Shown piece by piece: positions 1-64,000 of a stretch of DNA of 64,000 nt. This DNA comes from an uncultured Bacteroidales bacterium (GTDB taxonomy: Bacteria; Bacteroidota; Bacteroidia; Bacteroidales; UBA932). The first letter of the stretch is position 1, and every line of letters begins with the position of its first letter. The notes beneath the pieces were generated by a model. It saw only the letters and a program-made list of their open reading frames with translations, did no database searches and had not been told where the DNA came from. The position numbers were made by a program, and so were the translations under genes. The stretch covers positions 1 through 64,000 of the forward strand of contig CALVDF010000009.1 of NCBI GenBank assembly GCA_944326245.1, given 5' to 3'.

Positions 1-552
1 AAACATCTCGATAAATTGCGATTTCACCATTTCATCTGTCGCAGCAAGGAGTTTCTTATAACCTTCTTTCAGACGATAGGCTGCCCATAATTTATCTGCA
101 AGAACTTTTTGTTCCTCTAATGATGGTAAGTCAAACTCATAATCAGCTAAATCTGAGAATAACACATACGGATTTGTAGATCCCTTTGATTTTGAAATAG
201 ACCATGAAGTAAATGAGTCAGATAACATTATAAAGGGTAATAATCTCTGATCAAAAATAGAATGGTCTTTTGATTCAAGAACAAATGTTGTATTAGCACA
301 TATTCCTGAAAAATCAGCAACTGCGACTTTCTTTAAATATGTTCTTCGAGACCCGTATAGTATCTGCCCTGGTTTAAAGATACGGACAAATGCAGGCCCT
401 ACATCGTCAGTAGCAAACCGACCTTTTCTATGTATAGTTAAATCTTCTGAATCCATATGATCTCCAGCAACATAGTACTCATAAGGATTATTCATTCTAT
501 CAACATTAACTTTTACATCTTTTACTATATCGCCAAATTTAATCCTATTCAT
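1..552 (-). CDS. hsdS: Type I restriction specificity subunit HsdS (partial)
   Basis: Reading the minus strand from the ATG at 552 gives 184 codons open to the window edge, so the 3' end is missing. The visible part is one target-recognition half: an N-terminal TRD beginning MNRIKFGDIV, with YGSRRTYLKKV and SDSFTSWS in the TRD core. A conserved helix follows with LPSLEEQKVLADKL and KEGYKKLLAATDEM. This pattern (TRD, then PS-x-EEQ helix) is typical of HsdS, which chooses the DNA sequence for the HsdM methylases. The ATG overlaps the hsdM stop by 8 bp, so the two are translationally coupled. Whether a second TRD exists cannot be seen. It is more AT-rich than the genome core. Confidence 0.9.
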   Translation of the reverse strand, partial: MNRIKFGDIVKDVKVNVDRMNNPYEYYVAGDHMDSEDLTIHRKGRFATDDVGPAFVRIFKPGQILYGSRRTYLKKVAVADFSGICANTTFVLESKDHSIFDQRLLPFIMLSDSFTSWSISKSKGSTNPYVLFSDLADYEFDLPSLEEQKVLADKLWAAYRLKEGYKKLLAATDEMVKSQFIEMF

Positions 553-2080
553 TTGTCATCATTCTTAAAAGATTATTAAATTCAATATGCATAGACTTCG
601 AACTTTTATCTAAATCTGCTATTGACTCATCTAATGTATAAATTTCATTAGTACACTTTTGCTTTACATAACTTTGTATACTGAGTAAACTTTTATTATT
701 TAGTATATCCTCATTGCTAATGACTTCTGCAAAATAGTCAATTTGACAATAGTCTCTATAACCATCTAAAATCCTTAAAATGTGGTTCTCTTCTAAATAA
801 CTTTCTGCATTCTTTCTCGTTACTTCTTCTTTAGCATCAATAAATAAAACCTTATTTTTATGCGATATTGGTTTATTATTCTTGCAAACTATTATACAGG
901 CTTCCATAGACGCGTTAAAGAATAGGTTTGGCCCAAGCCCAATTACACAATCGACAATATCCATCTCTACCAACTTTTTACGCAATTCAAACTCTTCATC
1001 ACGAAATAATACTCCATGAGGGAAAAGAATTGCACACCTACCATTTTGATCATTCATTGAGGCAAGGATATGTTGAAAAAATGCATAGTCGGCACGACCT
1101 TGTGGTGGTGTACCCAAGAAATTGCGTCCCCACTTATCATTCATAAACTTTTCACGATTCCACTCTTTAATTGAATATGGTGGATTTGCAAGAACTATAT
1201 CAAATTTACGTAAGCGACTGCCATCTAAAAATGCTGGATTCTCCAAGGTATCAGCACATGCAATAGAAAAATCTTCCACACCATTAAGATAAAGATTCAT
1301 ACGTGCAATAGAAGATGTCAAGCCATTGACCTCCTGGCCAAAGACCTGTACTCCTTGCCACTCCTCACCTTTATTGCGCAGATAGTCCAAGCATTTCACC
1401 AACATACCACCAGAACCGCACGTCGGGTCATAAATACTCTCATTCGGTTGCGGTTGGAGAATCTCGGCCATCAACTGAACGACTGTTCGATTGGTATAAA
1501 ACTCTTGGGCGGTATTGCCTGCATCATCAGCAAACTTACCGACCAGATATTCGTAGGCTTGTCCCATTTCATCAGCTGGGCATGCCTTTAATGAGAGCGT
1601 ATATTTAGAAAAATCTTCTATCAAAGAGGTGATAATGCTGTCGGGCATCTTGGCCTTATTCGTCCAACCATCTTTAGGACCAAATATACCTTCCAAACCA
1701 CCAATCTTTCTGCCATCCATTTCTTTGGCAGGATTAGCCTGTTCGATAGCGATAAAAGCTTCTACAAGTCGTTGACCGACATTCTCTGTAACCTGCCGCA
1801 CATCGCGCCAATGAGCTCCATCAGGAATGCGGATAGGCAATTCTTCGGCTTGCATACCAGCATATTCCACACCGCCTTCATGGAGGAATCCTTCAAATTG
1901 CTCATCGTACACATCTGAGATGCGCTTGAAGAACAACAACGGGAATATATACTCTTTATAGCCTGCTGCATCAATCTGACCACGCAAATGAGTAGCTGCC
2001 GCCCAAAGAAAGCTTTTCAACTCTTCAAGCGTAATCGGGTCATCGGGATTTCGGTAAGTCTTTATATTGTTTTCTGCCAT
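545..2080 (-). CDS. hsdM: Type I R-M methyltransferase subunit HsdM (copy 1)
   Basis: This is a 511-aa N6-adenine DNA methyltransferase of the HsdM family and of full family length. An N-terminal helical HsdM_N domain occupies about residues 15-150. The SAM-binding motif I DPTCGSGGM lies near residue 217 and the catalytic motif NPPY near residue 300. It would join HsdS to methylate the recognition site and, with HsdR, to form the restriction complex. HsdR is not in the window and may lie to the left. The gene starts 4 bp after a second, divergent hsdM (2085-3587). Tandem, different HsdM genes in one operon are unusual. The start MAENNIK is the first Met of the frame and fits the tight spacing. 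Confidence 0.95.
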   Translation of the reverse strand: MAENNIKTYRNPDDPITLEELKSFLWAAATHLRGQIDAAGYKEYIFPLLFFKRISDVYDEQFEGFLHEGGVEYAGMQAEELPIRIPDGAHWRDVRQVTENVGQRLVEAFIAIEQANPAKEMDGRKIGGLEGIFGPKDGWTNKAKMPDSIITSLIEDFSKYTLSLKACPADEMGQAYEYLVGKFADDAGNTAQEFYTNRTVVQLMAEILQPQPNESIYDPTCGSGGMLVKCLDYLRNKGEEWQGVQVFGQEVNGLTSSIARMNLYLNGVEDFSIACADTLENPAFLDGSRLRKFDIVLANPPYSIKEWNREKFMNDKWGRNFLGTPPQGRADYAFFQHILASMNDQNGRCAILFPHGVLFRDEEFELRKKLVEMDIVDCVIGLGPNLFFNASMEACIIVCKNNKPISHKNKVLFIDAKEEVTRKNAESYLEENHILRILDGYRDYCQIDYFAEVISNEDILNNKSLLSIQSYVKQKCTNEIYTLDESIADLDKSSKSMHIEFNNLLRMMTNE

Positions 2081-2084
2081 ATTA

Positions 2085-3587
2085 TTATGCGTTAATTAAT
2101 TGAGAGAATTCAAGTTCAAGGCATTTTACATCTTCATATGCCTGCTTGAACTCAGCCAATACTTCTGAGTATGGACGAATTTCTTCCTTATAATACTCCA
2201 CAAATCGATTGGGAGACAAATTATAGTCCTTATCCCTTACCTCCTGCAGGGTAACTACCTTGGAGAAGTCTTCTACATCTTTATACTGTTTATACAATGC
2301 ATATAGTCTATCAACATCTGCAGGTTCTAATACATTTTGGGCACGGCGCTGAGTAAGAATCTTGGTTCCATCAATCATAAGTATCCGACCGGAATGTGCT
2401 GCAGGTTTCATTCTTCGCAAAATCAAGAAACATGGAGACAATCCTGTACCATAGAACAACTTGTCTCCGAGCGTTACAACGGCTTCTATCAAGTCGCTTT
2501 CTACCAACTTCTTTCTGATTTCACCATCTTGATTGCCACGGAACAATACACCTTGTGGCATTACTACCGCCATTCTGCCATGAGCCGGTGCCATTGATGC
2601 TATCATGTGCTGAATCCATGCAAAGTCGCCACAACTATCCGAAGGTATTCCCCAAAGATTACGCTTGTATTTATCTGAAGCCCACTCGGTAGCCCCCCAG
2701 TTTTCCAATGAGAATGGAGGATTGGCAATTACACAATCAAACTTGGCAATATTTCCACTCTGCAAAATTTTCGGGTCTCGCAATGTATCACCTTGAAGCA
2801 CATTAAAATCAGATGCACCATGCAGAAATAGATTCATTTTGGCAATTGCTGCATTGATTACGTTTTTCTCCTGCCCAAAAATGCTTCCGCAACAAAGCGT
2901 ATCATCGTGCATATAGCGAATGGCTTCAATCAACATACCACCACTACCACACGCGGGATCATACACCGTTTCTCCTGGTTGTGGATCAAGTATGCGAACC
3001 AATAACGAAACAACGGAACGAGGAGTATAAAACTCTCCAGCCTGAGCCTTACTGTCATCAGCAAATTTCTTCAAAAGGATCTCATAAGCATCACCCATAA
3101 GATCGGCCGGATAATTCTTGTTACCCAATTTACGTTTTGAAAGATGCTCAATCAAATCTCTGATTTTACCATCATTCAGAATTGCTTTATTTGTCCATTT
3201 CTGAGCAGAGAACATTGACAGAACACCATATAGCGTATCTGGATTTGCAATCTCAATCTGTCGCATAGCACCAACAATTGCAGCACCAAGATTTTCACTG
3301 CGTTCGCGTACGTCCTGCCAATGACAGCCGTCTGGTATAACAAATCGATGCTGTTCAGGTAGCGAAGCATATTCCTCATCACCACCGCTATCAATCAAAG
3401 CATCCTCCGTTTCTTCATCATAAACATCTGATATACGCTTATAATATAGCAATGGTGTTATATAGTCTTTAAAATTGTCCTGACTTACAGGACCACGTAT
3501 GATATTACAGGCCTCAAACAAGAAATTGTATAAATCTTGTGCCCCTGTAAGTTCTTTTTTTATTGTTTTCTTTGCCATTTTAGTCAT
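2085..3587 (-). CDS. hsdM: Type I R-M methyltransferase subunit HsdM (copy 2)
   Basis: This 500-aa HsdM-family N6-adenine methyltransferase has an N-terminal helical domain with YKRISDVYDEE (shared with copy 1 as FKRISDVYDEQ). SAM motif I DPACGSGGM lies near residue 208 and catalytic NPPF near residue 287. It is clearly a paralogue of the next gene but well diverged, not a recent duplicate. It overlaps the end of the upstream AlbA-type gene by 8 bp and ends 4 bp before copy 1, so all are co-transcribed. The start may be the first Met (MTKMAKK) or the Met three codons later. With a single hsdS, a mixed M1/M2 complex or two alternative methylases are both possible; this is inference. Confidence 0.93.
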   Translation of the reverse strand: MTKMAKKTIKKELTGAQDLYNFLFEACNIIRGPVSQDNFKDYITPLLYYKRISDVYDEETEDALIDSGGDEEYASLPEQHRFVIPDGCHWQDVRERSENLGAAIVGAMRQIEIANPDTLYGVLSMFSAQKWTNKAILNDGKIRDLIEHLSKRKLGNKNYPADLMGDAYEILLKKFADDSKAQAGEFYTPRSVVSLLVRILDPQPGETVYDPACGSGGMLIEAIRYMHDDTLCCGSIFGQEKNVINAAIAKMNLFLHGASDFNVLQGDTLRDPKILQSGNIAKFDCVIANPPFSLENWGATEWASDKYKRNLWGIPSDSCGDFAWIQHMIASMAPAHGRMAVVMPQGVLFRGNQDGEIRKKLVESDLIEAVVTLGDKLFYGTGLSPCFLILRRMKPAAHSGRILMIDGTKILTQRRAQNVLEPADVDRLYALYKQYKDVEDFSKVVTLQEVRDKDYNLSPNRFVEYYKEEIRPYSEVLAEFKQAYEDVKCLELEFSQLINA

Positions 3588-5139
3588 TCATTGATTTTAC
3601 AAACGCTTTACCTTTCTCTGTCAACACATACCCTCCAGTTTTGCGAGAACCTTGATACTCAATAAAATTAAGTCCTTCAGATATAAGTTGCTTAAGTATT
3701 CTATCAATTGTAGGCATTGATACATTTATTGCATCATGCAAATCTTTCCTCTTAGCTATTCCAAGTTCGGAAATCTTTAACAGGACACTTTTTATCTTAT
3801 CATTTATCTTATCATTTATCTTATCATCATCTGCGGATATAAAATCATCCCCAATCAATACTCTATCCCCAAACCCTTCTCTACAAGGAATCTCAATCAA
3901 GAAATAACTTCTCTCTTCATTGGTCTCAATTACAGCAGGGCCAGAACCATTTCTTCTTAACTCATCCTGTATGGTTGGGATACCGGTTCCTCTACCTTCG
4001 GACAACTGAAGTTCCTTGAGATAATCGCCCAAACGACGGTTACGGTAGCGGCGTGACTTCAGACGTTCTGCCTTTTGGATGGCATCAATGCTGATGGAAC
4101 GGTCCGGTCCGGCATAGCTAAGAATGGAAATTTTATCTGGCTCAATCGTAATTTCAACCGGTTCCCGTTCTTGATAGTCTCTATGATAAAGTGCATTAAC
4201 TACCGCTTCTTCAATAGCCTGGTAAGGATAGTTGAAGAAGGTTATCGATTCAGCCTTCTCTTTCTGCTTGATGATACGTCTCTTGATAACATTAGTCTTG
4301 ATATAGTCCAGCGCTTGTTTGATCATATCGGGCACAGGGCCGACAATCTTCGGAACCTCAATCATATTGTTGGGATTCTTGATGCAGCCTTCAGGAAAAA
4401 TGACAATATCCACCTGTGTCGTCGGGAAAAATTTGGCAGGGTTCTTACAGAACATCATGGCAGCCACATTCTTGACCAGCTGACGTTCGACGGGCCCTAC
4501 CAACAGGTCCATCTGTGACAACAACTCTGAGAGGGACAACTTTTCGAAATCAGCGACCAAACGACTATTGACAGTTTGCAGGTAATCCAGAACCAAGGCT
4601 CTTGATATATCTGTCATCTCTATATTCTCATTACCTCTTTCGTCAAATGGAGTACGATTTGCCATCTCACGCAATTCATCCAAGACTTCACCTTTCGCCT
4701 CAATGGTATTGGTTCCACTACGAATATACCATTTACATGGCGACTGATTACTTGCTGTGACTCGTTCACGCACATTATAAGGACGATTCACTCCGGCCGG
4801 TACCCAGATAAGTAAAATGTATTTTCCATCTACCTCCTGCACGTCGATTCTTGGCAAGTAGAATGGCTCAATCTTATGATTGAACCCCATCATGTCACGC
4901 TGTATCTTATCGAGTTCTTCTATAGGAACACCTGCTACTGGCCGTTTTGCGATGCCTGTGTTTTCTTCTTCTTGAACACCTACGATGATGTATCCTCCGC
5001 CAATGTTATCAAAATCATTTGCAAAAGCACAGATGGTACGATAAATTTTATCTGGATTCCACCCTGTCTTAAACTCAATACGGGTGGATTCTATTTTACG
5101 CTTATGAAGCAAGTCTTCTATGTTTACCGGAATAGCCAT
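3580..5139 (-). CDS. AlbA_2/Schlafen-type ATP-binding regulator
   Basis: This 519-aa protein begins with an AlbA_2 (divergent AAA_4, Schlafen-related) domain at about residues 10-150, seen in EFKTGWNPDKIYRTICAFAN and GGGYIIVGVQEE. An HATPase_c_4-like region follows at about 290-410 (EAVVNALYHRDYQ, LSEGRGTGIP), and a C-terminal winged helix at about 455-515. Between the last two lies a short repeat DDKINDKINDKI, encoded by a tandem near-repeat of 12 bases. Proteins of this build are called putative DNA-binding or transcriptional regulators and often sit in type I R-M operons. It follows the XRE gene by 10 bp and overlaps the hsdM downstream. A regulatory role in R-M expression is inferred; an effector role cannot be excluded. 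Confidence 0.85.
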   Translation of the reverse strand: MAIPVNIEDLLHKRKIESTRIEFKTGWNPDKIYRTICAFANDFDNIGGGYIIVGVQEEENTGIAKRPVAGVPIEELDKIQRDMMGFNHKIEPFYLPRIDVQEVDGKYILLIWVPAGVNRPYNVRERVTASNQSPCKWYIRSGTNTIEAKGEVLDELREMANRTPFDERGNENIEMTDISRALVLDYLQTVNSRLVADFEKLSLSELLSQMDLLVGPVERQLVKNVAAMMFCKNPAKFFPTTQVDIVIFPEGCIKNPNNMIEVPKIVGPVPDMIKQALDYIKTNVIKRRIIKQKEKAESITFFNYPYQAIEEAVVNALYHRDYQEREPVEITIEPDKISILSYAGPDRSISIDAIQKAERLKSRRYRNRRLGDYLKELQLSEGRGTGIPTIQDELRRNGSGPAVIETNEERSYFLIEIPCREGFGDRVLIGDDFISADDDKINDKINDKIKSVLLKISELGIAKRKDLHDAINVSMPTIDRILKQLISEGLNFIEYQGSRKTGGYVLTEKGKAFVKSMND

Positions 5140-5149
5140 CTTGATATAC

Positions 5150-5362
5150 TTATTTAGATTTATCCTTTTCTACATGAAGCAATTCTCTTACATCAACATC
5201 CAAAAGTTCCGCTATGCGAAATAATGTTTCCAAATCTGGTTGTGAAGCATTAGTACACCAACGGGAAACAGATGTCACATTCCTGCCAACTTGCTCAGAG
5301 AGCCATTTTGCCGTTTTATTCTTTTCAACAAGGACTATTTTAATCCTATTCAATTGCTTCAT
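5150..5362 (-). CDS. XRE-family helix-turn-helix regulator
   Basis: A 70-aa protein that is almost entirely one HTH_3 domain: KTAKWLSEQVGRNVTSVSRW is the helix-turn-helix, followed by the PDLETLFRIAELL helix typical of the family. It is the first gene of the type I R-M operon and lies directly behind a well-formed promoter at 5388-5419. A small XRE protein at the head of an R-M operon is the arrangement of controller proteins, which delay or limit expression of the restriction genes. A direct repeat TTTAATG at 5381 and 5402, 21 bp apart and overlapping the promoter, is a plausible operator for it (inference). Confidence 0.88.
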   Translation of the reverse strand: MKQLNRIKIVLVEKNKTAKWLSEQVGRNVTSVSRWCTNASQPDLETLFRIAELLDVDVRELLHVEKDKSK

Positions 5363-5387
5363 AATTGGAATGTTTTGTAGTTTAATG

Positions 5388-5419
5388 CAAATATATTAAA
5401 ATTTAATGTATGAATCAAA
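5388..5419 (-). promoter_or_regulatory. Bacteroidota promoter of the type I R-M operon
   Basis: On the minus strand there is a TTTG box (5416-5419), a 20-bp spacer and the -7 box TATATTTG (5388-5395). This matches the Bacteroidota consensus TTTG-N19-21-TAnnTTTG. The XRE start codon lies about 25 bases downstream. TTTAATG occurs at 5381 and 5402 and could bind the XRE protein. Confidence 0.7.
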
Positions 5420-5582
5420 CTTTGCTCAATTAATCAGATGATTAGTATAAACTTTTCAGTATTGAAGCGGAAAGTACAAGAAATTGCAGAATAATCATGA
5501 AGAAATTCAACACAAAATAAACCTACTGGTTGATTTTTGGAAAAACTTTAGTACTTTCGTTCCATAAACCTGTAGATTAATT

Positions 5583-5963
5583 ATGGAGTTTGATATCATT
5601 TACCCGGAAAATAAGGCTGACGCATTCGATGCGGAATGTGGAAAAGCACAAAAGACTATGCGTGCACGTGCAAAGCCGACAAAAACCTGGATTTCAAAAT
5701 CAAAATTTGAGATTGAGAATGAGGAAGAGCTCCTTGCATGCAGGAGGATCATCCTCAAAATTGTCCGCTACAAGCAGGACAACAATATGAGTCAAAAAGA
5801 ACTTGCCGAAAAATTGAATGTATCTCCTCAGTATATCAATAAACTGCTTCACGGACAAAATCTTGATCTCAAGATTACTACTGTACTAAGATATGGGCGA
5901 CTCCTTGGGATTAAATTGATTGCACTTCCTGAAGATGAACCCGCTACGCCTCAGCATAGCTGA
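5583..5963 (+). CDS. HigA-like helix-turn-helix protein, no toxin partner seen
   Basis: A 126-aa protein with a C-terminal XRE domain at about residues 58-115: YKQDNNMSQKELAEKLNVS and PQYINKLLHGQNLDLKI are clear. The N-terminal 55 residues are charged and not recognised. Antitoxins of HigA type look like this, but no small RelE/HigB-like toxin gene lies on either side: upstream is the divergent R-M operon, downstream a 133-bp gap and the broken rloB. It is either an orphan antitoxin or a free-standing regulator. It points away from the hsd operon and leaves a 220-bp shared upstream region, so it could also act on that promoter (inference). Confidence 0.75.
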   Translation: MEFDIIYPENKADAFDAECGKAQKTMRARAKPTKTWISKSKFEIENEEELLACRRIILKIVRYKQDNNMSQKELAEKLNVSPQYINKLLHGQNLDLKITTVLRYGRLLGIKLIALPEDEPATPQHS

Positions 5964-6119
5964 AACACTACCCTTTCATTAAGAAGAAGTGGATCTTATG
6001 AAGTAAGGAGTCCTGATCCCAAAAAGCATTGCTTTACCTGAAAAAATCTACTGTATGTCAATCCCATATGATTATTGCCTATAAATGTTTGATTATTCAT
6101 ATTGAACCTAATATATTTA

Positions 6120-6990
6120 GAAACTGTTTAAATTTTATTCAAAAATAATTTTATGGCAGCGATATGCATCATGGCTTCGTGCGTATCGGCCCTGTATTCA
6201 TAGTCAATGGTCAGTCTCCTGAAGTTCTCGAGCCATGAGAAAGTGCGCTCGACAATCCATCTTTTTGGCATGGGGACAAATCTGTCCGTCCGTTTGTCAG
6301 ACCTGAGTACGACATCCAGGTCGCAATGCAGCAGTCTCATGACCGTGTTCCTGACAGTCTCGCCCCTGTAACCTCCGTCCGCCAGAATCCGTTTCAGCCC
6401 CGGGAATTTGTATCTCATGGATTCGAGCACCTCTTCCGCCCCTACGCTGTCATGGACGTTGGGCGGATGGACCCTCACTGACATGGGCAGCCCCAGTGTG
6501 TCAACCACTATGTGCTCCTTCCTGCCCTTTATCTTTTTGTTTCCGTCTATTCCCCTTTGACCATCAATATGATGGGAGGTCCTGACACTCCTTGAGTCGA
6601 TGATCCCAAGGCTGGGACTCTCCGCCCTGCCCGAAAGACGGCGGACAATGCCGCGGAGGGTGTCGAAGATCTCTTCAAGCAGGCCCTCGTTCTTCCACTT
6701 GCTGAAATAGTAATACACTGTCTGCCACGGAGCGAAATCCGAGGGGAGCATTCTCCACTGCACGCCGGTCTTCACGATGTACAGGATGCCGTCAAAAACA
6801 GAGCGCAGAGAATATTTTCTGAATCTTTCTTTGGGGTCCAGCATATTTTTTATAACTTGCCACTGTTTATCAGTCAGGTTGGTTGGGTACTTATGCATAA
6901 CTTTAATGTCTTGATAACCATAAAGTTACGAAAAATATTCCAATTAACCTACTGATTTACAACTAATTATAAATAAATTTAAACAGATTC
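6120..6990. mobile_element. IS5-family insertion sequence, complete (871 bp)
   Basis: One transposase gene fills the element. The ends form near-perfect inverted repeats: GAAACTGTTTAAATTT from 6120, and GAATCTGTTTAAATTT read inward from 6990 (15 of 16 match). It is flanked by a direct TTA at 6117-6119 and 6991-6993, the 3-bp TNA target duplication expected of the IS427-like group of IS5. The intact ends and open transposase frame point to a recent and possibly active copy. It sits in the last codons of the rloB remnant. Confidence 0.88.
6128..6898 (-). CDS. IS5-family DDE transposase
   Basis: A 256-aa transposase in a single frame, the usual length for the IS427-like group. It has the DUF4096-type N-terminus (LTDKQWQVIKNML) and a DDE RNase H-like core: first Asp in GIIDSRSVRTS, second Asp in LADGGYRGE, Glu in WIVERTFSWLENFRRL. 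It ends 8 bp inside the left terminal repeat. No frameshift is needed, unlike the two-frame IS5 members. Its GC is higher than the AT-rich flanks, as expected of a recent arrival. Confidence 0.95.
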   Translation of the reverse strand: MHKYPTNLTDKQWQVIKNMLDPKERFRKYSLRSVFDGILYIVKTGVQWRMLPSDFAPWQTVYYYFSKWKNEGLLEEIFDTLRGIVRRLSGRAESPSLGIIDSRSVRTSHHIDGQRGIDGNKKIKGRKEHIVVDTLGLPMSVRVHPPNVHDSVGAEEVLESMRYKFPGLKRILADGGYRGETVRNTVMRLLHCDLDVVLRSDKRTDRFVPMPKRWIVERTFSWLENFRRLTIDYEYRADTHEAMMHIAAIKLFLNKI

Positions 6991-7387
6991 TTAGTAATTT
7001 TATCACCTTATGTACTTCCGAATATGCCTTCAAATCCTCCGGTGACTCTTTACATAATTGACACATTTTTTCTGAATTTGACATCGCCAGTCCCAAATCT
7101 CCATTCTCTGTCAAGTATTTATAGAGGTTGGTGCGTATGAAATATCGTTTTGTCTTTTCATACCCCGGCATATATTTCTGCAATTCGGGAAGTAATTGCT
7201 CATAGCTCTCATATCGCCGACAAACCACATTAGGCAAGAAGTGGAGCAGAAACCGTCACTGTGCCGTGGAAAATCCGGAGCGACCTTGAAAGGATAGCGG
7301 CACGCGATCCTCAGAGAATCGAAATAGAACCATTCCGTTTCTCCCTCGCCTATGATGGCGATGCTTGTTGTTACTGTCCGCCCCATA

Positions 7388-8689
7388 TCATTGTTCGTCT
7401 AGGTTAATGTATTGACTGCCAAGGAACGGAAGCTTAACTAATTTACCCTGTTTGTAAGCATTATACGGTGAGAGATTCTTGTGCAGGCCTAAAGATGAAA
7501 GACGCACTATTTTAGTCTCGCCATATTCGTCTTTGTCGGTAAACCATATCGTATCACGTCGAATGAAATCCTCATTAAGAAGATTGATGTCGTGTGTTGT
7601 CAACAACATTTGGGATGTTCCTTCACTGTTCGCTAAAAATACTTTTATAAAATAAGCCAGCAGTTCATAGTGGATGCTTGTCTCGACTTCGTCAATAAGC
7701 ACAAACCGGTTGGTCTTCAACAAGAAATTCAGAATTACGGCCATTCCCAAAAATCTCATTGTACCATTGGATTCATATTCTTCAGACAAATCGTATAGTT
7801 TGTCGCCAACCTTATGCTTGAATGTCAATTCTGCATTTGTGATTTTCCCTTTTCTAAGCATTTCTGCTTTTGCCTCATCATCAATAGGGGCATTTTGAAT
7901 CAATTGCTCCAATTCAGGGGTAATCAATTCTTCCTCTTCATGCAATACGACATCTTCTATGTTAAAATCAGATGCTTTCAAGAAATTTAAAATGAACTTC
8001 TTCAAATCGCCTGTTTCATCTTTATCCAATCGTGATTTTACATATCCCGAAAGTAGCATGCCAGGAGCCAATACATCTTTTACCTGTTTGGCAAAGTAAT
8101 CGTACACATCGTTCAACTTGGTACGCTCCACATTACTTTTGCCAAATGCGGCAAGTACACTGCAATTATTGATCGTGTTGCCGGAAATCACATCCTGACT
8201 CTTCCGTGGCATTTTCAGATTTACGCCGAAATCTATTGTTGTGGAATCTGTTGTTGCATCGTAACTACGGCTATACAATTTGGTAGGACGGATGGAATCA
8301 TAAACTATCAATGTTTCGGAATAGATGTATTTTGCGTCCAATTCAAAAGAAAGGATATACTTCGACGTATTAATATAGAATACCATAGACATCTTCGTCC
8401 TTTCATTCCTCGATGTGTCATCCAGCATAAAAGGAACGACCCCGGTTTTCTCATTCCGGTCTTTAGGCATCTTAAGAACAAGCATTCTGAAAAATTCCAC
8501 AGCATTCAATACATTGGTTTTGCCGGAAGCGTTAGCACCATAGATGATGCCCAATTTCAACAATCTTACCCCATCCTTAACTTCATATGAATACTCGTCA
8601 GACATAAAAGTATCTGATGAAGGTTCAAAGCTTATCTTTTGCGGGGACTTAATTGAAAAAAAATTTTCAATAGTGAATTCTGCTATCAT
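7388..8689 (-). CDS. rloA: RloA-like AAA family ATPase
   Basis: A 433-aa ABC/SMC-like ATPase of the AAA_15/AAA_21 group. The start is taken at MIAEFTIENFFSIKSP, the standard start of the family, not at the upstream in-frame Met. Walker A is GANASGKT near residues 50-57. Walker B is FVLIDEVETSIHYE in the C-terminal third, followed by the QMLLTTHD switch region. The gene ends 1 bp before the rloB remnant, the normal RloA-RloB order. Pairs of this type (ATPase plus Toprim-like nuclease) act in phage defence in related systems such as OLD-like pairs and PARIS. Since rloB is destroyed, this ATPase is probably a leftover half of a dead module. An open frame suggests the loss is recent. Confidence 0.85.
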   Translation of the reverse strand: MIAEFTIENFFSIKSPQKISFEPSSDTFMSDEYSYEVKDGVRLLKLGIIYGANASGKTNVLNAVEFFRMLVLKMPKDRNEKTGVVPFMLDDTSRNERTKMSMVFYINTSKYILSFELDAKYIYSETLIVYDSIRPTKLYSRSYDATTDSTTIDFGVNLKMPRKSQDVISGNTINNCSVLAAFGKSNVERTKLNDVYDYFAKQVKDVLAPGMLLSGYVKSRLDKDETGDLKKFILNFLKASDFNIEDVVLHEEEELITPELEQLIQNAPIDDEAKAEMLRKGKITNAELTFKHKVGDKLYDLSEEYESNGTMRFLGMAVILNFLLKTNRFVLIDEVETSIHYELLAYFIKVFLANSEGTSQMLLTTHDINLLNEDFIRRDTIWFTDKDEYGETKIVRLSSLGLHKNLSPYNAYKQGKLVKLPFLGSQYINLDEQ

Positions 8690-8834
8690 ATTCGTTGAAT
8701 TAATCTGTCGTATGATGCAAATATAGAAATAACAATCAATATATGGAATCATAATTCGTGTTTTCGTAGTAAAATTACGAAAAACGAATACAAATCAATG
8801 TCTCAAATATTTTATAACAACAGGGTAAAGCAAA

Positions 8835-8899
8835 AGGTGCCGGCTCAACAGCCCTCGCCTACCCTGGAAGCCGGACATCGTCCTGCCCAAGATCAATTA
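8835..8899 (+). pseudogene. Deleted remnant of a vsr gene
   Basis: Bases 8835-8886 match 9516-9567 inside vsr in 50 of 52 positions (codons around RLNSPRLPGKPDIVL). The remnant then jumps to a match with vsr at about 9641-9655 (tcctgcccaaga-caat). Both vsr positions carry GTCCTGC (9561-9567 and 9640-9646), so the remnant looks like a vsr copy that lost 79 bp between short repeats. It has no reading frame of use. It lies 3' of the small lipoprotein gene. Confidence 0.7.
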
Positions 8900-9283
8900 C
8901 TTATCCTGCACCACTTTCACGGTAGCGTATTCAGGACCAGAGTAAAGTTCGATGTATAGCGTACGCGACTTCCCGGTGGTGTTGGGCTCTGCATGGATTA
9001 TAAAATCCTTATTGTTCCCGTCATATGCTTTATACTCTACCTTCAGCCAGCGATGGACATTGTAGAATGTCCCGTCTTCCGTTTTGTGCACTTCACCGCT
9101 TTCTCCTGTTTTATAGTCGTGTATTTCCGCATGGGTATAGGCTGTGTTGCCGGTGATTGTTTCCACCCCACCTTCGCCCGGGAACGTCACAGTGTCCGGA
9201 AATCCCAAATCAACCTCTTTGAAGCATGAAGTACATAGGAACGACAACAGGCATATTGACAATCCGATCAGAATCTTTCTCAT
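8897..9283 (-). CDS. Small lipoprotein, BACON-like fold possible
   Basis: A 128-aa protein starting MRKILIGLSICLLSFLCTSC, a clear lipoprotein signal with Cys at about residue 20; the longer frame upstream has no sensible start. The mature part has VTFPGEGGVETITG near its start and ends RTLYIELYSGPEYATVKVVQ. That layout (P-x-x-GG early, last strand ending V-x-Q) resembles BACON-type beta-sandwich modules of Bacteroidota surface proteins. The function is unknown. It stands alone between the broken rloAB region and the oppositely oriented vsr. Confidence 0.7.
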   Translation of the reverse strand: MRKILIGLSICLLSFLCTSCFKEVDLGFPDTVTFPGEGGVETITGNTAYTHAEIHDYKTGESGEVHKTEDGTFYNVHRWLKVEYKAYDGNNKDFIIHAEPNTTGKSRTLYIELYSGPEYATVKVVQDK

Positions 9284-9407
9284 GGCTCTATACAGTTTTT
9301 TATGATTTTGGTGCCAAGTTATGATAAAATATCTATCTTCAAACAAAATTCCGCTATCAGGCATAAATTTCGATGGTGCCGACAGGCACAGGATACAGGA
9401 TACCGTC

Positions 9408-9860
9408 ATGGACAAAATGACCAAAGAGCAGCGCAGCAGATGCATGTCGAAGATCAGGGGACGGGATACCAAGCCGGAACTTCTGGTCCGGAAGTATCTC
9501 TTCAGCCGCGGCTACAGGTACCGGCTCAACAGCCCTCGCCTACCCGGGAAGCCGGACATCGTCCTGCGGAAATACAGGACCGCCATCTTTGTCAACGGCT
9601 GCTTCTGGCACGGACACGAGGGTTGCAGGTATTTTGTCCTGCCCAAGAGCAATGCGGAGTTCTGGCGCGGAAAGATAGAAAGGAACCGGGAACGGGACAG
9701 GACGGAGCTCAGGCTTCTCGCTGAAATGGGATGGCATACCATCGTGGTGTGGGAATGCCAGCTCAGACCGGCAGTGCGCCGGCAGACCCTCGAGTCCCTG
9801 GACTACACACTCAACCACATCTACCTCGAAGACCGCAGGATAATTTCACGCTTTGGATGA
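9408..9860 (+). CDS. vsr: Very short patch repair endonuclease Vsr
   Basis: A 150-aa protein of normal family length. The start MDKMTKEQRSRCMSKIRGRD is standard for Vsr and is preferred to the upstream in-frame Met. Catalytic features are visible: TKPE with Glu24, Asp50 in PGKPDIVL, and the FWHGH box at 66-70. Vsr nicks 5' of the T in T:G mismatches produced by deamination of 5-methylcytosine and normally travels with a cytosine-5 methylase. None of the methylases in this window is a C5 type (all are N6-adenine types), so this copy is an orphan. A deleted copy of its own sequence lies at 8835-8899. Confidence 0.93.
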   Translation: MDKMTKEQRSRCMSKIRGRDTKPELLVRKYLFSRGYRYRLNSPRLPGKPDIVLRKYRTAIFVNGCFWHGHEGCRYFVLPKSNAEFWRGKIERNRERDRTELRLLAEMGWHTIVVWECQLRPAVRRQTLESLDYTLNHIYLEDRRIISRFG

Positions 9861-9922
9861 AGATGGGTGATGCCGGGAGGGGAAAAATGTTAACTTCGCG
9901 CCCCGGATTTTATTACAAAGGC

Positions 9923-10813
9923 ATGAAGAAGCTTAGCAAAAACGCGATTGTCGGTTATCCTGCCGGAATAATCACAGGAATAACCTACGGACTGAACCCT
10001 ATGTTTGCCGTACCTCTGATGCAGAATGGGGCGGCGACAGAGTCAATCCTCTTTTTCCGGTATACGTTTGCGGTCCTGCTCCTCGGAGCATTCCTGCTGG
10101 TCACCAGGCACGGTTTCAGGATTTCGTGGAAACAGGCCGGAGTGCTGCTCGTACTCGGACTGCTGTTCACCTCCAGCAGCCTTCTGCTCTTCGGGGCCTA
10201 CAGGTATATAGCATCCGGACTTGCCACCACCCTGGTGTTCCTGTATCCTGTTCTCGTAGCGATAATAATGGTATTCCTCAAGGTCGTGCCGTCCTGGCCG
10301 GTATGGCTGGCCATCATTGCCACTTTCGGAGGTGTCCTCATCATGACCCACAGTGACGGGAGCCATGCAATAGATCCTGTAGGTGTTGTCCTTTCGCTGG
10401 GTGCTGCCCTGGCCTATGCCCTTTTCATAATAATCATCAACCGCAGCAAAGTCATTGCTGACATATCCAATCCCCTGCTGACATTCTATACGCTCATTGT
10501 AGGCGCAGCCGTGTTCCTGAGTATAAGTCTCTTCTCGGATGCAGGAATGACCGAAGGGATATCAAGCGGCAAGGACTGGCTCAATCTGCTCGGGCTGGCG
10601 CTTCTTCCGACGATAGTTTCTACTGCAACCCTTGCCGTCGCCACCAGAAACATCGGAGCCACGAAAGCCTCCGTTCTCGGGGTGTTCGAGCCGATCACTG
10701 CCATTCTGGTTGGAACGCTGATGTTCGGAGAGCCGCTGACAGCCAATATCATTGCCGGTATATCCATTGCCATTGTCGCTGTTACCTTCATGATAGCCGT
10801 GACCAAGCGCTGA
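9923..10813 (+). CDS. EamA/DMT-family transporter
   Basis: A 296-aa inner-membrane protein of about ten hydrophobic segments, made of two EamA repeats. The second repeat ends with the family signature GATKASVLGVFEPITAILVG and the closing helix FGEPLTANIIAGISIAIVAV. The start MKKLSKNAIVGYPAGIITGI leads straight into the first helix; the longer frame overlapping vsr is rejected. Such proteins export or exchange small metabolites or amino acids; the substrate cannot be read from sequence. It is a single gene convergent with the following lipoprotein. Confidence 0.9.
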   Translation: MKKLSKNAIVGYPAGIITGITYGLNPMFAVPLMQNGAATESILFFRYTFAVLLLGAFLLVTRHGFRISWKQAGVLLVLGLLFTSSSLLLFGAYRYIASGLATTLVFLYPVLVAIIMVFLKVVPSWPVWLAIIATFGGVLIMTHSDGSHAIDPVGVVLSLGAALAYALFIIIINRSKVIADISNPLLTFYTLIVGAAVFLSISLFSDAGMTEGISSGKDWLNLLGLALLPTIVSTATLAVATRNIGATKASVLGVFEPITAILVGTLMFGEPLTANIIAGISIAIVAVTFMIAVTKR

Positions 10814-10842
10814 TTCCCGGCTTTCCCCCCTGTGCTTCCTGG

Positions 10843-11289
10843 CTAGAGAATGGGCGGTTTTGGAGGCCAACCCGGCCTGGGGAAGACATTGTCATCGTTC
10901 ATGTAGTTGGGATTGAGGTATTCAAGTCTGAACTCATTGTAGCCTTCCAGCTTGAATGTCACGTAGACATACGCTCCTTCCTGATCTGCCTCCCAGGCTT
11001 CCACAGTGCCCATGCCGTCCGGAATCACGAAAACCGCCGATTCCGATACTTGCGAGTACATCCACATTGAACAGCTTTCCCAAGCTTCCTCAGCCGATTC
11101 GGCCGCAATTACATATACGTTCTGATTGCTGCCTGAGCCCAGGATGGTTCCCTGCTCGATCATGCTTTCGAAATTCCCGACAATCTCATCCACATATTCC
11201 TGGCCGCTTTTCAGGTCAGTTTTCTGGCATGACACGCTTGCAAATGCCGCAGTCATGACGATACCTGCATAAATCAACCTTCTATACAT
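10843..11289 (-). CDS. Hypothetical lipoprotein
   Basis: 148 aa. The start is placed at MYRRLIYAGIVMTAAFASVSC, a lipoprotein signal peptide with Cys at about 21. The upstream part of the open frame overlaps the divergent gene and is not credible. The mature protein is acidic (SGQEYVDEIVGNFESMIEQG) and ends in a Pro-rich tail RPGWPPKPPIL. It has no recognised domain. It is divergent from the BMP-type lipoprotein gene, with 88 bp between them. Confidence 0.65.
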   Translation of the reverse strand: MYRRLIYAGIVMTAAFASVSCQKTDLKSGQEYVDEIVGNFESMIEQGTILGSGSNQNVYVIAAESAEEAWESCSMWMYSQVSESAVFVIPDGMGTVEAWEADQEGAYVYVTFKLEGYNEFRLEYLNPNYMNDDNVFPRPGWPPKPPIL

Positions 11290-11351
11290 ACTGCTTTCAG
11301 ATTTTACGGCGCAATAATACGAAAAATAATCATATTGCACGCGGAAGATTG

Positions 11352-11359
11352 TAAATTTG
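11352..11359 (+). promoter_or_regulatory. -7 promoter box upstream of the BMP lipoprotein
   Basis: TAAATTTG matches the Bacteroidota -7 consensus TAnnTTTG and lies 18 bases before the ATG at 11378. No good TTG box is seen 19-21 bp upstream, so this is only a half-supported promoter. Confidence 0.4.
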
Positions 11360-11377
11360 CCGCCTGGAATATTTGAG

Positions 11378-12292
11378 ATGTACATATTCTTCAATTTGAC
11401 CGGTATTTTTTTCGTGCTTCTTTCGTGTGTTTCATGCACAAAGGAGGTATTTCCCAATGATGTCCCAGCCCCCGCGAGAGTCAATGTGGTGTTTTCTCCG
11501 GGAGGTCTGGGGGATCAGGGCTACAACGACCTCATCCTTGCCGGTTTCCTCAAACTGAGACTTGCCTATCCCGATGTCTGTTTCATCTTCTATACGCCTG
11601 AATCGGTCGAAGAGGCTGAAACGATTGTCACAGACTGGATTGCAGCCCCGGCCGGAAGTAGTGACGAGCTTTTTGTTCTGGCAAGTTCCGACTATGAGGA
11701 CATGATAAGTGGCATTCTGGACGGACAGTCCCGGTATGACAGTCCCGACACGGGGAAAGACATTCTGCTTATGGAAAGCCGGAACAGGGGCTCCCTGCCT
11801 ATACTGACGCTGCGGATTTCGATATATGGAGCCTCGTACCTGGCAGGACTTTCGGCCGCGGAGCATTACGGGGACAGGCCTGCAGTGGTCGTCGGGGCCA
11901 ATCCCTACGACGAACCTGTGCTCTCGGCCGTCTACGGATTCATGGACGGCTGGAAATCGGTGACGGCGACCGGCATTGACACGGTATTCATGTCCACGGA
12001 CTGGAACGGATTCATCATGTCCGAAGAGGCATACCGCATGACGGGAGAATGGGCACAGACATACGGCTTCGTCTTCCCCGTCGCCGGCGGTACCAACAAC
12101 GGTATCTACAAATATCTGCGGGAGTATCCGGGCAGTATGAAGACCGCCGGAATGGACACCGACCAGTCCTACCTGTGCTCGGATATTGTAGGTTCGGTAC
12201 TCAAGCACATCGACCGGCTCGTCTACGATGCGGTAGGCCAGTGGATAGAGACCGGGGACATCGCCGAACAGGGATATTGCGGACTTGCATGA
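11378..12292 (+). CDS. BMP/PnrA-type substrate-binding lipoprotein, likely 3' frameshift
   Basis: 304 aa from MYIFFNLTGIFFVLLSCVSC, a lipoprotein signal. It has the marks of the basic membrane protein (BMP/PnrA) type I periplasmic-binding fold: GGLGDQGYNDLILAGF near the N-terminus, SAAEHYGDRPAVVVGANPYD in the middle, and GMDTDQSYLCSDIVGSVLKH near the end, matching the GxDxDQ ligand-side motif. PnrA proteins bind purine nucleosides for ABC uptake, but no ABC genes are adjacent. The frame ends at YCGLA. The +1 frame from about 12276 continues DLHDGYAEWLWPETIDGE to a TAG at 12381-12383, overlapping the next ATG in operon fashion. A single-base shift has therefore probably cut off the last 35 or so residues. 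Confidence 0.75.
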   Translation: MYIFFNLTGIFFVLLSCVSCTKEVFPNDVPAPARVNVVFSPGGLGDQGYNDLILAGFLKLRLAYPDVCFIFYTPESVEEAETIVTDWIAAPAGSSDELFVLASSDYEDMISGILDGQSRYDSPDTGKDILLMESRNRGSLPILTLRISIYGASYLAGLSAAEHYGDRPAVVVGANPYDEPVLSAVYGFMDGWKSVTATGIDTVFMSTDWNGFIMSEEAYRMTGEWAQTYGFVFPVAGGTNNGIYKYLREYPGSMKTAGMDTDQSYLCSDIVGSVLKHIDRLVYDAVGQWIETGDIAEQGYCGLA

Positions 12293-12369
12293 CGGATATG
12301 CCGAATGGCTATGGCCTGAAACCATAGACGGGGAGACCATGCAGACGGCTATCGGAAAGGAGGAAGAAT

Positions 12370-14466
12370 ATGAGAACAGGTAGAACGGCATCGGGTATTC
12401 CGGCAAAAATAATGGCCATACTGGCACTGGCATCAATGGCTGTATCATGCAGCAGAAACGGCATCGGACCGGAGCAGACAACTGTCAGCAGGACGGTAGC
12501 CGTAATACTGCCGATGCAGGACGGGCTCGGGGAACACTGGAAAAGGACGACGGACCTGTATCTCGGCGAGTTCGACAAGGCCCAGACCGGTCAGAACCGT
12601 AGAATCGACCTCAATGTCGAATTCTACGATGAGGATACGGAAGACATCGCGGCACTCATATCGGACCTGTGCGACAGGGAGGATGTCGATGCCGTCGTGG
12701 GAGGGCTCAGGTCCGCCAATGCAAGCATCATGGCGGAAGAATGTTCGTGGGAACGGAAGACATTCTTCACACTGGCCACAGCGGAGGAACTCATAAGGGC
12801 GCACTCCAGCGAAGGGTACTTGTGGGCAATGACGGAAACGGACATTACGGAATGCGAGGTACTCCTTTCCAGGGCCGAAGCCTACGGGGCGAAATCTGTG
12901 GCTCTCGCCGCCAAGGACAACGATCCCTACGGCAAGACATTCATAGACTGGTTCGCCTTTCAGGCCCAGGAGTTCGGAATGGAAATAAAAGGTATATTCA
13001 CTTATACCGGCAGTGATGCGGGCACTGCAGCGGCAAACGCAGTGGGCAGCGGTGCCGATGCCGTCATCTGCATCCCGACCGACATTGCCGACATAGCGCC
13101 CATGCAGTCGGCAGTAAAGGACAGCCGGAAGATAGTCCTGTTCGGAGATACGGCTTTCGGGACCAATGTCCTGCAGCTTATGGGCGAGGACGCTGAAGGG
13201 ATCGAGGGGGTGGCATTCATCTCGGATCCCGAGTCAGGTTTCGACGTCATGTACAGCACATATTTCGATACCCACCCTACCCTCGGTGAAGCACAGTACT
13301 ATGATGCCCTGCTTCTGCTAGGATACGGATTCTGTTATCAGAGTCTCCATGAAGGGACATCACTCAAGGATGCACTGAGAAAGGTCGTTGAGGAAAGCAT
13401 GTCTACCGGATGGATGGGCGACGGTATCGCGGCAGTACTGCGCAAGCTCGAAGCCGGAGATGAGCCCGACATTTCCGGTGCCTCAGGCTCCCTGGATTTC
13501 GATGAACTGGTCTATACCAACGTCCTGAACACTGTCTACTGCCACTTCAAAGTCTATATGGACGCATACATCTATCTCGATTATCTGACCAGTGACGGCA
13601 GCAACCGCACCCAGTCCACTCTGGCCGGCTGGAATTGGGAGGCCGAAAGCATGCAGGACTTCGATGACGGCAACGATATGGAATACCCTGAACTGGACCA
13701 GAGATGGGCACTGCTCGCAGCTACGTCGGACAGATGGGAAGACTACAGGTACCAGGCGGATGTGCTGGCCATGTACCAGCTGCTGAAATCCTCGGGCTAC
13801 GACGACAGCCATATCGTACTTATCATGGAGGACAATCTGGCTTACCATGAGCTCAATCCGGACCAGGGATATGTCAGGGTCGATCCGGAAGGTGAAAATC
13901 TCTATCACGACATCATTCTGGACTACAGACTGTCGGACCTTTCCAAAGAGGATATCCAGGACATAATCTGCGGGAGGTCTTCGGAAAGATTGCCCAGCGT
14001 GATAGGAGCCGACGAAGATGACAACGTGTTTGTCTTCTGGAGCGGTCACGGTCTGCCAGGGATATTCTGCTGGGGATACACTCCTGACGGCATCGACGGT
14101 GACATGGCCATGGAGATGTTCTCGGAAGCCAGATTCAGGAAGATGATATGCTTTATCGAGACCTGCTACTCCGGAAGTGTGGCCTCGAGCTGCACAGGAA
14201 TTCCGGGCCTGCTCTTCTTCACTGCCGCAAACGAATTCGAGACTTCCAAGGCTGACGTCTTCAGTTCCAGACTGAACGTATGGATGACCAACAGATTTAC
14301 CCTGTCGCTGCGCAGTGCCCTTCGGGAAAACCCTTCCATCTCTCTCAGGGAGCTCTATTACACCCTGTTCCGCAACACGGTCGGATCAAACGTTATGGTC
14401 TATAACAACGACAGCTACGGCAACATGTTCAACAATACCATGCAGGAGTTCATCGGAGGATGCTGA
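12370..14466 (+). CDS. Lipoprotein: type I periplasmic-binding domain fused to legumain-like C13 peptidase
   Basis: 698 aa. The lipoprotein signal ends ALASMAVSC (Cys about 27). Residues 38-420 form a Leu/Ile/Val-receptor-like periplasmic-binding domain: RTVAVILPMQDGLGEHWKR, VDAVVGGLRSANAS, AVICIPTDIADIAPM. From about 446 the sequence turns legumain-like: WALLAATSDRWEDYRYQADV, YQLLKSSGYDDSHIVLIMED, then FWSGHG with His560 and ETCYSGS with Cys599. This His-Cys spacing (39) is close to that of legumain/GPI8. The dyad is intact, so a cell-surface or periplasmic cysteine peptidase or transpeptidase joined to a ligand sensor is inferred. The gene follows the BMP-type lipoprotein, overlapping its shifted frame, so the two probably work together. 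Confidence 0.85.
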   Translation: MRTGRTASGIPAKIMAILALASMAVSCSRNGIGPEQTTVSRTVAVILPMQDGLGEHWKRTTDLYLGEFDKAQTGQNRRIDLNVEFYDEDTEDIAALISDLCDREDVDAVVGGLRSANASIMAEECSWERKTFFTLATAEELIRAHSSEGYLWAMTETDITECEVLLSRAEAYGAKSVALAAKDNDPYGKTFIDWFAFQAQEFGMEIKGIFTYTGSDAGTAAANAVGSGADAVICIPTDIADIAPMQSAVKDSRKIVLFGDTAFGTNVLQLMGEDAEGIEGVAFISDPESGFDVMYSTYFDTHPTLGEAQYYDALLLLGYGFCYQSLHEGTSLKDALRKVVEESMSTGWMGDGIAAVLRKLEAGDEPDISGASGSLDFDELVYTNVLNTVYCHFKVYMDAYIYLDYLTSDGSNRTQSTLAGWNWEAESMQDFDDGNDMEYPELDQRWALLAATSDRWEDYRYQADVLAMYQLLKSSGYDDSHIVLIMEDNLAYHELNPDQGYVRVDPEGENLYHDIILDYRLSDLSKEDIQDIICGRSSERLPSVIGADEDDNVFVFWSGHGLPGIFCWGYTPDGIDGDMAMEMFSEARFRKMICFIETCYSGSVASSCTGIPGLLFFTAANEFETSKADVFSSRLNVWMTNRFTLSLRSALRENPSISLRELYYTLFRNTVGSNVMVYNNDSYGNMFNNTMQEFIGGC

Positions 14467-14468
14467 CC

Positions 14469-14483
14469 GGGGCTTCGGCTCCC
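14469..14483. terminator. UUCG-loop hairpin between convergent genes
   Basis: The stem GGGGC / GCTCC (one wobble) closes a TTCG tetraloop in the 22-bp gap between two convergent genes. The position fits a terminator, but there is no long T run. Confidence 0.3.
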
Positions 14484-14488
14484 TCCCG

Positions 14489-15790
14489 TCACATGATGAA
14501 GAATTTCAGAAGGAATATAGCTGCCAGTACATACATGCCTATGGTGAGCTTTTTGTACTTGCCGCAACTCAGGTTGAGCAGTACATAGCACAGATGTCCC
14601 AGCACTATGCCTTCAGCTATACTGTAGGCCAGCGGCATGATCGCTATGCACACGAATGCCGGTACGGATTCCGAATATTCGTTGAAGTCTATTTCCTTTA
14701 CGGATGTCATCATCATCAGCCCCACAAGGATCAGCGCCGGAGCCGTGGCAGCTCCCGGGACAGCCAGGAAGAACGGGGCGAAGAACAATGCGAGCAGGAA
14801 GCATACGGCCGTGACGAATGCCGTGAGTCCGCTTCTGCCGCCTTCGACCACTCCCGCCGCACTTTCGACGTATGTGGTTATCGTGCTTGTTCCCAGGCAG
14901 GCACCTGCGGCAGTACCTATGGCATCTACCATGAACGCCTGCTTGACGCGTGGTATCTTCCCGTTACGGTCCAGCATACCGGCCTTGTTGGCGACTCCTA
15001 CCAGAGTCCCGAGAGTATTGAAAATATCCACGAACAGGAAGGTAAATACGACTATGACCATCTCCTTGGTGAATATGTGCTCCCATTGGAACTGGAAGAA
15101 AACCGGCTTGACGGACGGAGGGACGCTGATTACCCCTTCCATCCTGGTAACCCCCATGGGAATGCCTATCAGCGTACTCACGACGATGCCTATGAGCAAG
15201 GCTCCAGGCACTTTCTTTATCAGAAGGAAAGCGCTGAGCAGCAATCCTATCATCCCGAGAAGGGCGGAACCGCGCGTCAGGTCTCCGAGTCCTACCAGGG
15301 TGGTATCGTTGTTTACGATTATCCCTGCATTCTGCAGTCCGAGGAAAGCTATGAACAGCCCTATGCCGGCTCCGATGGCATGCTTGAGGGTCAACGGTAT
15401 CGCATCGATTATCTTCTCGCGGAGATTGGTCACTGTCAGAAGGATGAATATAATGCCCTCTATCAGTACCGCTGTCAGGGCAAACTGCCAGGAGAATCCC
15501 ATGGTGATGCACACCGTATACGCAAAAAAGGCATTGAGTCCCATACCGGGCGCCAGGGCAAAAGGCAGTTTGGCATAGACAGCCATCAGCAATGTTGCCA
15601 GTGCCGAAGACAGAACCGTAGCCGTGAATACCGCGCCCCTGTCCATTCCGCATGCGCTCAGAATATTGGTATTGACAGCCAGGATATAGGCCATCGTAAG
15701 GAATGTCGTTATGCCGGCTATGATTTCCGTCCTTACTTTCGTCTTGCCCGGGTCGAATCCGAATAATTTGCCCAACATGTTCATATTCAT
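14489..15790 (-). CDS. NCS2-family purine (guanine/hypoxanthine) permease
   Basis: A 433-aa inner-membrane carrier of the AzgA/PbuG branch of NCS2. The start MNMNMLGKLFGFDPGKTKVR and the first helix AGITTFLTMAYILAVN, which follows at once, are typical of this branch. Other marks are APGMGLNAFFAYTV (signature of TM3) and GTSTITTYVESAAGV before TM8. It would take up guanine, hypoxanthine or adenine with protons. It ends convergently against the C13 fusion gene and lies 16 bp downstream of the DUF5020 gene, with which it probably forms an operon. The DUF5020 product resembles a nucleoside-channel barrel, so uptake across both membranes is plausible (inference). Confidence 0.92.
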   Translation of the reverse strand: MNMNMLGKLFGFDPGKTKVRTEIIAGITTFLTMAYILAVNTNILSACGMDRGAVFTATVLSSALATLLMAVYAKLPFALAPGMGLNAFFAYTVCITMGFSWQFALTAVLIEGIIFILLTVTNLREKIIDAIPLTLKHAIGAGIGLFIAFLGLQNAGIIVNNDTTLVGLGDLTRGSALLGMIGLLLSAFLLIKKVPGALLIGIVVSTLIGIPMGVTRMEGVISVPPSVKPVFFQFQWEHIFTKEMVIVVFTFLFVDIFNTLGTLVGVANKAGMLDRNGKIPRVKQAFMVDAIGTAAGACLGTSTITTYVESAAGVVEGGRSGLTAFVTAVCFLLALFFAPFFLAVPGAATAPALILVGLMMMTSVKEIDFNEYSESVPAFVCIAIMPLAYSIAEGIVLGHLCYVLLNLSCGKYKKLTIGMYVLAAIFLLKFFIM

Positions 15791-15806
15791 TTCTTTTTAT
15801 AGTGTT

Positions 15807-16511
15807 TCAGAATGTCCATTTTACTGCGAGGGTCGGGATGAAATAGAAACCGTCCCTCGTTGCGAAGTCCGTACTCATCTCCCATTCGGTCCCGAAGCTC
15901 AGGTGCAGATCGTCGCTTACCTTTTCGAACTTGTCCAGATTGATCCAGAACTGGGGCTCGGTCAGGAAGACGAAGTCATGGCCGTTGCCGTTTATGTCCG
16001 TATGCTTTTCCCGCCAGAAATCCATGAATCCGCTGAAGGTGTACCGGCCCCCGCCGAAATGCAGGGTCCATGTGGCCGTCAACTGGAAATTGTGCGGAGA
16101 GACATTCCCGACGATATACTTGTACAGGACCTGTATCCCGAATACTTTCGAGAAGTCCTCACTGTTCCAGTTATATGCCGCACCTCCCAGGAAGGCATGG
16201 TTGATGAAGTTCAGTCCTCCGTCATATTCCACATGGATTGCCACCGGAGCCTTCCAGAATCTGAGCTGGCGGCTTATTTCCCAATACGCTCCCGTTATCC
16301 CTTCTTCTCCGTAGTCCATGTCTATGAAGAAAAATGTGCTGCCGTACTTGTCGGCCTTGAACATTTCCACTGTAGTGGTTACCCTTGAACGGTCCCCCAG
16401 TGATTTATAGAAATCCCTTCCGAAATCATAATGTACCTGCAGATTTACCTGCCCGAGGGCAAATATCGGAAAGATGCAGCCTAGAAGGACAGAGAATATT
16501 GTTTTTTTCAT
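15807..16511 (-). CDS. DUF5020 outer-membrane beta-barrel (Tsx-like)
   Basis: 234 aa with a Sec signal peptide (MKKTIFSVLLGCIFPIFALG, cut before QVNLQ). The mature protein alternates hydrophobic and polar residues and ends FYFIPTLAVKWTF with a terminal Phe, as outer-membrane barrels do. NLQVHYDFGRD and STFFFIDMDY are typical of DUF5020, a family related to nucleoside-specific Tsx channels. It is transcribed ahead of the purine permease. The -7 box TAAATTTG lies on the minus strand just upstream (about 16536-16543). Confidence 0.82.
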   Translation of the reverse strand: MKKTIFSVLLGCIFPIFALGQVNLQVHYDFGRDFYKSLGDRSRVTTTVEMFKADKYGSTFFFIDMDYGEEGITGAYWEISRQLRFWKAPVAIHVEYDGGLNFINHAFLGGAAYNWNSEDFSKVFGIQVLYKYIVGNVSPHNFQLTATWTLHFGGGRYTFSGFMDFWREKHTDINGNGHDFVFLTEPQFWINLDKFEKVSDDLHLSFGTEWEMSTDFATRDGFYFIPTLAVKWTF

Positions 16512-16669
16512 AGTCGTTTTTGAATGGCTCCCTGCAAATTTAAAACAATTTCCCGTATTTCCCCGTCCTTCCCCCTATCTTTTATACAAACTCCCGTATT
16601 CCTTGTCAAAACGGGAACAACGTTTCCGCGTGTCTGTTTTTTTACTTTCCTTTGTGATGCAAACGGAAA

Positions 16670-17797
16670 ATGCATACAAGAGTGGAAGACCATCAAAGAA
16701 ATACTGACAGGAATACCGTTCTGACAATTACGGGCTCGGACAGCACCGGAGGTTCTGGTGTACAGGCCGACATCAAGACCATATCCGCCCTCGGGGGATA
16801 TGCCGTGTCCGTCATAACGTCCATCACCGTACAGAACACTATCGGCATACAGGATTTCTACGACATCCCGCCCGAAGTGATTGCCGGGCAGATCGAGGCC
16901 ATCGTCAACGACGTGCAGCCGCGTGTCGTCAAAATCGGTATGATACGCAGCGCGGCAGCCGTAGCCGGCATCACGGAATCGCTGAAGAAGTACCCTTCGT
17001 ATGTGATCTACGACCCGGTCATAGTCTCCAGCTGCGGTGAGAAACTGATGTCCGACGACACTGTCGCCACCATCAGGCAGTCCCTCCTGCCCCTGTGCTC
17101 ACTGGTCACAGTCAGGAATACCAGCGCCGGCTACCTTACAGGCACCCATCCCGATTCCTCTGCCGACATGACCGGGACAGCAAAGGAAATCATGAAGTAC
17201 GGCTGCGGGGCAGTGCTTCTGCAGCAGGCAGGTTCCATGGCCGGATCTTCCATGGACATCCTCGTCCGCAAGGGGGTCCCAGCATGCAAATATGTATCCA
17301 TGCCCGATACTGACATACTCTACGGGCGGCACGGCGTCAGCAGCAGCATATCCTCGGCCATAGCCACATTCCTGTGCCAGGGACACGACCTGGCGGATGC
17401 GGTGGACAAGGCGTACGGCTACGTCAATCAGGCTCTGGCGGCACATGCGGATCTGGTCGGAAGGGCCAGCGAACTGTACAATGAGTTTGTCAATGAGGTG
17501 GCGGGGCATTTCAGTTCCAACAGCGACGTGCACTTCTACGCGGATGCGCTCAATGTCAGCAGCAGATATCTGGCGCAGGTCACAAAAAGGATCGCGGGCA
17601 AAGCTCCCAAGACCATCATCGACGAATATCTGTGCAATGAGGCGAAGCGGCAGCTGCTCTCCTCCGACAGGACGGTGCAGGAAACGGCGTACGGGCTCGG
17701 ATTCAATTCCCAGGCCCATTTCTCGAAGTTTTTCAGGAAGATGACCGGCATAACCCCGAGCGAATACAGAAAGATAAAACGCAACAATATAATATAA
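16670..17797 (+). CDS. ThiD/PdxK-like domain fused to AraC HTH, probable PdxST regulator
   Basis: 375 aa. Residues 18-265 follow the HMP/pyridoxal kinase fold: [19 protein letters not shown] and [10 protein letters not shown] near the start. Key catalytic parts are altered: the KGG-type ATP segment reads LLQQAGS, and the GTGC anion-hole motif before the last helix reads RHGVSSS, so the catalytic Cys/Asp is missing. Residues 280-372 are an AraC-type DNA-binding domain ([38 protein letters not shown]). The gene ends 11 bp before pdxS. The simplest reading is a regulator whose former kinase domain senses a B6 vitamer or HMP and controls pdxST. Residual kinase activity cannot be excluded. Confidence 0.85.
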
Positions 17798-17808
17798 CAC
17801 ACATAATC

Positions 17809-18684
17809 ATGAACAAGGAAAGACAGACTTTGAACAGGAACCTCGCCCAGATGCTCAAGGGCGGAGTGATAATGGATGTAACGACACCCGAACAGGCCAG
17901 GATAGCGGAGGATGCAGGAGCATGCGCCGTAATGGCCCTGGAGCGGATCCCCGCGGACATACGTGCCGCAGGCGGAGTCTCACGCATGAGCGACCCCAAG
18001 CTCATAAAGCAGATTCAGAACGCCGTTTCCATACCGGTAATGGCAAAATGCCGCATCGGACATTTCGCCGAAGCCCAGATCCTCCAGGCCCTGGATATCG
18101 ATTACATCGATGAGAGCGAGGTCCTCTCCCCTGCCGACGACCTGTACCATATCGACAAGAACGAATTCGATGTTCCCTTTGTCTGCGGTGCCAAAAACCT
18201 GGGCGAAGCCCTCAGGCGCATATCCGAGGGAGCTACCATGATCAGGACCAAGGGCGAGCCCGGCACCGGAGACGTCATCCAGGCTGTAAGGCACATGCGC
18301 CTCATCCAGAAAGAGATCCGCATGCTTGTGGCCATGCGCGAGGACGAACTTTACGACTCTGCAAAACAGCTTCAGGTGCCTTATGAACTGGTATGCTACG
18401 TGCATGAAAACGGCAAGCTGCCTGTCGTCAACTTCGCTGCGGGAGGCATTGCCACGCCGGCAGACGCTTCGCTGATGATGCAGCTGGGAGCCGAAGGAGT
18501 ATTCGTGGGATCCGGCATATTCAAGAGCGGAAATCCGGTAAAGCGCGCCACAGCTATAGTAAAGGCCGTCACGAACTACAACGACCCTGACATGCTGGCT
18601 GCCCTGTCGGAGGATCTCGGAGAGGCAATGGTAGGTATCAACGAGCAGGAAATCACCCTGCTGATGGCCGAGCGCGGCAAATGA
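17809..18684 (+). CDS. pdxS: Pyridoxal 5'-phosphate synthase, synthase subunit PdxS
   Basis: 291 aa, full length. PdxS makes PLP from ribose 5-phosphate, glyceraldehyde 3-phosphate and ammonia supplied by PdxT, in a 12-mer cytosolic complex. Conserved parts are visible: [20 protein letters not shown] at the N-terminus, [19 protein letters not shown], the Schiff-base Lys in [24 protein letters not shown], and the phosphate-site [14 protein letters not shown]. It overlaps pdxT in ATGA fashion if pdxT starts at its first ATG. It lies directly behind the ThiD-like/AraC fusion, so the three form a B6 operon. Confidence 0.98.
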
Positions 18685-18704
18685 CAAGAGCTGAAGGACA
18701 GAAG

Positions 18705-19280
18705 ATGAAAATTGCAGTACTGGCACTTCAGGGAGCATTCCTCGAGCATGAACAGATGCTGTGCAGGCTCGGTGCCGACACATTTGAAATAAGGAAGGCG
18801 GAAGACTGGGAGAAGCCCAAGGACGGACTCATCATCCCCGGCGGGGAAAGCACCACCCAGGCAAAGCTGCTGAGGGAGCTGGGACTCATGGAACCGGTCA
18901 GGGAGGCCATTATCGGCGGCCTCCCTGTCTGGGGAACATGCGCCGGGCTGATACTCCTCGCTGACCATGTGGTCAACGGTGTCCCTTCAGGCAGTCTGGG
19001 CACGATGTCGATAGACGTCTGCCGCAACGCCTACGGCAGGCAGTCAGGCAGCTTCTTCACCACAGGTACAATTGAAGGCATAGGAGACGGTATCCCCATG
19101 ACATTCATCCGGGCTCCCTACATAAGCAGAGTGAGGGGCAATGCCCGCATTCTCGCCGAATGCGGCGGACACATCGTGGCTGCCATACAGGACCACCAGT
19201 TCGTCACCTCCTTCCACCCCGAACTCAACGACGACCCGCGCGTACACGCCTACTTCCTCCGCCTCGCCCGCCGGCACTGA
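18705..19280 (+). CDS. pdxT: Pyridoxal 5'-phosphate synthase, glutaminase subunit PdxT
   Basis: A 191-aa class I glutamine amidotransferase that feeds ammonia to PdxS. The conserved start is MKIAVLALQGAFLEHEQML. An in-frame ATG at 18681 overlaps the pdxS stop (ATGA) and would add eight residues. The oxyanion segment GGESTTQAKLL, the nucleophile Cys in WGTCAGLILLA and the His-Glu pair in TSFHPELNDD are all present. It is the last gene of the B6 operon and is convergent with the adenine deaminase gene. Confidence 0.97.
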   Translation: MKIAVLALQGAFLEHEQMLCRLGADTFEIRKAEDWEKPKDGLIIPGGESTTQAKLLRELGLMEPVREAIIGGLPVWGTCAGLILLADHVVNGVPSGSLGTMSIDVCRNAYGRQSGSFFTTGTIEGIGDGIPMTFIRAPYISRVRGNARILAECGGHIVAAIQDHQFVTSFHPELNDDPRVHAYFLRLARRH

Positions 19281-19347
19281 CCGGCGGCTGGGCTATGAAC
19301 GCCGGTTGCACTGTGACCATCCGGCTACGCTCTGAGCACCGGCTGTA

Positions 19348-19362
19348 ATGCCGTATTGGCAT
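19348..19362. terminator. Weak hairpin between pdxT and ade
   Basis: ATGCC and GGCAT form a 5-bp stem around GTATT, followed by CCCTATTTTC. It lies in the 90-bp gap between convergent genes, where a two-way terminator is expected. The stem is short. Confidence 0.3.
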
Positions 19363-19370
19363 CCCTATTT

Positions 19371-21044
19371 TCAGTCCTGCCTTGACAGCACTTCCGTGAA
19401 GCCGAAGGCATCGACGTCCACCAGACCCTTGTCGGTGAGCTTCAGTGACGGGATCACCGGCAGGGCCATGAATGACAGGGTGATGAAAGGAGCACGGAAC
19501 CGGCATCCCAGCTGCTTGGCCCTGCGGTCAAGTTCCCGGTATCTTGCAGATATTTCACCGGCGGTCCTGTCCGACATGATCCCGGCTATGGGCAGAGGCA
19601 GGATATCCACTCCTGAGCTGTCCGAGACCGCGATGCCTCCCTTTGCATCCACTATGGCGTTGATGGCCCTGACAATCTCGGCATCAGAACTGCCTGTTGC
19701 CACGATGTTGTGGCTGTCGTGCGCCACGGAGGAAGCTATTGCACCATTTTCCAGGGAGAAGCCCCTGATATAGCCCACCTGCGGTTCTTTGCGGCCGTAG
19801 CGGTTGTATACCACTATCTTCTGGGCCTGCCGTTCTTGGAGTTCCCTGACAGGTATTTCCTCCTTGCCGGTAAGCAGCTCTCCGTCGTACGCAACTATTG
19901 CCTTGACCTTCGTGCTTTCGGGTGACGGGAGGTCCGTCCCTGGAAGAGTCAAGGCGATATCCCCTTCACTGATCCTGCCGGCCTTGAAGCGGTTTGGAGT
20001 TTCTGCATGCGGTTCCTGAAGCATCAGTCCCGATTCCACAAGTCCGCCTCCTGCCGCATCGTAGACGACGTGCCCGTCCATAACTGTCTGCCGGACATTG
20101 AAATCCTTAAGATTGTCCACAGCGATGAATGTGGCTCTGTCCCCTGTCTGCATCAGCCCCGACCCTGTGCGGTAGTGCAGGACAGGATTGACCGCTGCCG
20201 CCTTAAGCATGTCCCAGACCGGGATGCCCATGGCAATGCCGTGCCTTACCAGAGTATCGATATGCCCTGCCACAAGGTCGTCCGGGTGCCTGTCGTCCGA
20301 GCAGAGCATCGTCATCTCCGGTGCTTCGGAAACGATCTTGGCAAGAGCACCGAAATTCCGTGCAGCACTCCCCTCCCTGACGATTACCTTCATCCCCAGA
20401 GCAATGCGCTGGCGTGCCTCTTCCAGGGTGGTGCATTCGTGGTCGGTCGAGATACCGGCCGAGACATATTTTGCCAGATCCTCCCCCAGCAGCCCGGGAG
20501 CATGGCCGTCCACAGGCTTCCCTGCCTCCTTTGCCGCAGCTATCTTGCCCGTCACTTCGGCATCCCTCCCGATGACACCGGGATAGTTCATCATCTCCGA
20601 CAGGTAGGATATGTCGTCCCGCCTTATCAGCTCAGCCGTCTCTGCCGCACCTATCTCGGCCCCTGCGCTCTCCAGATGAGACGAAGGCACACATGACGGA
20701 AGTCCCCAGCAGACATTGAACCTGGTACACCTGGCATTGCGTACCATGAAATCCAGGCCTTCCCTGCCGAGGACATTGACTATCTCGTGCGGGTCGCTGA
20801 CAGCACCCACCACTCCGTGGGTCACCGCCACCTTCGCGAAATTGACCGGAGTCATCATCGAACTCTCGATATGCACATGCGCATCCGTCAGGCCCGGAAG
20901 ATAATGCAACGCCCCCTCCGGAAGCCCGGCAGAATCCCGGAATTCCACTATGTCCACGATTATGCCGTCCCTGCATATGATTGTCCCTGGATACGTCCGC
21001 TTGCCTGCGATATCCACTATATGTCCTGTAAACGATGTCTCCAT
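19371..21044 (-). CDS. ade: Adenine deaminase
   Basis: A 557-aa amidohydrolase that converts adenine to hypoxanthine and ammonia in purine salvage. The start METSFTGHIVDIAGKRTYPG is the family start; the longer upstream frame is not used. The metal site HVHIES follows LPGLTDA. Other conserved parts are GVVGAVSDPHEIVNVLG, DGHAPGLLGEDL, LCSDDRHPDDLV, and the C-terminal adenine-deaminase domain with ASSVAHDSHNIVATGSSD. It stands alone between pdxT (convergent) and the M56 gene. A purine permease and a PnrA-like lipoprotein occur a few kb away, but not in the same operon. Confidence 0.96.
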   Translation of the reverse strand: METSFTGHIVDIAGKRTYPGTIICRDGIIVDIVEFRDSAGLPEGALHYLPGLTDAHVHIESSMMTPVNFAKVAVTHGVVGAVSDPHEIVNVLGREGLDFMVRNARCTRFNVCWGLPSCVPSSHLESAGAEIGAAETAELIRRDDISYLSEMMNYPGVIGRDAEVTGKIAAAKEAGKPVDGHAPGLLGEDLAKYVSAGISTDHECTTLEEARQRIALGMKVIVREGSAARNFGALAKIVSEAPEMTMLCSDDRHPDDLVAGHIDTLVRHGIAMGIPVWDMLKAAAVNPVLHYRTGSGLMQTGDRATFIAVDNLKDFNVRQTVMDGHVVYDAAGGGLVESGLMLQEPHAETPNRFKAGRISEGDIALTLPGTDLPSPESTKVKAIVAYDGELLTGKEEIPVRELQERQAQKIVVYNRYGRKEPQVGYIRGFSLENGAIASSVAHDSHNIVATGSSDAEIVRAINAIVDAKGGIAVSDSSGVDILPLPIAGIMSDRTAGEISARYRELDRRAKQLGCRFRAPFITLSFMALPVIPSLKLTDKGLVDVDAFGFTEVLSRQD

Positions 21045-21171
21045 AAAACCGAGTTTCCATACAAAAATAGTGAATTCCCCTCTTTCCGTAAAACGCCCGT
21101 ACTCCATTCCGGCATCAGGGGATGCCATTAAGATATCATTTTTATCGCAGTCTGGTTTCCTGCTGTTGCGG

Positions 21172-22506
21172 CTACTCGGAGATTGCAAAGACAACCGGAA
21201 GCATTACGCTCACATCGACATTCCTGCCGTCTACCTTTCCTGGAGTCCAGTCCGGAGACAGTGCCAATATCCTCCTGACTTCTTCTGACAACATTTCATC
21301 AGGGCTTTTGACTATCTCCGTGTCGGCCAGCTTGCCTTCGGAAGTTATGGTAAACTTCACCACAACCCTTCCTCCGATCTTTTCATTGCGGGCCTTTTCC
21401 GGATATTTCATCTGGTTCATCATCCAGACCGTAAACGACGACATATCTCCGCCCTGGAAGCGAGGTTTCACATCTGCCTCGGCATAACTGCATGTCTTGC
21501 CGTCCGGGGCATTGTCAGAAGAAGCCGGTACGGCTGTTTGGATTGTAGAAGATGTTTGTGTAACTTTGTCCGCTGCCGATGAATTCATGGCGCTGAACGA
21601 GACTATCAGCATGGCTGATACGGGGAGTGCCAGCAATGACTTGATTACGGCACCCGGTTTCGGATTTTTTTCCATCATAGTGATACGTTTTTTAAGATTA
21701 CTGTGATTCAGGCTGTTGGCTACAGAGTGGAATCGTTGACCGACAGCCTTTTTTATTAATAGAAGCTGATATTCGTAGATGTTCGTGCCGCATTCGAGCA
21801 CATGCCTGTCAGCAATGTACTCATGGACCTGTGCCAGCGAGGACTTGGTGAGCCAGGCACAGGGATTGAACCACTGAAGGACAGTAAACACTTCCGCTGC
21901 TGCCAGGTCATAGGAATGTCCCCTGGAAATGTGAGCAAGTTCGTGCAGCACGATGTCCCTGAATGCCGCAGACTCTGCATCCTTCCGGTTCATGACTACA
22001 TATCCGAAAATACTGAACGGGGATACATCCTCTTCCGTCAGCAGCAGCCTGGCCCTCTGTACGCTCCCGGGACGCATGCCGATCCTGCCGCACAGTGTCC
22101 TGAACTCATCGGCATACCTGCCTTCCGCCGGCGTGCATCTCCTGATGATTTTCCTGATTTTCAGATGTCCCCAAACATACATGGCGGCTGTTGCCGCTGC
22201 ACCTGCAATATATACTGCCGCAAAAATCATGGCGTAAGGAATGGCCCCACCCTGTCCCTCCGGCTTCTCACCCGTCACTGTTACATCGGGCAGCACCAGT
22301 GTCCTCACCTGCTCCGCAATCCCTCTCCCGGTTTCACCCACATCTATCACGGCCAGAGGCAGCACCAGAGACAGAATCATCGAAGCCAGCCACATGAACC
22401 TGACGTAACCGTGCAGGCTCTCCCCCTCCATGAGCATCTTCATGAACACATACAGGACAACCGTAACAGTCGCACTTTTAAGGATATATGCCATCAACCA
22501 TTCCAT
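21172..22506 (-). CDS. M56 (BlaR1-like) membrane metallopeptidase with TonB C-terminus
   Basis: 444 aa. Three to four membrane helices occur in the first 110 residues, followed by a zinc peptidase site HELAH in DIVLHELAHISRGHSYD and the partner region LAQVHEYIADRHVLE. A further helix at about 275-295 ends the M56 part. The C-terminal 85 residues form a TonB-like domain (YPEKARNEKIGGRVVVKFTI, VRRILALSPDWTPGKVDGR). In Bacteroidota such BlaR1/TonB proteins pair with a BlaI repressor. Here blaI is 16 bp upstream, so signal-driven cleavage of BlaI is the likely role. The signal is unknown and no beta-lactamase gene is near. Confidence 0.9.
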   Translation of the reverse strand: MEWLMAYILKSATVTVVLYVFMKMLMEGESLHGYVRFMWLASMILSLVLPLAVIDVGETGRGIAEQVRTLVLPDVTVTGEKPEGQGGAIPYAMIFAAVYIAGAAATAAMYVWGHLKIRKIIRRCTPAEGRYADEFRTLCGRIGMRPGSVQRARLLLTEEDVSPFSIFGYVVMNRKDAESAAFRDIVLHELAHISRGHSYDLAAAEVFTVLQWFNPCAWLTKSSLAQVHEYIADRHVLECGTNIYEYQLLLIKKAVGQRFHSVANSLNHSNLKKRITMMEKNPKPGAVIKSLLALPVSAMLIVSFSAMNSSAADKVTQTSSTIQTAVPASSDNAPDGKTCSYAEADVKPRFQGGDMSSFTVWMMNQMKYPEKARNEKIGGRVVVKFTITSEGKLADTEIVKSPDEMLSEEVRRILALSPDWTPGKVDGRNVDVSVMLPVVFAISE

Positions 22507-22522
22507 CGTTTCCGTTATTTTG

Positions 22523-22945
22523 TCATTTCCGGTTATTTCTGATCATTTCCAGGAGTTCCTGTATTTCTTCTTCGGAAAGTTCCTCATTCTTCACCAGAGT
22601 GGACACCGCCGAAAAGACGGACGAACCGAAATACTTCCCGATCACGTTTTTCAGGGAATTCTCACTGAACGCCTCCCTGTCCATGAGCGCGTAGTACCTG
22701 TAGGACTTGCCGAACGCAGTGTGTCCGACCAGACCCTTGTCCTCCAGAATCCGCACCATCGTGGAAAGAGTATTGAAATGCGGCCTGGGCTCCTCGTACA
22801 GCTCCTGCAACTCCCTGACGAACATCGGACCGTGTTCCCAGAACAGTTCCATAATCTCCTCCTCTTTCGGAGTCAGTTTCGTATTGCCTGATTTTGTATG
22901 ATTTGTAATATTTGTATTGTCTGACTTCATATTGTTTGTTTTCAT
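22523..22945 (-). CDS. BlaI/MecI/CopY-family repressor
   Basis: 140 aa. A winged helix occupies about residues 23-100: LTPKEEEIMELFWEHGPMFV, then PHFNTLSTMVRILEDKGLVG as recognition helix and wing, followed by GKSYRYYALMDREAF. The C-terminal part is the dimer region (FFGSSVFSAV-like, SEEEIQELLEMI). The first 20 residues (MKTNNMKSDNTNITNHTKSG) are polar and low-complexity, so the true start may be the second Met. It is operonic with the M56 gene. Two AT-rich palindromes at 23062-23099 are candidate operators. Confidence 0.92.
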   Translation of the reverse strand: MKTNNMKSDNTNITNHTKSGNTKLTPKEEEIMELFWEHGPMFVRELQELYEEPRPHFNTLSTMVRILEDKGLVGHTAFGKSYRYYALMDREAFSENSLKNVIGKYFGSSVFSAVSTLVKNEELSEEEIQELLEMIRNNRK

Positions 22946-23061
22946 ATTACCTGTTTATAATACGTGTTATAATACGTGTTTCATATTGCCTGTTTCATGT
23001 CAAGTCTATATGATGTTAAGCCTGTATACTAGTGGAATGTCCATGTTTACGCTGCAAATGT

Positions 23062-23099
23062 AACTAAAAAATTTAGTTGTGCAACTATTTTTTATAGTT
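23062..23099. promoter_or_regulatory. Paired palindromes, candidate BlaI operators
   Basis: AACTAAA-aaa-TTTAGTT (23062-23078) and AACTAT-ttttt-ATAGTT (23083-23099) are two perfect inverted repeats sharing the half-site AACTA. They are centred 21 bp apart (two helical turns) and lie upstream of blaI. BlaI operators are dyads with a TACTA/TAGTA-like core, so these fit. About 110 bp separates them from the blaI ATG. Between them lie a doubled ATAATACGTGTT (about 22957-22980) and two copies of CATATTRCCTGTTT. Confidence 0.5.
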
Positions 23100-23395
23100 T
23101 TTATCGTTTTTTGCAGTTTCTTCTTCAAAAAGGCCCTTGACAGCACATGATCTCCTCAATAGTTTCCCAAGTCGTCCATAGCGCTGACAACTTTACACTT
23201 AAGCCTTCAACACTCTAAACCTCAAACACTTTCATTTGTAATAAAACCGGTTAAAAACTGTTGCCCCAACCTTTACGGAAACTGGTCAGCCTCGGCAAAG
23301 CAGTCAGCCGAAATCGTCCCCACCTTCCAGAGGCACCGATGAGGGGTACCCCTGCAAGGCATACCTGCAGAGCTCATCGGCAGTTTTCCTACTTC

Positions 23396-23578
23396 CGCAG
23401 GTGAACCGCAACGCGGGAAATATGGGCACCTGCAAAACCGGCGAGGAACGCCACCCAAGTAAGAGGCACCTGCAGAGGACACCGCAAGTGTACCCTCTCC
23501 GCAGGTGAACCGCATCGCGGGAAATATGGGCACCTGCAAAACCGGCAAGGAACGCCACCCAAGTAAGAGGCACCTGAA
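23396..23578. repeat. Two copies of an 80-bp intergenic repeat, 104 bp apart
   Basis: Bases 23396-23474 and 23500-23578 are almost identical, beginning CGCAGGTGAACCGCA and containing GGGAAATATGGGCACC and CACCCAAGTAAGAGGCACC. The shorter words GGCACC and ACCTGC recur through 23330-23600 in both directions. The region lies between the 3' end of the 189-aa gene and the blaI upstream region and has no credible gene. The long open frame on the minus strand here is a by-product of the repeats and GC content. The rest of the 22946-23604 gap holds only the blaI upstream sites and unremarkable AT-rich sequence. Confidence 0.75.
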
Positions 23579-23604
23579 AGGCACTTGCCGGAGGCACCGG
23601 AAGG

Positions 23605-24165
23605 CTAGCTGAGATGTATCTTGTGGAGGCTGTAGCCCAGCTTGTAAAGGCGGATGGCGGCCCCTATCCGGAACATGGTCCTCATGCTGCGGGCTATCAC
23701 ATGGAAGGCTTTCTCGGTCTGTGACTCGACCTGTTCGTGCCGGATCCTGTCCATCGCCATGCGCGCGCAGGAGAACATCACTCCAGCGAGGGCTTTGGCC
23801 TCCAGCGAGCCGTGCCCGTAACCCAGGATGTCTTCCACTATGTGGTCGTCCATGTCGTCGAATCCCCTCTTGCCGTAGAGGGTACGGTATCCGTCCTTGC
23901 AATGCTTCTTCCAGTCCTTGTCCCACCATTCGGCCACTGCCATTCCTATGTACCCGGCCCATCCGAAAGCCACCTCGGGATATTCGTTCATCTGCGGCAG
24001 GGCATCCGCCAGATACTCCGGAGCGAATTCCTTCCATTTGCCTTCGACGTCATCCGACTGGAGAAGGTCTCCGTCCAACATCCCTGCAGATGTACAGAAT
24101 CTCAGCATGTCGCGCAGAAGCCCATGCTCGAATTCATCATAATATTTTATATCGTTGCTGTCCAT
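23605..24165 (-). CDS. Conserved-looking hypothetical protein
   Basis: 186 aa from MDSNDIKYYDEFEHGLL, three codons inside the open frame. It is soluble, with no signal peptide. Aromatic-rich motifs include YPEVAFGWAGYIGMAVAEWW and CKDGYRTLYGKRGFDDMDDH, followed by a helical C-terminus (CARMAMDRIRHEQVES, MRTMFRIGAAIRLYKLGYSL). I do not recognise the family. It has its own -7 box (TACCTTTG on the minus strand, 24172-24179) and is divergent from the flavodoxin-fold gene. Confidence 0.75.
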   Translation of the reverse strand: MDSNDIKYYDEFEHGLLRDMLRFCTSAGMLDGDLLQSDDVEGKWKEFAPEYLADALPQMNEYPEVAFGWAGYIGMAVAEWWDKDWKKHCKDGYRTLYGKRGFDDMDDHIVEDILGYGHGSLEAKALAGVMFSCARMAMDRIRHEQVESQTEKAFHVIARSMRTMFRIGAAIRLYKLGYSLHKIHLS

Positions 24166-24171
24166 AATCGG

Positions 24172-24210
24172 CAAAGGTATGGAAAATTCTTCCGTTATTG
24201 GTTATATTTG
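24172..24210. promoter_or_regulatory. Divergent -7 promoter boxes
   Basis: TACCTTTG on the minus strand (24172-24179) serves the 186-aa gene, and TATATTTG on the plus strand (24203-24210) serves the flavodoxin-fold gene. Both match TAnnTTTG, but no clear -33 box is seen for either. Confidence 0.5.
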
Positions 24211-24233
24211 CATTCAATTCCAATTCTAGATCT

Positions 24234-24935
24234 ATGGAAAAAATACTGTTCATCAACGCATGCATCAGGGACTGCTCCAGGACACTCCGTCTTGCCCGGC
24301 ATCTGCTTGACCGGCTGGCCATTGCCGCTGCAGGAAACTTCGACAGTACCGTAAGGGAAAACTCAGGCAGCGATGCTGCAGGAAAGTATGACAGCAATGC
24401 AGTGCAAATCCGCGGAGCGGCTGTCGAGGAGGTGGATTTGAGGAAAGAGAAGATCCAGGCCATATCCAGCTTTGACCCGCTGGAGCGACGGGAGCGCATG
24501 GTTAGGGAGGGCCGGACAGATGCTCCGGAGCTGAAATACGCAAGGCAGTTTGCCGATGCCGACACGATCGTGATCGCAGCACCGTACTGGGACCTGGCCT
24601 TTCCAGCCATTCTCAAGATCTACCTGGAGCAGGTAACTGTGACGGGTGTCACATTCCGGTACTCTCCGGAAGGCCGCCCTGTAGGTATGTGCAAGGCCCG
24701 CAGACTCTTCTACGTGATGACATCCGGAGGACCGGCAATATTCAACATGGGCTACGACTACATCTGCACTCTATGCCGGAATTTCTTCGGGATAGAGGAC
24801 ATCCGGCTCTTCAAGGCGGAGAATCTCGACATCGCCGGCAACGACCCGGAACAGATTATGGCGTCGGCACTCGCATGCGTAGACAAAGCCGCCGAAGCTG
24901 AAGCAGAAGCAGAAGCCGAAGAAAAAAAACTGTAG
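24234..24935 (+). CDS. NAD(P)H-dependent FMN oxidoreductase, flavodoxin-like fold
   Basis: 233 aa from MEKILFINACIRDCSRTLRL, which forms the first strand and phosphate loop of the flavodoxin-like fold. ADTIVIAAPYWDLAFPAILK is the P-Y-W segment near FMN, common to azoreductase/NQO-type enzymes. GVTFRYSPEGRPVGMCKARR and FYVMTSGGPAIFNMGYDY follow as the third strand and FMN-binding loop. It probably reduces quinones or azo/nitro compounds. The C-terminus is a run of Ala-Glu (EAEAEAEAEEKKL), a low-complexity tail unlike the family. Confidence 0.85.
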   Translation: MEKILFINACIRDCSRTLRLARHLLDRLAIAAAGNFDSTVRENSGSDAAGKYDSNAVQIRGAAVEEVDLRKEKIQAISSFDPLERRERMVREGRTDAPELKYARQFADADTIVIAAPYWDLAFPAILKIYLEQVTVTGVTFRYSPEGRPVGMCKARRLFYVMTSGGPAIFNMGYDYICTLCRNFFGIEDIRLFKAENLDIAGNDPEQIMASALACVDKAAEAEAEAEAEEKKL

Positions 24936-24955
24936 TCCAACCGGTAAAAATATAT

Positions 24956-24963
24956 TATATTTG
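24956..24963 (+). promoter_or_regulatory. -7 promoter box of the SH3-domain gene
   Basis: TATATTTG, 33 bases before the ATG at 24996, matches the Bacteroidota -7 consensus. The -33 region is not clear. Confidence 0.45.
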
Positions 24964-24995
24964 AAAATACCTATTTATTAATAAAACCTGCAATT

Positions 24996-26579
24996 ATGTC
25001 AGACATCATTCATCATTTCTTCAGAACATTATTCGCCTTGACAGTTCTGCTTGCGGTATCCTGTTCCGGATCAGGCAACGGAAGAGTGGACTACGATCTG
25101 TATGAAGTACAGGTAAAATCGACTCTCAATGTACGGTCCGGACCTTACTCAGACAGCCCGGTCGTAAGCACGCTGAACGATGGGGATAGGGTCAAGGTAT
25201 TAAGCATTGATGGAGGATGGGCGAAAATAGAATGCGGGTCCAGTTATGCGTACGTATCTTCCGATTATCTGCAACCCGTACCGGGAGCTGATGCCATAGC
25301 GGACGGCAACGTTTCGGGAATAGAAAATACGATGTTCCTGCTGTACGACAACGCAGGCATCTTTTCTGATAATGAAGCCAAGGCCATCAATCAGAAATTT
25401 GCAGCGGCCGGCGCCAACGTGGTTCTTTGGACTGTCGATTCCGTAGAAAAAGACAAGATCCTCGATTACAACAGAAAAATCAGAAAGTCGTTGAAGAAAG
25501 ATTCCAGATATTCAGAAGAAGTAAAGAGGCTGAAATCTTACGGCATCAGGAGAAGGGAAATATACCACATAACATATATAGACAATGTCGGTCTCATGCA
25601 GGTGCACAGTGATGCCAAGGCAATGAAGATAATCAATTACAAAATGCCGGACAAGTTCTTTGAGGTCCAGAGTACTGCAATGGAATACGGTCCCGGTGAT
25701 GCACTTGCAGGATTGTCGTCGCTTATAACTGATGCTTATGCTGTCGGGAATGAAATGAACTGGTTTGCCAGGAAGATATATTACAACTCCTCCTCATTCG
25801 GAGATTTACTTACAAGTGTTCTGGCCGAGAACATTGTGTTGCCTTCGGGAAGTTTCATGTACAGATATCTGTTTTCATGGATACTTGCCCTACCGGAAAT
25901 GCTGGTCAGTTTCCTGGTAACGAAATCAGGTTCCATGCAGGTGTCTTTTCTGCTCCTGTGTATTCTGACTGCAATTCTGCTGATTGCAAGGTCGACAATC
26001 GCAAATAAATTGGAGAAGACACATCTTGCATTGAAAACATTGATCGCATTGCCTGTATTGTTTATCCTTTATCTGACATTTTTCGGTTCCATCATCATTG
26101 TCATGTATTCATTGTGCGACATGACCGGCATAGTTCTCATGGACCTTTACGGGAAAAATCCTGAAGTTATAAATGTGCTGTACCATGATCTCGGCAGTCC
26201 AGGTATGGCTAAGCCGTGGTGGATGTTACTTGCGTTTTCCGTAGGTACAATTGTTTACGAAATGCCGGCTCCCCTTATTTTTGTTTTATCACTCCTGCCG
26301 GATACCAAACAGCAGGCCATTGCTCAGAACCAGAAACATTTATTCGTTCAACATAATGACCTGATATCAGAACCTTCCCCTTTCAGTCAATTGCTGACAG
26401 TCAAAGCAGGCGGTGCGGTAGGCTATTCCGTGTTTCTGATCATTCTCTGCTTATTGATCTTCAACGGTACGATTATATTTTATGCAACTGTTCTGTCATG
26501 GGCACTGCTTGTACCTAAAGTATATAGTGTATTCCTGATTTATTCAATATTCAAGTCAAAAGGACTTTTAAATAAATAA
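24996..26579 (+). CDS. SH3b-domain lipoprotein with C-terminal membrane helices
   Basis: 527 aa. The lipoprotein-like signal ends LLAVSC (Cys about 23). A bacterial SH3 domain follows at about 37-93 (KSTLNVRSGPYSDSPVVSTL, GGWAKIECGSSYAYVSSDYL). Residues 110-250 form a mixed domain with LLYDNAGIFSDNEAKAINQ, resembling the TPM_phosphatase start. From about 295 on there are five or six hydrophobic helices. The envelope location is clear; the function is not. Its plan (SH3b, extracytoplasmic domain, helices) recalls the protein at 33126-34706, though the sequences differ. It has its own -7 box and is followed 9 bp later by the Nim-like gene. Confidence 0.75.
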   Translation: MSDIIHHFFRTLFALTVLLAVSCSGSGNGRVDYDLYEVQVKSTLNVRSGPYSDSPVVSTLNDGDRVKVLSIDGGWAKIECGSSYAYVSSDYLQPVPGADAIADGNVSGIENTMFLLYDNAGIFSDNEAKAINQKFAAAGANVVLWTVDSVEKDKILDYNRKIRKSLKKDSRYSEEVKRLKSYGIRRREIYHITYIDNVGLMQVHSDAKAMKIINYKMPDKFFEVQSTAMEYGPGDALAGLSSLITDAYAVGNEMNWFARKIYYNSSSFGDLLTSVLAENIVLPSGSFMYRYLFSWILALPEMLVSFLVTKSGSMQVSFLLLCILTAILLIARSTIANKLEKTHLALKTLIALPVLFILYLTFFGSIIIVMYSLCDMTGIVLMDLYGKNPEVINVLYHDLGSPGMAKPWWMLLAFSVGTIVYEMPAPLIFVLSLLPDTKQQAIAQNQKHLFVQHNDLISEPSPFSQLLTVKAGGAVGYSVFLIILCLLIFNGTIIFYATVLSWALLVPKVYSVFLIYSIFKSKGLLNK

Positions 26580-26588
26580 CAACCTCTT

Positions 26589-27104
26589 ATGAGAAAAGCC
26601 AGCAGGGAGATGGACAGTGCATGGGCACTGGAAGTGATGCGCAAGGCACCATATATAACTGTAAGTTTCACCCGCCGGGACGGCTCGGCGTACGGAGTGC
26701 CTCTGTCTCTGGCTTGCACGGATGACAGGACATGGTATTTCCACTGTGCCCCGGAAGGCGACAAGCTGGATGCCATCGCGGCACATCCGGAAGTCTGCCT
26801 GTCCGCAGTAACCAAATGCCAGCCCACTGTAGGACCGAAGGACGGCAGCTTCACGCTTCAGTACCGCTCGGCCATCGCATTCGGCAGGGCCTGGCTGGTG
26901 GATGATGATGCGGAGAAAACAGTAGCGCTGAGAGCCATCTGCCAGAGATTCCTCCCCGGACACATGGATGCTTTCGATGCAGCGGTAGAGCGCAGCCTGC
27001 ACCGCACGGCAGTGGTCAGGATAACACTGACGGCACCTCCTACAGGCAAGCGCAAGCAATACGACTCCCAAGGCGAGGAAATGAAATACGGCAGAATGGA
27101 ATAA
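26589..27104 (+). CDS. Nim-like pyridoxamine 5'-phosphate oxidase family protein
   Basis: A 171-aa flavin-binding split-barrel protein. MRKASREMDSAWALEVMRKA and the segment YGVPLSLACTDDRTWYFHCA, followed by EGDKLDAIAAHPEVCLSAV, are the signature of the NimA / general-stress PNPOx family. In Bacteroidota related proteins include 5-nitroimidazole reductases. Resistance cannot be inferred from family membership alone. The gene starts 9 bp after the SH3 gene and is followed 30 bp later by the DUF554 gene, so a three-gene transcript is likely. Confidence 0.88.
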   Translation: MRKASREMDSAWALEVMRKAPYITVSFTRRDGSAYGVPLSLACTDDRTWYFHCAPEGDKLDAIAAHPEVCLSAVTKCQPTVGPKDGSFTLQYRSAIAFGRAWLVDDDAEKTVALRAICQRFLPGHMDAFDAAVERSLHRTAVVRITLTAPPTGKRKQYDSQGEEMKYGRME

Positions 27105-27134
27105 ACGCAACACTGGAATAAACACTGACAGAAT

Positions 27135-27812
27135 ATGCTGGGAACCATAGTCAATACATCCTGTATCATTGCCGGCAGCCTGATCGGCAGTCTGGCACGC
27201 AGGGCCATAAAGCCCAAGTACAGGGACGCCCTGTACAACGCAATGGGGCTGGCCGCACTGCTTCTGGGTACAGGGGCATTCGTGACAAACATATCCAAAA
27301 GCGAATTTCCGGTCCTCTTCATAGCCAGCCTCGCGATCGGTTCTCTGGCCGGCACTGTGCTCAACATCTCGGACCGCTTCAACGGACTCGTGACCAGATA
27401 TTCCAAGTCCAGGCTGGCCGAGGGACTCTCTACCGGCATACTGCTCTATTGCATAGGGACCCTGTCGATGGTAGGCTCAGTGATGAGCGCCTTATATGGA
27501 GACAACACCTACCTGTTTACCAATGCCATGCTCGATCTCGTCACCTCGACCGTACTGTCCAGCACCTACGGCATAGGAATGATACTCGCCGCCCCCGTCC
27601 TCTTTCTCTTCCAGGGCTCCATATATCTGGTCACCAGACTGGCAGGCGATGTCATCTCCGACAGCCTGATGTGCGAGATATCCATAGTCGGAGGCGTCCT
27701 CATCGCCAGCTCAGGCCTTTCCATACTGGGCATCAAGGACTGCAGGACACTCAATATGCTCCCCTCCCTGCTGGTTCCGGTCCTGTTCTTCATTGTCAGG
27801 TCACTGTTCTGA
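27135..27812 (+). CDS. DUF554-family membrane protein
   Basis: 225 aa with about seven membrane helices. It begins MLGTIVNTSCIIAGSLIGSL, the standard start of DUF554 (YdfK/YqgA-like). GMILAAPVLFLFQGSIYLVT and ISIVGGVLIASSGLSILGIK, near the end, are also family marks. The function of the family is unknown; a transporter or channel is usually assumed. It is the last gene before the ArsR-type promoter. Confidence 0.9.
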   Translation: MLGTIVNTSCIIAGSLIGSLARRAIKPKYRDALYNAMGLAALLLGTGAFVTNISKSEFPVLFIASLAIGSLAGTVLNISDRFNGLVTRYSKSRLAEGLSTGILLYCIGTLSMVGSVMSALYGDNTYLFTNAMLDLVTSTVLSSTYGIGMILAAPVLFLFQGSIYLVTRLAGDVISDSLMCEISIVGGVLIASSGLSILGIKDCRTLNMLPSLLVPVLFFIVRSLF

Positions 27813-27846
27813 TAAACGGCAGGCCGAGCCGGTATTTTCAAAAAAA

Positions 27847-27881
27847 TTTGCACATACGGATATTGTTTGTAATTTTGCGAA
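27847..27881 (+). promoter_or_regulatory. Promoter and overlapping ArsR operator
   Basis: TTTG (27847-27850), a 19-bp spacer and TAATTTTG (27870-27877) form a textbook Bacteroidota promoter, 30 bases before the arsR ATG. Overlapping the -7 box is the imperfect dyad TTTGTAATTTTGCGAA (27866-27881). Its near-copy TTCGTAATTTGGCGAA occurs at 28261, just after arsR. Two copies of one dyad around arsR point to autoregulation. Confidence 0.7.
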
Positions 27882-27907
27882 CAACTAATAAGGAAATAAT
27901 ACAGGAT

Positions 27908-28237
27908 ATGACAGAAAAAGACCACAAGAACGGTAATCAGGAGAAACTGGCCCGCTTCGCGAAGGCAATGGGGCATCCGACAAGGATTGCAATCCTGCAG
28001 TTCCTTGCCGAACAGAAGTGCTGTTTCTTCGGTGAGATACATGAAGTGCTTCCGATTGCCAAGGCCACTGTTTCTCAGCATCTCAAGGAGCTGAAGGACG
28101 CAGGGCTCATACAGGGGGAGATAGAGGCGCCCAAAGTGAAGTACTGCATCAACAAGGAGAACTGGAAGATGGCATCCGACATGTTTTCAGGCTTTTTCAG
28201 TCAGCTTACCGGGGAAAAAGGGAATTGCTGTGAATGA
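27908..28237 (+). CDS. ArsR-family winged-helix repressor
   Basis: 109 aa starting MTEKDHKNGNQEKLARFAKA; the larger open frame overlapping DUF554 is not real. HTH: MGHPTRIAILQFLAEQKCCF, then IAKATVSQHLKELKDAGLIQ. CCF in helix 3 and the C-terminal NCCE supply Cys residues that could bind a metal(loid) or sense thiols. It heads the gene set ArsG-type permease, small thioredoxin, ArsP-type permease. The operator-like dyads before and after it support self-control and control of downstream genes. Confidence 0.92.
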   Translation: MTEKDHKNGNQEKLARFAKAMGHPTRIAILQFLAEQKCCFFGEIHEVLPIAKATVSQHLKELKDAGLIQGEIEAPKVKYCINKENWKMASDMFSGFFSQLTGEKGNCCE

Positions 28238-28977
28238 CGGCAATTTTTTTACAAGCAATGTTCGTAATTTGGCGAAAAACAAATAAAAATGAAAAAATTA
28301 CTGCTTATCCCGCTTATGTGCCTTGGAATCATGGCCTGCTGACAGCACTGTCTCCCTGCCCGCTTGCGACCAATATTGCAGCCATAGGTTTTATCAGCAA
28401 GGATATCGATGACAGAAAACGCATATTCCTGAAGGGACTTCTGTATACGTCAGGAAGAATAATTGCCTATACCCTTCTGGGAGTAGTTCTTATCGCAGTA
28501 CTCAGGGAGGGATCCGGCATGTTCGGCATACAGAATGCCATAGGGAAATGGGGGGAACTGGTACTTGGCCCCCTTCTGCTCGCCATAGGTCTGTTCATGC
28601 TTTTCGGAGACAGGCTGAACCTGCCTAAATTCGGTTTCAGCGGAAATGCCGAAGGCCTCGCCAAAAGAGGCAGCTGGGGAGCTCTTCTTATCGGAGTGCT
28701 GTTCGCTTTGGCGTTCTGTCCGACAAGCGGAGTTTTCTATTTCGGGATGCTGATCCCGATGTCGGCGACTGCCGTTGCAGGCTATTTCCTGCCGGTCGTG
28801 TTTGCCATCGCGACTTCCATACCTGTGATTGTCGTAGCCTGGATTCTGGCGTTCAGCGTACAGCAGATCGGAAGTTTCTACGGAAAGATGCAGAAAGTGC
28901 AGCGGTGGATGAATCTCACTGTCGGTATTGTGTTCATCGCAGTCGGTATCTACTATTGCTGGACTATGTATTTATAA
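28234..28977 (+). CDS. ArsG/CcdA-like membrane permease, N-terminus rebuilt by deletion
   Basis: From GLLTALSPCPLATNIAAIGF on, the protein is a clear ArsG/CcdA-type six-helix transporter, with GLLYTSGRIIAYTLLGVV, AFCPTSGVFYFGMLIPM and repeat-final helices. Its usual first 15 or so residues before the CP motif are missing. The open frame upstream runs back through an operator-like site to an ATG overlapping the arsR stop, which is implausible as a natural start. GTG at 28318 is an alternative. The other frame here encodes a complete lipoprotein signal that stops at its Cys (28289-28342). A deletion has apparently joined the start of an upstream lipoprotein gene to this one. Confidence 0.75.
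   Translation: MTAIFLQAMFVIWRKTNKNEKITAYPAYVPWNHGLLTALSPCPLATNIAAIGFISKDIDDRKRIFLKGLLYTSGRIIAYTLLGVVLIAVLREGSGMFGIQNAIGKWGELVLGPLLLAIGLFMLFGDRLNLPKFGFSGNAEGLAKRGSWGALLIGVLFALAFCPTSGVFYFGMLIPMSATAVAGYFLPVVFAIATSIPVIVVAWILAFSVQQIGSFYGKMQKVQRWMNLTVGIVFIAVGIYYCWTMYL
28261..28276. promoter_or_regulatory. Second ArsR-type operator dyad
   Basis: TTCGTAATTTGGCGAA is a dyad with TTCG/CGAA arms. It matches the site over the arsR promoter (27866-27881) in 14 of 16 positions. It lies 28 bases before the ATG of the lipoprotein remnant. Confidence 0.55.
28289..28342 (+). pseudogene. Signal-peptide stub of a lost lipoprotein gene (ArsF-like position)
   Basis: The frame reads MKKLLLIPLMCLGIMAC and then a stop: an entire lipoprotein signal that ends exactly at the lipobox Cys. 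From there the ArsG coding sequence takes over in another frame. In related Bacteroidota clusters a small lipoprotein (ArsF-type) often stands between arsR and the ArsG-type gene. The stub is best explained as what remains of it after a deletion. Confidence 0.6.
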
Positions 28978-29016
28978 AAATAAAACGGAATTTATAACTT
29001 ATTTAATTTTTAAAAT

Positions 29017-29250
29017 ATGGAAATCAAAGTATTGGGACCTGGTTGTGCAAAATGTAAAACAACCTTCAGCGTAATTGAAAAGGTACTGAATGAAAACAAC
29101 ATCGAAGCAAAACTGACAAAGGTGGACGACATCATGGAAATCATGAAGTACAATATAATTTCCACCCCGGCTGTTGCCGTTGATGACACAGTCATGATCA
29201 AGGGACATGTCCCCACAGAGGCAGAAATAAAGAAACTTCTTGGTCTGTAG
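29017..29250 (+). CDS. Small thioredoxin-like protein (CxxC)
   Basis: 77 aa. MEIKVLGPGCAKCKTTFSVI carries the redox motif CAKC, and STPAVAVDDTVMIKG contains the cis-Pro. This is the minimal thioredoxin found next to ArsP/ArsG-type permeases and ArsR repressors, and it presumably passes electrons to or from the membrane partners. It lies 39 bp after the ArsG-like gene and 22 bp before the permease. Confidence 0.92.
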   Translation: MEIKVLGPGCAKCKTTFSVIEKVLNENNIEAKLTKVDDIMEIMKYNIISTPAVAVDDTVMIKGHVPTEAEIKKLLGL

Positions 29251-29272
29251 TCATATATTTCATTTATTTCTT

Positions 29273-30616
29273 ATGGACAAGAAAAAGGAACTCAGGATCC
29301 TCTTCTGGACAGTTGCCGTTTTTGCAGCGGCGTTTTTCCTCCCGCTGCAGAGCGAAAGGTTCATGACCGCGATTGACGCCACACTGGATCTCGTAAAATG
29401 GTATGCCCGGGAGCATGTAGTGCTGTGCCTCCTCCCGGCATTCTTCATTGCCGGCATCATATCCGTTTTCGTGAGCCAGGGGTCTGTCCTGAAGTATTTC
29501 GGTGCGAATGCAAAGAAATGGCTTTCATACACGGTAGCCTCCGTATCAGGAGCAATACTGGCAGTATGCTCATGCACTATCCTTCCGCTGTTCACATCCA
29601 TATACAAGCGTGGCGCCGGACTTGGACCTGCCGTGGCATTCCTGTATTCAGGCCCCGCCATCAGCATACTTTCCATAATACTGACTGCACGTATACTTGG
29701 TATCGAGATGGGTGTGGCGCGTACTGTGGGGGCCATAGTGTTCTCCATTGTCATAGGGCTTGTCATGTCCTTCATATTCAGAAAAGAGGAGAAAGCCAAA
29801 AAGGAAGAGCAGATGAACATAGTCCCTCCTCCTGAAAAGCGCCCCATGTGGCAGACATCCCTGCACTTCTTCACGTTTGTACTCATCCTCGTGTTTGCCA
29901 ACTGGGGAGCACCTTCCGCCGAGGGGTCAGGAGTATGGTCTGCCATATATACCCACAAATGGTATATCGTAGGTGCATTCTCCCTGCTCATGTGCTGGTC
30001 TCTCGTGAAAATCCTGAAACTGCCCCTTCTCTGGGTTGCAGCTTCAGCCCTTCTGACCGGTATATCGGTATGGGTTTCAGCTACATTCATAGGCAATGCC
30101 AAACTTGTCCCGATAATTCCCATAATCGTGGCGATAGCTTCTCTCGCAACAATGCTCATGTGCGACAGAAAGAACGGGGAGAACAGGGACTGGGCCATGG
30201 CCTCATGGGGTTTCGCGAAACAGATCCTTCCGTTGCTCGGTGCAGGCGTTGTCACGGCCGGCTTCCTCCTGGGCTCCACCCACGACAGCACATCCATCGC
30301 AGGAGTCATCCCCAATGAATGGATCCAATGGGCTGTAGGCGGGAATTCGCTTCTTTCCAACTTCTTTGCAAGCTTCACCGGAGCCTTCATGTATTTCGCA
30401 ACCCTGACAGAAGTTCCCATTATCCAGGGACTGCTGGCCTCCGGCATGGGTAAAGGCCCTGCGCTTGCACTGCTGCTGGCCGGTCCCTCGCTGTCACTTC
30501 CCAACATGCTGGTCATCCACGGAGTGATGGGCACAAAGAAAACCGTCATCTATGTAAGTCTGGTGATAGTCATGGCGACAATCGCCGGATACGTATTCGG
30601 AAACTTCATCTCATGA
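29273..30616 (+). CDS. ArsP-family (DUF318) permease
   Basis: 447 aa from MDKKKELRILFWTVAVFAAA, with about ten membrane helices. Family marks: FFIAGIISVFVSQGSVLKYF with AILAVCSCTILPLFTSIYKR next, and the second half TILPL-like repeat GNSLLSNFFASFTGAFMYFA and GPSLSLPNMLVIHGVMGTKK. CSC in the first half is the conserved Cys pair of ArsP permeases, which export organoarsenicals, while other DUF318 members have unknown substrates. It is the last gene of the ArsR cluster. Export of a thiol-reactive compound is inferred. Confidence 0.9.
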   Translation: MDKKKELRILFWTVAVFAAAFFLPLQSERFMTAIDATLDLVKWYAREHVVLCLLPAFFIAGIISVFVSQGSVLKYFGANAKKWLSYTVASVSGAILAVCSCTILPLFTSIYKRGAGLGPAVAFLYSGPAISILSIILTARILGIEMGVARTVGAIVFSIVIGLVMSFIFRKEEKAKKEEQMNIVPPPEKRPMWQTSLHFFTFVLILVFANWGAPSAEGSGVWSAIYTHKWYIVGAFSLLMCWSLVKILKLPLLWVAASALLTGISVWVSATFIGNAKLVPIIPIIVAIASLATMLMCDRKNGENRDWAMASWGFAKQILPLLGAGVVTAGFLLGSTHDSTSIAGVIPNEWIQWAVGGNSLLSNFFASFTGAFMYFATLTEVPIIQGLLASGMGKGPALALLLAGPSLSLPNMLVIHGVMGTKKTVIYVSLVIVMATIAGYVFGNFIS

Positions 30617-30715
30617 CCACTCAGAACGTAGGCGTGATTGCTGTTTTTTTTTGGGCTTGTTCAGTATTTTTCATAAATTGCACCGTATATGACATTACTG
30701 ACCAAGCCATATCAT

Positions 30716-32344
30716 ATGAAGACTATCCCCGCTGTCATGCTGGCCGCCGTCCTGGCAGCATCGTGTGCAGTAAACCGGGACGCGGAAACGGCACGGAATA
30801 CGGCAACCGCCGAAAATCTCAGAAGATATACCGAAGCCCTGTCCCACGATTCCTGCCAGGGGCGCAAGCCATTCTCGGAAGGGGCAGCGCGCGCTGTGGA
30901 ATACATAGCCGGACAGATGAAGGAAATCGGCCTGGAGCCCTGTGCCGACGGATCCTATCTCCAGCAGGTAGGCATCAGGTCGGCGACGGTGAGGTGCACC
31001 GGTCCCATGGTGATCAATACTCCCAAGGGGAGGATGTCCCTGGAATGGCTGGAAGACTATGTGGCATTCTCCGCCCGCGATGAAGCGAAGATCGACATCC
31101 GGGACGCTGAGCTCGTCTTCGCAGGCTACGGCATCGTCGCACCCGAATACGGCAAGAACGACTACAGGGGAATAGAGAATCCCGAAAACAAGGTGGCGGT
31201 AGTCATGGTCAACGACCCGGGCCTGGGAAGCGAGGATACGGAGTACTTCAACGGGGACAATATGACATACTACGGAAGGTGGATGTATAAGCTGGAAGAG
31301 GCTGCAAGACAAGGGCTCAAGGGCGTACTCATCATACACGAGGACCGCGGGGCCGGATACGGATGGTCAGTGGTGAGGGCTTCCGACACCAAGATGTATG
31401 TGGACAGCGACGGGGATGGATACCAATGTCCCCTGAACGGCTGGATCAGCCTCGGTGCGGCCAGGAAACTGCTGGCAGACAACGGCTACGACCTGGACGG
31501 ACTGATCGGTCAGTCAAAGTCTCCGGATTTCAGGCCGTTCCGGCTCAATTCGACCGTGAGTGTCTCCATGGAACTGACATCCGACAGACAGCAGAATCCC
31601 AATGTCATAGGATACATTCCCGGCAGCGGCAATACGGACGAGAGCGTGGTATACATCGCGCACTGGGACCATCTTGGCTACGGGGCCCCCGTCGACGGGG
31701 ACAGCATAATCAACGGCGCTACCGACAATGCCACCGGGGTGGCCTGGCTGCTGGAGACAGCACGCTGCTTCAGTTCCCTCAAGGAAAAGCCCCGCCGTAA
31801 CATCGTCTTTATCTCCCCCACCTGCGAAGAATCCGGGTTCCTGGGTACAAAATACTATGTAACACATCCGTTATTCCCTATCGGGAAAACCGTGGCCGTA
31901 ATAAATCTGGACGTCTTTCCGCTCTGGGGAGAAAACAATGATGTTACCATCACTGGATACGGCCATTCCGACCTCGACGAGACTGTCGCCGGACTGGCTG
32001 CGCAATACGGCCGCTATGTGATGCCGGACCCGGACGCATACAACGGGATGTTCTACCGTTCGGACCATTTCCCCTTCGTGCAGAAAGGCATCCCGGCCAT
32101 GTTCGCCAAGGGTTGGAACGACAGCCGGGCCCACGGCAAGGAATGGTCGAAAGAGCAGATTGCCCGTTACTGGGCAGAGACATATCACAAGCCCACCGAC
32201 CAGGTCAATCCTGAAACGGACGATTACTCAGGTCTGCTTCAGGAAGTGCACCTGTTCTTCGATCTCGGCTACGGGCTGGCCAACGGCACGGACTACCCGA
32301 AGTGGAAGCCGGAATCCGAATTCGCCGGCATCCTGGAAAGATAG
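30716..32344 (+). CDS. M28-family metallopeptidase lipoprotein
   Basis: 542 aa from MKTIPAVMLAAVLAASC, a lipoprotein signal (Cys about 17). A PA insert lies in the middle (ADNGYDLDGLIGQSKSPDF nearby). The zinc site is visible: HWDHLGYG (His, Asp), GATDNATGVAWLLE (metal Asp), SPTCEESGFLGTKYY (catalytic Glu-Glu), NLDVF (Asp) and SDHFPFVQKGIPA (His). It is probably an outer-membrane or periplasmic aminopeptidase. A poly-T tract and a weak promoter-like stretch precede it. Confidence 0.93.
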   Translation: MKTIPAVMLAAVLAASCAVNRDAETARNTATAENLRRYTEALSHDSCQGRKPFSEGAARAVEYIAGQMKEIGLEPCADGSYLQQVGIRSATVRCTGPMVINTPKGRMSLEWLEDYVAFSARDEAKIDIRDAELVFAGYGIVAPEYGKNDYRGIENPENKVAVVMVNDPGLGSEDTEYFNGDNMTYYGRWMYKLEEAARQGLKGVLIIHEDRGAGYGWSVVRASDTKMYVDSDGDGYQCPLNGWISLGAARKLLADNGYDLDGLIGQSKSPDFRPFRLNSTVSVSMELTSDRQQNPNVIGYIPGSGNTDESVVYIAHWDHLGYGAPVDGDSIINGATDNATGVAWLLETARCFSSLKEKPRRNIVFISPTCEESGFLGTKYYVTHPLFPIGKTVAVINLDVFPLWGENNDVTITGYGHSDLDETVAGLAAQYGRYVMPDPDAYNGMFYRSDHFPFVQKGIPAMFAKGWNDSRAHGKEWSKEQIARYWAETYHKPTDQVNPETDDYSGLLQEVHLFFDLGYGLANGTDYPKWKPESEFAGILER

Positions 32345-32393
32345 CCGCAGTACAGGCGGAACCGTAAAATCATAACTCTTAAATAACTACAGT

Positions 32394-33086
32394 ATGAAAA
32401 AGTATTTTGCAGAATTGATCGGGACAATGGTCCTGGTACTTATGGGATGCGGCAGTGCCGTATTCTCCGGCAGCATGGCCGGAACAGTCGGTGACGGCAT
32501 AGGCACTCTCGGAGTGGCAATGGCCTTCGGACTTTCGGTCGTAGCCATGGCCTATACCATCGGCGGCATATCGGGATGCCACATCAATCCGGCAATTACC
32601 CTCGGGGTATGGATTTCAGGACGCATGTCAGGCAAGGATGCCGTCATGTATATGGTATTCCAGGTGATCGGAGCCATCATAGGCTCGGCTATAATCTTTG
32701 CCCTCGTCTCCACCGGTGCCAACGACGGTCCTACCCTTACCGGTGCCAACAGCTTTGACGACGGGGAGATGCTGCAGGCCTTTGTAGCCGAACTGGTATT
32801 TACATTCATTTTCGTACTGGTAGTGCTTGGTGCTACGGACGAGAAGCGCGGAGCGGGCCAGTTCGCCGGTCTGGCCATCGGCCTCACTCTGGTGCTTGTG
32901 CACCTGGTCTGCATCCCCATAACCGGAACATCAGTCAACCCTGCCCGCAGCATAGCCCCTGCCATCTTCGAAGGCGGAAAGGCCCTCTCCCAGCTGTGGC
33001 TCTTCATCGTTGCTCCTTTTGCGGGTGCCGCCCTGTCGGCCCTGGTATGGAAAGCACTTGCCGCCGGGACTGCAAAACATGTATAA
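32394..33086 (+). CDS. aqpZ: Aquaporin Z-type channel
   Basis: A 230-aa MIP channel with six helices and two NPA boxes: GGISGCHINPAITLGVWISG and GTSVNPARSIAPAIF. The start MKKYFAELIGTMVLVLMGCG is standard for AqpZ. Selectivity-filter residues fit a water channel (His in LVHLVCIPITGTSVNPARS). It lies 49 bp after the M28 peptidase and 39 bp before the SH3-domain protein. Confidence 0.96.
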   Translation: MKKYFAELIGTMVLVLMGCGSAVFSGSMAGTVGDGIGTLGVAMAFGLSVVAMAYTIGGISGCHINPAITLGVWISGRMSGKDAVMYMVFQVIGAIIGSAIIFALVSTGANDGPTLTGANSFDDGEMLQAFVAELVFTFIFVLVVLGATDEKRGAGQFAGLAIGLTLVLVHLVCIPITGTSVNPARSIAPAIFEGGKALSQLWLFIVAPFAGAALSALVWKALAAGTAKHV

Positions 33087-33125
33087 AACGCAAATTCCAA
33101 ACAATAACCGTCAAAATCTTGAACT

Positions 33126-34706
33126 ATGTCAAAATTCAGAAAAATAAGGGACTGGCTGGAAGGTTTTTCAGAGCTTAGGAACCTTCTGCTGATACTGTTC
33201 ATGGCAGCCATGTTCGTATTGTTCCGTGCGGACAGGGCTATGCCGGAAGAAGAATGGGTAAGGGTCATAAATACTTCCCGACTGTATTTCAATCTGCCCG
33301 AGGATGATCCGGCGTTCCCTGTAACCGCGCGTACAGTCAGGGCCGGAGAAGAGGTACGGATACTGGGCATCGGCAAAAGGACCAAAGACTGCGGAAACGC
33401 ATTCTGGGTGGAAACCAGAGACGGACTGCGCGGATTCATCGGCCAGACGGCGGTCGACGACAGTGTCTACGTGTTCGATGCGGCCAAGGGCTCGGCCATC
33501 CCGGCCGGTACTTATGCCAAGGCTGTGTCCGTAGAATACGGCAACTACGACAACGGGGAGTACACCGTTGTGGACCAGGCCGGTACCCGGGAGACCGTAA
33601 GCGGTGACAAGCTAGTAACTCTGACGGGGCTCAAATACCGCAAGTACATCCTCCTGGACCCTACAGCCTACATGACGAAGGATGAGTTCGAGGAAAAATA
33701 CATGGGCAAAACCCTTGCAGAAGCGGACAAGGTATCCCTTCCGTTCAAGTTCATATACACGGTAAGCGACCGCGGTACATACAGCATCAGGACCAATGTA
33801 TATGTAATGGACAAGGAGAGCCGGACAGTGGCCAGGGCAGACCTCCGGTTCGAGAATGGAATCGTAACCGGATATTCTCTGGACGGAAAGTCCCTCAGGG
33901 ATGCCAATATGGCGGTTCTGACAGTCCTGCCTGCCGCCGGTGCGATCATAAGCAGCAGGCCGCTGCAATGGCTGATAGCCAAACCCATGTACGAGACGGA
34001 GTACTTCAAGCCCGAAAGGACTTTTTCGGGAATCCTCGGACTGCTGCTCGCTGCCGTCGTCGGGATCATGTTTGTCATCTGGGTTGCCAACGTGGGCGTA
34101 GTGCCGCTGATGGTGGCCCTGGCTCTTGTGAGGATACCGCAGATATTCTATCCGCTCACCAACAGGCTGCTGTTTATCTTCCTCATGCTGGTCAGTCTCG
34201 CCGGAATCTACGTCTGGGGCGTGTTGATGCTCTTCAACAATTATTTCTGGTGGCTTGTACTGCCGTTGTCCCTGATCGTCTTCATCGTATGGTTGAGAAA
34301 GATTGACGGACGCATCTCCGAAAGATGCCCTAAGTGCCGTCGTCTCAACACTATTGCCCTCGAAGAATCCAAAGTTGTCAGACAGCGTTACGAGTGGCAA
34401 GAAGAGAGGGAGGTCAACCGCATACTGCACCGCAGCACCAGAAAATGGAAAACATGGACCAGAGTAACATACTATGGAGGACCGACTTACGACAAGGACA
34501 TCAAGCACCATACCGAGACCACCACTACGGCCGAATACAACATGTACAAGGTCAAATACCGTGTTGACACCCACGAGAACATCTACCGGTGCCGCAGGCC
34601 TTCGTGCAGATACGAGTACCGCAGATATCCAGAGACCTATCATCGGGTCGACAAAAAGTTCACCGGCACGACTGTAGACACAAGTACCAGGTACGATGTA
34701 GACTGA
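33126..34706 (+). CDS. SH3-domain membrane protein with C-terminal zinc-ribbon-like Cys pairs
   Basis: 526 aa. An N-terminal helix at about 18-35 anchors it. Residues 50-115 form an SH3b-like domain (SRLYFNLPEDDPAFPVTART, GLRGFIGQTAVDDSVYVFD). A second beta-rich domain follows, and four helices lie at about 270-400. After them comes CPKCRRLNT and, about 90 residues later, CRRPSCRYEY, forming one split Zn-ribbon with a Tyr- and Arg-rich stretch between. The function is unknown. It shares the SH3b-plus-helices plan of the 24996 gene. It may be co-transcribed with aqpZ. Confidence 0.72.
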   Translation: MSKFRKIRDWLEGFSELRNLLLILFMAAMFVLFRADRAMPEEEWVRVINTSRLYFNLPEDDPAFPVTARTVRAGEEVRILGIGKRTKDCGNAFWVETRDGLRGFIGQTAVDDSVYVFDAAKGSAIPAGTYAKAVSVEYGNYDNGEYTVVDQAGTRETVSGDKLVTLTGLKYRKYILLDPTAYMTKDEFEEKYMGKTLAEADKVSLPFKFIYTVSDRGTYSIRTNVYVMDKESRTVARADLRFENGIVTGYSLDGKSLRDANMAVLTVLPAAGAIISSRPLQWLIAKPMYETEYFKPERTFSGILGLLLAAVVGIMFVIWVANVGVVPLMVALALVRIPQIFYPLTNRLLFIFLMLVSLAGIYVWGVLMLFNNYFWWLVLPLSLIVFIVWLRKIDGRISERCPKCRRLNTIALEESKVVRQRYEWQEEREVNRILHRSTRKWKTWTRVTYYGGPTYDKDIKHHTETTTTAEYNMYKVKYRVDTHENIYRCRRPSCRYEYRRYPETYHRVDKKFTGTTVDTSTRYDVD

Positions 34707-35023
34707 GGCCCATAACATGACAGGACATACAGCACTCTGCCTGTTTACTCAGGTGCCGTCATAAGCGTAGCCGGAGCCTCACTCTTCTTCATATAGCCAT
34801 GGCAGACCTGACTCAGCACGCCAGCCACCGGTACAGCGTAATGCATAGAAAAACACCGATATAGCCGGTATCGTGGCACTTGCCAGCAGCATGTCTTCCG
34901 GGATCCTATACAGCAACCGAACAGGGCATGACGGTTGTCGTCATTGCCGGGAACTCCATGCCCCGCGCCCACGACAGGACAGGATAGGATAGAGGAACGG
35001 CATCAGATAGAGCATCGGCGCCA
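34707..35023 (-). other. 317-bp gap, possible remnant of a membrane-protein gene
   Basis: Read on the minus strand, three frames in turn carry hydrophobic, protein-like pieces: APMLYLMPFLYPILS, then MTTTVMPCSVAV, then LLASATIPAISVFFYAL. An ending YMKKSEAPATLMTAPE with a stop near 34747 follows. No single frame is open. This looks like a decayed membrane-protein gene, but the family is not identified and chance cannot be excluded. Confidence 0.25.
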
Positions 35024-37996
35024 TTATATGCAGACGACTCCGCGGCCGCGTTTTGCGTCGATGAATATCTCAGGTGAGGACCTGAAGCGCATTACCCTTA
35101 TGTACTGCCCGTCCCTTACCGTCTCGGCATCCTTGAGTTTCGATGTATCCCAGATGCCTTCTCCCCTGAAAGGATTGACAGTGAAGTACCCGATACCCAG
35201 AGAGGTTATATTCTGGAAGAAGTGCGTACCCTGGCTCGGGTCTATGCAGAAGTCCTTCAGGCCGCATTCGACTATCACCTTGGCCTCCGAGATCTGGTTC
35301 CACATTACCGGGATGCCGAGCCACGGGTCGCTCGAGCCCCAGCGTCCCGGTCCCAGAAGTATGTAGGTACGTCCCTGCTTTGCCAGCATGTTGTTGACCT
35401 CCCCTATTTCCTCTGCTATTTCCTTGGTCTTCGACTTGTCGAATACTTCCTCCTTCACGAAGACTATGTCGGTCACGCCTGAGATGTGGCCGGAGCCCAG
35501 GGCACTTTCGGAGTATATTAGGACCTTGTCAGGATCCACGTTTTTCCAGTCGTATGACTTTTCTTCCGAGAAATCCGCTATGGGCCTTACCTGAAGTATG
35601 CTGAATACCGAATCACTGCCCTTCGGGACGTCCATGTTCAGGGCAAACTCCATCTCCACCTCGCAGCGCAGCTCCCTGCGGCAGATGTCCAGCAGGTCCG
35701 TAATCGCCTGGGGCAGAGGAAGCGAGTCGTACTGGAGGATATGAGCGAAGGATATGATTCTCATGCCGTCGCAGAACGTGCCCGGACGCATCATTTCGCT
35801 CTGCATGTCCCATGTAGACGCCACTTTGGCCAGATTGCGGAACCCTTCCATGTCCGGTATGGAGAACTTGTGCAGGTTGATGCTGTCGTCTATGGATGTC
35901 TTGAACTCCTCCGGCTTGAGGTCCAGGGCGTACACCGTATCCTGCCCGTCCACCAGAGCGAAGCGCGGGGTGGACATCTGTACGGCCCTTGCCGGATATT
36001 TCGGGCAGAAGCGAAGCGTCTTTCCTCCGTCCACTATGACCTTGCCGAGTCCCATTGCGATATTCACGACCCCGTCTTCGGGCGTTTCCCCGTCGAGAGG
36101 ATAGAAATTCATGGACTTGGCCACTCCTGACGCCGTAGGGAAGAAATAGCCCCTGTCTTCAGTACCGCACACGTCCTGTATGACCACTGCCATCTTTTCC
36201 TCGCTGAGCAGGTTGCCTGTCGTGTGCAGATAGGCTCTGCTGGCAGCGAAATATACCGAGGCATAGACGCTCTTGATGGCTTTGCCCAGGAGTCTCAGCA
36301 TCTGGTCCTTGTTCTCCACGCAAGGTATCATGTAGGTCGAATAGATACCTGCAAACGGCTGGTAGTGCGAATCCTCCAGCTTGGAGCTCGAGCGCACGGC
36401 CAGAGGGGAAGATACAGTCTCGATGTAGACCTTGAGCTGCTCCACCAGTTCTTCAGGAAGCCTGGAACTGACAAATTCCGACAGCAGCTCCTCGTCGGAG
36501 ATGTTGGCATCTATGACATACTGCAGCCCGTTTTCCACGATGAAACGGTCGAAATAGTCGGTCGCCACGACCACGGTCCTCGGAATGGTAATGCGGAGAC
36601 CTGGATAGCGCGTAGAAAGCTCGTATTTCTGGACTATGTTGTTGAGAAAAGCCAGACCGCGTGCCTTTCCGCCCAGGGAGCCCTCCCCCATCCTGGCGAA
36701 CCAGATATATTTGGAATATGTCGCAGGGGCGAAAGAGGCTATGATGCCCTGTCCTGCCAGTATACGGTAGTCCTTGATCTGACGGATGATGAATTCCCTT
36801 ATGTCGGCCGGATTCTCGAACTGCGCCGGGGTGATCTTCCTGATGTGGCGGGCTATATTGAACAGACCCCTGGAATACAGCCATTTGGAAAGACGGTTGC
36901 GGTCGCAGTAATACAGCAGTTCCCTGTCGGGAATCTCCGCTATCAGAGTCTGAAGTTCCTTGAGGTCCTTTGCCCTCGCTATGACCAGATGGGTGTCCAG
37001 GTCCTTGACCACGAAATCCCCGAATCCGAATTCCTCGCTGATGTATTCCGCAAGCTGGATGAGCAGGGTGCTGGAGTATTTTTCTATGAACCCGACTCCC
37101 ATCTCCCGGGCCGTCTCGGCTACACTGCCCTGGGATGACTGCAGGATTATGGGCATCTGAGGTATGTCCTGCTTGATGTAGCGGCACAGTTCTATGCCGG
37201 CATCCAGCTTTTCCGTATCGGGACTGTCCCCCTTGTGCAGCACGAAACCTACGTCGGAGATTACCCCGAGCAGATTCTTCTTGTACTTGGTGTACATCTC
37301 CATCGCCTCTTCGTAATTGGTGGCCAGGAGGATTTTGGGACGTGCCCTCTTGCGCATCTTCATCTGCTGCTCGTTCAGGGCTTCCTTCAGGAATTCCGCG
37401 CTCTGCTTGAGCACCAGTTTGTAGATGGCGGGCAGATAGGTCGAGTAGTACCTGATGGAGTCTTCCACCAGCAGTATGGCCTGTACTCCGGAGCCGAGAA
37501 TGTCGTCATCCGCATTCATCTTGTCCTCCAGAAGCTTCACAATGGCCAGGATAAGGTCGGCATTGCCGTTCCATGTGAATATGTGGTCGATGGCCGAATG
37601 GTCGGTAGTCTCTATCTTCCGGAACAGTTCCTTGGAGAAATTGGTCAGCATCACTATCGGGATACCGCTCCACCGCTCGCGGATATGCTTGGCCTGGGTG
37701 AAAATATCGAAATCCCGGATATTGAACATGCTTATTATAAGGTCAAAGTCCGGATTCTTCTCCAGAAGCGACACTGCCTCTTCGGTGGAGTTGACCCATG
37801 TGAGTGCAGGAGGATTGCTGATATTCAGTTCTATGTATTCCCTGTACAGCTGAGCCTCTATCTGGCCGTCCTCCTCGAGTATATACGCATCGTAGCTGCT
37901 GCATATCATGAGTATCTTGCGTATCCTTCTCTTCATCAGGGAGGTATAGTTGGTCCTGACGAGTTTTGTCAGGCTGCTTGGCTGAACTACTTTCAT
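35024..37996 (-). CDS. PEP/pyruvate-binding (PPDK N-terminal-like) protein with receiver-like domains
   Basis: 990 aa. Residues 25-145 resemble a receiver domain (RKILMICSSYDAYILEEDGQ, FDLIISMFNIRDFDIFTQA, GIPIVMLTNFSK). Residues 170-320 look like a second receiver-type domain (AILLVEDSIRYYSTYLPAIY, GVISDVGF, QMPIILQSSQGS). From about 435 to 850 lies the PPDK/PEP-synthase ATP-binding domain: GEGSLGGKARGLAFL, TIPRTVVVATDYFDRF, SPLAVRSSSKLEDSHYQPFA. There is no phosphohistidine swivel and no C-terminal PEP/pyruvate barrel, so it is not a full PEP synthase. It has a TAATTTTG promoter box. A signalling or phosphotransfer role is inferred. Confidence 0.85.
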   Translation of the reverse strand: MKVVQPSSLTKLVRTNYTSLMKRRIRKILMICSSYDAYILEEDGQIEAQLYREYIELNISNPPALTWVNSTEEAVSLLEKNPDFDLIISMFNIRDFDIFTQAKHIRERWSGIPIVMLTNFSKELFRKIETTDHSAIDHIFTWNGNADLILAIVKLLEDKMNADDDILGSGVQAILLVEDSIRYYSTYLPAIYKLVLKQSAEFLKEALNEQQMKMRKRARPKILLATNYEEAMEMYTKYKKNLLGVISDVGFVLHKGDSPDTEKLDAGIELCRYIKQDIPQMPIILQSSQGSVAETAREMGVGFIEKYSSTLLIQLAEYISEEFGFGDFVVKDLDTHLVIARAKDLKELQTLIAEIPDRELLYYCDRNRLSKWLYSRGLFNIARHIRKITPAQFENPADIREFIIRQIKDYRILAGQGIIASFAPATYSKYIWFARMGEGSLGGKARGLAFLNNIVQKYELSTRYPGLRITIPRTVVVATDYFDRFIVENGLQYVIDANISDEELLSEFVSSRLPEELVEQLKVYIETVSSPLAVRSSSKLEDSHYQPFAGIYSTYMIPCVENKDQMLRLLGKAIKSVYASVYFAASRAYLHTTGNLLSEEKMAVVIQDVCGTEDRGYFFPTASGVAKSMNFYPLDGETPEDGVVNIAMGLGKVIVDGGKTLRFCPKYPARAVQMSTPRFALVDGQDTVYALDLKPEEFKTSIDDSINLHKFSIPDMEGFRNLAKVASTWDMQSEMMRPGTFCDGMRIISFAHILQYDSLPLPQAITDLLDICRRELRCEVEMEFALNMDVPKGSDSVFSILQVRPIADFSEEKSYDWKNVDPDKVLIYSESALGSGHISGVTDIVFVKEEVFDKSKTKEIAEEIGEVNNMLAKQGRTYILLGPGRWGSSDPWLGIPVMWNQISEAKVIVECGLKDFCIDPSQGTHFFQNITSLGIGYFTVNPFRGEGIWDTSKLKDAETVRDGQYIRVMRFRSSPEIFIDAKRGRGVVCI

Positions 37997-38019
37997 AACT
38001 GACAGTTGAAGATTTGGCG

Positions 38020-38065
38020 CAAAATTAGCAAAAAGCTGCGAATGGCAATCTTCCTGCTATATTTG
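38020..38065. promoter_or_regulatory. Divergent promoter boxes
   Basis: TAATTTTG on the minus strand (38020-38027), with TTG 18 bp upstream (38046-38048), serves the PEP-binding gene. TATATTTG on the plus strand (38058-38065) serves the symporter gene 20 bases later. Both match the Bacteroidota -7 consensus. Confidence 0.55.
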
Positions 38066-38085
38066 CCCCTTTAATTGCAATCAAC

Positions 38086-38955
38086 ATGAATCCTGTCCTG
38101 ATAGTCCTTCCTATCCTCACTGTGCTGATGTTTGACCTCGGCCTCACCCTCTCCCCAGGAGATTTCAAGGCATTTGCCCGTAGACCCGCACCCGTCATTG
38201 CCGGTCTCGCGGGGCAGCTTGTCGTCCTCCCTCTCATAGCGTTCGCCCTGTGCCTGATATTCCGTCCTGACCCGGTGATATTTACCGGCATCATGCTGAT
38301 AGCCTGCTCACCAGGTGGCAGTTCCTCCAACATTTTCTCCAAAATAGCCGGAGGGGACGTGGCCCTGTCCGTCTCGCTTACTGCCATGACCAGCATCATC
38401 ACGGTCTTCACCATACCGTTCGTCATGGATTTCAGCATCCGGTTCGCGGGATTCTCTACCGATGCCCCCATGGACATCCCCGCGAGCAGGCTCCTGATGC
38501 AGAATATCGTCCTTATGCTCCTGCCCATAATCCTGGGCATCGCCCTCAGGAAATGGAAGCCCGCAGCCGCAATCAGGATCGACAGGGTGCTGTCCAAAGC
38601 GGCATTCCCCTGCCTCATGCTCCTTGCCGCCATATTCTTCATCCAGCATTACCGTGTGATACTCGACAACATAGGCCGGACCGGACTGATGCTTCTGCTG
38701 CTTATCCTCGCGGCAATGCTGGCGGGAGGTCTGCTGTCCCGGGCCATGAAGCTGGACACAAGGGAGAGACGCACCATAATGATAGAAGTAGGCATGCAGA
38801 ATGCCGCCCAGAGCATTGCCCTTGCATCCAGCCCATTTGTCTTCGGCAACGACGCCATGGCCATACCGGCCATCATCTACGCCCTGCTGATGAACATCGT
38901 ACTGCTCGCCTACGTTGCATTCTGCAAGCGCCGCATTCCGGCCGTCCCTTATTAA
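38086..38955 (+). CDS. Bile acid:sodium symporter (BASS) family transporter
   Basis: 289 aa, about nine helices. Family marks: FDLGLTLSPGDFKAFARRPA at the N-terminus, ACSPGGSSSNIFSKIAGGDV (the conserved crossover segment) and TIMIEVGMQNAAQSIALAS (second crossover motif with Glu and Gln). The substrate may be an organic anion; bile acids are possible in a gut organism but unproven. A perfect 6-bp hairpin TCCCTT-atta-AAGGGA (38945-38960) spans the stop codon and could aid termination. Confidence 0.93.
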   Translation: MNPVLIVLPILTVLMFDLGLTLSPGDFKAFARRPAPVIAGLAGQLVVLPLIAFALCLIFRPDPVIFTGIMLIACSPGGSSSNIFSKIAGGDVALSVSLTAMTSIITVFTIPFVMDFSIRFAGFSTDAPMDIPASRLLMQNIVLMLLPIILGIALRKWKPAAAIRIDRVLSKAAFPCLMLLAAIFFIQHYRVILDNIGRTGLMLLLLILAAMLAGGLLSRAMKLDTRERRTIMIEVGMQNAAQSIALASSPFVFGNDAMAIPAIIYALLMNIVLLAYVAFCKRRIPAVPY

Positions 38956-38984
38956 AGGGAGCATGACAAAGTAAAAGTAATTAT

Positions 38985-38992
38985 TATATTTG
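38985..38992 (+). promoter_or_regulatory. -7 promoter box of the deformylase lipoprotein
   Basis: TATATTTG 22 bases before the ATG at 39015 matches the -7 consensus. No convincing -33 box is seen. Confidence 0.45.
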
Positions 38993-39014
38993 CAGGAAGT
39001 ACAGATTTTTCATC

Positions 39015-39632
39015 ATGGGATACAGATCACTTTATACAGCAACTATCGTGGCAATAGCAATATCGATAGCAGGCTGCCGTGAACAGGGAACGAGTTTCAC
39101 AGACCTTGAAAAGGCTCTCATCACAGATTCGGAAAGGATCATGAGGGTACTGACAGTGGACAATGAAGCTGATCTGCAGGTCCTCAGGGACAGCAGCACG
39201 GAATTCACGGATGCAGACCTCAGGTCGGAATATTTCAGCAGGCTTTCGGAACTCATGGTCACGACCATGCAGGACTCGCCCCAGGAAGGGGTGGGAATAG
39301 CAGCACCGCAGGTAGGACTGTCCCGCAGAGTCGTCGCAGTCCAGAGGTTCGACAAAACCGGAGAGCCAGTGGAAGTATATCCCAACCTCAGGATAGAATC
39401 CCTTGGCGGAGAACTCAAACCAGGCTACGAAGGTTGCCTCTCTGTTCCAGGACAATACGGCATCGTCAGCCGCTACCAGGAGATCATCATCTCATACCGG
39501 GAGGTAAAGGAAGACAAGGCCGGCACCATCCGGGACACCGTCAGGGGCTATACCGCTGTCATCTTCCAGCACGAAGCCGACCATCTCGACGGCCTCATCT
39601 ACACAGACAAAGCCGACAGTCTGTTGTTTTGA
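39015..39632 (+). CDS. Peptide deformylase-like lipoprotein (exported)
   Basis: 205 aa. The N-terminus is a lipoprotein signal, YTATIVAIAISIAGC with Cys at about 21. The rest is a peptide deformylase with all three motifs: GVGIAAPQVG, EGCLSVPG (metal Cys) and QHEADHLDG (HExxH-type metal His pair and catalytic Glu). Between signal and enzyme lies the usual deformylase N-terminus (ERIMRVLTVDNEADLQVLRD). Deformylase acts on nascent proteins in the cytosol, so a lipid-anchored, exported copy is unexpected. It may act on formylated peptides outside or have a new substrate. A second, cytosolic def should exist elsewhere. Confidence 0.88.
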   Translation: MGYRSLYTATIVAIAISIAGCREQGTSFTDLEKALITDSERIMRVLTVDNEADLQVLRDSSTEFTDADLRSEYFSRLSELMVTTMQDSPQEGVGIAAPQVGLSRRVVAVQRFDKTGEPVEVYPNLRIESLGGELKPGYEGCLSVPGQYGIVSRYQEIIISYREVKEDKAGTIRDTVRGYTAVIFQHEADHLDGLIYTDKADSLLF

Positions 39633-39649
39633 CTCTATCAGGCACCGGC

Positions 39650-40768
39650 ATGACCCAGGACCATCATCCTTCCGAACACGGCGGCTTGCACATGCGTCCG
39701 CTGACAGTGCAGGACATTCCACGGATGCAGGAACTGTTCCGCACTACCGTGCTCACCGTCAATTCCAGGGATTACACCGAAGAGGAGGTAAAGGACTGGG
39801 CATCGTGCGGCGACAGCGTGGAGCACTGGAAGGAGCTCCTCTCCGCAAACAGCTACATCGGAGCAACCGACATACAGGGCAATATCATCGGTTTCTCATC
39901 CATGAACAGCGACGGGCACCTGCACTCAATGTTTGTCCACAAGGACTGGCAGGGCAAAGGCGTGGCGGGCATGCTGCTTGCAGAGGTGGAAAAGATGGCC
40001 CGGCAATATGGAATTCACAAAATAGTCTCGGAAGTAAGCATCACCGCACGACCTTTCTTCGAAAAACGCGGCTACAGGGTCGTCGCTGCGCAGAAAGCCA
40101 AAGCCAACAAACTCTTCATGACAAACTACAGGATGGAGAAGGAAATGAGGATCTGCCAGAGCTGCGGGCTACCCATGCCAAGCGAGGACCTGCTCGGCAC
40201 TCACGGGGACGGACATCCATGCACGGAATATTGCAGGAATTGTTTTCAGAAAGGACTGTTTACTTCATATTCGATTGATGAGCAGCGAAAAGCCATCTCC
40301 GCATCCGAAAGAAAGGAAACACTGGACCTTCGCACCTTGAAACGATGGATGCCTGTCATGCAGCAGGCGGCATGGATACTCGACCGGTGCGGATATGTCT
40401 TCCTCTCGACAATTGACGGGAACGGATTCCCACGTCCTGTGGCCATAGATGTACTTCGCCATGACGGGATTGCCGAATTGTGGATGACGACGGCATTGTC
40501 ATCGGAGAAGGTAAAGCATTTGAGAACCTGTCCCAAGGCCGGAATCTGCTTTGTATACGAAGCCGACAGTGTAACCTTGACCGGAACTGCCGAGATCGTC
40601 ACCGACAAGAAAACCCTCCACACTTTCTGGCGCTACTTTATGATCCACTATTTTCCCCAAGGGCCAGACGACCCGGACTATTGCATTCTCCGCTTCCATA
40701 CACGGGAAGCCACCTTGTGGATTGACCGGAAATCAGCTTGTTTTGAACTATCCGGAAATTCAGGATAG
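39650..40768 (+). CDS. Fusion: GNAT acetyltransferase, zinc ribbon, PNPOx-like domain
   Basis: 372 aa from MTQDHHPSEHGGLHMRPLTV (an internal Met before RPLTV is an alternative). Residues 15-160 are a GNAT domain: MFVHKDWQGKGVAGMLLAEV is the acetyl-CoA loop and ARPFFEKRGYRVV the end. Residues 166-225 form a putative zinc-ribbon domain with CQSCGLPM and CTEYCRNC and the motif LLGTHGDGHPCTEYC. Residues 240-365 form a pyridoxamine-phosphate-oxidase-like split barrel (YVFLSTIDGNGFPRPVAIDV, CFVYEADSVTLTGTAEIV). Each part is common; all three in one chain is unusual. It is only 17 bp after the deformylase gene. Confidence 0.85.
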   Translation: MTQDHHPSEHGGLHMRPLTVQDIPRMQELFRTTVLTVNSRDYTEEEVKDWASCGDSVEHWKELLSANSYIGATDIQGNIIGFSSMNSDGHLHSMFVHKDWQGKGVAGMLLAEVEKMARQYGIHKIVSEVSITARPFFEKRGYRVVAAQKAKANKLFMTNYRMEKEMRICQSCGLPMPSEDLLGTHGDGHPCTEYCRNCFQKGLFTSYSIDEQRKAISASERKETLDLRTLKRWMPVMQQAAWILDRCGYVFLSTIDGNGFPRPVAIDVLRHDGIAELWMTTALSSEKVKHLRTCPKAGICFVYEADSVTLTGTAEIVTDKKTLHTFWRYFMIHYFPQGPDDPDYCILRFHTREATLWIDRKSACFELSGNSG

Positions 40769-40782
40769 TTCATATTCCTGAA
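40745..40782. terminator. Two overlapping hairpins at convergent gene ends
   Basis: GAACTATCC (40745-40753) pairs perfectly with GGATAGTTC (40763-40771). TTCAGGA (40759-40765) pairs perfectly with TCCTGAA (40776-40782). The two stems share bases 40763-40765 and so exclude each other. They span the stop codon of the GNAT fusion and face the 3' end of the Fic gene, so they probably act as a terminator. Confidence 0.45.
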
Positions 40783-40812
40783 CTTGAAAATATTAAACAA
40801 TAAGCGTTGCTG

Positions 40813-41970
40813 TCATTTTCCCTGATTCTCATTACTGGATGCGTGACCGATTTCATTCAGCAAGGCAAATCCTTTTGGGGTCAGAATATACTTCTGGCGC
40901 GGATGCCGCGGCTTGTCGGGGTACAGCATAGCAACAAATCCATCCCTGATAGCCGGATTCAGTGAATATTCGATGAAATTCTCCCTGTCCTTCAATCCCA
41001 CTATTGGCAGAATCTCTCTTATTGACAACCTTTTATCTGCAATTGCCCTAATCAGTCTGATGATATTTACATTATCAGTCATCAGTATGTCCTGCGAGCT
41101 TGTCGGGGTACTTGTCGGGGTACTTGTCGGGGTGTCCGCTTGTATTTGCAGTTCAGCCGGAAGATTGACAAGCAGATAACGGTTTCTCAACTCATTGTTT
41201 TCACCCAGCAGGAGATTACGGAAAAACAATTCAAGATACTCAGTATTGCGCATAATACCTTTCTGGACATTTTGATAATTTGCCCTTACCAAAGCATTGC
41301 GGAAGTACCATGAATTGTCGGCAAAAAGAGTATTGTCAATATTGAAACCCATCGAACGAAGGTACTGTATGGAAAACACAGCCGTCGTCCTGGTATTCCC
41401 CTCCCCGAACGGATGTATCTGCCACAGATCCGATACAAACTTGGAGATATGTCGGACAAAACCGTTTCTGTCAACCTTTGAATAATCGAATTGCCGTTCC
41501 TGCTCCAAATCATATTCTACAGCACTTTTAATATCCGGTGCCGAGACGTACAATACTGTGTCCCCACGCAGCACCCACTCTTTTTTTGTGATATTGTAAT
41601 CCCGGATCCTGCCTGCAAACTTATATATTCCGTCAAATATACGGCGGTGAATGGATGTAAGTCCGACCAAAGAAAAAGCAAATGTATTTTCAGACAAGAT
41701 ACGTCTTATGTTCAAAGAAGCTTTGTCTGCCTCATGGGACTGTTCATCCTCCGGCGTCCGCAATGTTTTAGACTGATAGTAGCTTTTAATAAGTTGCTCC
41801 GCTTCATCGATCGTAATTTCTCCTTCGATATCTTTCCTGGCAGTTTCTATAAGATATGCCGATGGCTTCAGACCGTCCACAGCCTGCAGTCCTATGGCTA
41901 CCTGCCATGCAGCGCCCTTCTCACGCCTGTCAGGATCACCCTGCCTTATATATTCGTCGAAATCTGTCAT
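40813..41970 (-). CDS. Fic-domain protein (AMPylase type), last gene of the defence block
   Basis: 385 aa. The Fic core carries the full motif HPFGEGNTR in VSDLWQIHPFGEGNTRTTAV, so it should be able to transfer AMP (or another nucleotide phosphate) to a target protein. The N-terminal 65 residues include GEITIDEAEQLIKSYYQSK, which resembles the VbhA-type antitoxin helix. A linker of TPTS repeats follows the Fic core, and the C-terminus is a winged helix (LSIREILPIVGLKDRENF, KYILTPKGFALL). It starts 33 bp after the type III res gene and shares its strand. Confidence 0.88.
   Translation of the reverse strand: MTDFDEYIRQGDPDRREKGAAWQVAIGLQAVDGLKPSAYLIETARKDIEGEITIDEAEQLIKSYYQSKTLRTPEDEQSHEADKASLNIRRILSENTFAFSLVGLTSIHRRIFDGIYKFAGRIRDYNITKKEWVLRGDTVLYVSAPDIKSAVEYDLEQERQFDYSKVDRNGFVRHISKFVSDLWQIHPFGEGNTRTTAVFSIQYLRSMGFNIDNTLFADNSWYFRNALVRANYQNVQKGIMRNTEYLELFFRNLLLGENNELRNRYLLVNLPAELQIQADTPTSTPTSTPTSSQDILMTDNVNIIRLIRAIADKRLSIREILPIVGLKDRENFIEYSLNPAIRDGFVAMLYPDKPRHPRQKYILTPKGFALLNEIGHASSNENQGK
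41099..41134. repeat. Three tandem copies of a 12-bp repeat inside the Fic gene
   Basis: CTTGTCGGGGTA occurs at 41099-41110 and 41111-41122, and with one change at 41123-41134. It encodes TPTS three times on the minus strand. The same 12-mer is found once more at 40912-40923 in another reading frame (YPDK). Gain or loss of a unit would keep the frame. Confidence 0.85.
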
Positions 41971-42003
41971 ATAACTTGCCTTCTTTTCTGTTAAACTTTC
42001 ACT

Positions 42004-45000
42004 TTATACAATTGCATTCAATTCATCCAGAAGATTCTGATATGAAGTAACCTTATGATACCTTACGTCATTTGTCGAGATGGAATTGAACAATTTCTCT
42101 GCGCACTCGATTTTCGCCTTCTCTACTGCAGTCAGATCCATTGAAGACATGGAGCCTTTTGTCTCTGCTATGAAGAAAATGTGTTTCACACCGTCTTTTT
42201 TCATTGCAATGGCCCAGTCAGGGGCATAATTTCCGACAGGTGTAGGTATCTGGAAGGACCGGGGCAACTTGGCATATACCACCACTTCATTGGCTTCATC
42301 AAGGTCATGCGCAAACTGGCGTTCACCTTTGCTGTCGCTGAACACATAGTCCGTAATATGCTTCTTGGCTTCGTATGCACGGTCAAAATCCATCTTGCTC
42401 TTTACGGTAAATATGTCAGAATCGTATTTGCCTTCTGTCATATTGTAATGTATGGCTTCGACTATCATCGTGGATTTCTGCTCCCTGATAATGCTCACCG
42501 TCTTGCGGATGAATTCTTCCGGATTGTTTCTGAACAGATAAAGCTTGTGCTCCTTGATGCCTTGGAGAATCTTCACGACTGTACGGCGTGTAAGGTTCGT
42601 CCCTTTTGCAATATCCCCGACCAGATCATATCTGACAGTCGAAGTACATACGTCTGTCAAGAGGTTGGACTGAGACCTGGTGTCACCGAATTCAGTAACC
42701 TCCTTCTCGTTCTGTGTCCCCTCTGTCATGACATAACGCAACTGTTTTACCTCCAGTTCTGCGTTTAGGTGAAGGATACATTTCTGAATAAGTTCCCGGC
42801 TGTCATAACTTACAGTATAGACATACTGGTGGTTGATTTCTTTCCACAAAGCCTGGAATTCGGCTTTCTTGAAGTTGTCATTGAGTTTGTTGTCCGGAGT
42901 GGTCGTCTTTTCCTCCACAACCATTTCATCGAGAACCTTAGGATCGAAGATGGCGTTGATCAGTTTTGTTACTCCTTCCGCGATAGGCTGGAGTTTCTGC
43001 GGCAGGGGCGCTACATTACCGTTGGCCAGTGCTTCCCTGTATTTCGGGGAAATATTGTTGTTTTCGTCTATGTATCCGCTGTCTTCCAGATATATCATAA
43101 TCCGGCTGGCATCCGTTTCACTCAGAATATGTATGTCCTCCCCTATTCTGATCTGTTTTCCAGTAAAGTAACCTACGGTAGCTTTTACCGCACGTTCCCT
43201 CAGAACCTCCCTTGTCTCACGCTGCAGGGCATCAGTGAAGTCTGCATAACTTTCATTCGCTATTACAGTCAATTTGTTCACCTCATGCACATCATCCCCA
43301 AGCTGCTCGGCATCCATCCTGACTCCGTTCCTGTCGACACAGATACGCAGCCCCCTTCCCACCTCCTGACGTTTCGCCGTATTGGAATTGGAATGACGCA
43401 AAGTGCATATCTGGAATACGTTAGGGTTGTCCCATCCTTCACGGAGAGCAGAGTGCGAAAATATGAAACGGGTAGGTTCCTCAAAACTCAGCAAACGCTC
43501 CTTGTTCTTCAGTATCAAATCATAAGCGGATATATCATCGGAAAGTCCTGTCTTCCTTTCTATCTTGCCGTCGATTACGCGGTTTGTCTTCTTGTCGATG
43601 GAAAAATATCCCCTGTGCACTTCATGAGGACTGAAACGGCGCAGATAGGCATTGTAGTCCTCGTCAAAGACCTGAAGTTCATCATTCAGCAATTTTGAAT
43701 ATTCTTCTTCGAATATCTCCTGCAGCTTGCCTTTGACCTCATTGCCATCTTCATCGTAGCTCTTGTATTTTGCGACTTCATCGATGAAAAAGAGCGACAG
43801 GCATTTAATTCCACGCTTGAACAGCTGCCGTTCCTTATCGAAATGCGACTTTATGGTTTCGCGTATCTGTACCCGCTGCATATTAAGTTCATTGGTGTCT
43901 CCGATTACCTCCCCACGGCGTACAGTAACTCCGTTGAGAAAAGTCACATATCCGTTGACATTGATTTCGGACACCACGAATCCCTCGTACTCTGCCAGGC
44001 CCGATTCTGATTTAAGACTATCTCCGACAGCAAAAGTCTTGATCCTGCGGACTATACTTCCTGACGCATTTTTGATTTCTATCTCAATGCGTGCTTCAGG
44101 AGGACGCTTAGGGGAAAGAACTATTTCGTCCAGATAGAGATATCCGCCGGTTCCCCGCAGGTTCTTCACCTCGAAACCTTTTACATGAATGCGCTTTACC
44201 AGTTTCTGTCTGTATGCATCCAGAGCATCAAGTGCATAGACGGTATTGTGCCTGGTCTTGTGAGTCGCGGAATAATTGAGTGTAAACAGAGGATTGAACC
44301 GCCTGATTCCTGCCTGGGTCGCCTCGCCTTCCATTTTCTGAGGCTCATCCATGATTATTATAGGATTGTTGGCCGCTATCACGTCAATAGGCCTCCGGCT
44401 TCCGAATTCGTCCCGTCTGGAATATATTATACGGCTTTCCTTGCTCCTTCCATCCTCCTTCATGGACGATGCAAAAGCCTGCGTATTGATAATCATCACA
44501 CTCAAACCGGATTCCGAAGAGAAACTGTCGAGCTGCTGCAGATTGCCGCTGTCATATACAAACCAGCGGGCCTTGTTGCCATAATACTCCATAAAATGGT
44601 CTTCCAGCATCCTGAAGCTTTTGGCCACCCCTTCACGGATTGCTATGCTCGGCACCACTATGATGTATTTGTTCCATCCATACTGTTTGTTCAGTTCAAA
44701 CATAGTCTTTATATAGACATACGTCTTTCCTGTTCCGGTTTCCATCTCTATGTCGAGATTGACAGTCCCGGCCCCTTTGGCCAACGATGCAGACGGAGCT
44801 ATATCATTCAGGTTCTGGACGGCATTGATGTTTTTAAGCAACGTGCCTGCTTCCAGCTCAATCCTGCTGTTGCGGTAGCCCAGAAAGTCCAGGTCCCCTC
44901 CCGAATCTCCCAAATCCCTGCGGTATCCTGTCATTGTCCGTGACGGCTGTCCTGCAAAAACCGCCACTGTATTTTCTACGGCGTCTGTCTGATATTGCTG

Positions 45001-45021
45001 TATCTTGAATTTGAATTTCAT
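42004..45021 (-). CDS. res: Type III restriction enzyme, Res subunit
   Basis: 1005 aa. Helicase motifs: METGTGKTYVYIKTMFELNK (Walker A), IIMDEPQKMEGEATQAG (Walker B, DEPQ), FIFSHSALREGWDNPNVFQI and KRQEVGRGLRICVDRNG (motif VI). The C-terminal 100 residues hold the nuclease: DWAIAMKKDGVKHIFFIAET with AETKGS, a PD-(D/E)xK active site. Res needs Mod for site recognition and cuts after head-to-head sites using ATP. Here mod (46268-48175) lies two genes upstream, separated by a Fic gene. A 99-bp gap with a perfect inverted repeat precedes this gene, unlike the other close junctions. Confidence 0.95.
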   Translation of the reverse strand: MKFKFKIQQYQTDAVENTVAVFAGQPSRTMTGYRRDLGDSGGDLDFLGYRNSRIELEAGTLLKNINAVQNLNDIAPSASLAKGAGTVNLDIEMETGTGKTYVYIKTMFELNKQYGWNKYIIVVPSIAIREGVAKSFRMLEDHFMEYYGNKARWFVYDSGNLQQLDSFSSESGLSVMIINTQAFASSMKEDGRSKESRIIYSRRDEFGSRRPIDVIAANNPIIIMDEPQKMEGEATQAGIRRFNPLFTLNYSATHKTRHNTVYALDALDAYRQKLVKRIHVKGFEVKNLRGTGGYLYLDEIVLSPKRPPEARIEIEIKNASGSIVRRIKTFAVGDSLKSESGLAEYEGFVVSEINVNGYVTFLNGVTVRRGEVIGDTNELNMQRVQIRETIKSHFDKERQLFKRGIKCLSLFFIDEVAKYKSYDEDGNEVKGKLQEIFEEEYSKLLNDELQVFDEDYNAYLRRFSPHEVHRGYFSIDKKTNRVIDGKIERKTGLSDDISAYDLILKNKERLLSFEEPTRFIFSHSALREGWDNPNVFQICTLRHSNSNTAKRQEVGRGLRICVDRNGVRMDAEQLGDDVHEVNKLTVIANESYADFTDALQRETREVLRERAVKATVGYFTGKQIRIGEDIHILSETDASRIMIYLEDSGYIDENNNISPKYREALANGNVAPLPQKLQPIAEGVTKLINAIFDPKVLDEMVVEEKTTTPDNKLNDNFKKAEFQALWKEINHQYVYTVSYDSRELIQKCILHLNAELEVKQLRYVMTEGTQNEKEVTEFGDTRSQSNLLTDVCTSTVRYDLVGDIAKGTNLTRRTVVKILQGIKEHKLYLFRNNPEEFIRKTVSIIREQKSTMIVEAIHYNMTEGKYDSDIFTVKSKMDFDRAYEAKKHITDYVFSDSKGERQFAHDLDEANEVVVYAKLPRSFQIPTPVGNYAPDWAIAMKKDGVKHIFFIAETKGSMSSMDLTAVEKAKIECAEKLFNSISTNDVRYHKVTSYQNLLDELNAIV

Positions 45022-45079
45022 TTTTCTTAAATTTGATTATGCGTACCCCAAAATCAAAAATTTGGACTTATCCATATCG

Positions 45080-45113
45080 ATATGTACCCGAAACACCGTT
45101 TTCGGGTACATAT
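45080..45113. promoter_or_regulatory. Perfect 14-bp inverted repeat between fic and res
   Basis: ATATGTACCCGAAA (45080-45093) and TTTCGGGTACATAT (45100-45113) are exact inverted copies around CACCGT. There is no T run on either side, so an operator or an RNA-level hairpin controlling res fits better than a simple terminator. It lies directly after the Fic stop codon on the minus strand. Confidence 0.6.
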
Positions 45114-45120
45114 CCTTACT

Positions 45121-46263
45121 TTATTCCTTGACTGACTCTATCGGTTCCACAAATCTTCCATCCTCATTTGCCGGCAAGGATATGAACAAATCCAACAGCT
45201 CCTTATTAATGTAATAATTGCTCCTTCCCAATTTCATTTTCTCCAGCAAACCTGCCTGTACTATTTTTTCAAGATACTTTGCAGCAGTCTTTCTTTGCAC
45301 CATCATATCTTTCTCCATAAACTCTATTTTTGTATAAGGATGAAAGAAAAGATTATTGATCAGTTCATGTTTATACTGCTGACCGAAAAGAGGTCTCAGA
45401 ATGCTCTTATACTTGGCCATCAGGATAGAAATACTTTTCACGAGCCGTATGCTATCGGTTGCCGTTTCTTCTATACCTCTTAAAATAAACAATATCCACT
45501 CCTCCCACTGATTGAAGTTGTCGGGAGCATTGTCTCTTACCGCCTGGATAAGCCGATAATAATCTCCCTTGTGATGAGTTATATAGCGGCTTAAATACAA
45601 TATCGGGAGATCCAGCAAGTCATTGATGACCAGGTAAAGGATAGCAATGATACGTCCTGTCCGTCCATTGCCGTCATAGAACGGGTGAATACTTTCAAAC
45701 TGGTGATGTATGACTGCAAGCTTGATAAGAGGATCTATATCCTGTATCTCAGCATTATTGATGTATGATTCCAGATTATCCATGTACCGCCGGATATCCT
45801 GGGCGTTCTGGGGAGGACAATACACCACATCTCCTTTTGAGGACTTCAGCATCGTGCCAGGCAATGTCCTGAAACCGGCATTGTTGCTTTCCAGCACATG
45901 CTGAATTTCCTTGATGTTGTTCAGCGTCAGCAGATGGTTGCGTCTTACCATATCAAAGCCTTTCTGCATCGCCTGACGGTAATTCAGAACTTCCTTGGTC
46001 GCTGCATTCACGATACCGTCCTTCAAGCTAAGGTCTGCCCGGTACAGATCATCCGAAGTAGTGACAATGTTTTCGACGGCAGAACTGTCCAGTGCCTCCT
46101 GCAAAATCAATGAACTGAGCAATATGTTCTCATTAGGAATGGTTAGAGCCACTCCTTTAAGCTCCGCCAGGCGTTTATTCGACTTGTTCAGCTGCCTCAA
46201 AATGTTCTTTGTCTCAAAATCAAAATTCAGAGGCAGTTCGGGTATTTCATAATCAAAGCTCAT
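45121..46263 (-). CDS. Class II Fic protein (AMPylase) between mod and res
   Basis: 380 aa from MSFDYEIPELPLNFDFETKN; the extra upstream residues of the open frame overlap mod and are rejected. The N-terminal Fic_N region contains the inhibitory motif SSAVEN in EALDSSAVENIVTTSDD, whose Glu blocks ATP in class II Fics. The Fic motif HPFYDGNGRTGR is complete. The C-terminus is a winged helix (QRKTAAKYLEKIVQAGLLEK). It starts 4 bp after the mod stop and ends 99 bp before res. Self-inhibited Fics of this type are common as stand-alone genes; its place inside a type III R-M operon suggests a linked job, perhaps as a guard or regulator (inference). Confidence 0.9.
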   Translation of the reverse strand: MSFDYEIPELPLNFDFETKNILRQLNKSNKRLAELKGVALTIPNENILLSSLILQEALDSSAVENIVTTSDDLYRADLSLKDGIVNAATKEVLNYRQAMQKGFDMVRRNHLLTLNNIKEIQHVLESNNAGFRTLPGTMLKSSKGDVVYCPPQNAQDIRRYMDNLESYINNAEIQDIDPLIKLAVIHHQFESIHPFYDGNGRTGRIIAILYLVINDLLDLPILYLSRYITHHKGDYYRLIQAVRDNAPDNFNQWEEWILFILRGIEETATDSIRLVKSISILMAKYKSILRPLFGQQYKHELINNLFFHPYTKIEFMEKDMMVQRKTAAKYLEKIVQAGLLEKMKLGRSNYYINKELLDLFISLPANEDGRFVEPIESVKE

Positions 46264-46267
46264 TTCG

Positions 46268-48175
46268 CTATATAATTTTACAGGTAGTATCAGGTGAATA
46301 GTGGCGGAATATCTGTTCGAAGTTGTCAATCACATTGTCGTTGGCGGCCGAGGCATCGCGCATGACGAAATATACCGGATGGAGCTTGGCTGTTTCCGTA
46401 ATTGTCGTTTCGTTTACATTCTGGTCAAAACATGCTGCAAGATAGTTTCCATCCACAAAATAAACTGTCTTGCCCGCTATTTGCCGGGGCTCGATCTTGG
46501 CCGAGAGTTCTATGCCAAGGTCGAGCATTACCTGGAACAGAAGGTCTTCACCCGTACGGTCGGCCTTTACGTTCTCGTTGAACAACGATTGCATAGTAAA
46601 CTCCTGCGGGGTGTAATACACATCTTGCATGTTTGACGTGTCAAGTTTCAACACGCGGAATCCGATGTCGAGCTTTTCTATACCCTCCTTGTCTTTGTTT
46701 TCCTCTTTGATCTTCTTGCCGGCACGGCGTATGCGTTCCTTGCCTATCTCGCAAATGTTTTTGTATCCGGCTTTGTAGGCTTCGCTTTTCGGGTCGGTCT
46801 TTTCGGGCAACTGCACCATAATAAACCTGCGGTTTCCCCCATCCTCAGCATTGAGCTGCATCACGGCATGGGCAGTAGTGGCCGACCCGGAAAAGAAATC
46901 AAGAATAAGAGAATTTTTTGAATTTATAATCTCCAAAAAGAATTTAATAAGAGATGACGGCTTCGGAAAACTAAATATTTTCCCATCAAACAGATTTGTA
47001 ACTTCTTTTGTTCCGTCTTGAGACATTCCAATGCTATCGGGCAATTTTGTACTAACCGCAATGCGTCCAAAATCTTCACCCGCTTTTTTCATATCATCTT
47101 CTTTCCAATATCTAAATGCAGGGCGTGATATATTGAGGAAATCATAGTCACCAGGAAAAACAATTCTTCCTTGATTATAATATTCATCAAAAGTATCATA
47201 TGTTACAGCCCATGTTCTCAATTGATTAGCCGGATATTTTTCACCAGTTTTAGGGTTAACCATTGTAAAATAACTATTCGGACGCTCGCTGGCTGTTGTT
47301 TGTTTTGTCAAATCATGAACTCTCCATGGCCTGCCTGGATAATCGGGGGTCTCATAATATTTACGTTCTCCGCCAAGTATACTTGCTCTAAATTCTCCCG
47401 ATTTCACATAACAAATTATAAACTCATAATCCTGTGATATACCAAATGGTACATCTGATTTAGCCGTTCTCTTTCTCCATGGAATTTGTGCGACAAAATT
47501 CATCTCTCCAAAGATTTCATCGCAAATTTTCATCAAGTTTTCAGCCTCATTGTCGTCAATAGAGACAATGATTACTCCGTCGTCCGACAATAGGTCGCGG
47601 GCTACTTTCAAACGCGGATAAATCATATTCAACCAGTCGGTATGGAAGCGGCCATTACTTTCGGTATTGCGCTGCATCGGATCGATGGTTTGATTGCCCT
47701 CTTCATCGAACAGTCCGCTGGTCTCTTCGAATTCGTTACGGCTTTGTGCAAAATCGTCATTATAGACAAAATCATTGCCTGTGTTGTATGGCGGGTCGAT
47801 ATAAATCATCTTTACCTTACCCAGATAGGTTTCGCGCAACACTTTCAGCACATCGAGGTTGTCACCCTCGATATAGAGGTTCTGCGTATGGTCAAAATCC
47901 ACACTCTCCTCGCGACAAGGGCGCAGGGTCATCGTCGTGGGTGTATTGGCCAGTCGATTGGCGGCACTCTTGTCGGGCCAGGTAAACTGATAGCGCTCCT
48001 CGCCTTCGCCGATAATCTCGTTTGACAATTCGGCCTGCAACTTTTCAAAATCAATAGCCAACTCAGGCTTGCCATCCTTACCCAACCGTTCCGTCACACA
48101 ATTCGGGAACAACTGCTGTATCTTCTCTATATTTGAGCCTATCACATCGAGGCTATGCATTTTCAGTTTGTCCAT
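46268..48175 (-). CDS. mod: Type III R-M methyltransferase, Mod subunit
   Basis: A 635-aa N6-adenine methyltransferase of the beta class: the catalytic DPPYNTGNDFVYNDDF lies at about residues 125-140 and comes before the SAM motif DFFSGSATTAHAVMQLN at about 420. The stretch between them (about 220-390) is the target-recognition region. It is markedly more AT-rich in DNA than the flanks, as expected of a part exchanged between strains. Mod methylates one strand of the site and guides Res. The gene is 3 bp after the AbiGi-like gene and 4 bp before the Fic gene. Confidence 0.95.
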   Translation of the reverse strand: MDKLKMHSLDVIGSNIEKIQQLFPNCVTERLGKDGKPELAIDFEKLQAELSNEIIGEGEERYQFTWPDKSAANRLANTPTTMTLRPCREESVDFDHTQNLYIEGDNLDVLKVLRETYLGKVKMIYIDPPYNTGNDFVYNDDFAQSRNEFEETSGLFDEEGNQTIDPMQRNTESNGRFHTDWLNMIYPRLKVARDLLSDDGVIIVSIDDNEAENLMKICDEIFGEMNFVAQIPWRKRTAKSDVPFGISQDYEFIICYVKSGEFRASILGGERKYYETPDYPGRPWRVHDLTKQTTASERPNSYFTMVNPKTGEKYPANQLRTWAVTYDTFDEYYNQGRIVFPGDYDFLNISRPAFRYWKEDDMKKAGEDFGRIAVSTKLPDSIGMSQDGTKEVTNLFDGKIFSFPKPSSLIKFFLEIINSKNSLILDFFSGSATTAHAVMQLNAEDGGNRRFIMVQLPEKTDPKSEAYKAGYKNICEIGKERIRRAGKKIKEENKDKEGIEKLDIGFRVLKLDTSNMQDVYYTPQEFTMQSLFNENVKADRTGEDLLFQVMLDLGIELSAKIEPRQIAGKTVYFVDGNYLAACFDQNVNETTITETAKLHPVYFVMRDASAANDNVIDNFEQIFRHYSPDTTCKII

Positions 48176-48178
48176 ATT

Positions 48179-49072
48179 TTAAAAATCTTTTCCTATTCTT
48201 TCAAACGATGTTATTTTACTAACTAAAATCTTACGCAAATCGTTTGAGATATTATTACAACCAAATAAATATTTACTTTTCAGTATAAAATCTGCTATTG
48301 AAGGAATTTCTGCTTCCTTTTTAGTAAATATATGTGTTAAACTTTTACCAATTTCATCCTCAGTTAATCTAAGAAAATAATATGGATTTCCTTTTATACC
48401 CTCATTACACATACTTGCCGCTTTTTTTGCTATAGTAATATCTTCTTTTTTCTCTTCATCATAGAACGACTCTCCTGAAGAATTAAAATTCCAAGAGCAA
48501 CCCATATTTTTATTTTCTTCTAAAACAGCCCGCCACTCACGTTCATCAGTATAATCTTTAAATTCACCATTCAACAATTGGGAACAAGGCTTATAATATG
48601 CCAATATGTATTCTAAATCTTTTTGGACTTTATGCCCTTGTATGAAACTATTATTTATATCAAAAGCAAGCGTTATATCATCACAAAATCTATTCAGGCC
48701 TTCATTTATCATCGACTCCGAAAAGTCATATAAAGACCTCAATGCATTTATTGCTTTTATAGAATTATAATATGAAACAGGGTTTAATGTCTCTTTTAAT
48801 TTTTCTTTCAAGAAACATTTATCAAATCCAATACAATAATTACCATAAGTCTTTCTATGAATTGAAGTTCTCATTAAAGGTATATCACAAAAACAAATCA
48901 TAGGAATCGTTACTTTTACCTTTGAATAATTATGATTTTGTGAATCAGGTCTTTCTTCCACAGAATAAGAATATCGTATTCCATTTTCCAATATTTTTTT
49001 AAGAGTACTTATTCTTTTAGTAAAATGGAATAAAGAAGAGGAATTTATTCTGTTCATTTTCATTTCTTTCAT
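48179..49072 (-). CDS. AbiGi-like abortive infection protein
   Basis: 297 aa. SSSLFHFTKRISTLKKILENG at the start, PMICFCDIPLMRTSIHRKTYG with IGFDKCFL after it, and NPVSYYNS next are the marks of the AbiGi family. The Y-DEREWRAV segment near residue 190 is also typical. AbiGi is described as the antitoxin partner of AbiGii in lactococcal abortive infection. No AbiGii-like gene is seen here, so the partner is unknown. The gene is very AT-rich compared with its neighbours yet fits them exactly: it overlaps the DUF4391 stop by 4 bp and ends 3 bp before mod. That suggests a swapped-in cargo slot of the operon. Confidence 0.78.
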   Translation of the reverse strand: MKEMKMNRINSSSLFHFTKRISTLKKILENGIRYSYSVEERPDSQNHNYSKVKVTIPMICFCDIPLMRTSIHRKTYGNYCIGFDKCFLKEKLKETLNPVSYYNSIKAINALRSLYDFSESMINEGLNRFCDDITLAFDINNSFIQGHKVQKDLEYILAYYKPCSQLLNGEFKDYTDEREWRAVLEENKNMGCSWNFNSSGESFYDEEKKEDITIAKKAASMCNEGIKGNPYYFLRLTEDEIGKSLTHIFTKKEAEIPSIADFILKSKYLFGCNNISNDLRKILVSKITSFERIGKDF

Positions 49073-49668
49073 ATCTGTTCTTTTAATTTCTTAATCTTTT
49101 CAAAGTATTCCCGTTTGCGGCGAGGCTGTTTTTCGTTGGCCATTTTACGCTCGAGTGTTGCTATTTGGGCAAGTAATTTGGCCCGTTGGTCATCCTCTGC
49201 TATCTGCGTAGCAAGGGAGTTTTTACCTGTTACCTCAATTTGTCCGATGTGTTTTACCATATTCTCCCAAACGACATCGAGGTTCAGTCCCGACAGCGGA
49301 AGTACCGCTTCTTCTTCGGGTCGCCATGCCGAAACAATCAGTTTCGTATAGAAGGTCGCAAACTGTATCTGTGATCCATATTGCAAAGCAAAAACCATTG
49401 TCTGTGGAATAAGCTTCGATAATAAAAGTATATTTTTTATATCATATTCTACACGTTTCATCTGCACGGCAAGCACATATAACTCTTTCACCGAATTTCC
49501 GGCACTCAACGCCGGAACTGTTGCCGGGGATACTACCGCCACAATATCAATACGGGTTATATCTGCATCAAAACTCTCACGCTGCGAAGTCTTCAAGTCA
49601 AACTTCGCATATATTGCCTTCTTCGGCAACTGCTGTTTTCGTTCAGTAGATGTGGGAAGACCGTACAT
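49069..49668 (-). CDS. DUF4391 protein
   Basis: 199 aa. MYGLPTSTERKQQLPKKAIY and DADITRIDIVAVVSP, with the long middle region LKLIVSAWRPEEEAVLPLSG-like (TKLIVSAWRPEE), mark it as DUF4391. The last 45 residues are a charged helix (LLAQIATLERKMANEKQPRR) likely to form a coiled coil. The family's job is unknown, but it is regularly found between a helicase like the one upstream and type III Mod/Res genes. It is 3 bp after the helicase gene and overlaps the AbiGi-like gene by 4 bp. Confidence 0.85.
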   Translation of the reverse strand: MYGLPTSTERKQQLPKKAIYAKFDLKTSQRESFDADITRIDIVAVVSPATVPALSAGNSVKELYVLAVQMKRVEYDIKNILLLSKLIPQTMVFALQYGSQIQFATFYTKLIVSAWRPEEEAVLPLSGLNLDVVWENMVKHIGQIEVTGKNSLATQIAEDDQRAKLLAQIATLERKMANEKQPRRKREYFEKIKKLKEQI

Positions 49669-49671
49669 AGG

Positions 49672-52600
49672 CTACTTGATTACCAAAAAACATATCAATT
49701 CGAAATCGTCCAGCCCGCGTATTTCTTCTGTAAACAAAGTGCCTTGTTCACCGCTCAGGAAGCTGTCGATGTCACTTTCTTTTTTCGTACTTATAACCGA
49801 TGCGATGGCATCGTTCAGCAAGTCGGAGTACTGCTTCATGTTTTTACCGTCATGGGTAATACGGTTGAAGACCTTGCAGATGTCCAAATAAGGTTCTGCT
49901 TTACCCCTGCACAGGAGACGGAAGCGGTCCAACAGTTCTTTTGGAGAAAGGTGGTTGATGACTACTTCTTTTTCTTCCGAGATATATACCATGTAGAAAG
50001 GATGCAGACGGTTCTTGCGGTCAATGTTCACACCATTGTTCCTGTTCTTCAGCACGAATATTACTCCTGCCGGATTGTCCTCAGTGGCAGGTACTACAGC
50101 ATGCAGGCCATGAGGGGTATGCTCAATGTCCGGATTGTCCTTTACACAGGCCAGCAGATCCATACGGAATTCATTGAGACCCAGGTCCATGATACTGATA
50201 CCGGAATTCATTTCCTCAAGGTCCACCACTTCGCTCTGCAGACGTTTCAGCTGTTCACGGCGATATTCCAGATCACCCTTCTCTTCAGGTGAGATGGGAT
50301 TGTCATCCCCAGTACTGGTCAGCACAGAGACCTTCATCCGGGCCTCCACACGCCCTTTCAGATCGATATATTCATCCAAAGTCACGTTCGGCCAATAATT
50401 CACCAGCTGAATGACATCATTATGCGAACCGATACGGTCAATACGTCCGAAACGCTGGATGATGCGTACCGGATTCCAGTGTATGTCGTAGTTGATAAGG
50501 TAGTCGCAGTCCTGAAGATTCTGTCCCTCGCTTATACAGTCTGTTGCTATAAGGACATCTATCTCCTCATGTATGTTAGGATAGATTGTATCCTTGTCCT
50601 TTGATACAGGGGAAAACAGCGTAAGGACTTTGTTGAAATCCAGTTTCTCACGCAGCTGCAGGGTACTGCGAGCCTCTATGTCTCCGGTCACAATTGCAGT
50701 ATTGAGTCCGTGTTTTTCTTTTATCGGACGTGCCAGACAATTGTACAGATATTCTGCGGTATCGGAGAAGGCCGTAAAAATGAGCACTTTCCTGTTGCCT
50801 TCATTGATAGGGGCCGCAAATTTGTTCCGTAAATCGGAGATCAGCTGCTGAAGCTTGCCGTCATGTTCAGGAGTGATATCCTCCAGCATGAAAAGCAGCA
50901 GATTGAGGTTTTCGAGGTCTTCTTCCAGATATTTCCTCCAGGATATATGGTCAAGGTCGTCTATGGCTATCTTCGTTTTCTTGCTGCCGATGAATACATC
51001 CGACTCACGGTCATCGAAGTCCAGATTCCCGGAAATGTCATCCAGGTCAAGTGAATAATTCTCTGTCTGACTTGCATTATCCAGTTTCTCCAGTGTCGAT
51101 GAGATCAGTGTCTTGATACGCTGCAGGGTCAGTCTGAACGAATTCACGGAACTTTCCAGACGCTTCAGCAGATTGATGCTCATGAGTCTTCTTATTCCCT
51201 TTTCACGTCCTGCCATGCCGCGTCCGGCAAAGTATCCGCTGTCGCTTTCTGTCCCTGCATATTTTTCAACCCTGCTTGGAAGTAGAAAATCCGATGGCGT
51301 ATAGACAGCAAGGTTGAGCTGACTTACAATTTCATATATCTCATTGTAATTGATTGCAGAATTCAGATCGGTAAGATCCGGACGCCTGGAGATGGGGACC
51401 AGTCTTGTCGGGAATTTCCCTATATCTTCCGTATCGTAGTACTGCTCGATATGCTTGCGGCTTCTGGCTATGGTAACGCTGTCCAGTACTTCGAAGAAGT
51501 CAAAACTGAGCCTTTTCAGCAATTCTCCTGTCGTACGCTTCTCTGCCGGTAGTTTTGCCCAGACATTATACTCTTTCTGCGCCTGGCGGAAGATATCGTC
51601 AATCCCCGACGAAGTGTTCAGGAGTCTGTCGAAGTTGCTGCTGTCACCCTCGTATGCGAGTTGAAGCTGGTTCTTCAAATCGTTGAAACGGTTGTTTACC
51701 GGAGTGGCCGAAAGCATCAGGACCTTGGTTTTCACTCCTGAGCGGATAACACGGTTCATCAGCTGCAGATAACGGTTTTCACGGGGATTGTCATCATTCT
51801 CGTCGAATGTTACTTTCCCCCCGTTTCGGAAATTATGGCTTTCGTCTATGACTACCAGATCATAGTTTCCCCAATTGATGTACGAGAGATCATACCCGTT
51901 GGTCTTGCCGCTGCTTCTGGACATGTCACTGTGAAAGAACACATCGTAGTTCAAACGGTCCTTTGCTATCGGATTGTTGAGATAGTTGCTCTTGTATGTG
52001 ATCCAGTTGTCATTGAGCTTTTTCGGACAAAGTACCAGGACCGATTTATTCCGTCCTTCATAATATTTTATGACTGCAAGTGCCGTGAATGTCTTTCCCA
52101 ATCCGACACTGTCAGCGAGAATGCATCCGTTGTATTTTTCCAGTTTGTTGATGATTCCTATGCAGGCATCTTTCTGGAAATTATACAGTTTATTCCATAT
52201 CTGGCTGTCTTTGAAGCCTGTGGCCTCATTGGGCATGGTGTCTTCAGACAGGTCGTCCAGAAACTCCCTGAAAATATTGTAAAGAGCTACAAAGTAGATA
52301 AAATCAGGGGCATTTTCCTTATACACATTAGTAATATTGTCCAGAACCTGATCCGTCACTACCTGCATTCTTGCATTATCGTTCCATATATGGTCGAAAA
52401 GAGAGAGATACTGCAAGGACAAAGGAGAATCGAACTTGTTGATCATGGTGTATGCATTGTCACCACGTTCACAGCCCAATTCCACAGTCGTAAATCCGGC
52501 AACAGGTGCATACGCCTTGTCATCGACGGTTGCAAACCCCATCATATTCTCACTGGTACGGTTGGACTTGAAACAGGCTTTCCTGCGTATCCATTCGGCA

Positions 52601-52911
52601 CATTCTTTTGCTATGGCCTTTTGGAAGAGTTTATTGCGGAGCCTGATCTCAAAATCGGACCCGTAAAGATTGCGTTCACGGCTGAGCCTGGGGATATAGA
52701 ACTCACGTTGCTGCTTGTTTGCCTTTTCTGTAATGAATGTAGGAGATGTAAAGATGAAACGCAGTTCTTCAATATCCTTAAGCTGATTCTTCAACTCTTC
52801 GAAAGCATATATTGAAAAACATGAAGCTGCTATGGCAATTTTACTGCCATTGCGCAGCTCCTCCGTCAAATCTTCTTTAAGAGTTTTGCTTAAATTATCT
52901 ATAATCTCCAT
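49672..52911 (-). CDS. SNF2-type helicase with degenerate PLD-like N-terminus, first gene of the defence block
   Basis: 1079 aa. Residues 1-200 resemble a phospholipase-D-like domain (ASCFSIYAFEELKNQLKDIE, FIFTSPTFITEK, MMGFATVDDKAYAPVAGFTT), but no HxKxxxxD motif is present, so nuclease activity is doubtful. The helicase core follows: GCILADSVGLGKTFTALAVI (Walker A), DLVVIDESHNFRNGG (DESH), VLMLSATPVNNRFNDLKNQL, KVLIFTAFSDTAEYLYNCL, and the end motif RIIQRFGRIDRIGSHND. Such translocases occur in DISARM-like and other DNA-based defences. It heads a same-strand block of seven genes. Confidence 0.9.
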   Translation of the reverse strand: MEIIDNLSKTLKEDLTEELRNGSKIAIAASCFSIYAFEELKNQLKDIEELRFIFTSPTFITEKANKQQREFYIPRLSRERNLYGSDFEIRLRNKLFQKAIAKECAEWIRRKACFKSNRTSENMMGFATVDDKAYAPVAGFTTVELGCERGDNAYTMINKFDSPLSLQYLSLFDHIWNDNARMQVVTDQVLDNITNVYKENAPDFIYFVALYNIFREFLDDLSEDTMPNEATGFKDSQIWNKLYNFQKDACIGIINKLEKYNGCILADSVGLGKTFTALAVIKYYEGRNKSVLVLCPKKLNDNWITYKSNYLNNPIAKDRLNYDVFFHSDMSRSSGKTNGYDLSYINWGNYDLVVIDESHNFRNGGKVTFDENDDNPRENRYLQLMNRVIRSGVKTKVLMLSATPVNNRFNDLKNQLQLAYEGDSSNFDRLLNTSSGIDDIFRQAQKEYNVWAKLPAEKRTTGELLKRLSFDFFEVLDSVTIARSRKHIEQYYDTEDIGKFPTRLVPISRRPDLTDLNSAINYNEIYEIVSQLNLAVYTPSDFLLPSRVEKYAGTESDSGYFAGRGMAGREKGIRRLMSINLLKRLESSVNSFRLTLQRIKTLISSTLEKLDNASQTENYSLDLDDISGNLDFDDRESDVFIGSKKTKIAIDDLDHISWRKYLEEDLENLNLLLFMLEDITPEHDGKLQQLISDLRNKFAAPINEGNRKVLIFTAFSDTAEYLYNCLARPIKEKHGLNTAIVTGDIEARSTLQLREKLDFNKVLTLFSPVSKDKDTIYPNIHEEIDVLIATDCISEGQNLQDCDYLINYDIHWNPVRIIQRFGRIDRIGSHNDVIQLVNYWPNVTLDEYIDLKGRVEARMKVSVLTSTGDDNPISPEEKGDLEYRREQLKRLQSEVVDLEEMNSGISIMDLGLNEFRMDLLACVKDNPDIEHTPHGLHAVVPATEDNPAGVIFVLKNRNNGVNIDRKNRLHPFYMVYISEEKEVVINHLSPKELLDRFRLLCRGKAEPYLDICKVFNRITHDGKNMKQYSDLLNDAIASVISTKKESDIDSFLSGEQGTLFTEEIRGLDDFELICFLVIK

Positions 52912-52928
52912 TGCACTACTTGAATTTA

Positions 52929-52960
52929 CAAATTTAGCAAAAAAGTAAATTCAAACCCAA
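52929..52960 (-). promoter_or_regulatory. Promoter of the composite defence operon
   Basis: On the minus strand TAAATTTG (52929-52936) matches the -7 consensus, with a TTG (52958-52960) 21 bp upstream. The helicase ATG is 18 bases downstream. No other clear promoter is seen between the genes down to the fic-res gap. Confidence 0.55.
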
Positions 52961-52985
52961 TGAGATGTAAACCTCGATGAGGTAT

Positions 52986-53474
52986 TTACTCCCTCCCTTC
53001 TTTTTCTTTCCTCAGGTCGTCCAGCACTTTACCTTTGTAAGAGAAGTATTTTGCCCCTTGGTATGAATTGGAGGTGTTGCGTCTGTCTTCGGGCATGAAT
53101 GTGACGGTCTCCCCTATCCCGATGCCGACCATGCTGAATTTGAAGCGGCTGCGCTTGGTTCCCTGCTCCTGTCCGTCATTTTCCATGCAGGCTTTTTCCA
53201 TTCCCGGCTCGACCGGCTTGTTGTCCTTGTATTCCGTTATGACTGCATCGTCGATAGTCTGTGCGATGTCCTTGAATATGTCGAGGGCCACCTGCGGAGC
53301 GACATTGAAAAATTCCCTGTTCTGGCGGATACGCAGATCCGTCAGCCGGTCGATGGTCTTGTGTACCAGCTTCTCCACCTCATTGTACTTGATGGTCCTG
53401 ATGGTGGCGAATATTTCGTCTTCCCTGAAGCTGGGGTTTGTCAGTATGTATACGTATCCCGGTTCTTTTTCCAT
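52986..53474 (-). CDS. GIY-YIG/DUF4357-like protein with both cores apparently deleted
   Basis: 162 aa. It starts MEKEPGYVYILTNPSFRED, exactly as T5orf172-type GIY-YIG nucleases do, but goes straight to EIFATIRTIKYNEVEKLVHK, which normally comes some 30 residues later. The missing part would hold the catalytic Arg region. Near the end, GIGETVTFMPEDRRNTSNSY jumps in the same way across the expected DUF4357 core to SYQGAKYFSYKGKVLDDLRK. Both gaps keep the frame. The protein is probably not a nuclease. The comparison is from memory of the family, not an alignment. It stands just upstream of the defence block on the same strand. Confidence 0.65.
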   Translation of the reverse strand: MEKEPGYVYILTNPSFREDEIFATIRTIKYNEVEKLVHKTIDRLTDLRIRQNREFFNVAPQVALDIFKDIAQTIDDAVITEYKDNKPVEPGMEKACMENDGQEQGTKRSRFKFSMVGIGIGETVTFMPEDRRNTSNSYQGAKYFSYKGKVLDDLRKEKEGRE

Positions 53475-53539
53475 AGTGCCACAAATTTACGGATTTTATC
53501 GCATTCCGCACAATCAATCTGGCTTTGCGCGGATTTGCG

Positions 53540-53570
53540 TTGCGGTGGAGGGATTTTTTGCGTATTTTTG
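53540..53570 (+). promoter_or_regulatory. Promoter of the BACON/Fn3 lipoprotein pair
   Basis: TTG (53540-53542), a 20-bp spacer and TATTTTTG (53563-53570) fit the Bacteroidota promoter. The ATG at 53591 is 20 bases downstream. Confidence 0.6.
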
Positions 53571-53590
53571 GATAAATTATTTTCAAGTAT

Positions 53591-54652
53591 ATGAAAGCGA
53601 GAATTTTCCCATTGGCCATCATGGCTGTGACAGCAGTCTTATCTGTCATTTCATGCGACAAAAACGGACAGGAGTCCGGAGATCCTTCCATCAGCCTCTC
53701 ACAGCAGACTGTGACTGTGGATGCCGGTGGAGGTGCCGCCAGCATAGGGTACAGCATCTCCGATCCTGCCGGAGGTCTGACCGTCTCTGCGCATGCCTCG
53801 GAAGACTGGGTCAATTCCTTCGATTATGATACCGACGGGACGATCAGTTTCAATGTCGACGAAAACCTCTTGGAAGAGAGGAGCTGCACCGTCTCGGTGG
53901 AATACGGTGATGCCGAACCGGCAAGCTTCACTGTACTGCAGAAAGCTGCCGAAGCCCAGTCCGGATATGATTTTACGTTATCATATGAGGTTGACGGTAC
54001 GGCTGTCACCATGTCCGTCGTGCCTTCCGACGACAATATCTACTACTATTTTGACGTAGTGGCCATCCGCGATCTTGACTCCGATTCGCAGGAAGGTATG
54101 GATGCCTACTGCCAGGAGCAGTTTGAGCTCATAATGAGCGGATACGACAAGTGGGGATACAGCATCGAGGAAGCCATTGCCGACTTCTGCTCACGGGGCG
54201 AAGACTCTTTCCGCTTCGCTGACCTGGAGCAGGAAACCTCGTACTACGGCTATGCCTATGCGGTAGCCGGGGACGGCTCCATAGCCTCCGCCGTGACTTA
54301 CAGTCCGTTCGAGAGAGGCAAGGTAGAGCAGTCCGATCTCACCCTGGACATCCGGGTCTACGACATCACTGCCTACTCGGCCACTCTGGACATCACCCCT
54401 TCCAACGAAGACCAGTATACTTTCCTGATAACTTATGCCGATGACTTCGCCGGAATGGCGGACGAGGAGATCGTCATGATGCTCATAGACGGCTTCTGGC
54501 TCCAGCCCGTCACCGGTCCTGTCATCGGGGAGCCGATCGGAGACATCAAGCCGGCCACAAACTATATCGTATACGCATTCGGATATCAGGGAGGCATGGC
54601 TACTACCAGACTCTTCAAGAAGGAATTCACCTCGGGGCAGGACGCCGACTGA
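53591..54652 (+). CDS. BACON-domain lipoprotein
   Basis: 353 aa. The lipoprotein signal ends VLSVISC (Cys about 22). Residues 35-115 are one BACON domain: SLSQQTVTVDAGGGAASIGY, SEDWVN, and the closing VEYGDAEPASFTVLQKA. The rest repeats two similar beta-rich modules, with YYYFDVVAIRDLDSDSQEG and YTFLITYADDFAGMADEEIV in matching positions. BACON modules are typical of Bacteroidota surface proteins that meet glycans or mucin. It is followed 70 bp later by an Fn3-type lipoprotein in the same direction. Confidence 0.82.
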   Translation: MKARIFPLAIMAVTAVLSVISCDKNGQESGDPSISLSQQTVTVDAGGGAASIGYSISDPAGGLTVSAHASEDWVNSFDYDTDGTISFNVDENLLEERSCTVSVEYGDAEPASFTVLQKAAEAQSGYDFTLSYEVDGTAVTMSVVPSDDNIYYYFDVVAIRDLDSDSQEGMDAYCQEQFELIMSGYDKWGYSIEEAIADFCSRGEDSFRFADLEQETSYYGYAYAVAGDGSIASAVTYSPFERGKVEQSDLTLDIRVYDITAYSATLDITPSNEDQYTFLITYADDFAGMADEEIVMMLIDGFWLQPVTGPVIGEPIGDIKPATNYIVYAFGYQGGMATTRLFKKEFTSGQDAD

Positions 54653-54722
54653 TGACTTCCGGACCTGACACACATAACACATAGACACACTGACACACAA
54701 ACCATCAAACAAATACCAGAAA

Positions 54723-55946
54723 ATGAAACCCATTGCTTTTGCCATTCTGATTGCATCAGCCATCACAGTTGCTACCGTATCGTGCAACAGGAACGACGAA
54801 GACGAACATGAAAAAGCACAGCTTCAGACCCCCGAACCCACAGTATCCGATCTGACCGGCAGCGGATTTACCGTAAGCTGGGAGGCCGTGGCCAATGCCG
54901 GAAGCTATGAATACAGGCTTAACGGAAGTGAACCGGTTTCCGTTGACGCCACTTCCGAGACATTCTCCGGACTGGCCAGCGGCGACTACAGGATAGAGGT
55001 CAGGGCGATTGCGGCTGACCGTGAAAAATATACCGATTCCGAATGGGGGTCGGTATCGGCAACGCTCGAGGAGCCAGAGTCTGACATTCGCGTGGAAGCC
55101 TACTATACGGGGGATTTCTACGGGACGGGGCTCGGCAACGGGTGGATCAACTTCACTCTCGAGGACGGCACCGTCGTATGCGTGGACCTCAATTTTACCA
55201 AGGCCGACAATCCTGATTTCCAGACAATACCGGAAGGGACATATACCGCGGACCAGGACGGGACCCACAGCGGGTTCACATTCAACACCGAAGGCGATTC
55301 CTACGTATTCAGGAATGACAGCAACTCCCCTATCACTGACGGGACAATGGAAGTGGCAGCCACGGCGGAAGGCTATTCGGTCAAATGCTCATTCGTATAC
55401 GGGGAGGGAAACATCGATTTCACATACAGCGGCGAGATCAGACTTATCAACCATTCCGATGAAGGACAATGGTCCAACCTCGAAGGGGACATCGCCGTTG
55501 ACGGTCTGGTCCAGGGAGCCCAGATACTTCTGGGAGACATTTTCGAGTCCGGAGAGTCCATCCAGTACGCCATCATCCTTGCCCAGGAAGACTACGACCT
55601 GCAGACCAACTACGGCCAGGGCAAGGCCATAGTTCTCTACGTCAATGCCCCGAACGATGCTACCGGCGGAGTGCCTGACGGGACATTCGGGGAGTTCATC
55701 GACCTGAACACGGCCACGGAAGCCCCCGCAGGGACAGCAATAGCCGGAACGTACTTCTATGGTACATACTATGGATGCTGGTACTTCGATGCAGGCAACC
55801 AGAACGAGGCTTCGCTCAAAGCGGGGAGCTTCACTGTAGAACAGGACGGATCCTCCGGCACCTACAATGTAAGCGGCACACTTGAGGACGGATACGGCAA
55901 CAAGGTCCAGTTCAGCTACAACGGGACCCTGCCAAGAATGGAATAA
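54723..55946 (+). CDS. Fibronectin type III-domain lipoprotein
   Basis: 407 aa. MKPIAFAILIASAITVATVSC is a lipoprotein signal. Residues 37-120 form an Fn3-like domain (PEPTVSDLTGSGFTVSWEAV, AGSYEYRLNGSEPV, SGDYRIEVRAIAADREKYTD). The remaining 280 residues are beta-rich with two similar halves: GTYTADQDGTHSGFTFN with a following SYVFRN, and later AGSFTVEQDGSSGTYNVSGT. Acidic and Gly-rich, it is probably surface-exposed. It appears to form a unit with the BACON lipoprotein and the hydrolase that follows 21 bp later. Confidence 0.8.
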   Translation: MKPIAFAILIASAITVATVSCNRNDEDEHEKAQLQTPEPTVSDLTGSGFTVSWEAVANAGSYEYRLNGSEPVSVDATSETFSGLASGDYRIEVRAIAADREKYTDSEWGSVSATLEEPESDIRVEAYYTGDFYGTGLGNGWINFTLEDGTVVCVDLNFTKADNPDFQTIPEGTYTADQDGTHSGFTFNTEGDSYVFRNDSNSPITDGTMEVAATAEGYSVKCSFVYGEGNIDFTYSGEIRLINHSDEGQWSNLEGDIAVDGLVQGAQILLGDIFESGESIQYAIILAQEDYDLQTNYGQGKAIVLYVNAPNDATGGVPDGTFGEFIDLNTATEAPAGTAIAGTYFYGTYYGCWYFDAGNQNEASLKAGSFTVEQDGSSGTYNVSGTLEDGYGNKVQFSYNGTLPRME

Positions 55947-55967
55947 CCTACAAATAAATTTACAAAT

Positions 55968-56963
55968 ATGCTACACGATATCTTAAAATTACGCATGACC
56001 GCCGCTGCACTGCTGGCAATCACCGCTACGGCATTTACCGGCTGCCGCCATGCTTCCTGCCCTCCGGAAGTGCTGAAGGAAACCGGCATATTCTCAATCA
56101 AGGGGGACGACACCCTCCGCTATGACCGCTACCACGTGCCCGGATGCACTCAATACGCAGATACCCGGTCAGCCTCCCCTGTGGTGATGTTTGCCTTCGG
56201 AGGAGGTTTCAAGGGCGGAGACAGGGCCTCCGGGAAGTACCTCGAATATTTCGAGTTCCTTGCCCGCGAGGGCTATAATGTGGTATCGGTCGACTACCGT
56301 ACCATGCTTGCCGAAGCCGACACCTCGGCCCACGCATCTCCGCTGGACTTCATGGCCCTGCTGCAAGGTGCCGTAGACACTGCCGTAGCCGACCTGTACG
56401 ATGCAACAGTATATGTACTCGAACGGCAGGAACAATGGAACATTGATCCTGACCTTATAGTCATCAGCGGTTCCAGCGCCGGTGCCATCACCGTATTGCA
56501 GGCCGAATACTACCTCTGCAACTCGGCTCCGCTTGCCTCCCGCCTGCCGGAGGACTTCCGTTACGCCGGTGTAATTTCATTTGCCGGTGCCATATCCTCG
56601 GCCGACAGCCTGCATTGGAACACCCTCCCCTGCCCCATGATGCTCTTCCACGGAGATGTCGACAAGGTCGTGCCTTTCCGTAGCGCACACATACCCGGAA
56701 TAGGCGGGCTGTGGGGCTCTGCCACGATTGCAGATTGCCTCAATGCCGCAGAGACCTCCTACAGTTTCTACCGTGCCGGCAATGCCGGCCATGAAGTCGC
56801 CACCATACCCATGATCCACAACCTCTACGACATCGCCGGCTTCCTTTCCCAACAGGTACGTGCTGCCAGAAAACTTGCCGTACGAACAACTGAGTCAGTT
56901 CCCGGGGCCCCTGATAAAGAAATGGAATTCACCATCATGGACTATCTCATAAGCAACCGCTGA
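55968..56963 (+). CDS. Alpha/beta hydrolase (esterase-like) lipoprotein
   Basis: 331 aa, or 322 from the Met at 55995 that directly begins the signal MTAAALLAITATAFTGC (lipobox Cys). The hydrolase fold is visible: PVVMFAFGGGFKGGDRASGK (oxyanion loop), the nucleophile Ser in VISGSSAGAITVLQAEY, Asp in MLFHGDVDKVVPF and His in AGHEVATIPMIHN. It resembles carboxylesterases of the BD-FAE/Abhydrolase_3 type. The substrate is unknown; an acyl ester on a glycan or lipid is possible. It is close behind the Fn3 lipoprotein and 23 bp before another hydrolase. Confidence 0.85.
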   Translation: MLHDILKLRMTAAALLAITATAFTGCRHASCPPEVLKETGIFSIKGDDTLRYDRYHVPGCTQYADTRSASPVVMFAFGGGFKGGDRASGKYLEYFEFLAREGYNVVSVDYRTMLAEADTSAHASPLDFMALLQGAVDTAVADLYDATVYVLERQEQWNIDPDLIVISGSSAGAITVLQAEYYLCNSAPLASRLPEDFRYAGVISFAGAISSADSLHWNTLPCPMMLFHGDVDKVVPFRSAHIPGIGGLWGSATIADCLNAAETSYSFYRAGNAGHEVATIPMIHNLYDIAGFLSQQVRAARKLAVRTTESVPGAPDKEMEFTIMDYLISNR

Positions 56964-56986
56964 CGTCCGTCAGATCATAAACATCC

Positions 56987-57691
56987 ATGGAATACATACT
57001 TTGGTATGATGAAACGGCCACCGGCACAGAAAAACTGCCGGTGGTCTATCTACATTCATTCCGCGGTGACGGTGAAGATGTCTGGAAGGCTTGCCGAAGG
57101 ACCGGATGTCCGCCATTTGCTCTGGTCTCTGTCAACAATCCCGGCACAGGCTTCGACGACGAGCTGTCCCCATGGCCTGCGGAAGGCGTATGGAAGGACC
57201 AGGCACCGTACAAAGGGCTGGCCTCAGAACATCTCAGGTGGCTCACGGAACAATGCATACCGGAAGTGGAAACCCGCATCGCCGGCACTGCCCCGGAAGG
57301 CAATCTGCAGCGTCAGAACCGGCCGCTGCAATTCCTCCCCATCATCGCCGGCTACTCCCTAGCAGGACTCTTCGCCCTCTGGGCAGCATGGAACTCGGAC
57401 TGCTTCCACAGAGTGGCGAGCGTCTCCGGCTCAATGTGGTATCCAGGATTCATGGAATACATCAGGGACAACGCCCCACGGACATCCCTTGAAAGGGCAT
57501 ACTTCTCCCTCGGGGACAAGGAAAGTCACACTCGGCACCCCCTAATGTGCCAGGTGGATGCATGTACCTCCGACATCGTGGAAGCAGTCCGCTCACATTG
57601 TCCCGACACCGTCTTCCAGTGGAACCCCGGCAACCATTTCGACCGCCCGGACTACCGCATGGCCCGCGCCATCGCCTGGCTCCTGCGCTGA
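56987..57691 (+). CDS. Alpha/beta hydrolase (esterase D-like)
   Basis: 234 aa, with no signal peptide. The nucleophile elbow is GYSLAGLFALWAAW in IIAGYSLAGLF, typical of the esterase D/enterochelin-esterase-like group. VSGSMWYPGFMEYI follows, and Asp and His are likely in GDKESHTRHP and NPGNHFDRPDYRMA. The N-terminal LPVVYLHSFRGDGEDVWKAC is the first strand and oxyanion loop. It follows the lipoprotein hydrolase closely and is probably its partner in the cytosol. The substrate is unknown. Confidence 0.82.
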   Translation: MEYILWYDETATGTEKLPVVYLHSFRGDGEDVWKACRRTGCPPFALVSVNNPGTGFDDELSPWPAEGVWKDQAPYKGLASEHLRWLTEQCIPEVETRIAGTAPEGNLQRQNRPLQFLPIIAGYSLAGLFALWAAWNSDCFHRVASVSGSMWYPGFMEYIRDNAPRTSLERAYFSLGDKESHTRHPLMCQVDACTSDIVEAVRSHCPDTVFQWNPGNHFDRPDYRMARAIAWLLR

Positions 57692-57759
57692 CCACGGAAG
57701 CCACACCACAAACATTTTTTCTATCCACAGGAAAACCTTCTGCCGCTTATCCCTGTTCC

Positions 57760-57920
57760 GTCCATTCCCGCCGGGAAAGTGAACCGTTTACCTGCGTTTT
57801 CGGTACACTTTCCCCCTTTGGAATCCGTACTACCGGCCCTACAGCCTCTTCCGGATCCCATTCCCGTCCATTCCCGCAGGGAAAGTGAACCGATTTCCCG
57901 CGTTTTCGGTACACTTTCCC
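57760..57920. repeat. Two copies of a 55-bp palindromic intergenic repeat, 106 bp apart
   Basis: Bases 57760-57814 and 57866-57920 match nearly throughout. Each holds GGGAAAGTG at one end and CACTTTCCC at the other as inverted arms around GCGTTTTCGGTA. A third half-arm, GGGAAAGTGTGATTTCC, starts near 57993. Further on, GTGCATTTGATCAGG and GTGCATTTGGTCAGG form another pair (about 58103 and 58137). The 454-bp gap 57692-58145 holds no credible gene, only these repeats. The position between convergent genes suits terminator or REP-like roles. Confidence 0.75.
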
Positions 57921-58145
57921 CTAGGGCTGCTGGCAAGGGTGACCCGGGTGCCCCTTGTAGGGCCTTCTGCAGTGTATCCCCATTGTGCGGCCCGGGAAAG
58001 TGTGATTTCCTGAAAAAGGTTGACTCAGATTGTGTGTTATGTCTGAAAAAAGTTGCCCGATACCTGTTTCCCGTCAAACGTCCATCTGTCAAGCGCAATT
58101 CATGTGCATTTGATCAGGAAGGGGCATTCAGGAAGGTGCATTTGG

Positions 58146-59084
58146 TCAGGCGCATTTGCCGGCAATATGGCTGGAATGGTGCACATGTGGCGAGAAATTG
58201 ACGATGCCGACTCCCAGGAACACCAGCAGCGCGGCAATCCCCTTGCTCCATGACATGGTGTCCAGTCCCGAAGCCAGGCTGATGCACATGGCTATTACCG
58301 GCTGGACGTAGGAATACATGCAGACCAGCATGGGTTTAAGGCGCTTCTGCCCTATCGGGATCAGGAAATATGCGGTAAATGTGGCTCCTATGACCACGAA
58401 GAGGATCTGCAGCAAGATATCGACAGGGATCCCGCTGAAGTGGATCTTCAGCACTCCACCGCTGAACGGCAGGGCATACAGTGTGGAGAACACGAACATC
58501 CACTTCATGAACGTCACCACGCTGTAGCGTTGGATCAGAGGTTTGAATATGCCTACGTAGCATGCAAAGCTGAGTGTATTGACTATCATCAGGAGCACTC
58601 CGCCCAGGGATGTATGGTCAGCCCCACCGGAAGAAGTTGCCGAGTTCAGCACGATGAACAGCACTCCGGCCAGACTTACTGCCAGTCCTGCCACCCCGCG
58701 TGCCGTAATCCTGTCCTTGACGGCAACGGCCGCCACGACCATGGTCATGATCGGGGACATCAGGCTCAGCACGGACGCATCAACGGCTGTAGTCATGGTT
58801 ATGGCTTCCAGAAACGAGAACTGCGTCAGGAACAGGCCCAGCAGCGAGGCAAGGGCTATCTTCCACAGGTCACCCCTCGCCACCTTTTCCTTCCTGCCGG
58901 AGAACAGCGACACTATCCAGAACAGCACCAGCGCTCCGGCCGAACGCATAAAGAACAGCGACATCGGAGACACATGTGCATCGTTTGCGATGTTCTTGCA
59001 GCACACGATGTTGAAGCCGAATATCAGATACGCGGCGAGGCATGCCATATTGCCGGACAATGCATCCCTAGTCTCAGCCTTCAT
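58146..59084 (-). CDS. EamA/DMT-family transporter
   Basis: 312 aa, ten helices in two EamA repeats. MACLAAYLIFGFNIVCCKNI begins the first repeat and FFMRSAGALVLFWIVSLFSG follows. The second ends with TAYFLIPIGQKRLKPMLVCM and the typical YSYVQPVIAMCISLASGLDT. The C-terminal HVHHSSHIAGKCA is soluble and His-rich. The substrate is unknown. A TATCTTTG -7 box lies on the minus strand at 59110-59117. It is only a distant relative of the DMT protein at 9923. Confidence 0.9.
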   Translation of the reverse strand: MKAETRDALSGNMACLAAYLIFGFNIVCCKNIANDAHVSPMSLFFMRSAGALVLFWIVSLFSGRKEKVARGDLWKIALASLLGLFLTQFSFLEAITMTTAVDASVLSLMSPIMTMVVAAVAVKDRITARGVAGLAVSLAGVLFIVLNSATSSGGADHTSLGGVLLMIVNTLSFACYVGIFKPLIQRYSVVTFMKWMFVFSTLYALPFSGGVLKIHFSGIPVDILLQILFVVIGATFTAYFLIPIGQKRLKPMLVCMYSYVQPVIAMCISLASGLDTMSWSKGIAALLVFLGVGIVNFSPHVHHSSHIAGKCA

Positions 59085-59139
59085 TATTGAACAATTTCAA
59101 AAAACGGTGCAAAGATATGCCAGACTACTATATTCCAGA

Positions 59140-59817
59140 CTACCTGTCCAGCTCCCGTCCCAGGTAGTAGGAGTTGAAAGCGTCCTCGGCATATCCGTTC
59201 CTGCCTACCTTGAACGAAGACGACACCGCCCCTTCTACCTTCACGCCCTGCCAGTAGACGTTGAACGCATCTTTCGCGTAACCCCAGCCCAGCGATGTAA
59301 ACGAAGACGACACTGCACCATCCACGACGGTACCTTCCCAATATACATTGAACGAATCCTTTGCATAGCCCCCATCAAGCACAATAAAACTGAAGGCATG
59401 CGCGTCATCCAGCTTCATGCCGTCATAGTATACGTCGAAATCGGTCTTGAAGTAGCCATGACCACGGCCACCGTCAGGTTGTCCAGGTCTGCCCGGACGC
59501 TGCAAGCCAGGGCGATGAACATCTGGACGCTGAGGACCGACTCCGTTCCACGCAAACCTCCTGTCCACCCTGAACGTAGAAGGGTCCACATATTCGAGGA
59601 TCTCTCCGGAACGGTAGACGTGATTGCGGTCCTTGGCATAGCCGAAACCCAGGTCTTCGAAAGAACTGAAGTTGGCATCAGGCACAAGTCTGCCTTCGTA
59701 GTACACTTCATTTCTGAACCTGTCGAGCCGGTATGAGCCTGAACGCTGTGCATACACCGAACTTGCCGCCAGTATGAAAAAGGCGGAAACTATAGCTGTT
59801 TTCAAAAGATTTTTCAT
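59140..59817 (-). CDS. DKNYY-repeat protein, secreted
   Basis: 225 aa from MKNLLKTAIVSAFFILAASS, a Sec signal ending VYAQ. At least five repeats of the DKNYY type follow, each G-Y-(A/F)-x-D/T-x-F/N-x-V-Y-x-x-G: GYAKDRNHVYRSGEIL, GYFKTDFDVYYDGMKL, GYAKDSFNVYWEGTVV, GYAKDAFNVYWQGVKV, GYAEDAFNSYYLGREL. Between the first two lies a Pro-Gly-Arg-rich linker (PGLQRPGRPGQPDGGRGHG). It is a periplasmic or surface protein of unknown role. It is followed by the EamA gene. Confidence 0.85.
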   Translation of the reverse strand: MKNLLKTAIVSAFFILAASSVYAQRSGSYRLDRFRNEVYYEGRLVPDANFSSFEDLGFGYAKDRNHVYRSGEILEYVDPSTFRVDRRFAWNGVGPQRPDVHRPGLQRPGRPGQPDGGRGHGYFKTDFDVYYDGMKLDDAHAFSFIVLDGGYAKDSFNVYWEGTVVDGAVSSSFTSLGWGYAKDAFNVYWQGVKVEGAVSSSFKVGRNGYAEDAFNSYYLGRELDR

Positions 59818-59861
59818 GGCTTCCAATTTTTAAATATTCCGATAAATTCAGCGACACAAAA

Positions 59862-60569
59862 TCAATGCCGAACCGGCATACTGCGTATAATTCCTGCAGC
59901 CCAGCTGTTGAGAGCCAGGCAGTAACGGTCAAAATCCGGGCATGCCGAATCATCACCGGCACCTGTCTTGTCCCGCATGCAGTCCAGCCCGCGGGCGGTT
60001 TCCAGTATCTGCCTGTCCTCGCCGCCGACAAGTCCTTCCAGCCGGGTCATAGAGGCGATATACTCCCCGGTCTCCAGACGGTACTTCATGCGGACCGTGA
60101 ACCTTGCCGCCTTGTACAGTCCCTTCAACACATCCATATCCCTGGCATGCAGAAAATTGTGCGAACTTGCATGGTACAGGTTGCATGCACCCGAGAGTAC
60201 CGCCCGCCGCACGTCTTCTTCCGTAAACATTGTCCCTATTTCCTCCAGAGAACCGTACAGCGGCTTGGTGTCCAGATACAGCTGCAGCAGATCAGCCTTC
60301 TCCCAGCCACGGAGTTCCGCCTCACCGGCCACGAATCCGCAGACCAGCTCATTGTGCTCCACCGACTCCAGCATCCCACGGTATGCCTGCAGATCTTCAG
60401 GGCCCATCCTGTCAGTAATCACCACCACATCGATGTCACTGCCATCGGTCTGTTCCCCGCGGCCATAACTGCCCTGTATCCCGAAAAACCGCAGCCGCTC
60501 CCCGAAGAGACCCGTCACCTCCCGCGGAATTCCTCCAGCCACCTGTCCATATCCAACCCACCTGTACAT
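59862..60569 (-). CDS. Nucleotidyltransferase (MNT-like) with helical C-terminus
   Basis: 235 aa. GIQGSYGRGEQTDGSDIDVV is the polymerase-beta-type active site, GSxxxG with SDxD. The rest is helical (DVRRAVLSGACNLYHASSHN, FLHARDMDVLKGLYKAARFT, VRMKYRLETGEYIASM) and may be a HEPN-like part, as in MNT-HEPN pairs where the transferase modifies the HEPN toxin. Here both would be in one chain. The RX4-6H motif of active HEPN RNases is not clearly seen. No partner gene lies alongside. A metabolic nucleotidyltransferase is the other option. Confidence 0.78.
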   Translation of the reverse strand: MYRWVGYGQVAGGIPREVTGLFGERLRFFGIQGSYGRGEQTDGSDIDVVVITDRMGPEDLQAYRGMLESVEHNELVCGFVAGEAELRGWEKADLLQLYLDTKPLYGSLEEIGTMFTEEDVRRAVLSGACNLYHASSHNFLHARDMDVLKGLYKAARFTVRMKYRLETGEYIASMTRLEGLVGGEDRQILETARGLDCMRDKTGAGDDSACPDFDRYCLALNSWAAGIIRSMPVRH

Positions 60570-60686
60570 TGCCCGGCAGACCTCTCCAAAGGTTGGTCCG
60601 CCCTATCTGTTTCCTTAAGCTTTTCCGACATGATTTTGCTTGAATTTGTAAAACCATGCAAAAATAGAAAATAAAAGTTTTTTGAT

Positions 60687-60694
60687 AATTTTGC
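60687..60694 (+). promoter_or_regulatory. -7 promoter box of the glutaredoxin gene
   Basis: TAATTTTG, 17 bases before the ATG at 60712, matches TAnnTTTG. No clear -33 box is seen. Confidence 0.45.
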
Positions 60695-60711
60695 CGCAGA
60701 AATAAAACGCC

Positions 60712-61080
60712 ATGATAAAAATCTACGGTATGGATACCTGCCCGGACTGCACTTATGTCAAGGAGCAGGTCAAGGGCAATGACAGATACGAGACAATCGA
60801 CATCGGGTCACATGTCAGAAAGCTGAAGGAGTTCCTCAAACTCAGGGACAACAACCCTGTATTCGACGAAGCGAAACGTACGGGTGCGGCGGGTATCCCA
60901 TGCTTCGTGCTGGAGGACGGTACGGTGACGCTCTCCCCGGAACAGGCCGGGCTCAAATCGCGGTGCAGCACTTCTGAGACCATGAACCGTCCGCATGGCG
61001 AGGCTCACGAAGGGACTCATGACAGGGCTCAGGACCGGGCAGAAGGCGCCTCATGCAACATTGACGGAACAGGCTGCTGA
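60712..61080 (+). CDS. Glutaredoxin-like protein
   Basis: 122 aa. MIKIYGMDTCPDCTYVKEQV contains the CPDC redox site; GAAGIPCFVLEDGTVTLSPE contains the cis-Pro. This part (1-84) is a complete small glutaredoxin. The remaining 38 residues (SRCSTSETMNRPHGEAHEGT and on, with HDRAQDRAEGAS) are charged and repetitive and not part of the family. They may be read-through after loss of the normal stop. The next gene starts 23 bp later. Confidence 0.85.
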   Translation: MIKIYGMDTCPDCTYVKEQVKGNDRYETIDIGSHVRKLKEFLKLRDNNPVFDEAKRTGAAGIPCFVLEDGTVTLSPEQAGLKSRCSTSETMNRPHGEAHEGTHDRAQDRAEGASCNIDGTGC

Positions 61081-61103
61081 TACGGAGCGGGACTTGACAG
61101 ACA

Positions 61104-62354
61104 ATGAGGTACATTTTCAATCCGGAACACGATCTGTGCCTTGCCAACGGCAGTCCTACTTTCGTACCGCCGGAATCCGCACTCAAGTTCGGCCACGACT
61201 GCCGCAACATCATGGAAAATGTTCTCGGCCAGTCCGGCGACGGGGAAGCCATAGTCCCGTGGGGCTGGGACAATGTCCTGAAATACAATCTGCTCAAGGC
61301 CGGAACACCGGAGGAGCTGCTGCCATCGGATGAAGCTCTGGAGCAAATCAGGAGCCTCTCCCACCGGAGAACGGCAATCAAGGCAGGAAAATACATCCGG
61401 GAACGGCTGAAGAATTCCGTGCCGGCCGGCTTCCTTGTCAAGGACACTCCGGAAGAGATCGACCGTCCGGATATGATAAACGAATTCCTGGCAAAGCATC
61501 CCAGTGCGGTATTCAAGGCCCCGTGGTCGGGAAGCGGCAAAGGCCTACGATGGGTACGCAGCAACGAATTCAGCCACAGCGACAGGGGATGGTGCCGCAA
61601 CATCATCGCAAAGCAAGGCTCGGTAATAGCGGAACGGCGGGAAGATGTAGTATGCGACTTCGCAATGCTCTTCCAGTCGACCGCCACCGGCATCATCTTC
61701 GAAGGCTACTCCCTCTTCGACACCGACAACGGGGCATACCGCAGCAACATCCTCGCCTCCGACCGGCATATCCTCTCACATCTCTCACGCTTCATACCGG
61801 AAAACGTACTGACAGCTGTCCGCCGGCAACTCACCATATTTCTGAAGGACAATTTCTCCGGCCGCTACGAAGGCTACCTCGGAGTGGACATGTTCATCTG
61901 CAGGGCCAATACAGAAACGGACTCCGTTCACGGCACTGACACTTTCGGGAAAGACAAGAACCCGGGCCGATTCATACCGACAGAGGACAGTCAAGGCAAA
62001 TATCTCCTGAACCCGTGCGTGGAGATCAACGTCCGCATGACAATGGGCCTTCTTGCCAGGAAATACTTCGACCGCCACATGCAGCATGGAACAATCCCCG
62101 GATACTCAGAAGCGCACGATGTTACCGAATGCTGTATGGAAGAAACAGTATCTGACAATGATAAGGCAAGCATCGACGGGCGCTACAGGTTTTCCGTCGT
62201 CTACGCCCCGAATCCGGCCACCCTCAGGACGCAACTTGCCCCGGCAGTCCGTATCCTCACCTCAATCTCAGAATCCACACGGTACTGTATAGCCATATTT
62301 ACCGGACCATTACCTCACGCCATGTCTTGCGCACCACTACCGGAGGAGCAGTAG
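61104..62354 (+). CDS. ATP-grasp-like protein of unknown substrate
   Basis: 416 aa. MRYIFNPEHDLCLANGSPTF is followed by a helical region. Then FKAPWSGSGKGLRWV (residues about 138-152) is an ATP-grasp-like lysine and Gly-rich loop. VIAERREDVVCDFAMLFQST, GYLGVDMF and NPCVEINVRMTMGLLARKYF (metal-binding E-x-N) complete the pattern. It is cytosolic; the substrate is unknown. The last 47 codons lie in a 177-bp direct repeat (62214-62390) whose second copy overlaps the 3' end of the M64 peptidase. The stop codon itself is in the repeat. Confidence 0.7.
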   Translation: MRYIFNPEHDLCLANGSPTFVPPESALKFGHDCRNIMENVLGQSGDGEAIVPWGWDNVLKYNLLKAGTPEELLPSDEALEQIRSLSHRRTAIKAGKYIRERLKNSVPAGFLVKDTPEEIDRPDMINEFLAKHPSAVFKAPWSGSGKGLRWVRSNEFSHSDRGWCRNIIAKQGSVIAERREDVVCDFAMLFQSTATGIIFEGYSLFDTDNGAYRSNILASDRHILSHLSRFIPENVLTAVRRQLTIFLKDNFSGRYEGYLGVDMFICRANTETDSVHGTDTFGKDKNPGRFIPTEDSQGKYLLNPCVEINVRMTMGLLARKYFDRHMQHGTIPGYSEAHDVTECCMEETVSDNDKASIDGRYRFSVVYAPNPATLRTQLAPAVRILTSISESTRYCIAIFTGPLPHAMSCAPLPEEQ

Positions 62355-62390
62355 GCTCGAACCTCCGCAACAACGACAGCGGCGCTGAAG
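62214..62390. repeat. Direct repeat, copy A (3' end of ATP-grasp-like gene)
   Basis: Copy A matches copy B at 62590-62766, offset exactly 376 bp. It is nearly identical up to 62369 and weaker to 62390. On the plus strand it encodes the C-terminus of the ATP-grasp-like protein. On the minus strand it encodes a copy of the last 25 residues of the M64 peptidase (RRFEPTAPPVVVRKTWREVM). Confidence 0.85.
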
Positions 62391-62589
62391 TAGAATTTGA
62401 TTTTAGAAACATCTGGCCATTAACCATGTCATTGATTTACAACAACTTAACATTTCGCATGGTGTTTCTTGGGGTGAAAAAAGACATCATGAAGAACCAA
62501 ACAATATGCTATCTATTTTATATTCAGCACATTGTCCTTTAGCGTGGTGTTTCATAATTAATTTTTACTTTCACCGTTCACTCCCGGCC
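62391..62589. other. AT-rich spacer between the two repeat copies
   Basis: About 200 bp with markedly lower GC than both flanking genes. It has no credible gene, no terminal inverted repeats and no promoter-like pair of boxes that I can support. Confidence 0.5.
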
Positions 62590-62766
62590 CCGGCTACCCT
62601 CAGGGCGCAACTTGCCCAGGCCGTCCGTATCCTCACCTCAATCTCAGAATCCTCACGGTACTGTATAGCCATATTTACCGGACCATTACCTCACGCCATG
62701 TCTTGCGCACCACTACCGGAGGAGCAGTAGGCTCGAACCTCCGCAGCGACGACGGTGTCGCCGAAG
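62590..62766. repeat. Direct repeat, copy B (3' end of M64 gene)
   Basis: The partner of 62214-62390. The plus strand still encodes a copy of the ATP-grasp-like C-terminus (ATLRAQLAQAVRILTSISES) with no gene before it. The minus strand holds the true 3' end of the M64 gene. Confidence 0.85.
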
Positions 62767-64000
62767 GAGAAGTTCTGCGGTTGACCGCATCATAGGCCAC
62801 AAAGTCCTCGTAATTGTATTCCCAAGACTCTCCGAAAGCCAATTTATTTATACGGATATAGATGGCCTCCCGTGAAGGAGCGTTGAATCCTCCGTCATTG
62901 TATCTCATGATACTGTTCTCTGTAGGACGCCAGACGCCTGTCCAATATGTAAAGCCTCCTTCAAACGCTCCAAGACCGTCATATTGATAACGGCTGTCAC
63001 TTATAAAGTGAGCCCAGTTCACAAGAGTCGGATCTGAGGTGAAATCAATATTCTTATACCACCCGAAATCCCAAAGTACCTGGCAATTTGTTATCTCCTC
63101 AGATGGAATCTGCCCATAGCTCTCATACGCATATTCGTCAGCGAGCTTCGTAAATCCGTGGCCTCCGGCCTCATGCAGAATCAAGCCTCTGAAAGTGGCC
63201 GCATCGCTGCTGGTAGGGAAATAGGCCACAGACACACCGTTACCGTAATTTCCGTCCTCAGGATAGTACATCCAGCACGTTCCGGCGTAATAGTCGCGGT
63301 TCATCATTACCACTATCAGAGCTTCGTCCAGTCTTTCAGGTGTTATTGCATTAAGGGCATAGTTGAAAACCGTCTGGTCATCTCCTCCAACAGAAGTACC
63401 GCCACCGAACCATGTACTCAGAGCAGTGACATTGCCATCTTCGTATCCTTCGTTTCTCGACACCACGTTCACCATATACACATTGAAATAATCGCGGAAA
63501 GACTTGTACGGCTCTTCCGAGAAGAACTGTTCCATGGTATTCTCCATCACACTGCGGTATGTCCCGTCAGCAATCTGCCTGTCCGAATACGCATCCCCCA
63601 TCAGTACCACATCGATGCCGTTGCCTACTGTCGCCGACTGCAACAACTCGTATGTTCCGTCAGCACTGTAGTCTGTGGAAGTATATTTGTCTGGATAGAA
63701 TTCGCTCAGATCTCCATAATCATAACCTAAGATATTTTTAAATGCCTTATATTGACTGGATTTTTGATAAGTATCTAAAGATTCATTAGGTACATAAAAT
63801 TTAAAATAAAACTGTTCGGATATTACTCCATCTGTTGATAGCGGTGTTTGATACTCAGGAGGGACTACAGCTCTACAATATACTGCCTCCAAACTAGGTG
63901 CCGGATAGAATGTATGAGCTCCCATATCTGTCAATCTCGCAGATAAAGTAACCTTCTTAAGATTATCGCAATATCCGAAATTGTTTGAACCATAAATATA
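62675..64000 (-). CDS. BspA-type LRR plus M64 metallopeptidase (partial, 5' end outside)
   Basis: 442 codons are visible; the frame is open to the right edge, so the N-terminus is missing. The first residues seen (YGSNNFGYCDNLKKVTLSAR, LTDMGAHTFYPAPSLEAVYC) are a BspA-type leucine-rich repeat. From about 115 the M64 (IgA-peptidase-like) domain follows: GNGIDVVLMGDAYSDRQIAD, NVYMVNVVSRNEGYED, and the zinc site LILHEAGGHGFTKLADEY, an HExxH-type motif with a downstream Asp. IMRYNDGGFNAPSREAIYIR is also typical. It is probably a secreted or surface peptidase; the signal peptide would be outside. Its 3' end is in the duplicated segment. Confidence 0.9.
   Translation of the reverse strand, partial: YIYGSNNFGYCDNLKKVTLSARLTDMGAHTFYPAPSLEAVYCRAVVPPEYQTPLSTDGVISEQFYFKFYVPNESLDTYQKSSQYKAFKNILGYDYGDLSEFYPDKYTSTDYSADGTYELLQSATVGNGIDVVLMGDAYSDRQIADGTYRSVMENTMEQFFSEEPYKSFRDYFNVYMVNVVSRNEGYEDGNVTALSTWFGGGTSVGGDDQTVFNYALNAITPERLDEALIVVMMNRDYYAGTCWMYYPEDGNYGNGVSVAYFPTSSDAATFRGLILHEAGGHGFTKLADEYAYESYGQIPSEEITNCQVLWDFGWYKNIDFTSDPTLVNWAHFISDSRYQYDGLGAFEGGFTYWTGVWRPTENSIMRYNDGGFNAPSREAIYIRINKLAFGESWEYNYEDFVAYDAVNRRTSPSATPSSLRRFEPTAPPVVVRKTWREVMVR

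Follow-up and report, generated by a model that had tools for sequence, protein, structure and literature searches.

The gene at positions 12370 to 14466 (+ strand) of the window, which is the whole 64,000-nucleotide stretch of contig CALVDF010000009.1 from an uncultured Bacteroidales bacterium analysed here, encodes a lipoprotein of 698 amino acids in which a type I periplasmic-binding domain is joined through a short linker to a C13 (legumain-type) peptidase domain. The reading frame is uninterrupted across its 698 codons. The original prediction of a type I binding domain that carries a lipid anchor and is joined to a complete C13 domain of the legumain type is borne out by the lipobox at Cys27, by Pfam matches and by the predicted folds. 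The domain order, which that prediction had proposed to look for in other genomes, recurs in many Bacteroidales genera, at about 30 loci in all, which rules out an artefact of either the fusion or its frame. No papers on binding-protein/C13 fusions or on operons combining C13 peptidases with MACPF (perforin-domain) proteins were found in the open-licence literature, and the protein is a conserved C13 peptidase variant that is so far undescribed in the literature searched.

Domains and active site of the fusion protein

The fusion is predicted to be an envelope lipoprotein. Its signal peptide and lipobox (12370-12450, + strand) end in AVSC at residues 24-27, followed by SRN, and the lipidated residue, Cys27, is aligned and kept in 29 of 29 relatives. 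The residues behind the cysteine (CSRNGIG) contain no acidic run; many relatives have an acidic stretch there (CSSDD, CREDD), which resembles the known lipoprotein export signal of Bacteroidetes. Comparison of these signals was made with three SusD-like proteins only, which is too few to decide surface location. A role in anti-phage defence was considered and rejected, as the only hint was a weak caspase match (PADLOC E 5e-4) and the signal peptide and lipobox make a cytosolic defence effector unlikely. Assignment to the EACC1-associated caspase family was likewise rejected, with a score far below the cut-off.

The binding domain spans residues 38 to 413 or thereabouts (12481-13608, + strand), within which Peripla_BP_6 (PF13458) matches residues 53-339 with an E value of 7e-18, over the curated cut-off. 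The C13 domain occupies residues 442-698 (13693-14463, + strand) and is matched by Peptidase_C13 (PF01650) over residues 445-685 (E 3.5e-36, 125.5 bits against a cut-off of 22.8). An AlphaFold2 model of the whole protein has a mean pLDDT of 74, with values of roughly 80 and 87 across most of the two domains and poor values around residues 342-430. Its pTM of 0.49 is low, so the model does not predict how the two domains sit relative to each other.

When compared by VIA-align, the binding domain gives Z scores of 28.1 to LivK (3td9) and 28.6 to 4jb0, and the matches of the LivJ/LivK type extend over 320-330 residues. The predicted structure of the C13 domain superposes on human legumain with a Z score of 34.8 and an rmsd of 1.7 A over 252 residues; the two are 25-26% identical. 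A single-sequence search of the PDB with the C13 part reached plant and mammalian legumains with E values down to 2e-28, and a profile built from ten relatives matched legumain at 2e-45 and covered the mature enzyme end to end. GPI transamidase, with Z up to 34.1, and peptide ligases, with Z up to 33, are about as similar to the domain. The original prediction had called C13 enzymes best known from eukaryotes, which is fair, though bacterial C13 proteins exist and the control genome, Caulobacter vibrioides, gave a match too. In the source genome of 2.49 Mb, no C13 gene other than the fusion was found.

The motifs quoted in the original prediction (RWEDYRYQADV, FWSGHG and ETCYSGS) are all present in the sequence, and the His-Cys dyad that it described is intact. 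His560 (14047-14049, + strand) aligns with the histidine of the legumain NHG motif and is His in 30 of 31 relatives; Cys599 (14164-14166, + strand) aligns with the cysteine of legumain EACESGS and is Cys in 29 of 30. Both are conserved in every complete relative except one. The prediction could have failed on the fold of the C-terminal part or on conservation of the dyad in homologues; both points were examined, and a legumain fold and a conserved dyad were found.

The S1 pocket of legumain, which accepts Asn or Asp, is taken here to consist of Arg44, Glu187, Ser215/216 and Asp231. Three of these four positions are retained in the fusion, the equivalents being Arg460 (31 of 31 relatives), Glu/Asp597 (30 of 30) and Ser626 (30 of 30). 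The fourth, Asp231, corresponds to Asn641, a position that is Asn in 18 of 30 relatives and Asp in 11 of 30, and legumain Asn42 corresponds to Asp458. This degree of conservation would favour cleavage after Asn or Asp. The protein shares with mammalian legumain and the plant asparaginyl endopeptidases a common fold throughout the catalytic domain, the dyad and the S1 Arg/Glu/Ser, and differs from them at Asn641 and Asp458, in being a bacterial lipoprotein with an N-terminal ligand-binding domain, and in ending with the C13 domain at residue 698, where the C-terminal activation peptide and inhibitory prodomain of legumain are absent. GPI8/PIG-K, the catalytic subunit of GPI transamidase, has the C13 fold in common with the fusion but belongs to a eukaryotic ER complex and lacks a binding domain of this type.

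The binding domain has the type I fold of the LivJ/LivK branched-chain amino-acid binding proteins. Thr/Ser137, Arg143 and Asp158 are each conserved in 30 of 30 relatives and Ser115 in 22 of 30, so that the ligand-binding positions of LivJ appear to be only partly kept. Unlike LivJ and LivK, the domain is joined to a peptidase and lacks nearby genes for an ABC transporter: neither a permease nor an ATPase of the ABC type was found among the window neighbours examined, which include an EamA transporter, lipoproteins, a uracil/xanthine-type permease and a DUF5020 protein. The lack of an ABC permease or ATPase makes both this domain and the binding protein encoded upstream look like sensors or recruiters rather than importers.

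The Bmp-type partner gene and the spread of the pair

As the original prediction had noticed, the fusion adjoins the gene for another solute-binding lipoprotein. This partner (11378-12292, + strand) is of the Bmp/PnrA type: it matches PF02608 (E 4e-8, 33 bits against a cut-off of 24.1), its top structural matches are BmpD (Z 22.5) and PnrA (Z 22.1), its profile matches Lbp, PnrA/TmpC and BmpD by sequence, and it carries the motifs GDxxYND and GMDxDQ. It is the single PF02608 gene of the source genome. A Bmp-type gene lies immediately upstream of the fusion in 28 of 30 loci, and the two frames overlap in 25 of the 27 pairs measured, typically by 8-26 bases when counted from the furthest-upstream start. 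The pair is conserved as a unit, and the genes outside it vary between loci. Domain, fold and motifs are those of the nucleoside-binding lipoproteins PnrA and BmpD; in contrast to these, the partner has no transporter near it and is the near-invariant neighbour of a C13 fusion. Upstream of the pair is a promoter-like -7 motif of the Bacteroidales type, TAnnTTTG (11352-11359, + strand), which is a weak match by consensus only. The divergent lipoprotein encoded at 10843-11289 was rejected as a further partner, as no relative of it occurs near any other fusion locus.

The window copy of the partner gene appears damaged. Its frame ends at 12292, and another frame holds a conserved tail, HDGYAEWLWPE (QSGYIEWSPV in relatives), that stops at 12381-12383, 14 bases inside the fusion gene, as it does in relatives. 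The presence of this tail in the other frame indicates that the window copy is frameshifted near its 3' end with the loss of about 30 residues, either by a real mutation or through an assembly error. In one congener (G121, locus L054) the Bmp gene is split across two frames, and in another (G142) the C13 gene is shortened. The unit may be decaying in the source genus, or the assemblies may be wrong there.

The fusion family is patchy yet widespread across Bacteroidales families. A scan of 84,980 genomes yielded ten loci, nine of them with full-length fusions of 35-45% identity, which come from Prevotella communis and from Bacteroidales of the horse, ruminant and buffalo gut. In an alignment-based search, 15 of 300 genomes from the source family and 7 of 393 from the source order carried the fusion, the source genome being counted, and this patchy spread (15 of 300 within the family) implies that the function of the fusion is dispensable. 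The one relative lacking the dyad (L038, which reappears as L071 at larger scale) is a second copy in genome G551, at 8344-10557 of its locus; both catalytic residues are lost, with GNG and DASN in place of the dyad motifs, and it has no Bmp neighbour, so it looks like a dead paralogue. In genome G269 the Bmp/C13-fusion pair is tandemly duplicated (L055, 4807-11316), and two more fusion copies lie elsewhere in that genome.

Other genes of the window merit brief mention. At 16670-19280 (+ strand), a kinase of the phosphomethylpyrimidine/pyridoxal type is joined to an AraC helix-turn-helix domain, with pdxS- and pdxT-like genes following it; the protein could be a one-protein kinase-regulator of vitamin B6 synthesis. 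An AAA ATPase gene and an RloB-like gene at 6128-8752 (- strand) are likely an inactivated defence pair; the reading frame of RloB is interrupted, and a transposase gene of the IS4/5 type lies directly beyond. A gene for a Vsr mismatch endonuclease is found at 9321-9860 (+ strand), and no gene for a cytosine methylase was seen in the frames next to it.

MACPF genes in the sister clade

At nine loci the pair is preceded, on its own strand, by one to three genes encoding MACPF lipoproteins, and these often overlap or abut the neighbouring frames. A profile of the MACPF proteins matched perforin-1 and complement components C6, C7, C8 and C9 in the PDB. The 23 fusion-bearing genomes contain 20 MACPF genes, of which 16 are in the fusion's own cluster, two are on the fusion's contig some 12-15 kb off and two are elsewhere. 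Among 393 Bacteroidales genomes sampled evenly, MACPF genes occur in 19, the fusion in 7 and both in 3 (Fisher p 0.003, which is a guide only because the genomes are related). Adjacency is the stronger fact, and in the three genomes with both, 7 of 7 MACPF genes sit at the fusion locus.

In a tree of the fusions, every MACPF-linked copy falls in one clade of 13 (support 100/98), which also includes copies beside other lipoproteins, and the window fusion is placed in a sister clade whose six members have no MACPF link; the tree has several long branches and a midpoint root, so its deeper joins are unsure. No MACPF gene was found in the source genome. The link therefore informs on the family and not directly on the window copy, and its application to the window copy was rejected.

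The order of one to three MACPF lipoprotein genes, a Bmp-type gene and the C13 fusion is seen at L074 (Prevotella communis, 4718-16001), L076, L067, L068 and L069, with three MACPF-like genes and two further lipoprotein genes at the P. communis locus. At L057 (2522-7625), L056 (3441-8231), L059 (133-6952), L055 (1-4792) and L053 (4293-5345) the pair is adjoined on the same strand by genes for large lipoproteins of about 310-840 amino acids, none with a Pfam match above the cut-off. The upstream lipoprotein families c3, c7, c17, c19 and c24 were considered as hidden MACPF proteins and rejected after profile comparison, which returned only signal-peptide and N-terminal similarity, such as that between the N-terminal regions of c7 and of the MACPF proteins. 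None of the five families had a Pfam match above the cut-off, c7 had no match in the PDB, and no homologues of c3 were found in the source genome.

Proposed control of the peptidase and competing explanations

The preferred reading, held tentatively and given a somewhat less than even chance, is that the LivJ-like domain controls the legumain-type peptidase within an envelope lipoprotein that works with the PnrA/Bmp partner, and that MACPF proteins are the substrates in the sister clade. A small ligand, amino-acid-like at the LivJ domain and nucleoside-like at the Bmp partner, would bind and alter the contact of the binding domains with the peptidase, and cleavage after Asn or Asp would thereby be switched on or off. 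In the MACPF clade, where the pair closes the operon, the pore-forming lipoproteins of the operon would be the likely substrates. Gating is the favoured view for two reasons: the peptidase is retained together with two binding proteins that have no transporter, and the controlling C-terminal prodomain of legumain is missing. In its absence, control would most obviously fall to the N-terminal binding domain and the partner. The absence of the Bmp neighbour in the sole relative without a dyad was counted in favour of the reading, as were the predicted folds, the conserved dyad and pocket positions, the near-constant gene pair with its overlapping frames, the status of the partner as the single PF02608 gene of the genome and the MACPF link in one clade. 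Counted against the reading were the partial retention of LivJ ligand positions, the frameshift in the window Bmp gene, the split Bmp gene of G121, the patchy distribution and the pocket changes at Asn641 and Asp458.

The same proteins could instead form a constitutive envelope protease for nutrient capture, with the binding domain merely keeping substrate peptides or released amino acids close to the membrane, the Bmp partner doing likewise for another nutrient, and no gating. Amino acids are ligands of LivJ-type folds, protein is degraded by gut Bacteroidales and the P. communis copy has a C10 peptidase gene downstream of it, all of which would suit such a role, but importer genes are absent nearby in the window, a nucleoside-type partner is odd for protein feeding and the MACPF clade is a poor fit; this explanation is unlikely. 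The missing prodomain can also be taken to mean that the binding domain has replaced it as a structural or autoinhibitory module and no longer binds ligand, with activation by proteolysis or acid. Partial loss of the LivJ ligand positions agrees with this, but the invariance of Thr/Ser137, Arg143 and Asp158 does not, and the partner too has a ligand-binding fold; the proposal is likewise unlikely.

Less credible by far is a transpeptidase or ligase that attaches proteins to the cell surface in the manner of GPI8 or the plant peptide asparaginyl ligases. The fold is equally near these enzymes, but fold does not tell a hydrolase from a ligase, and the listed neighbours offer no hint of such a function. 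It is similarly hard to credit that the gene is a functionless, decaying remnant in the source genus. The source genome lacks MACPF, and the broken Bmp genes of the window and G121 and the truncated C13 gene of G142 are what decay would produce; on the other hand, the fusion is intact with all active-site residues present, and the window clade may never have had MACPF.

The cleavage of pore-formers proposed for the MACPF clade has precedents. BcpT and the two-component CDCLs of Bacteroides require cleavage by a C11 surface protease (PMC9308784, PMC11169675). The C11 enzymes fragipain and doripain are, like the fusion, clan CD cysteine peptidase lipoproteins of Bacteroidales, and C11 activates toxins that include pore-formers (PMC9308784, PMC11169675). 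They differ in cutting after Arg or Lys, and no fusion of them to a binding domain is known; the link between C13 and MACPF is one of gene order only. Mammalian perforin-2 is cut by asparagine endopeptidase, a case of a legumain-family protease acting on a MACPF protein that is lysosomal and eukaryotic and offers a parallel for the sister clade only (PMC7614779). By analogy with BcdI in the CDCL operon, the Bmp-type lipoprotein of the MACPF clade could possibly serve as an immunity protein. Rather doubtful is a bacterial complement-like system in which two ligand-sensing lipoproteins, one of them with a legumain-type protease, would respond to a signal at the cell surface and cleave co-encoded MACPF lipoproteins to set off pore formation against rivals, the window copy being a relative of this sensor-protease that acts on another substrate.

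Should the fusion prove to be ligand-controlled, it would directly model how C13 peptidases, whose eukaryotic members are controlled by prodomains, can come under allosteric control. The C13-MACPF operons of one clade present a concrete and testable case for dedicated Bacteroidales proteases of perforin-like proteins, one that parallels the C11/CDCL pairs of Bacteroides and the processing of perforin-2 by asparagine endopeptidase in dendritic cells.
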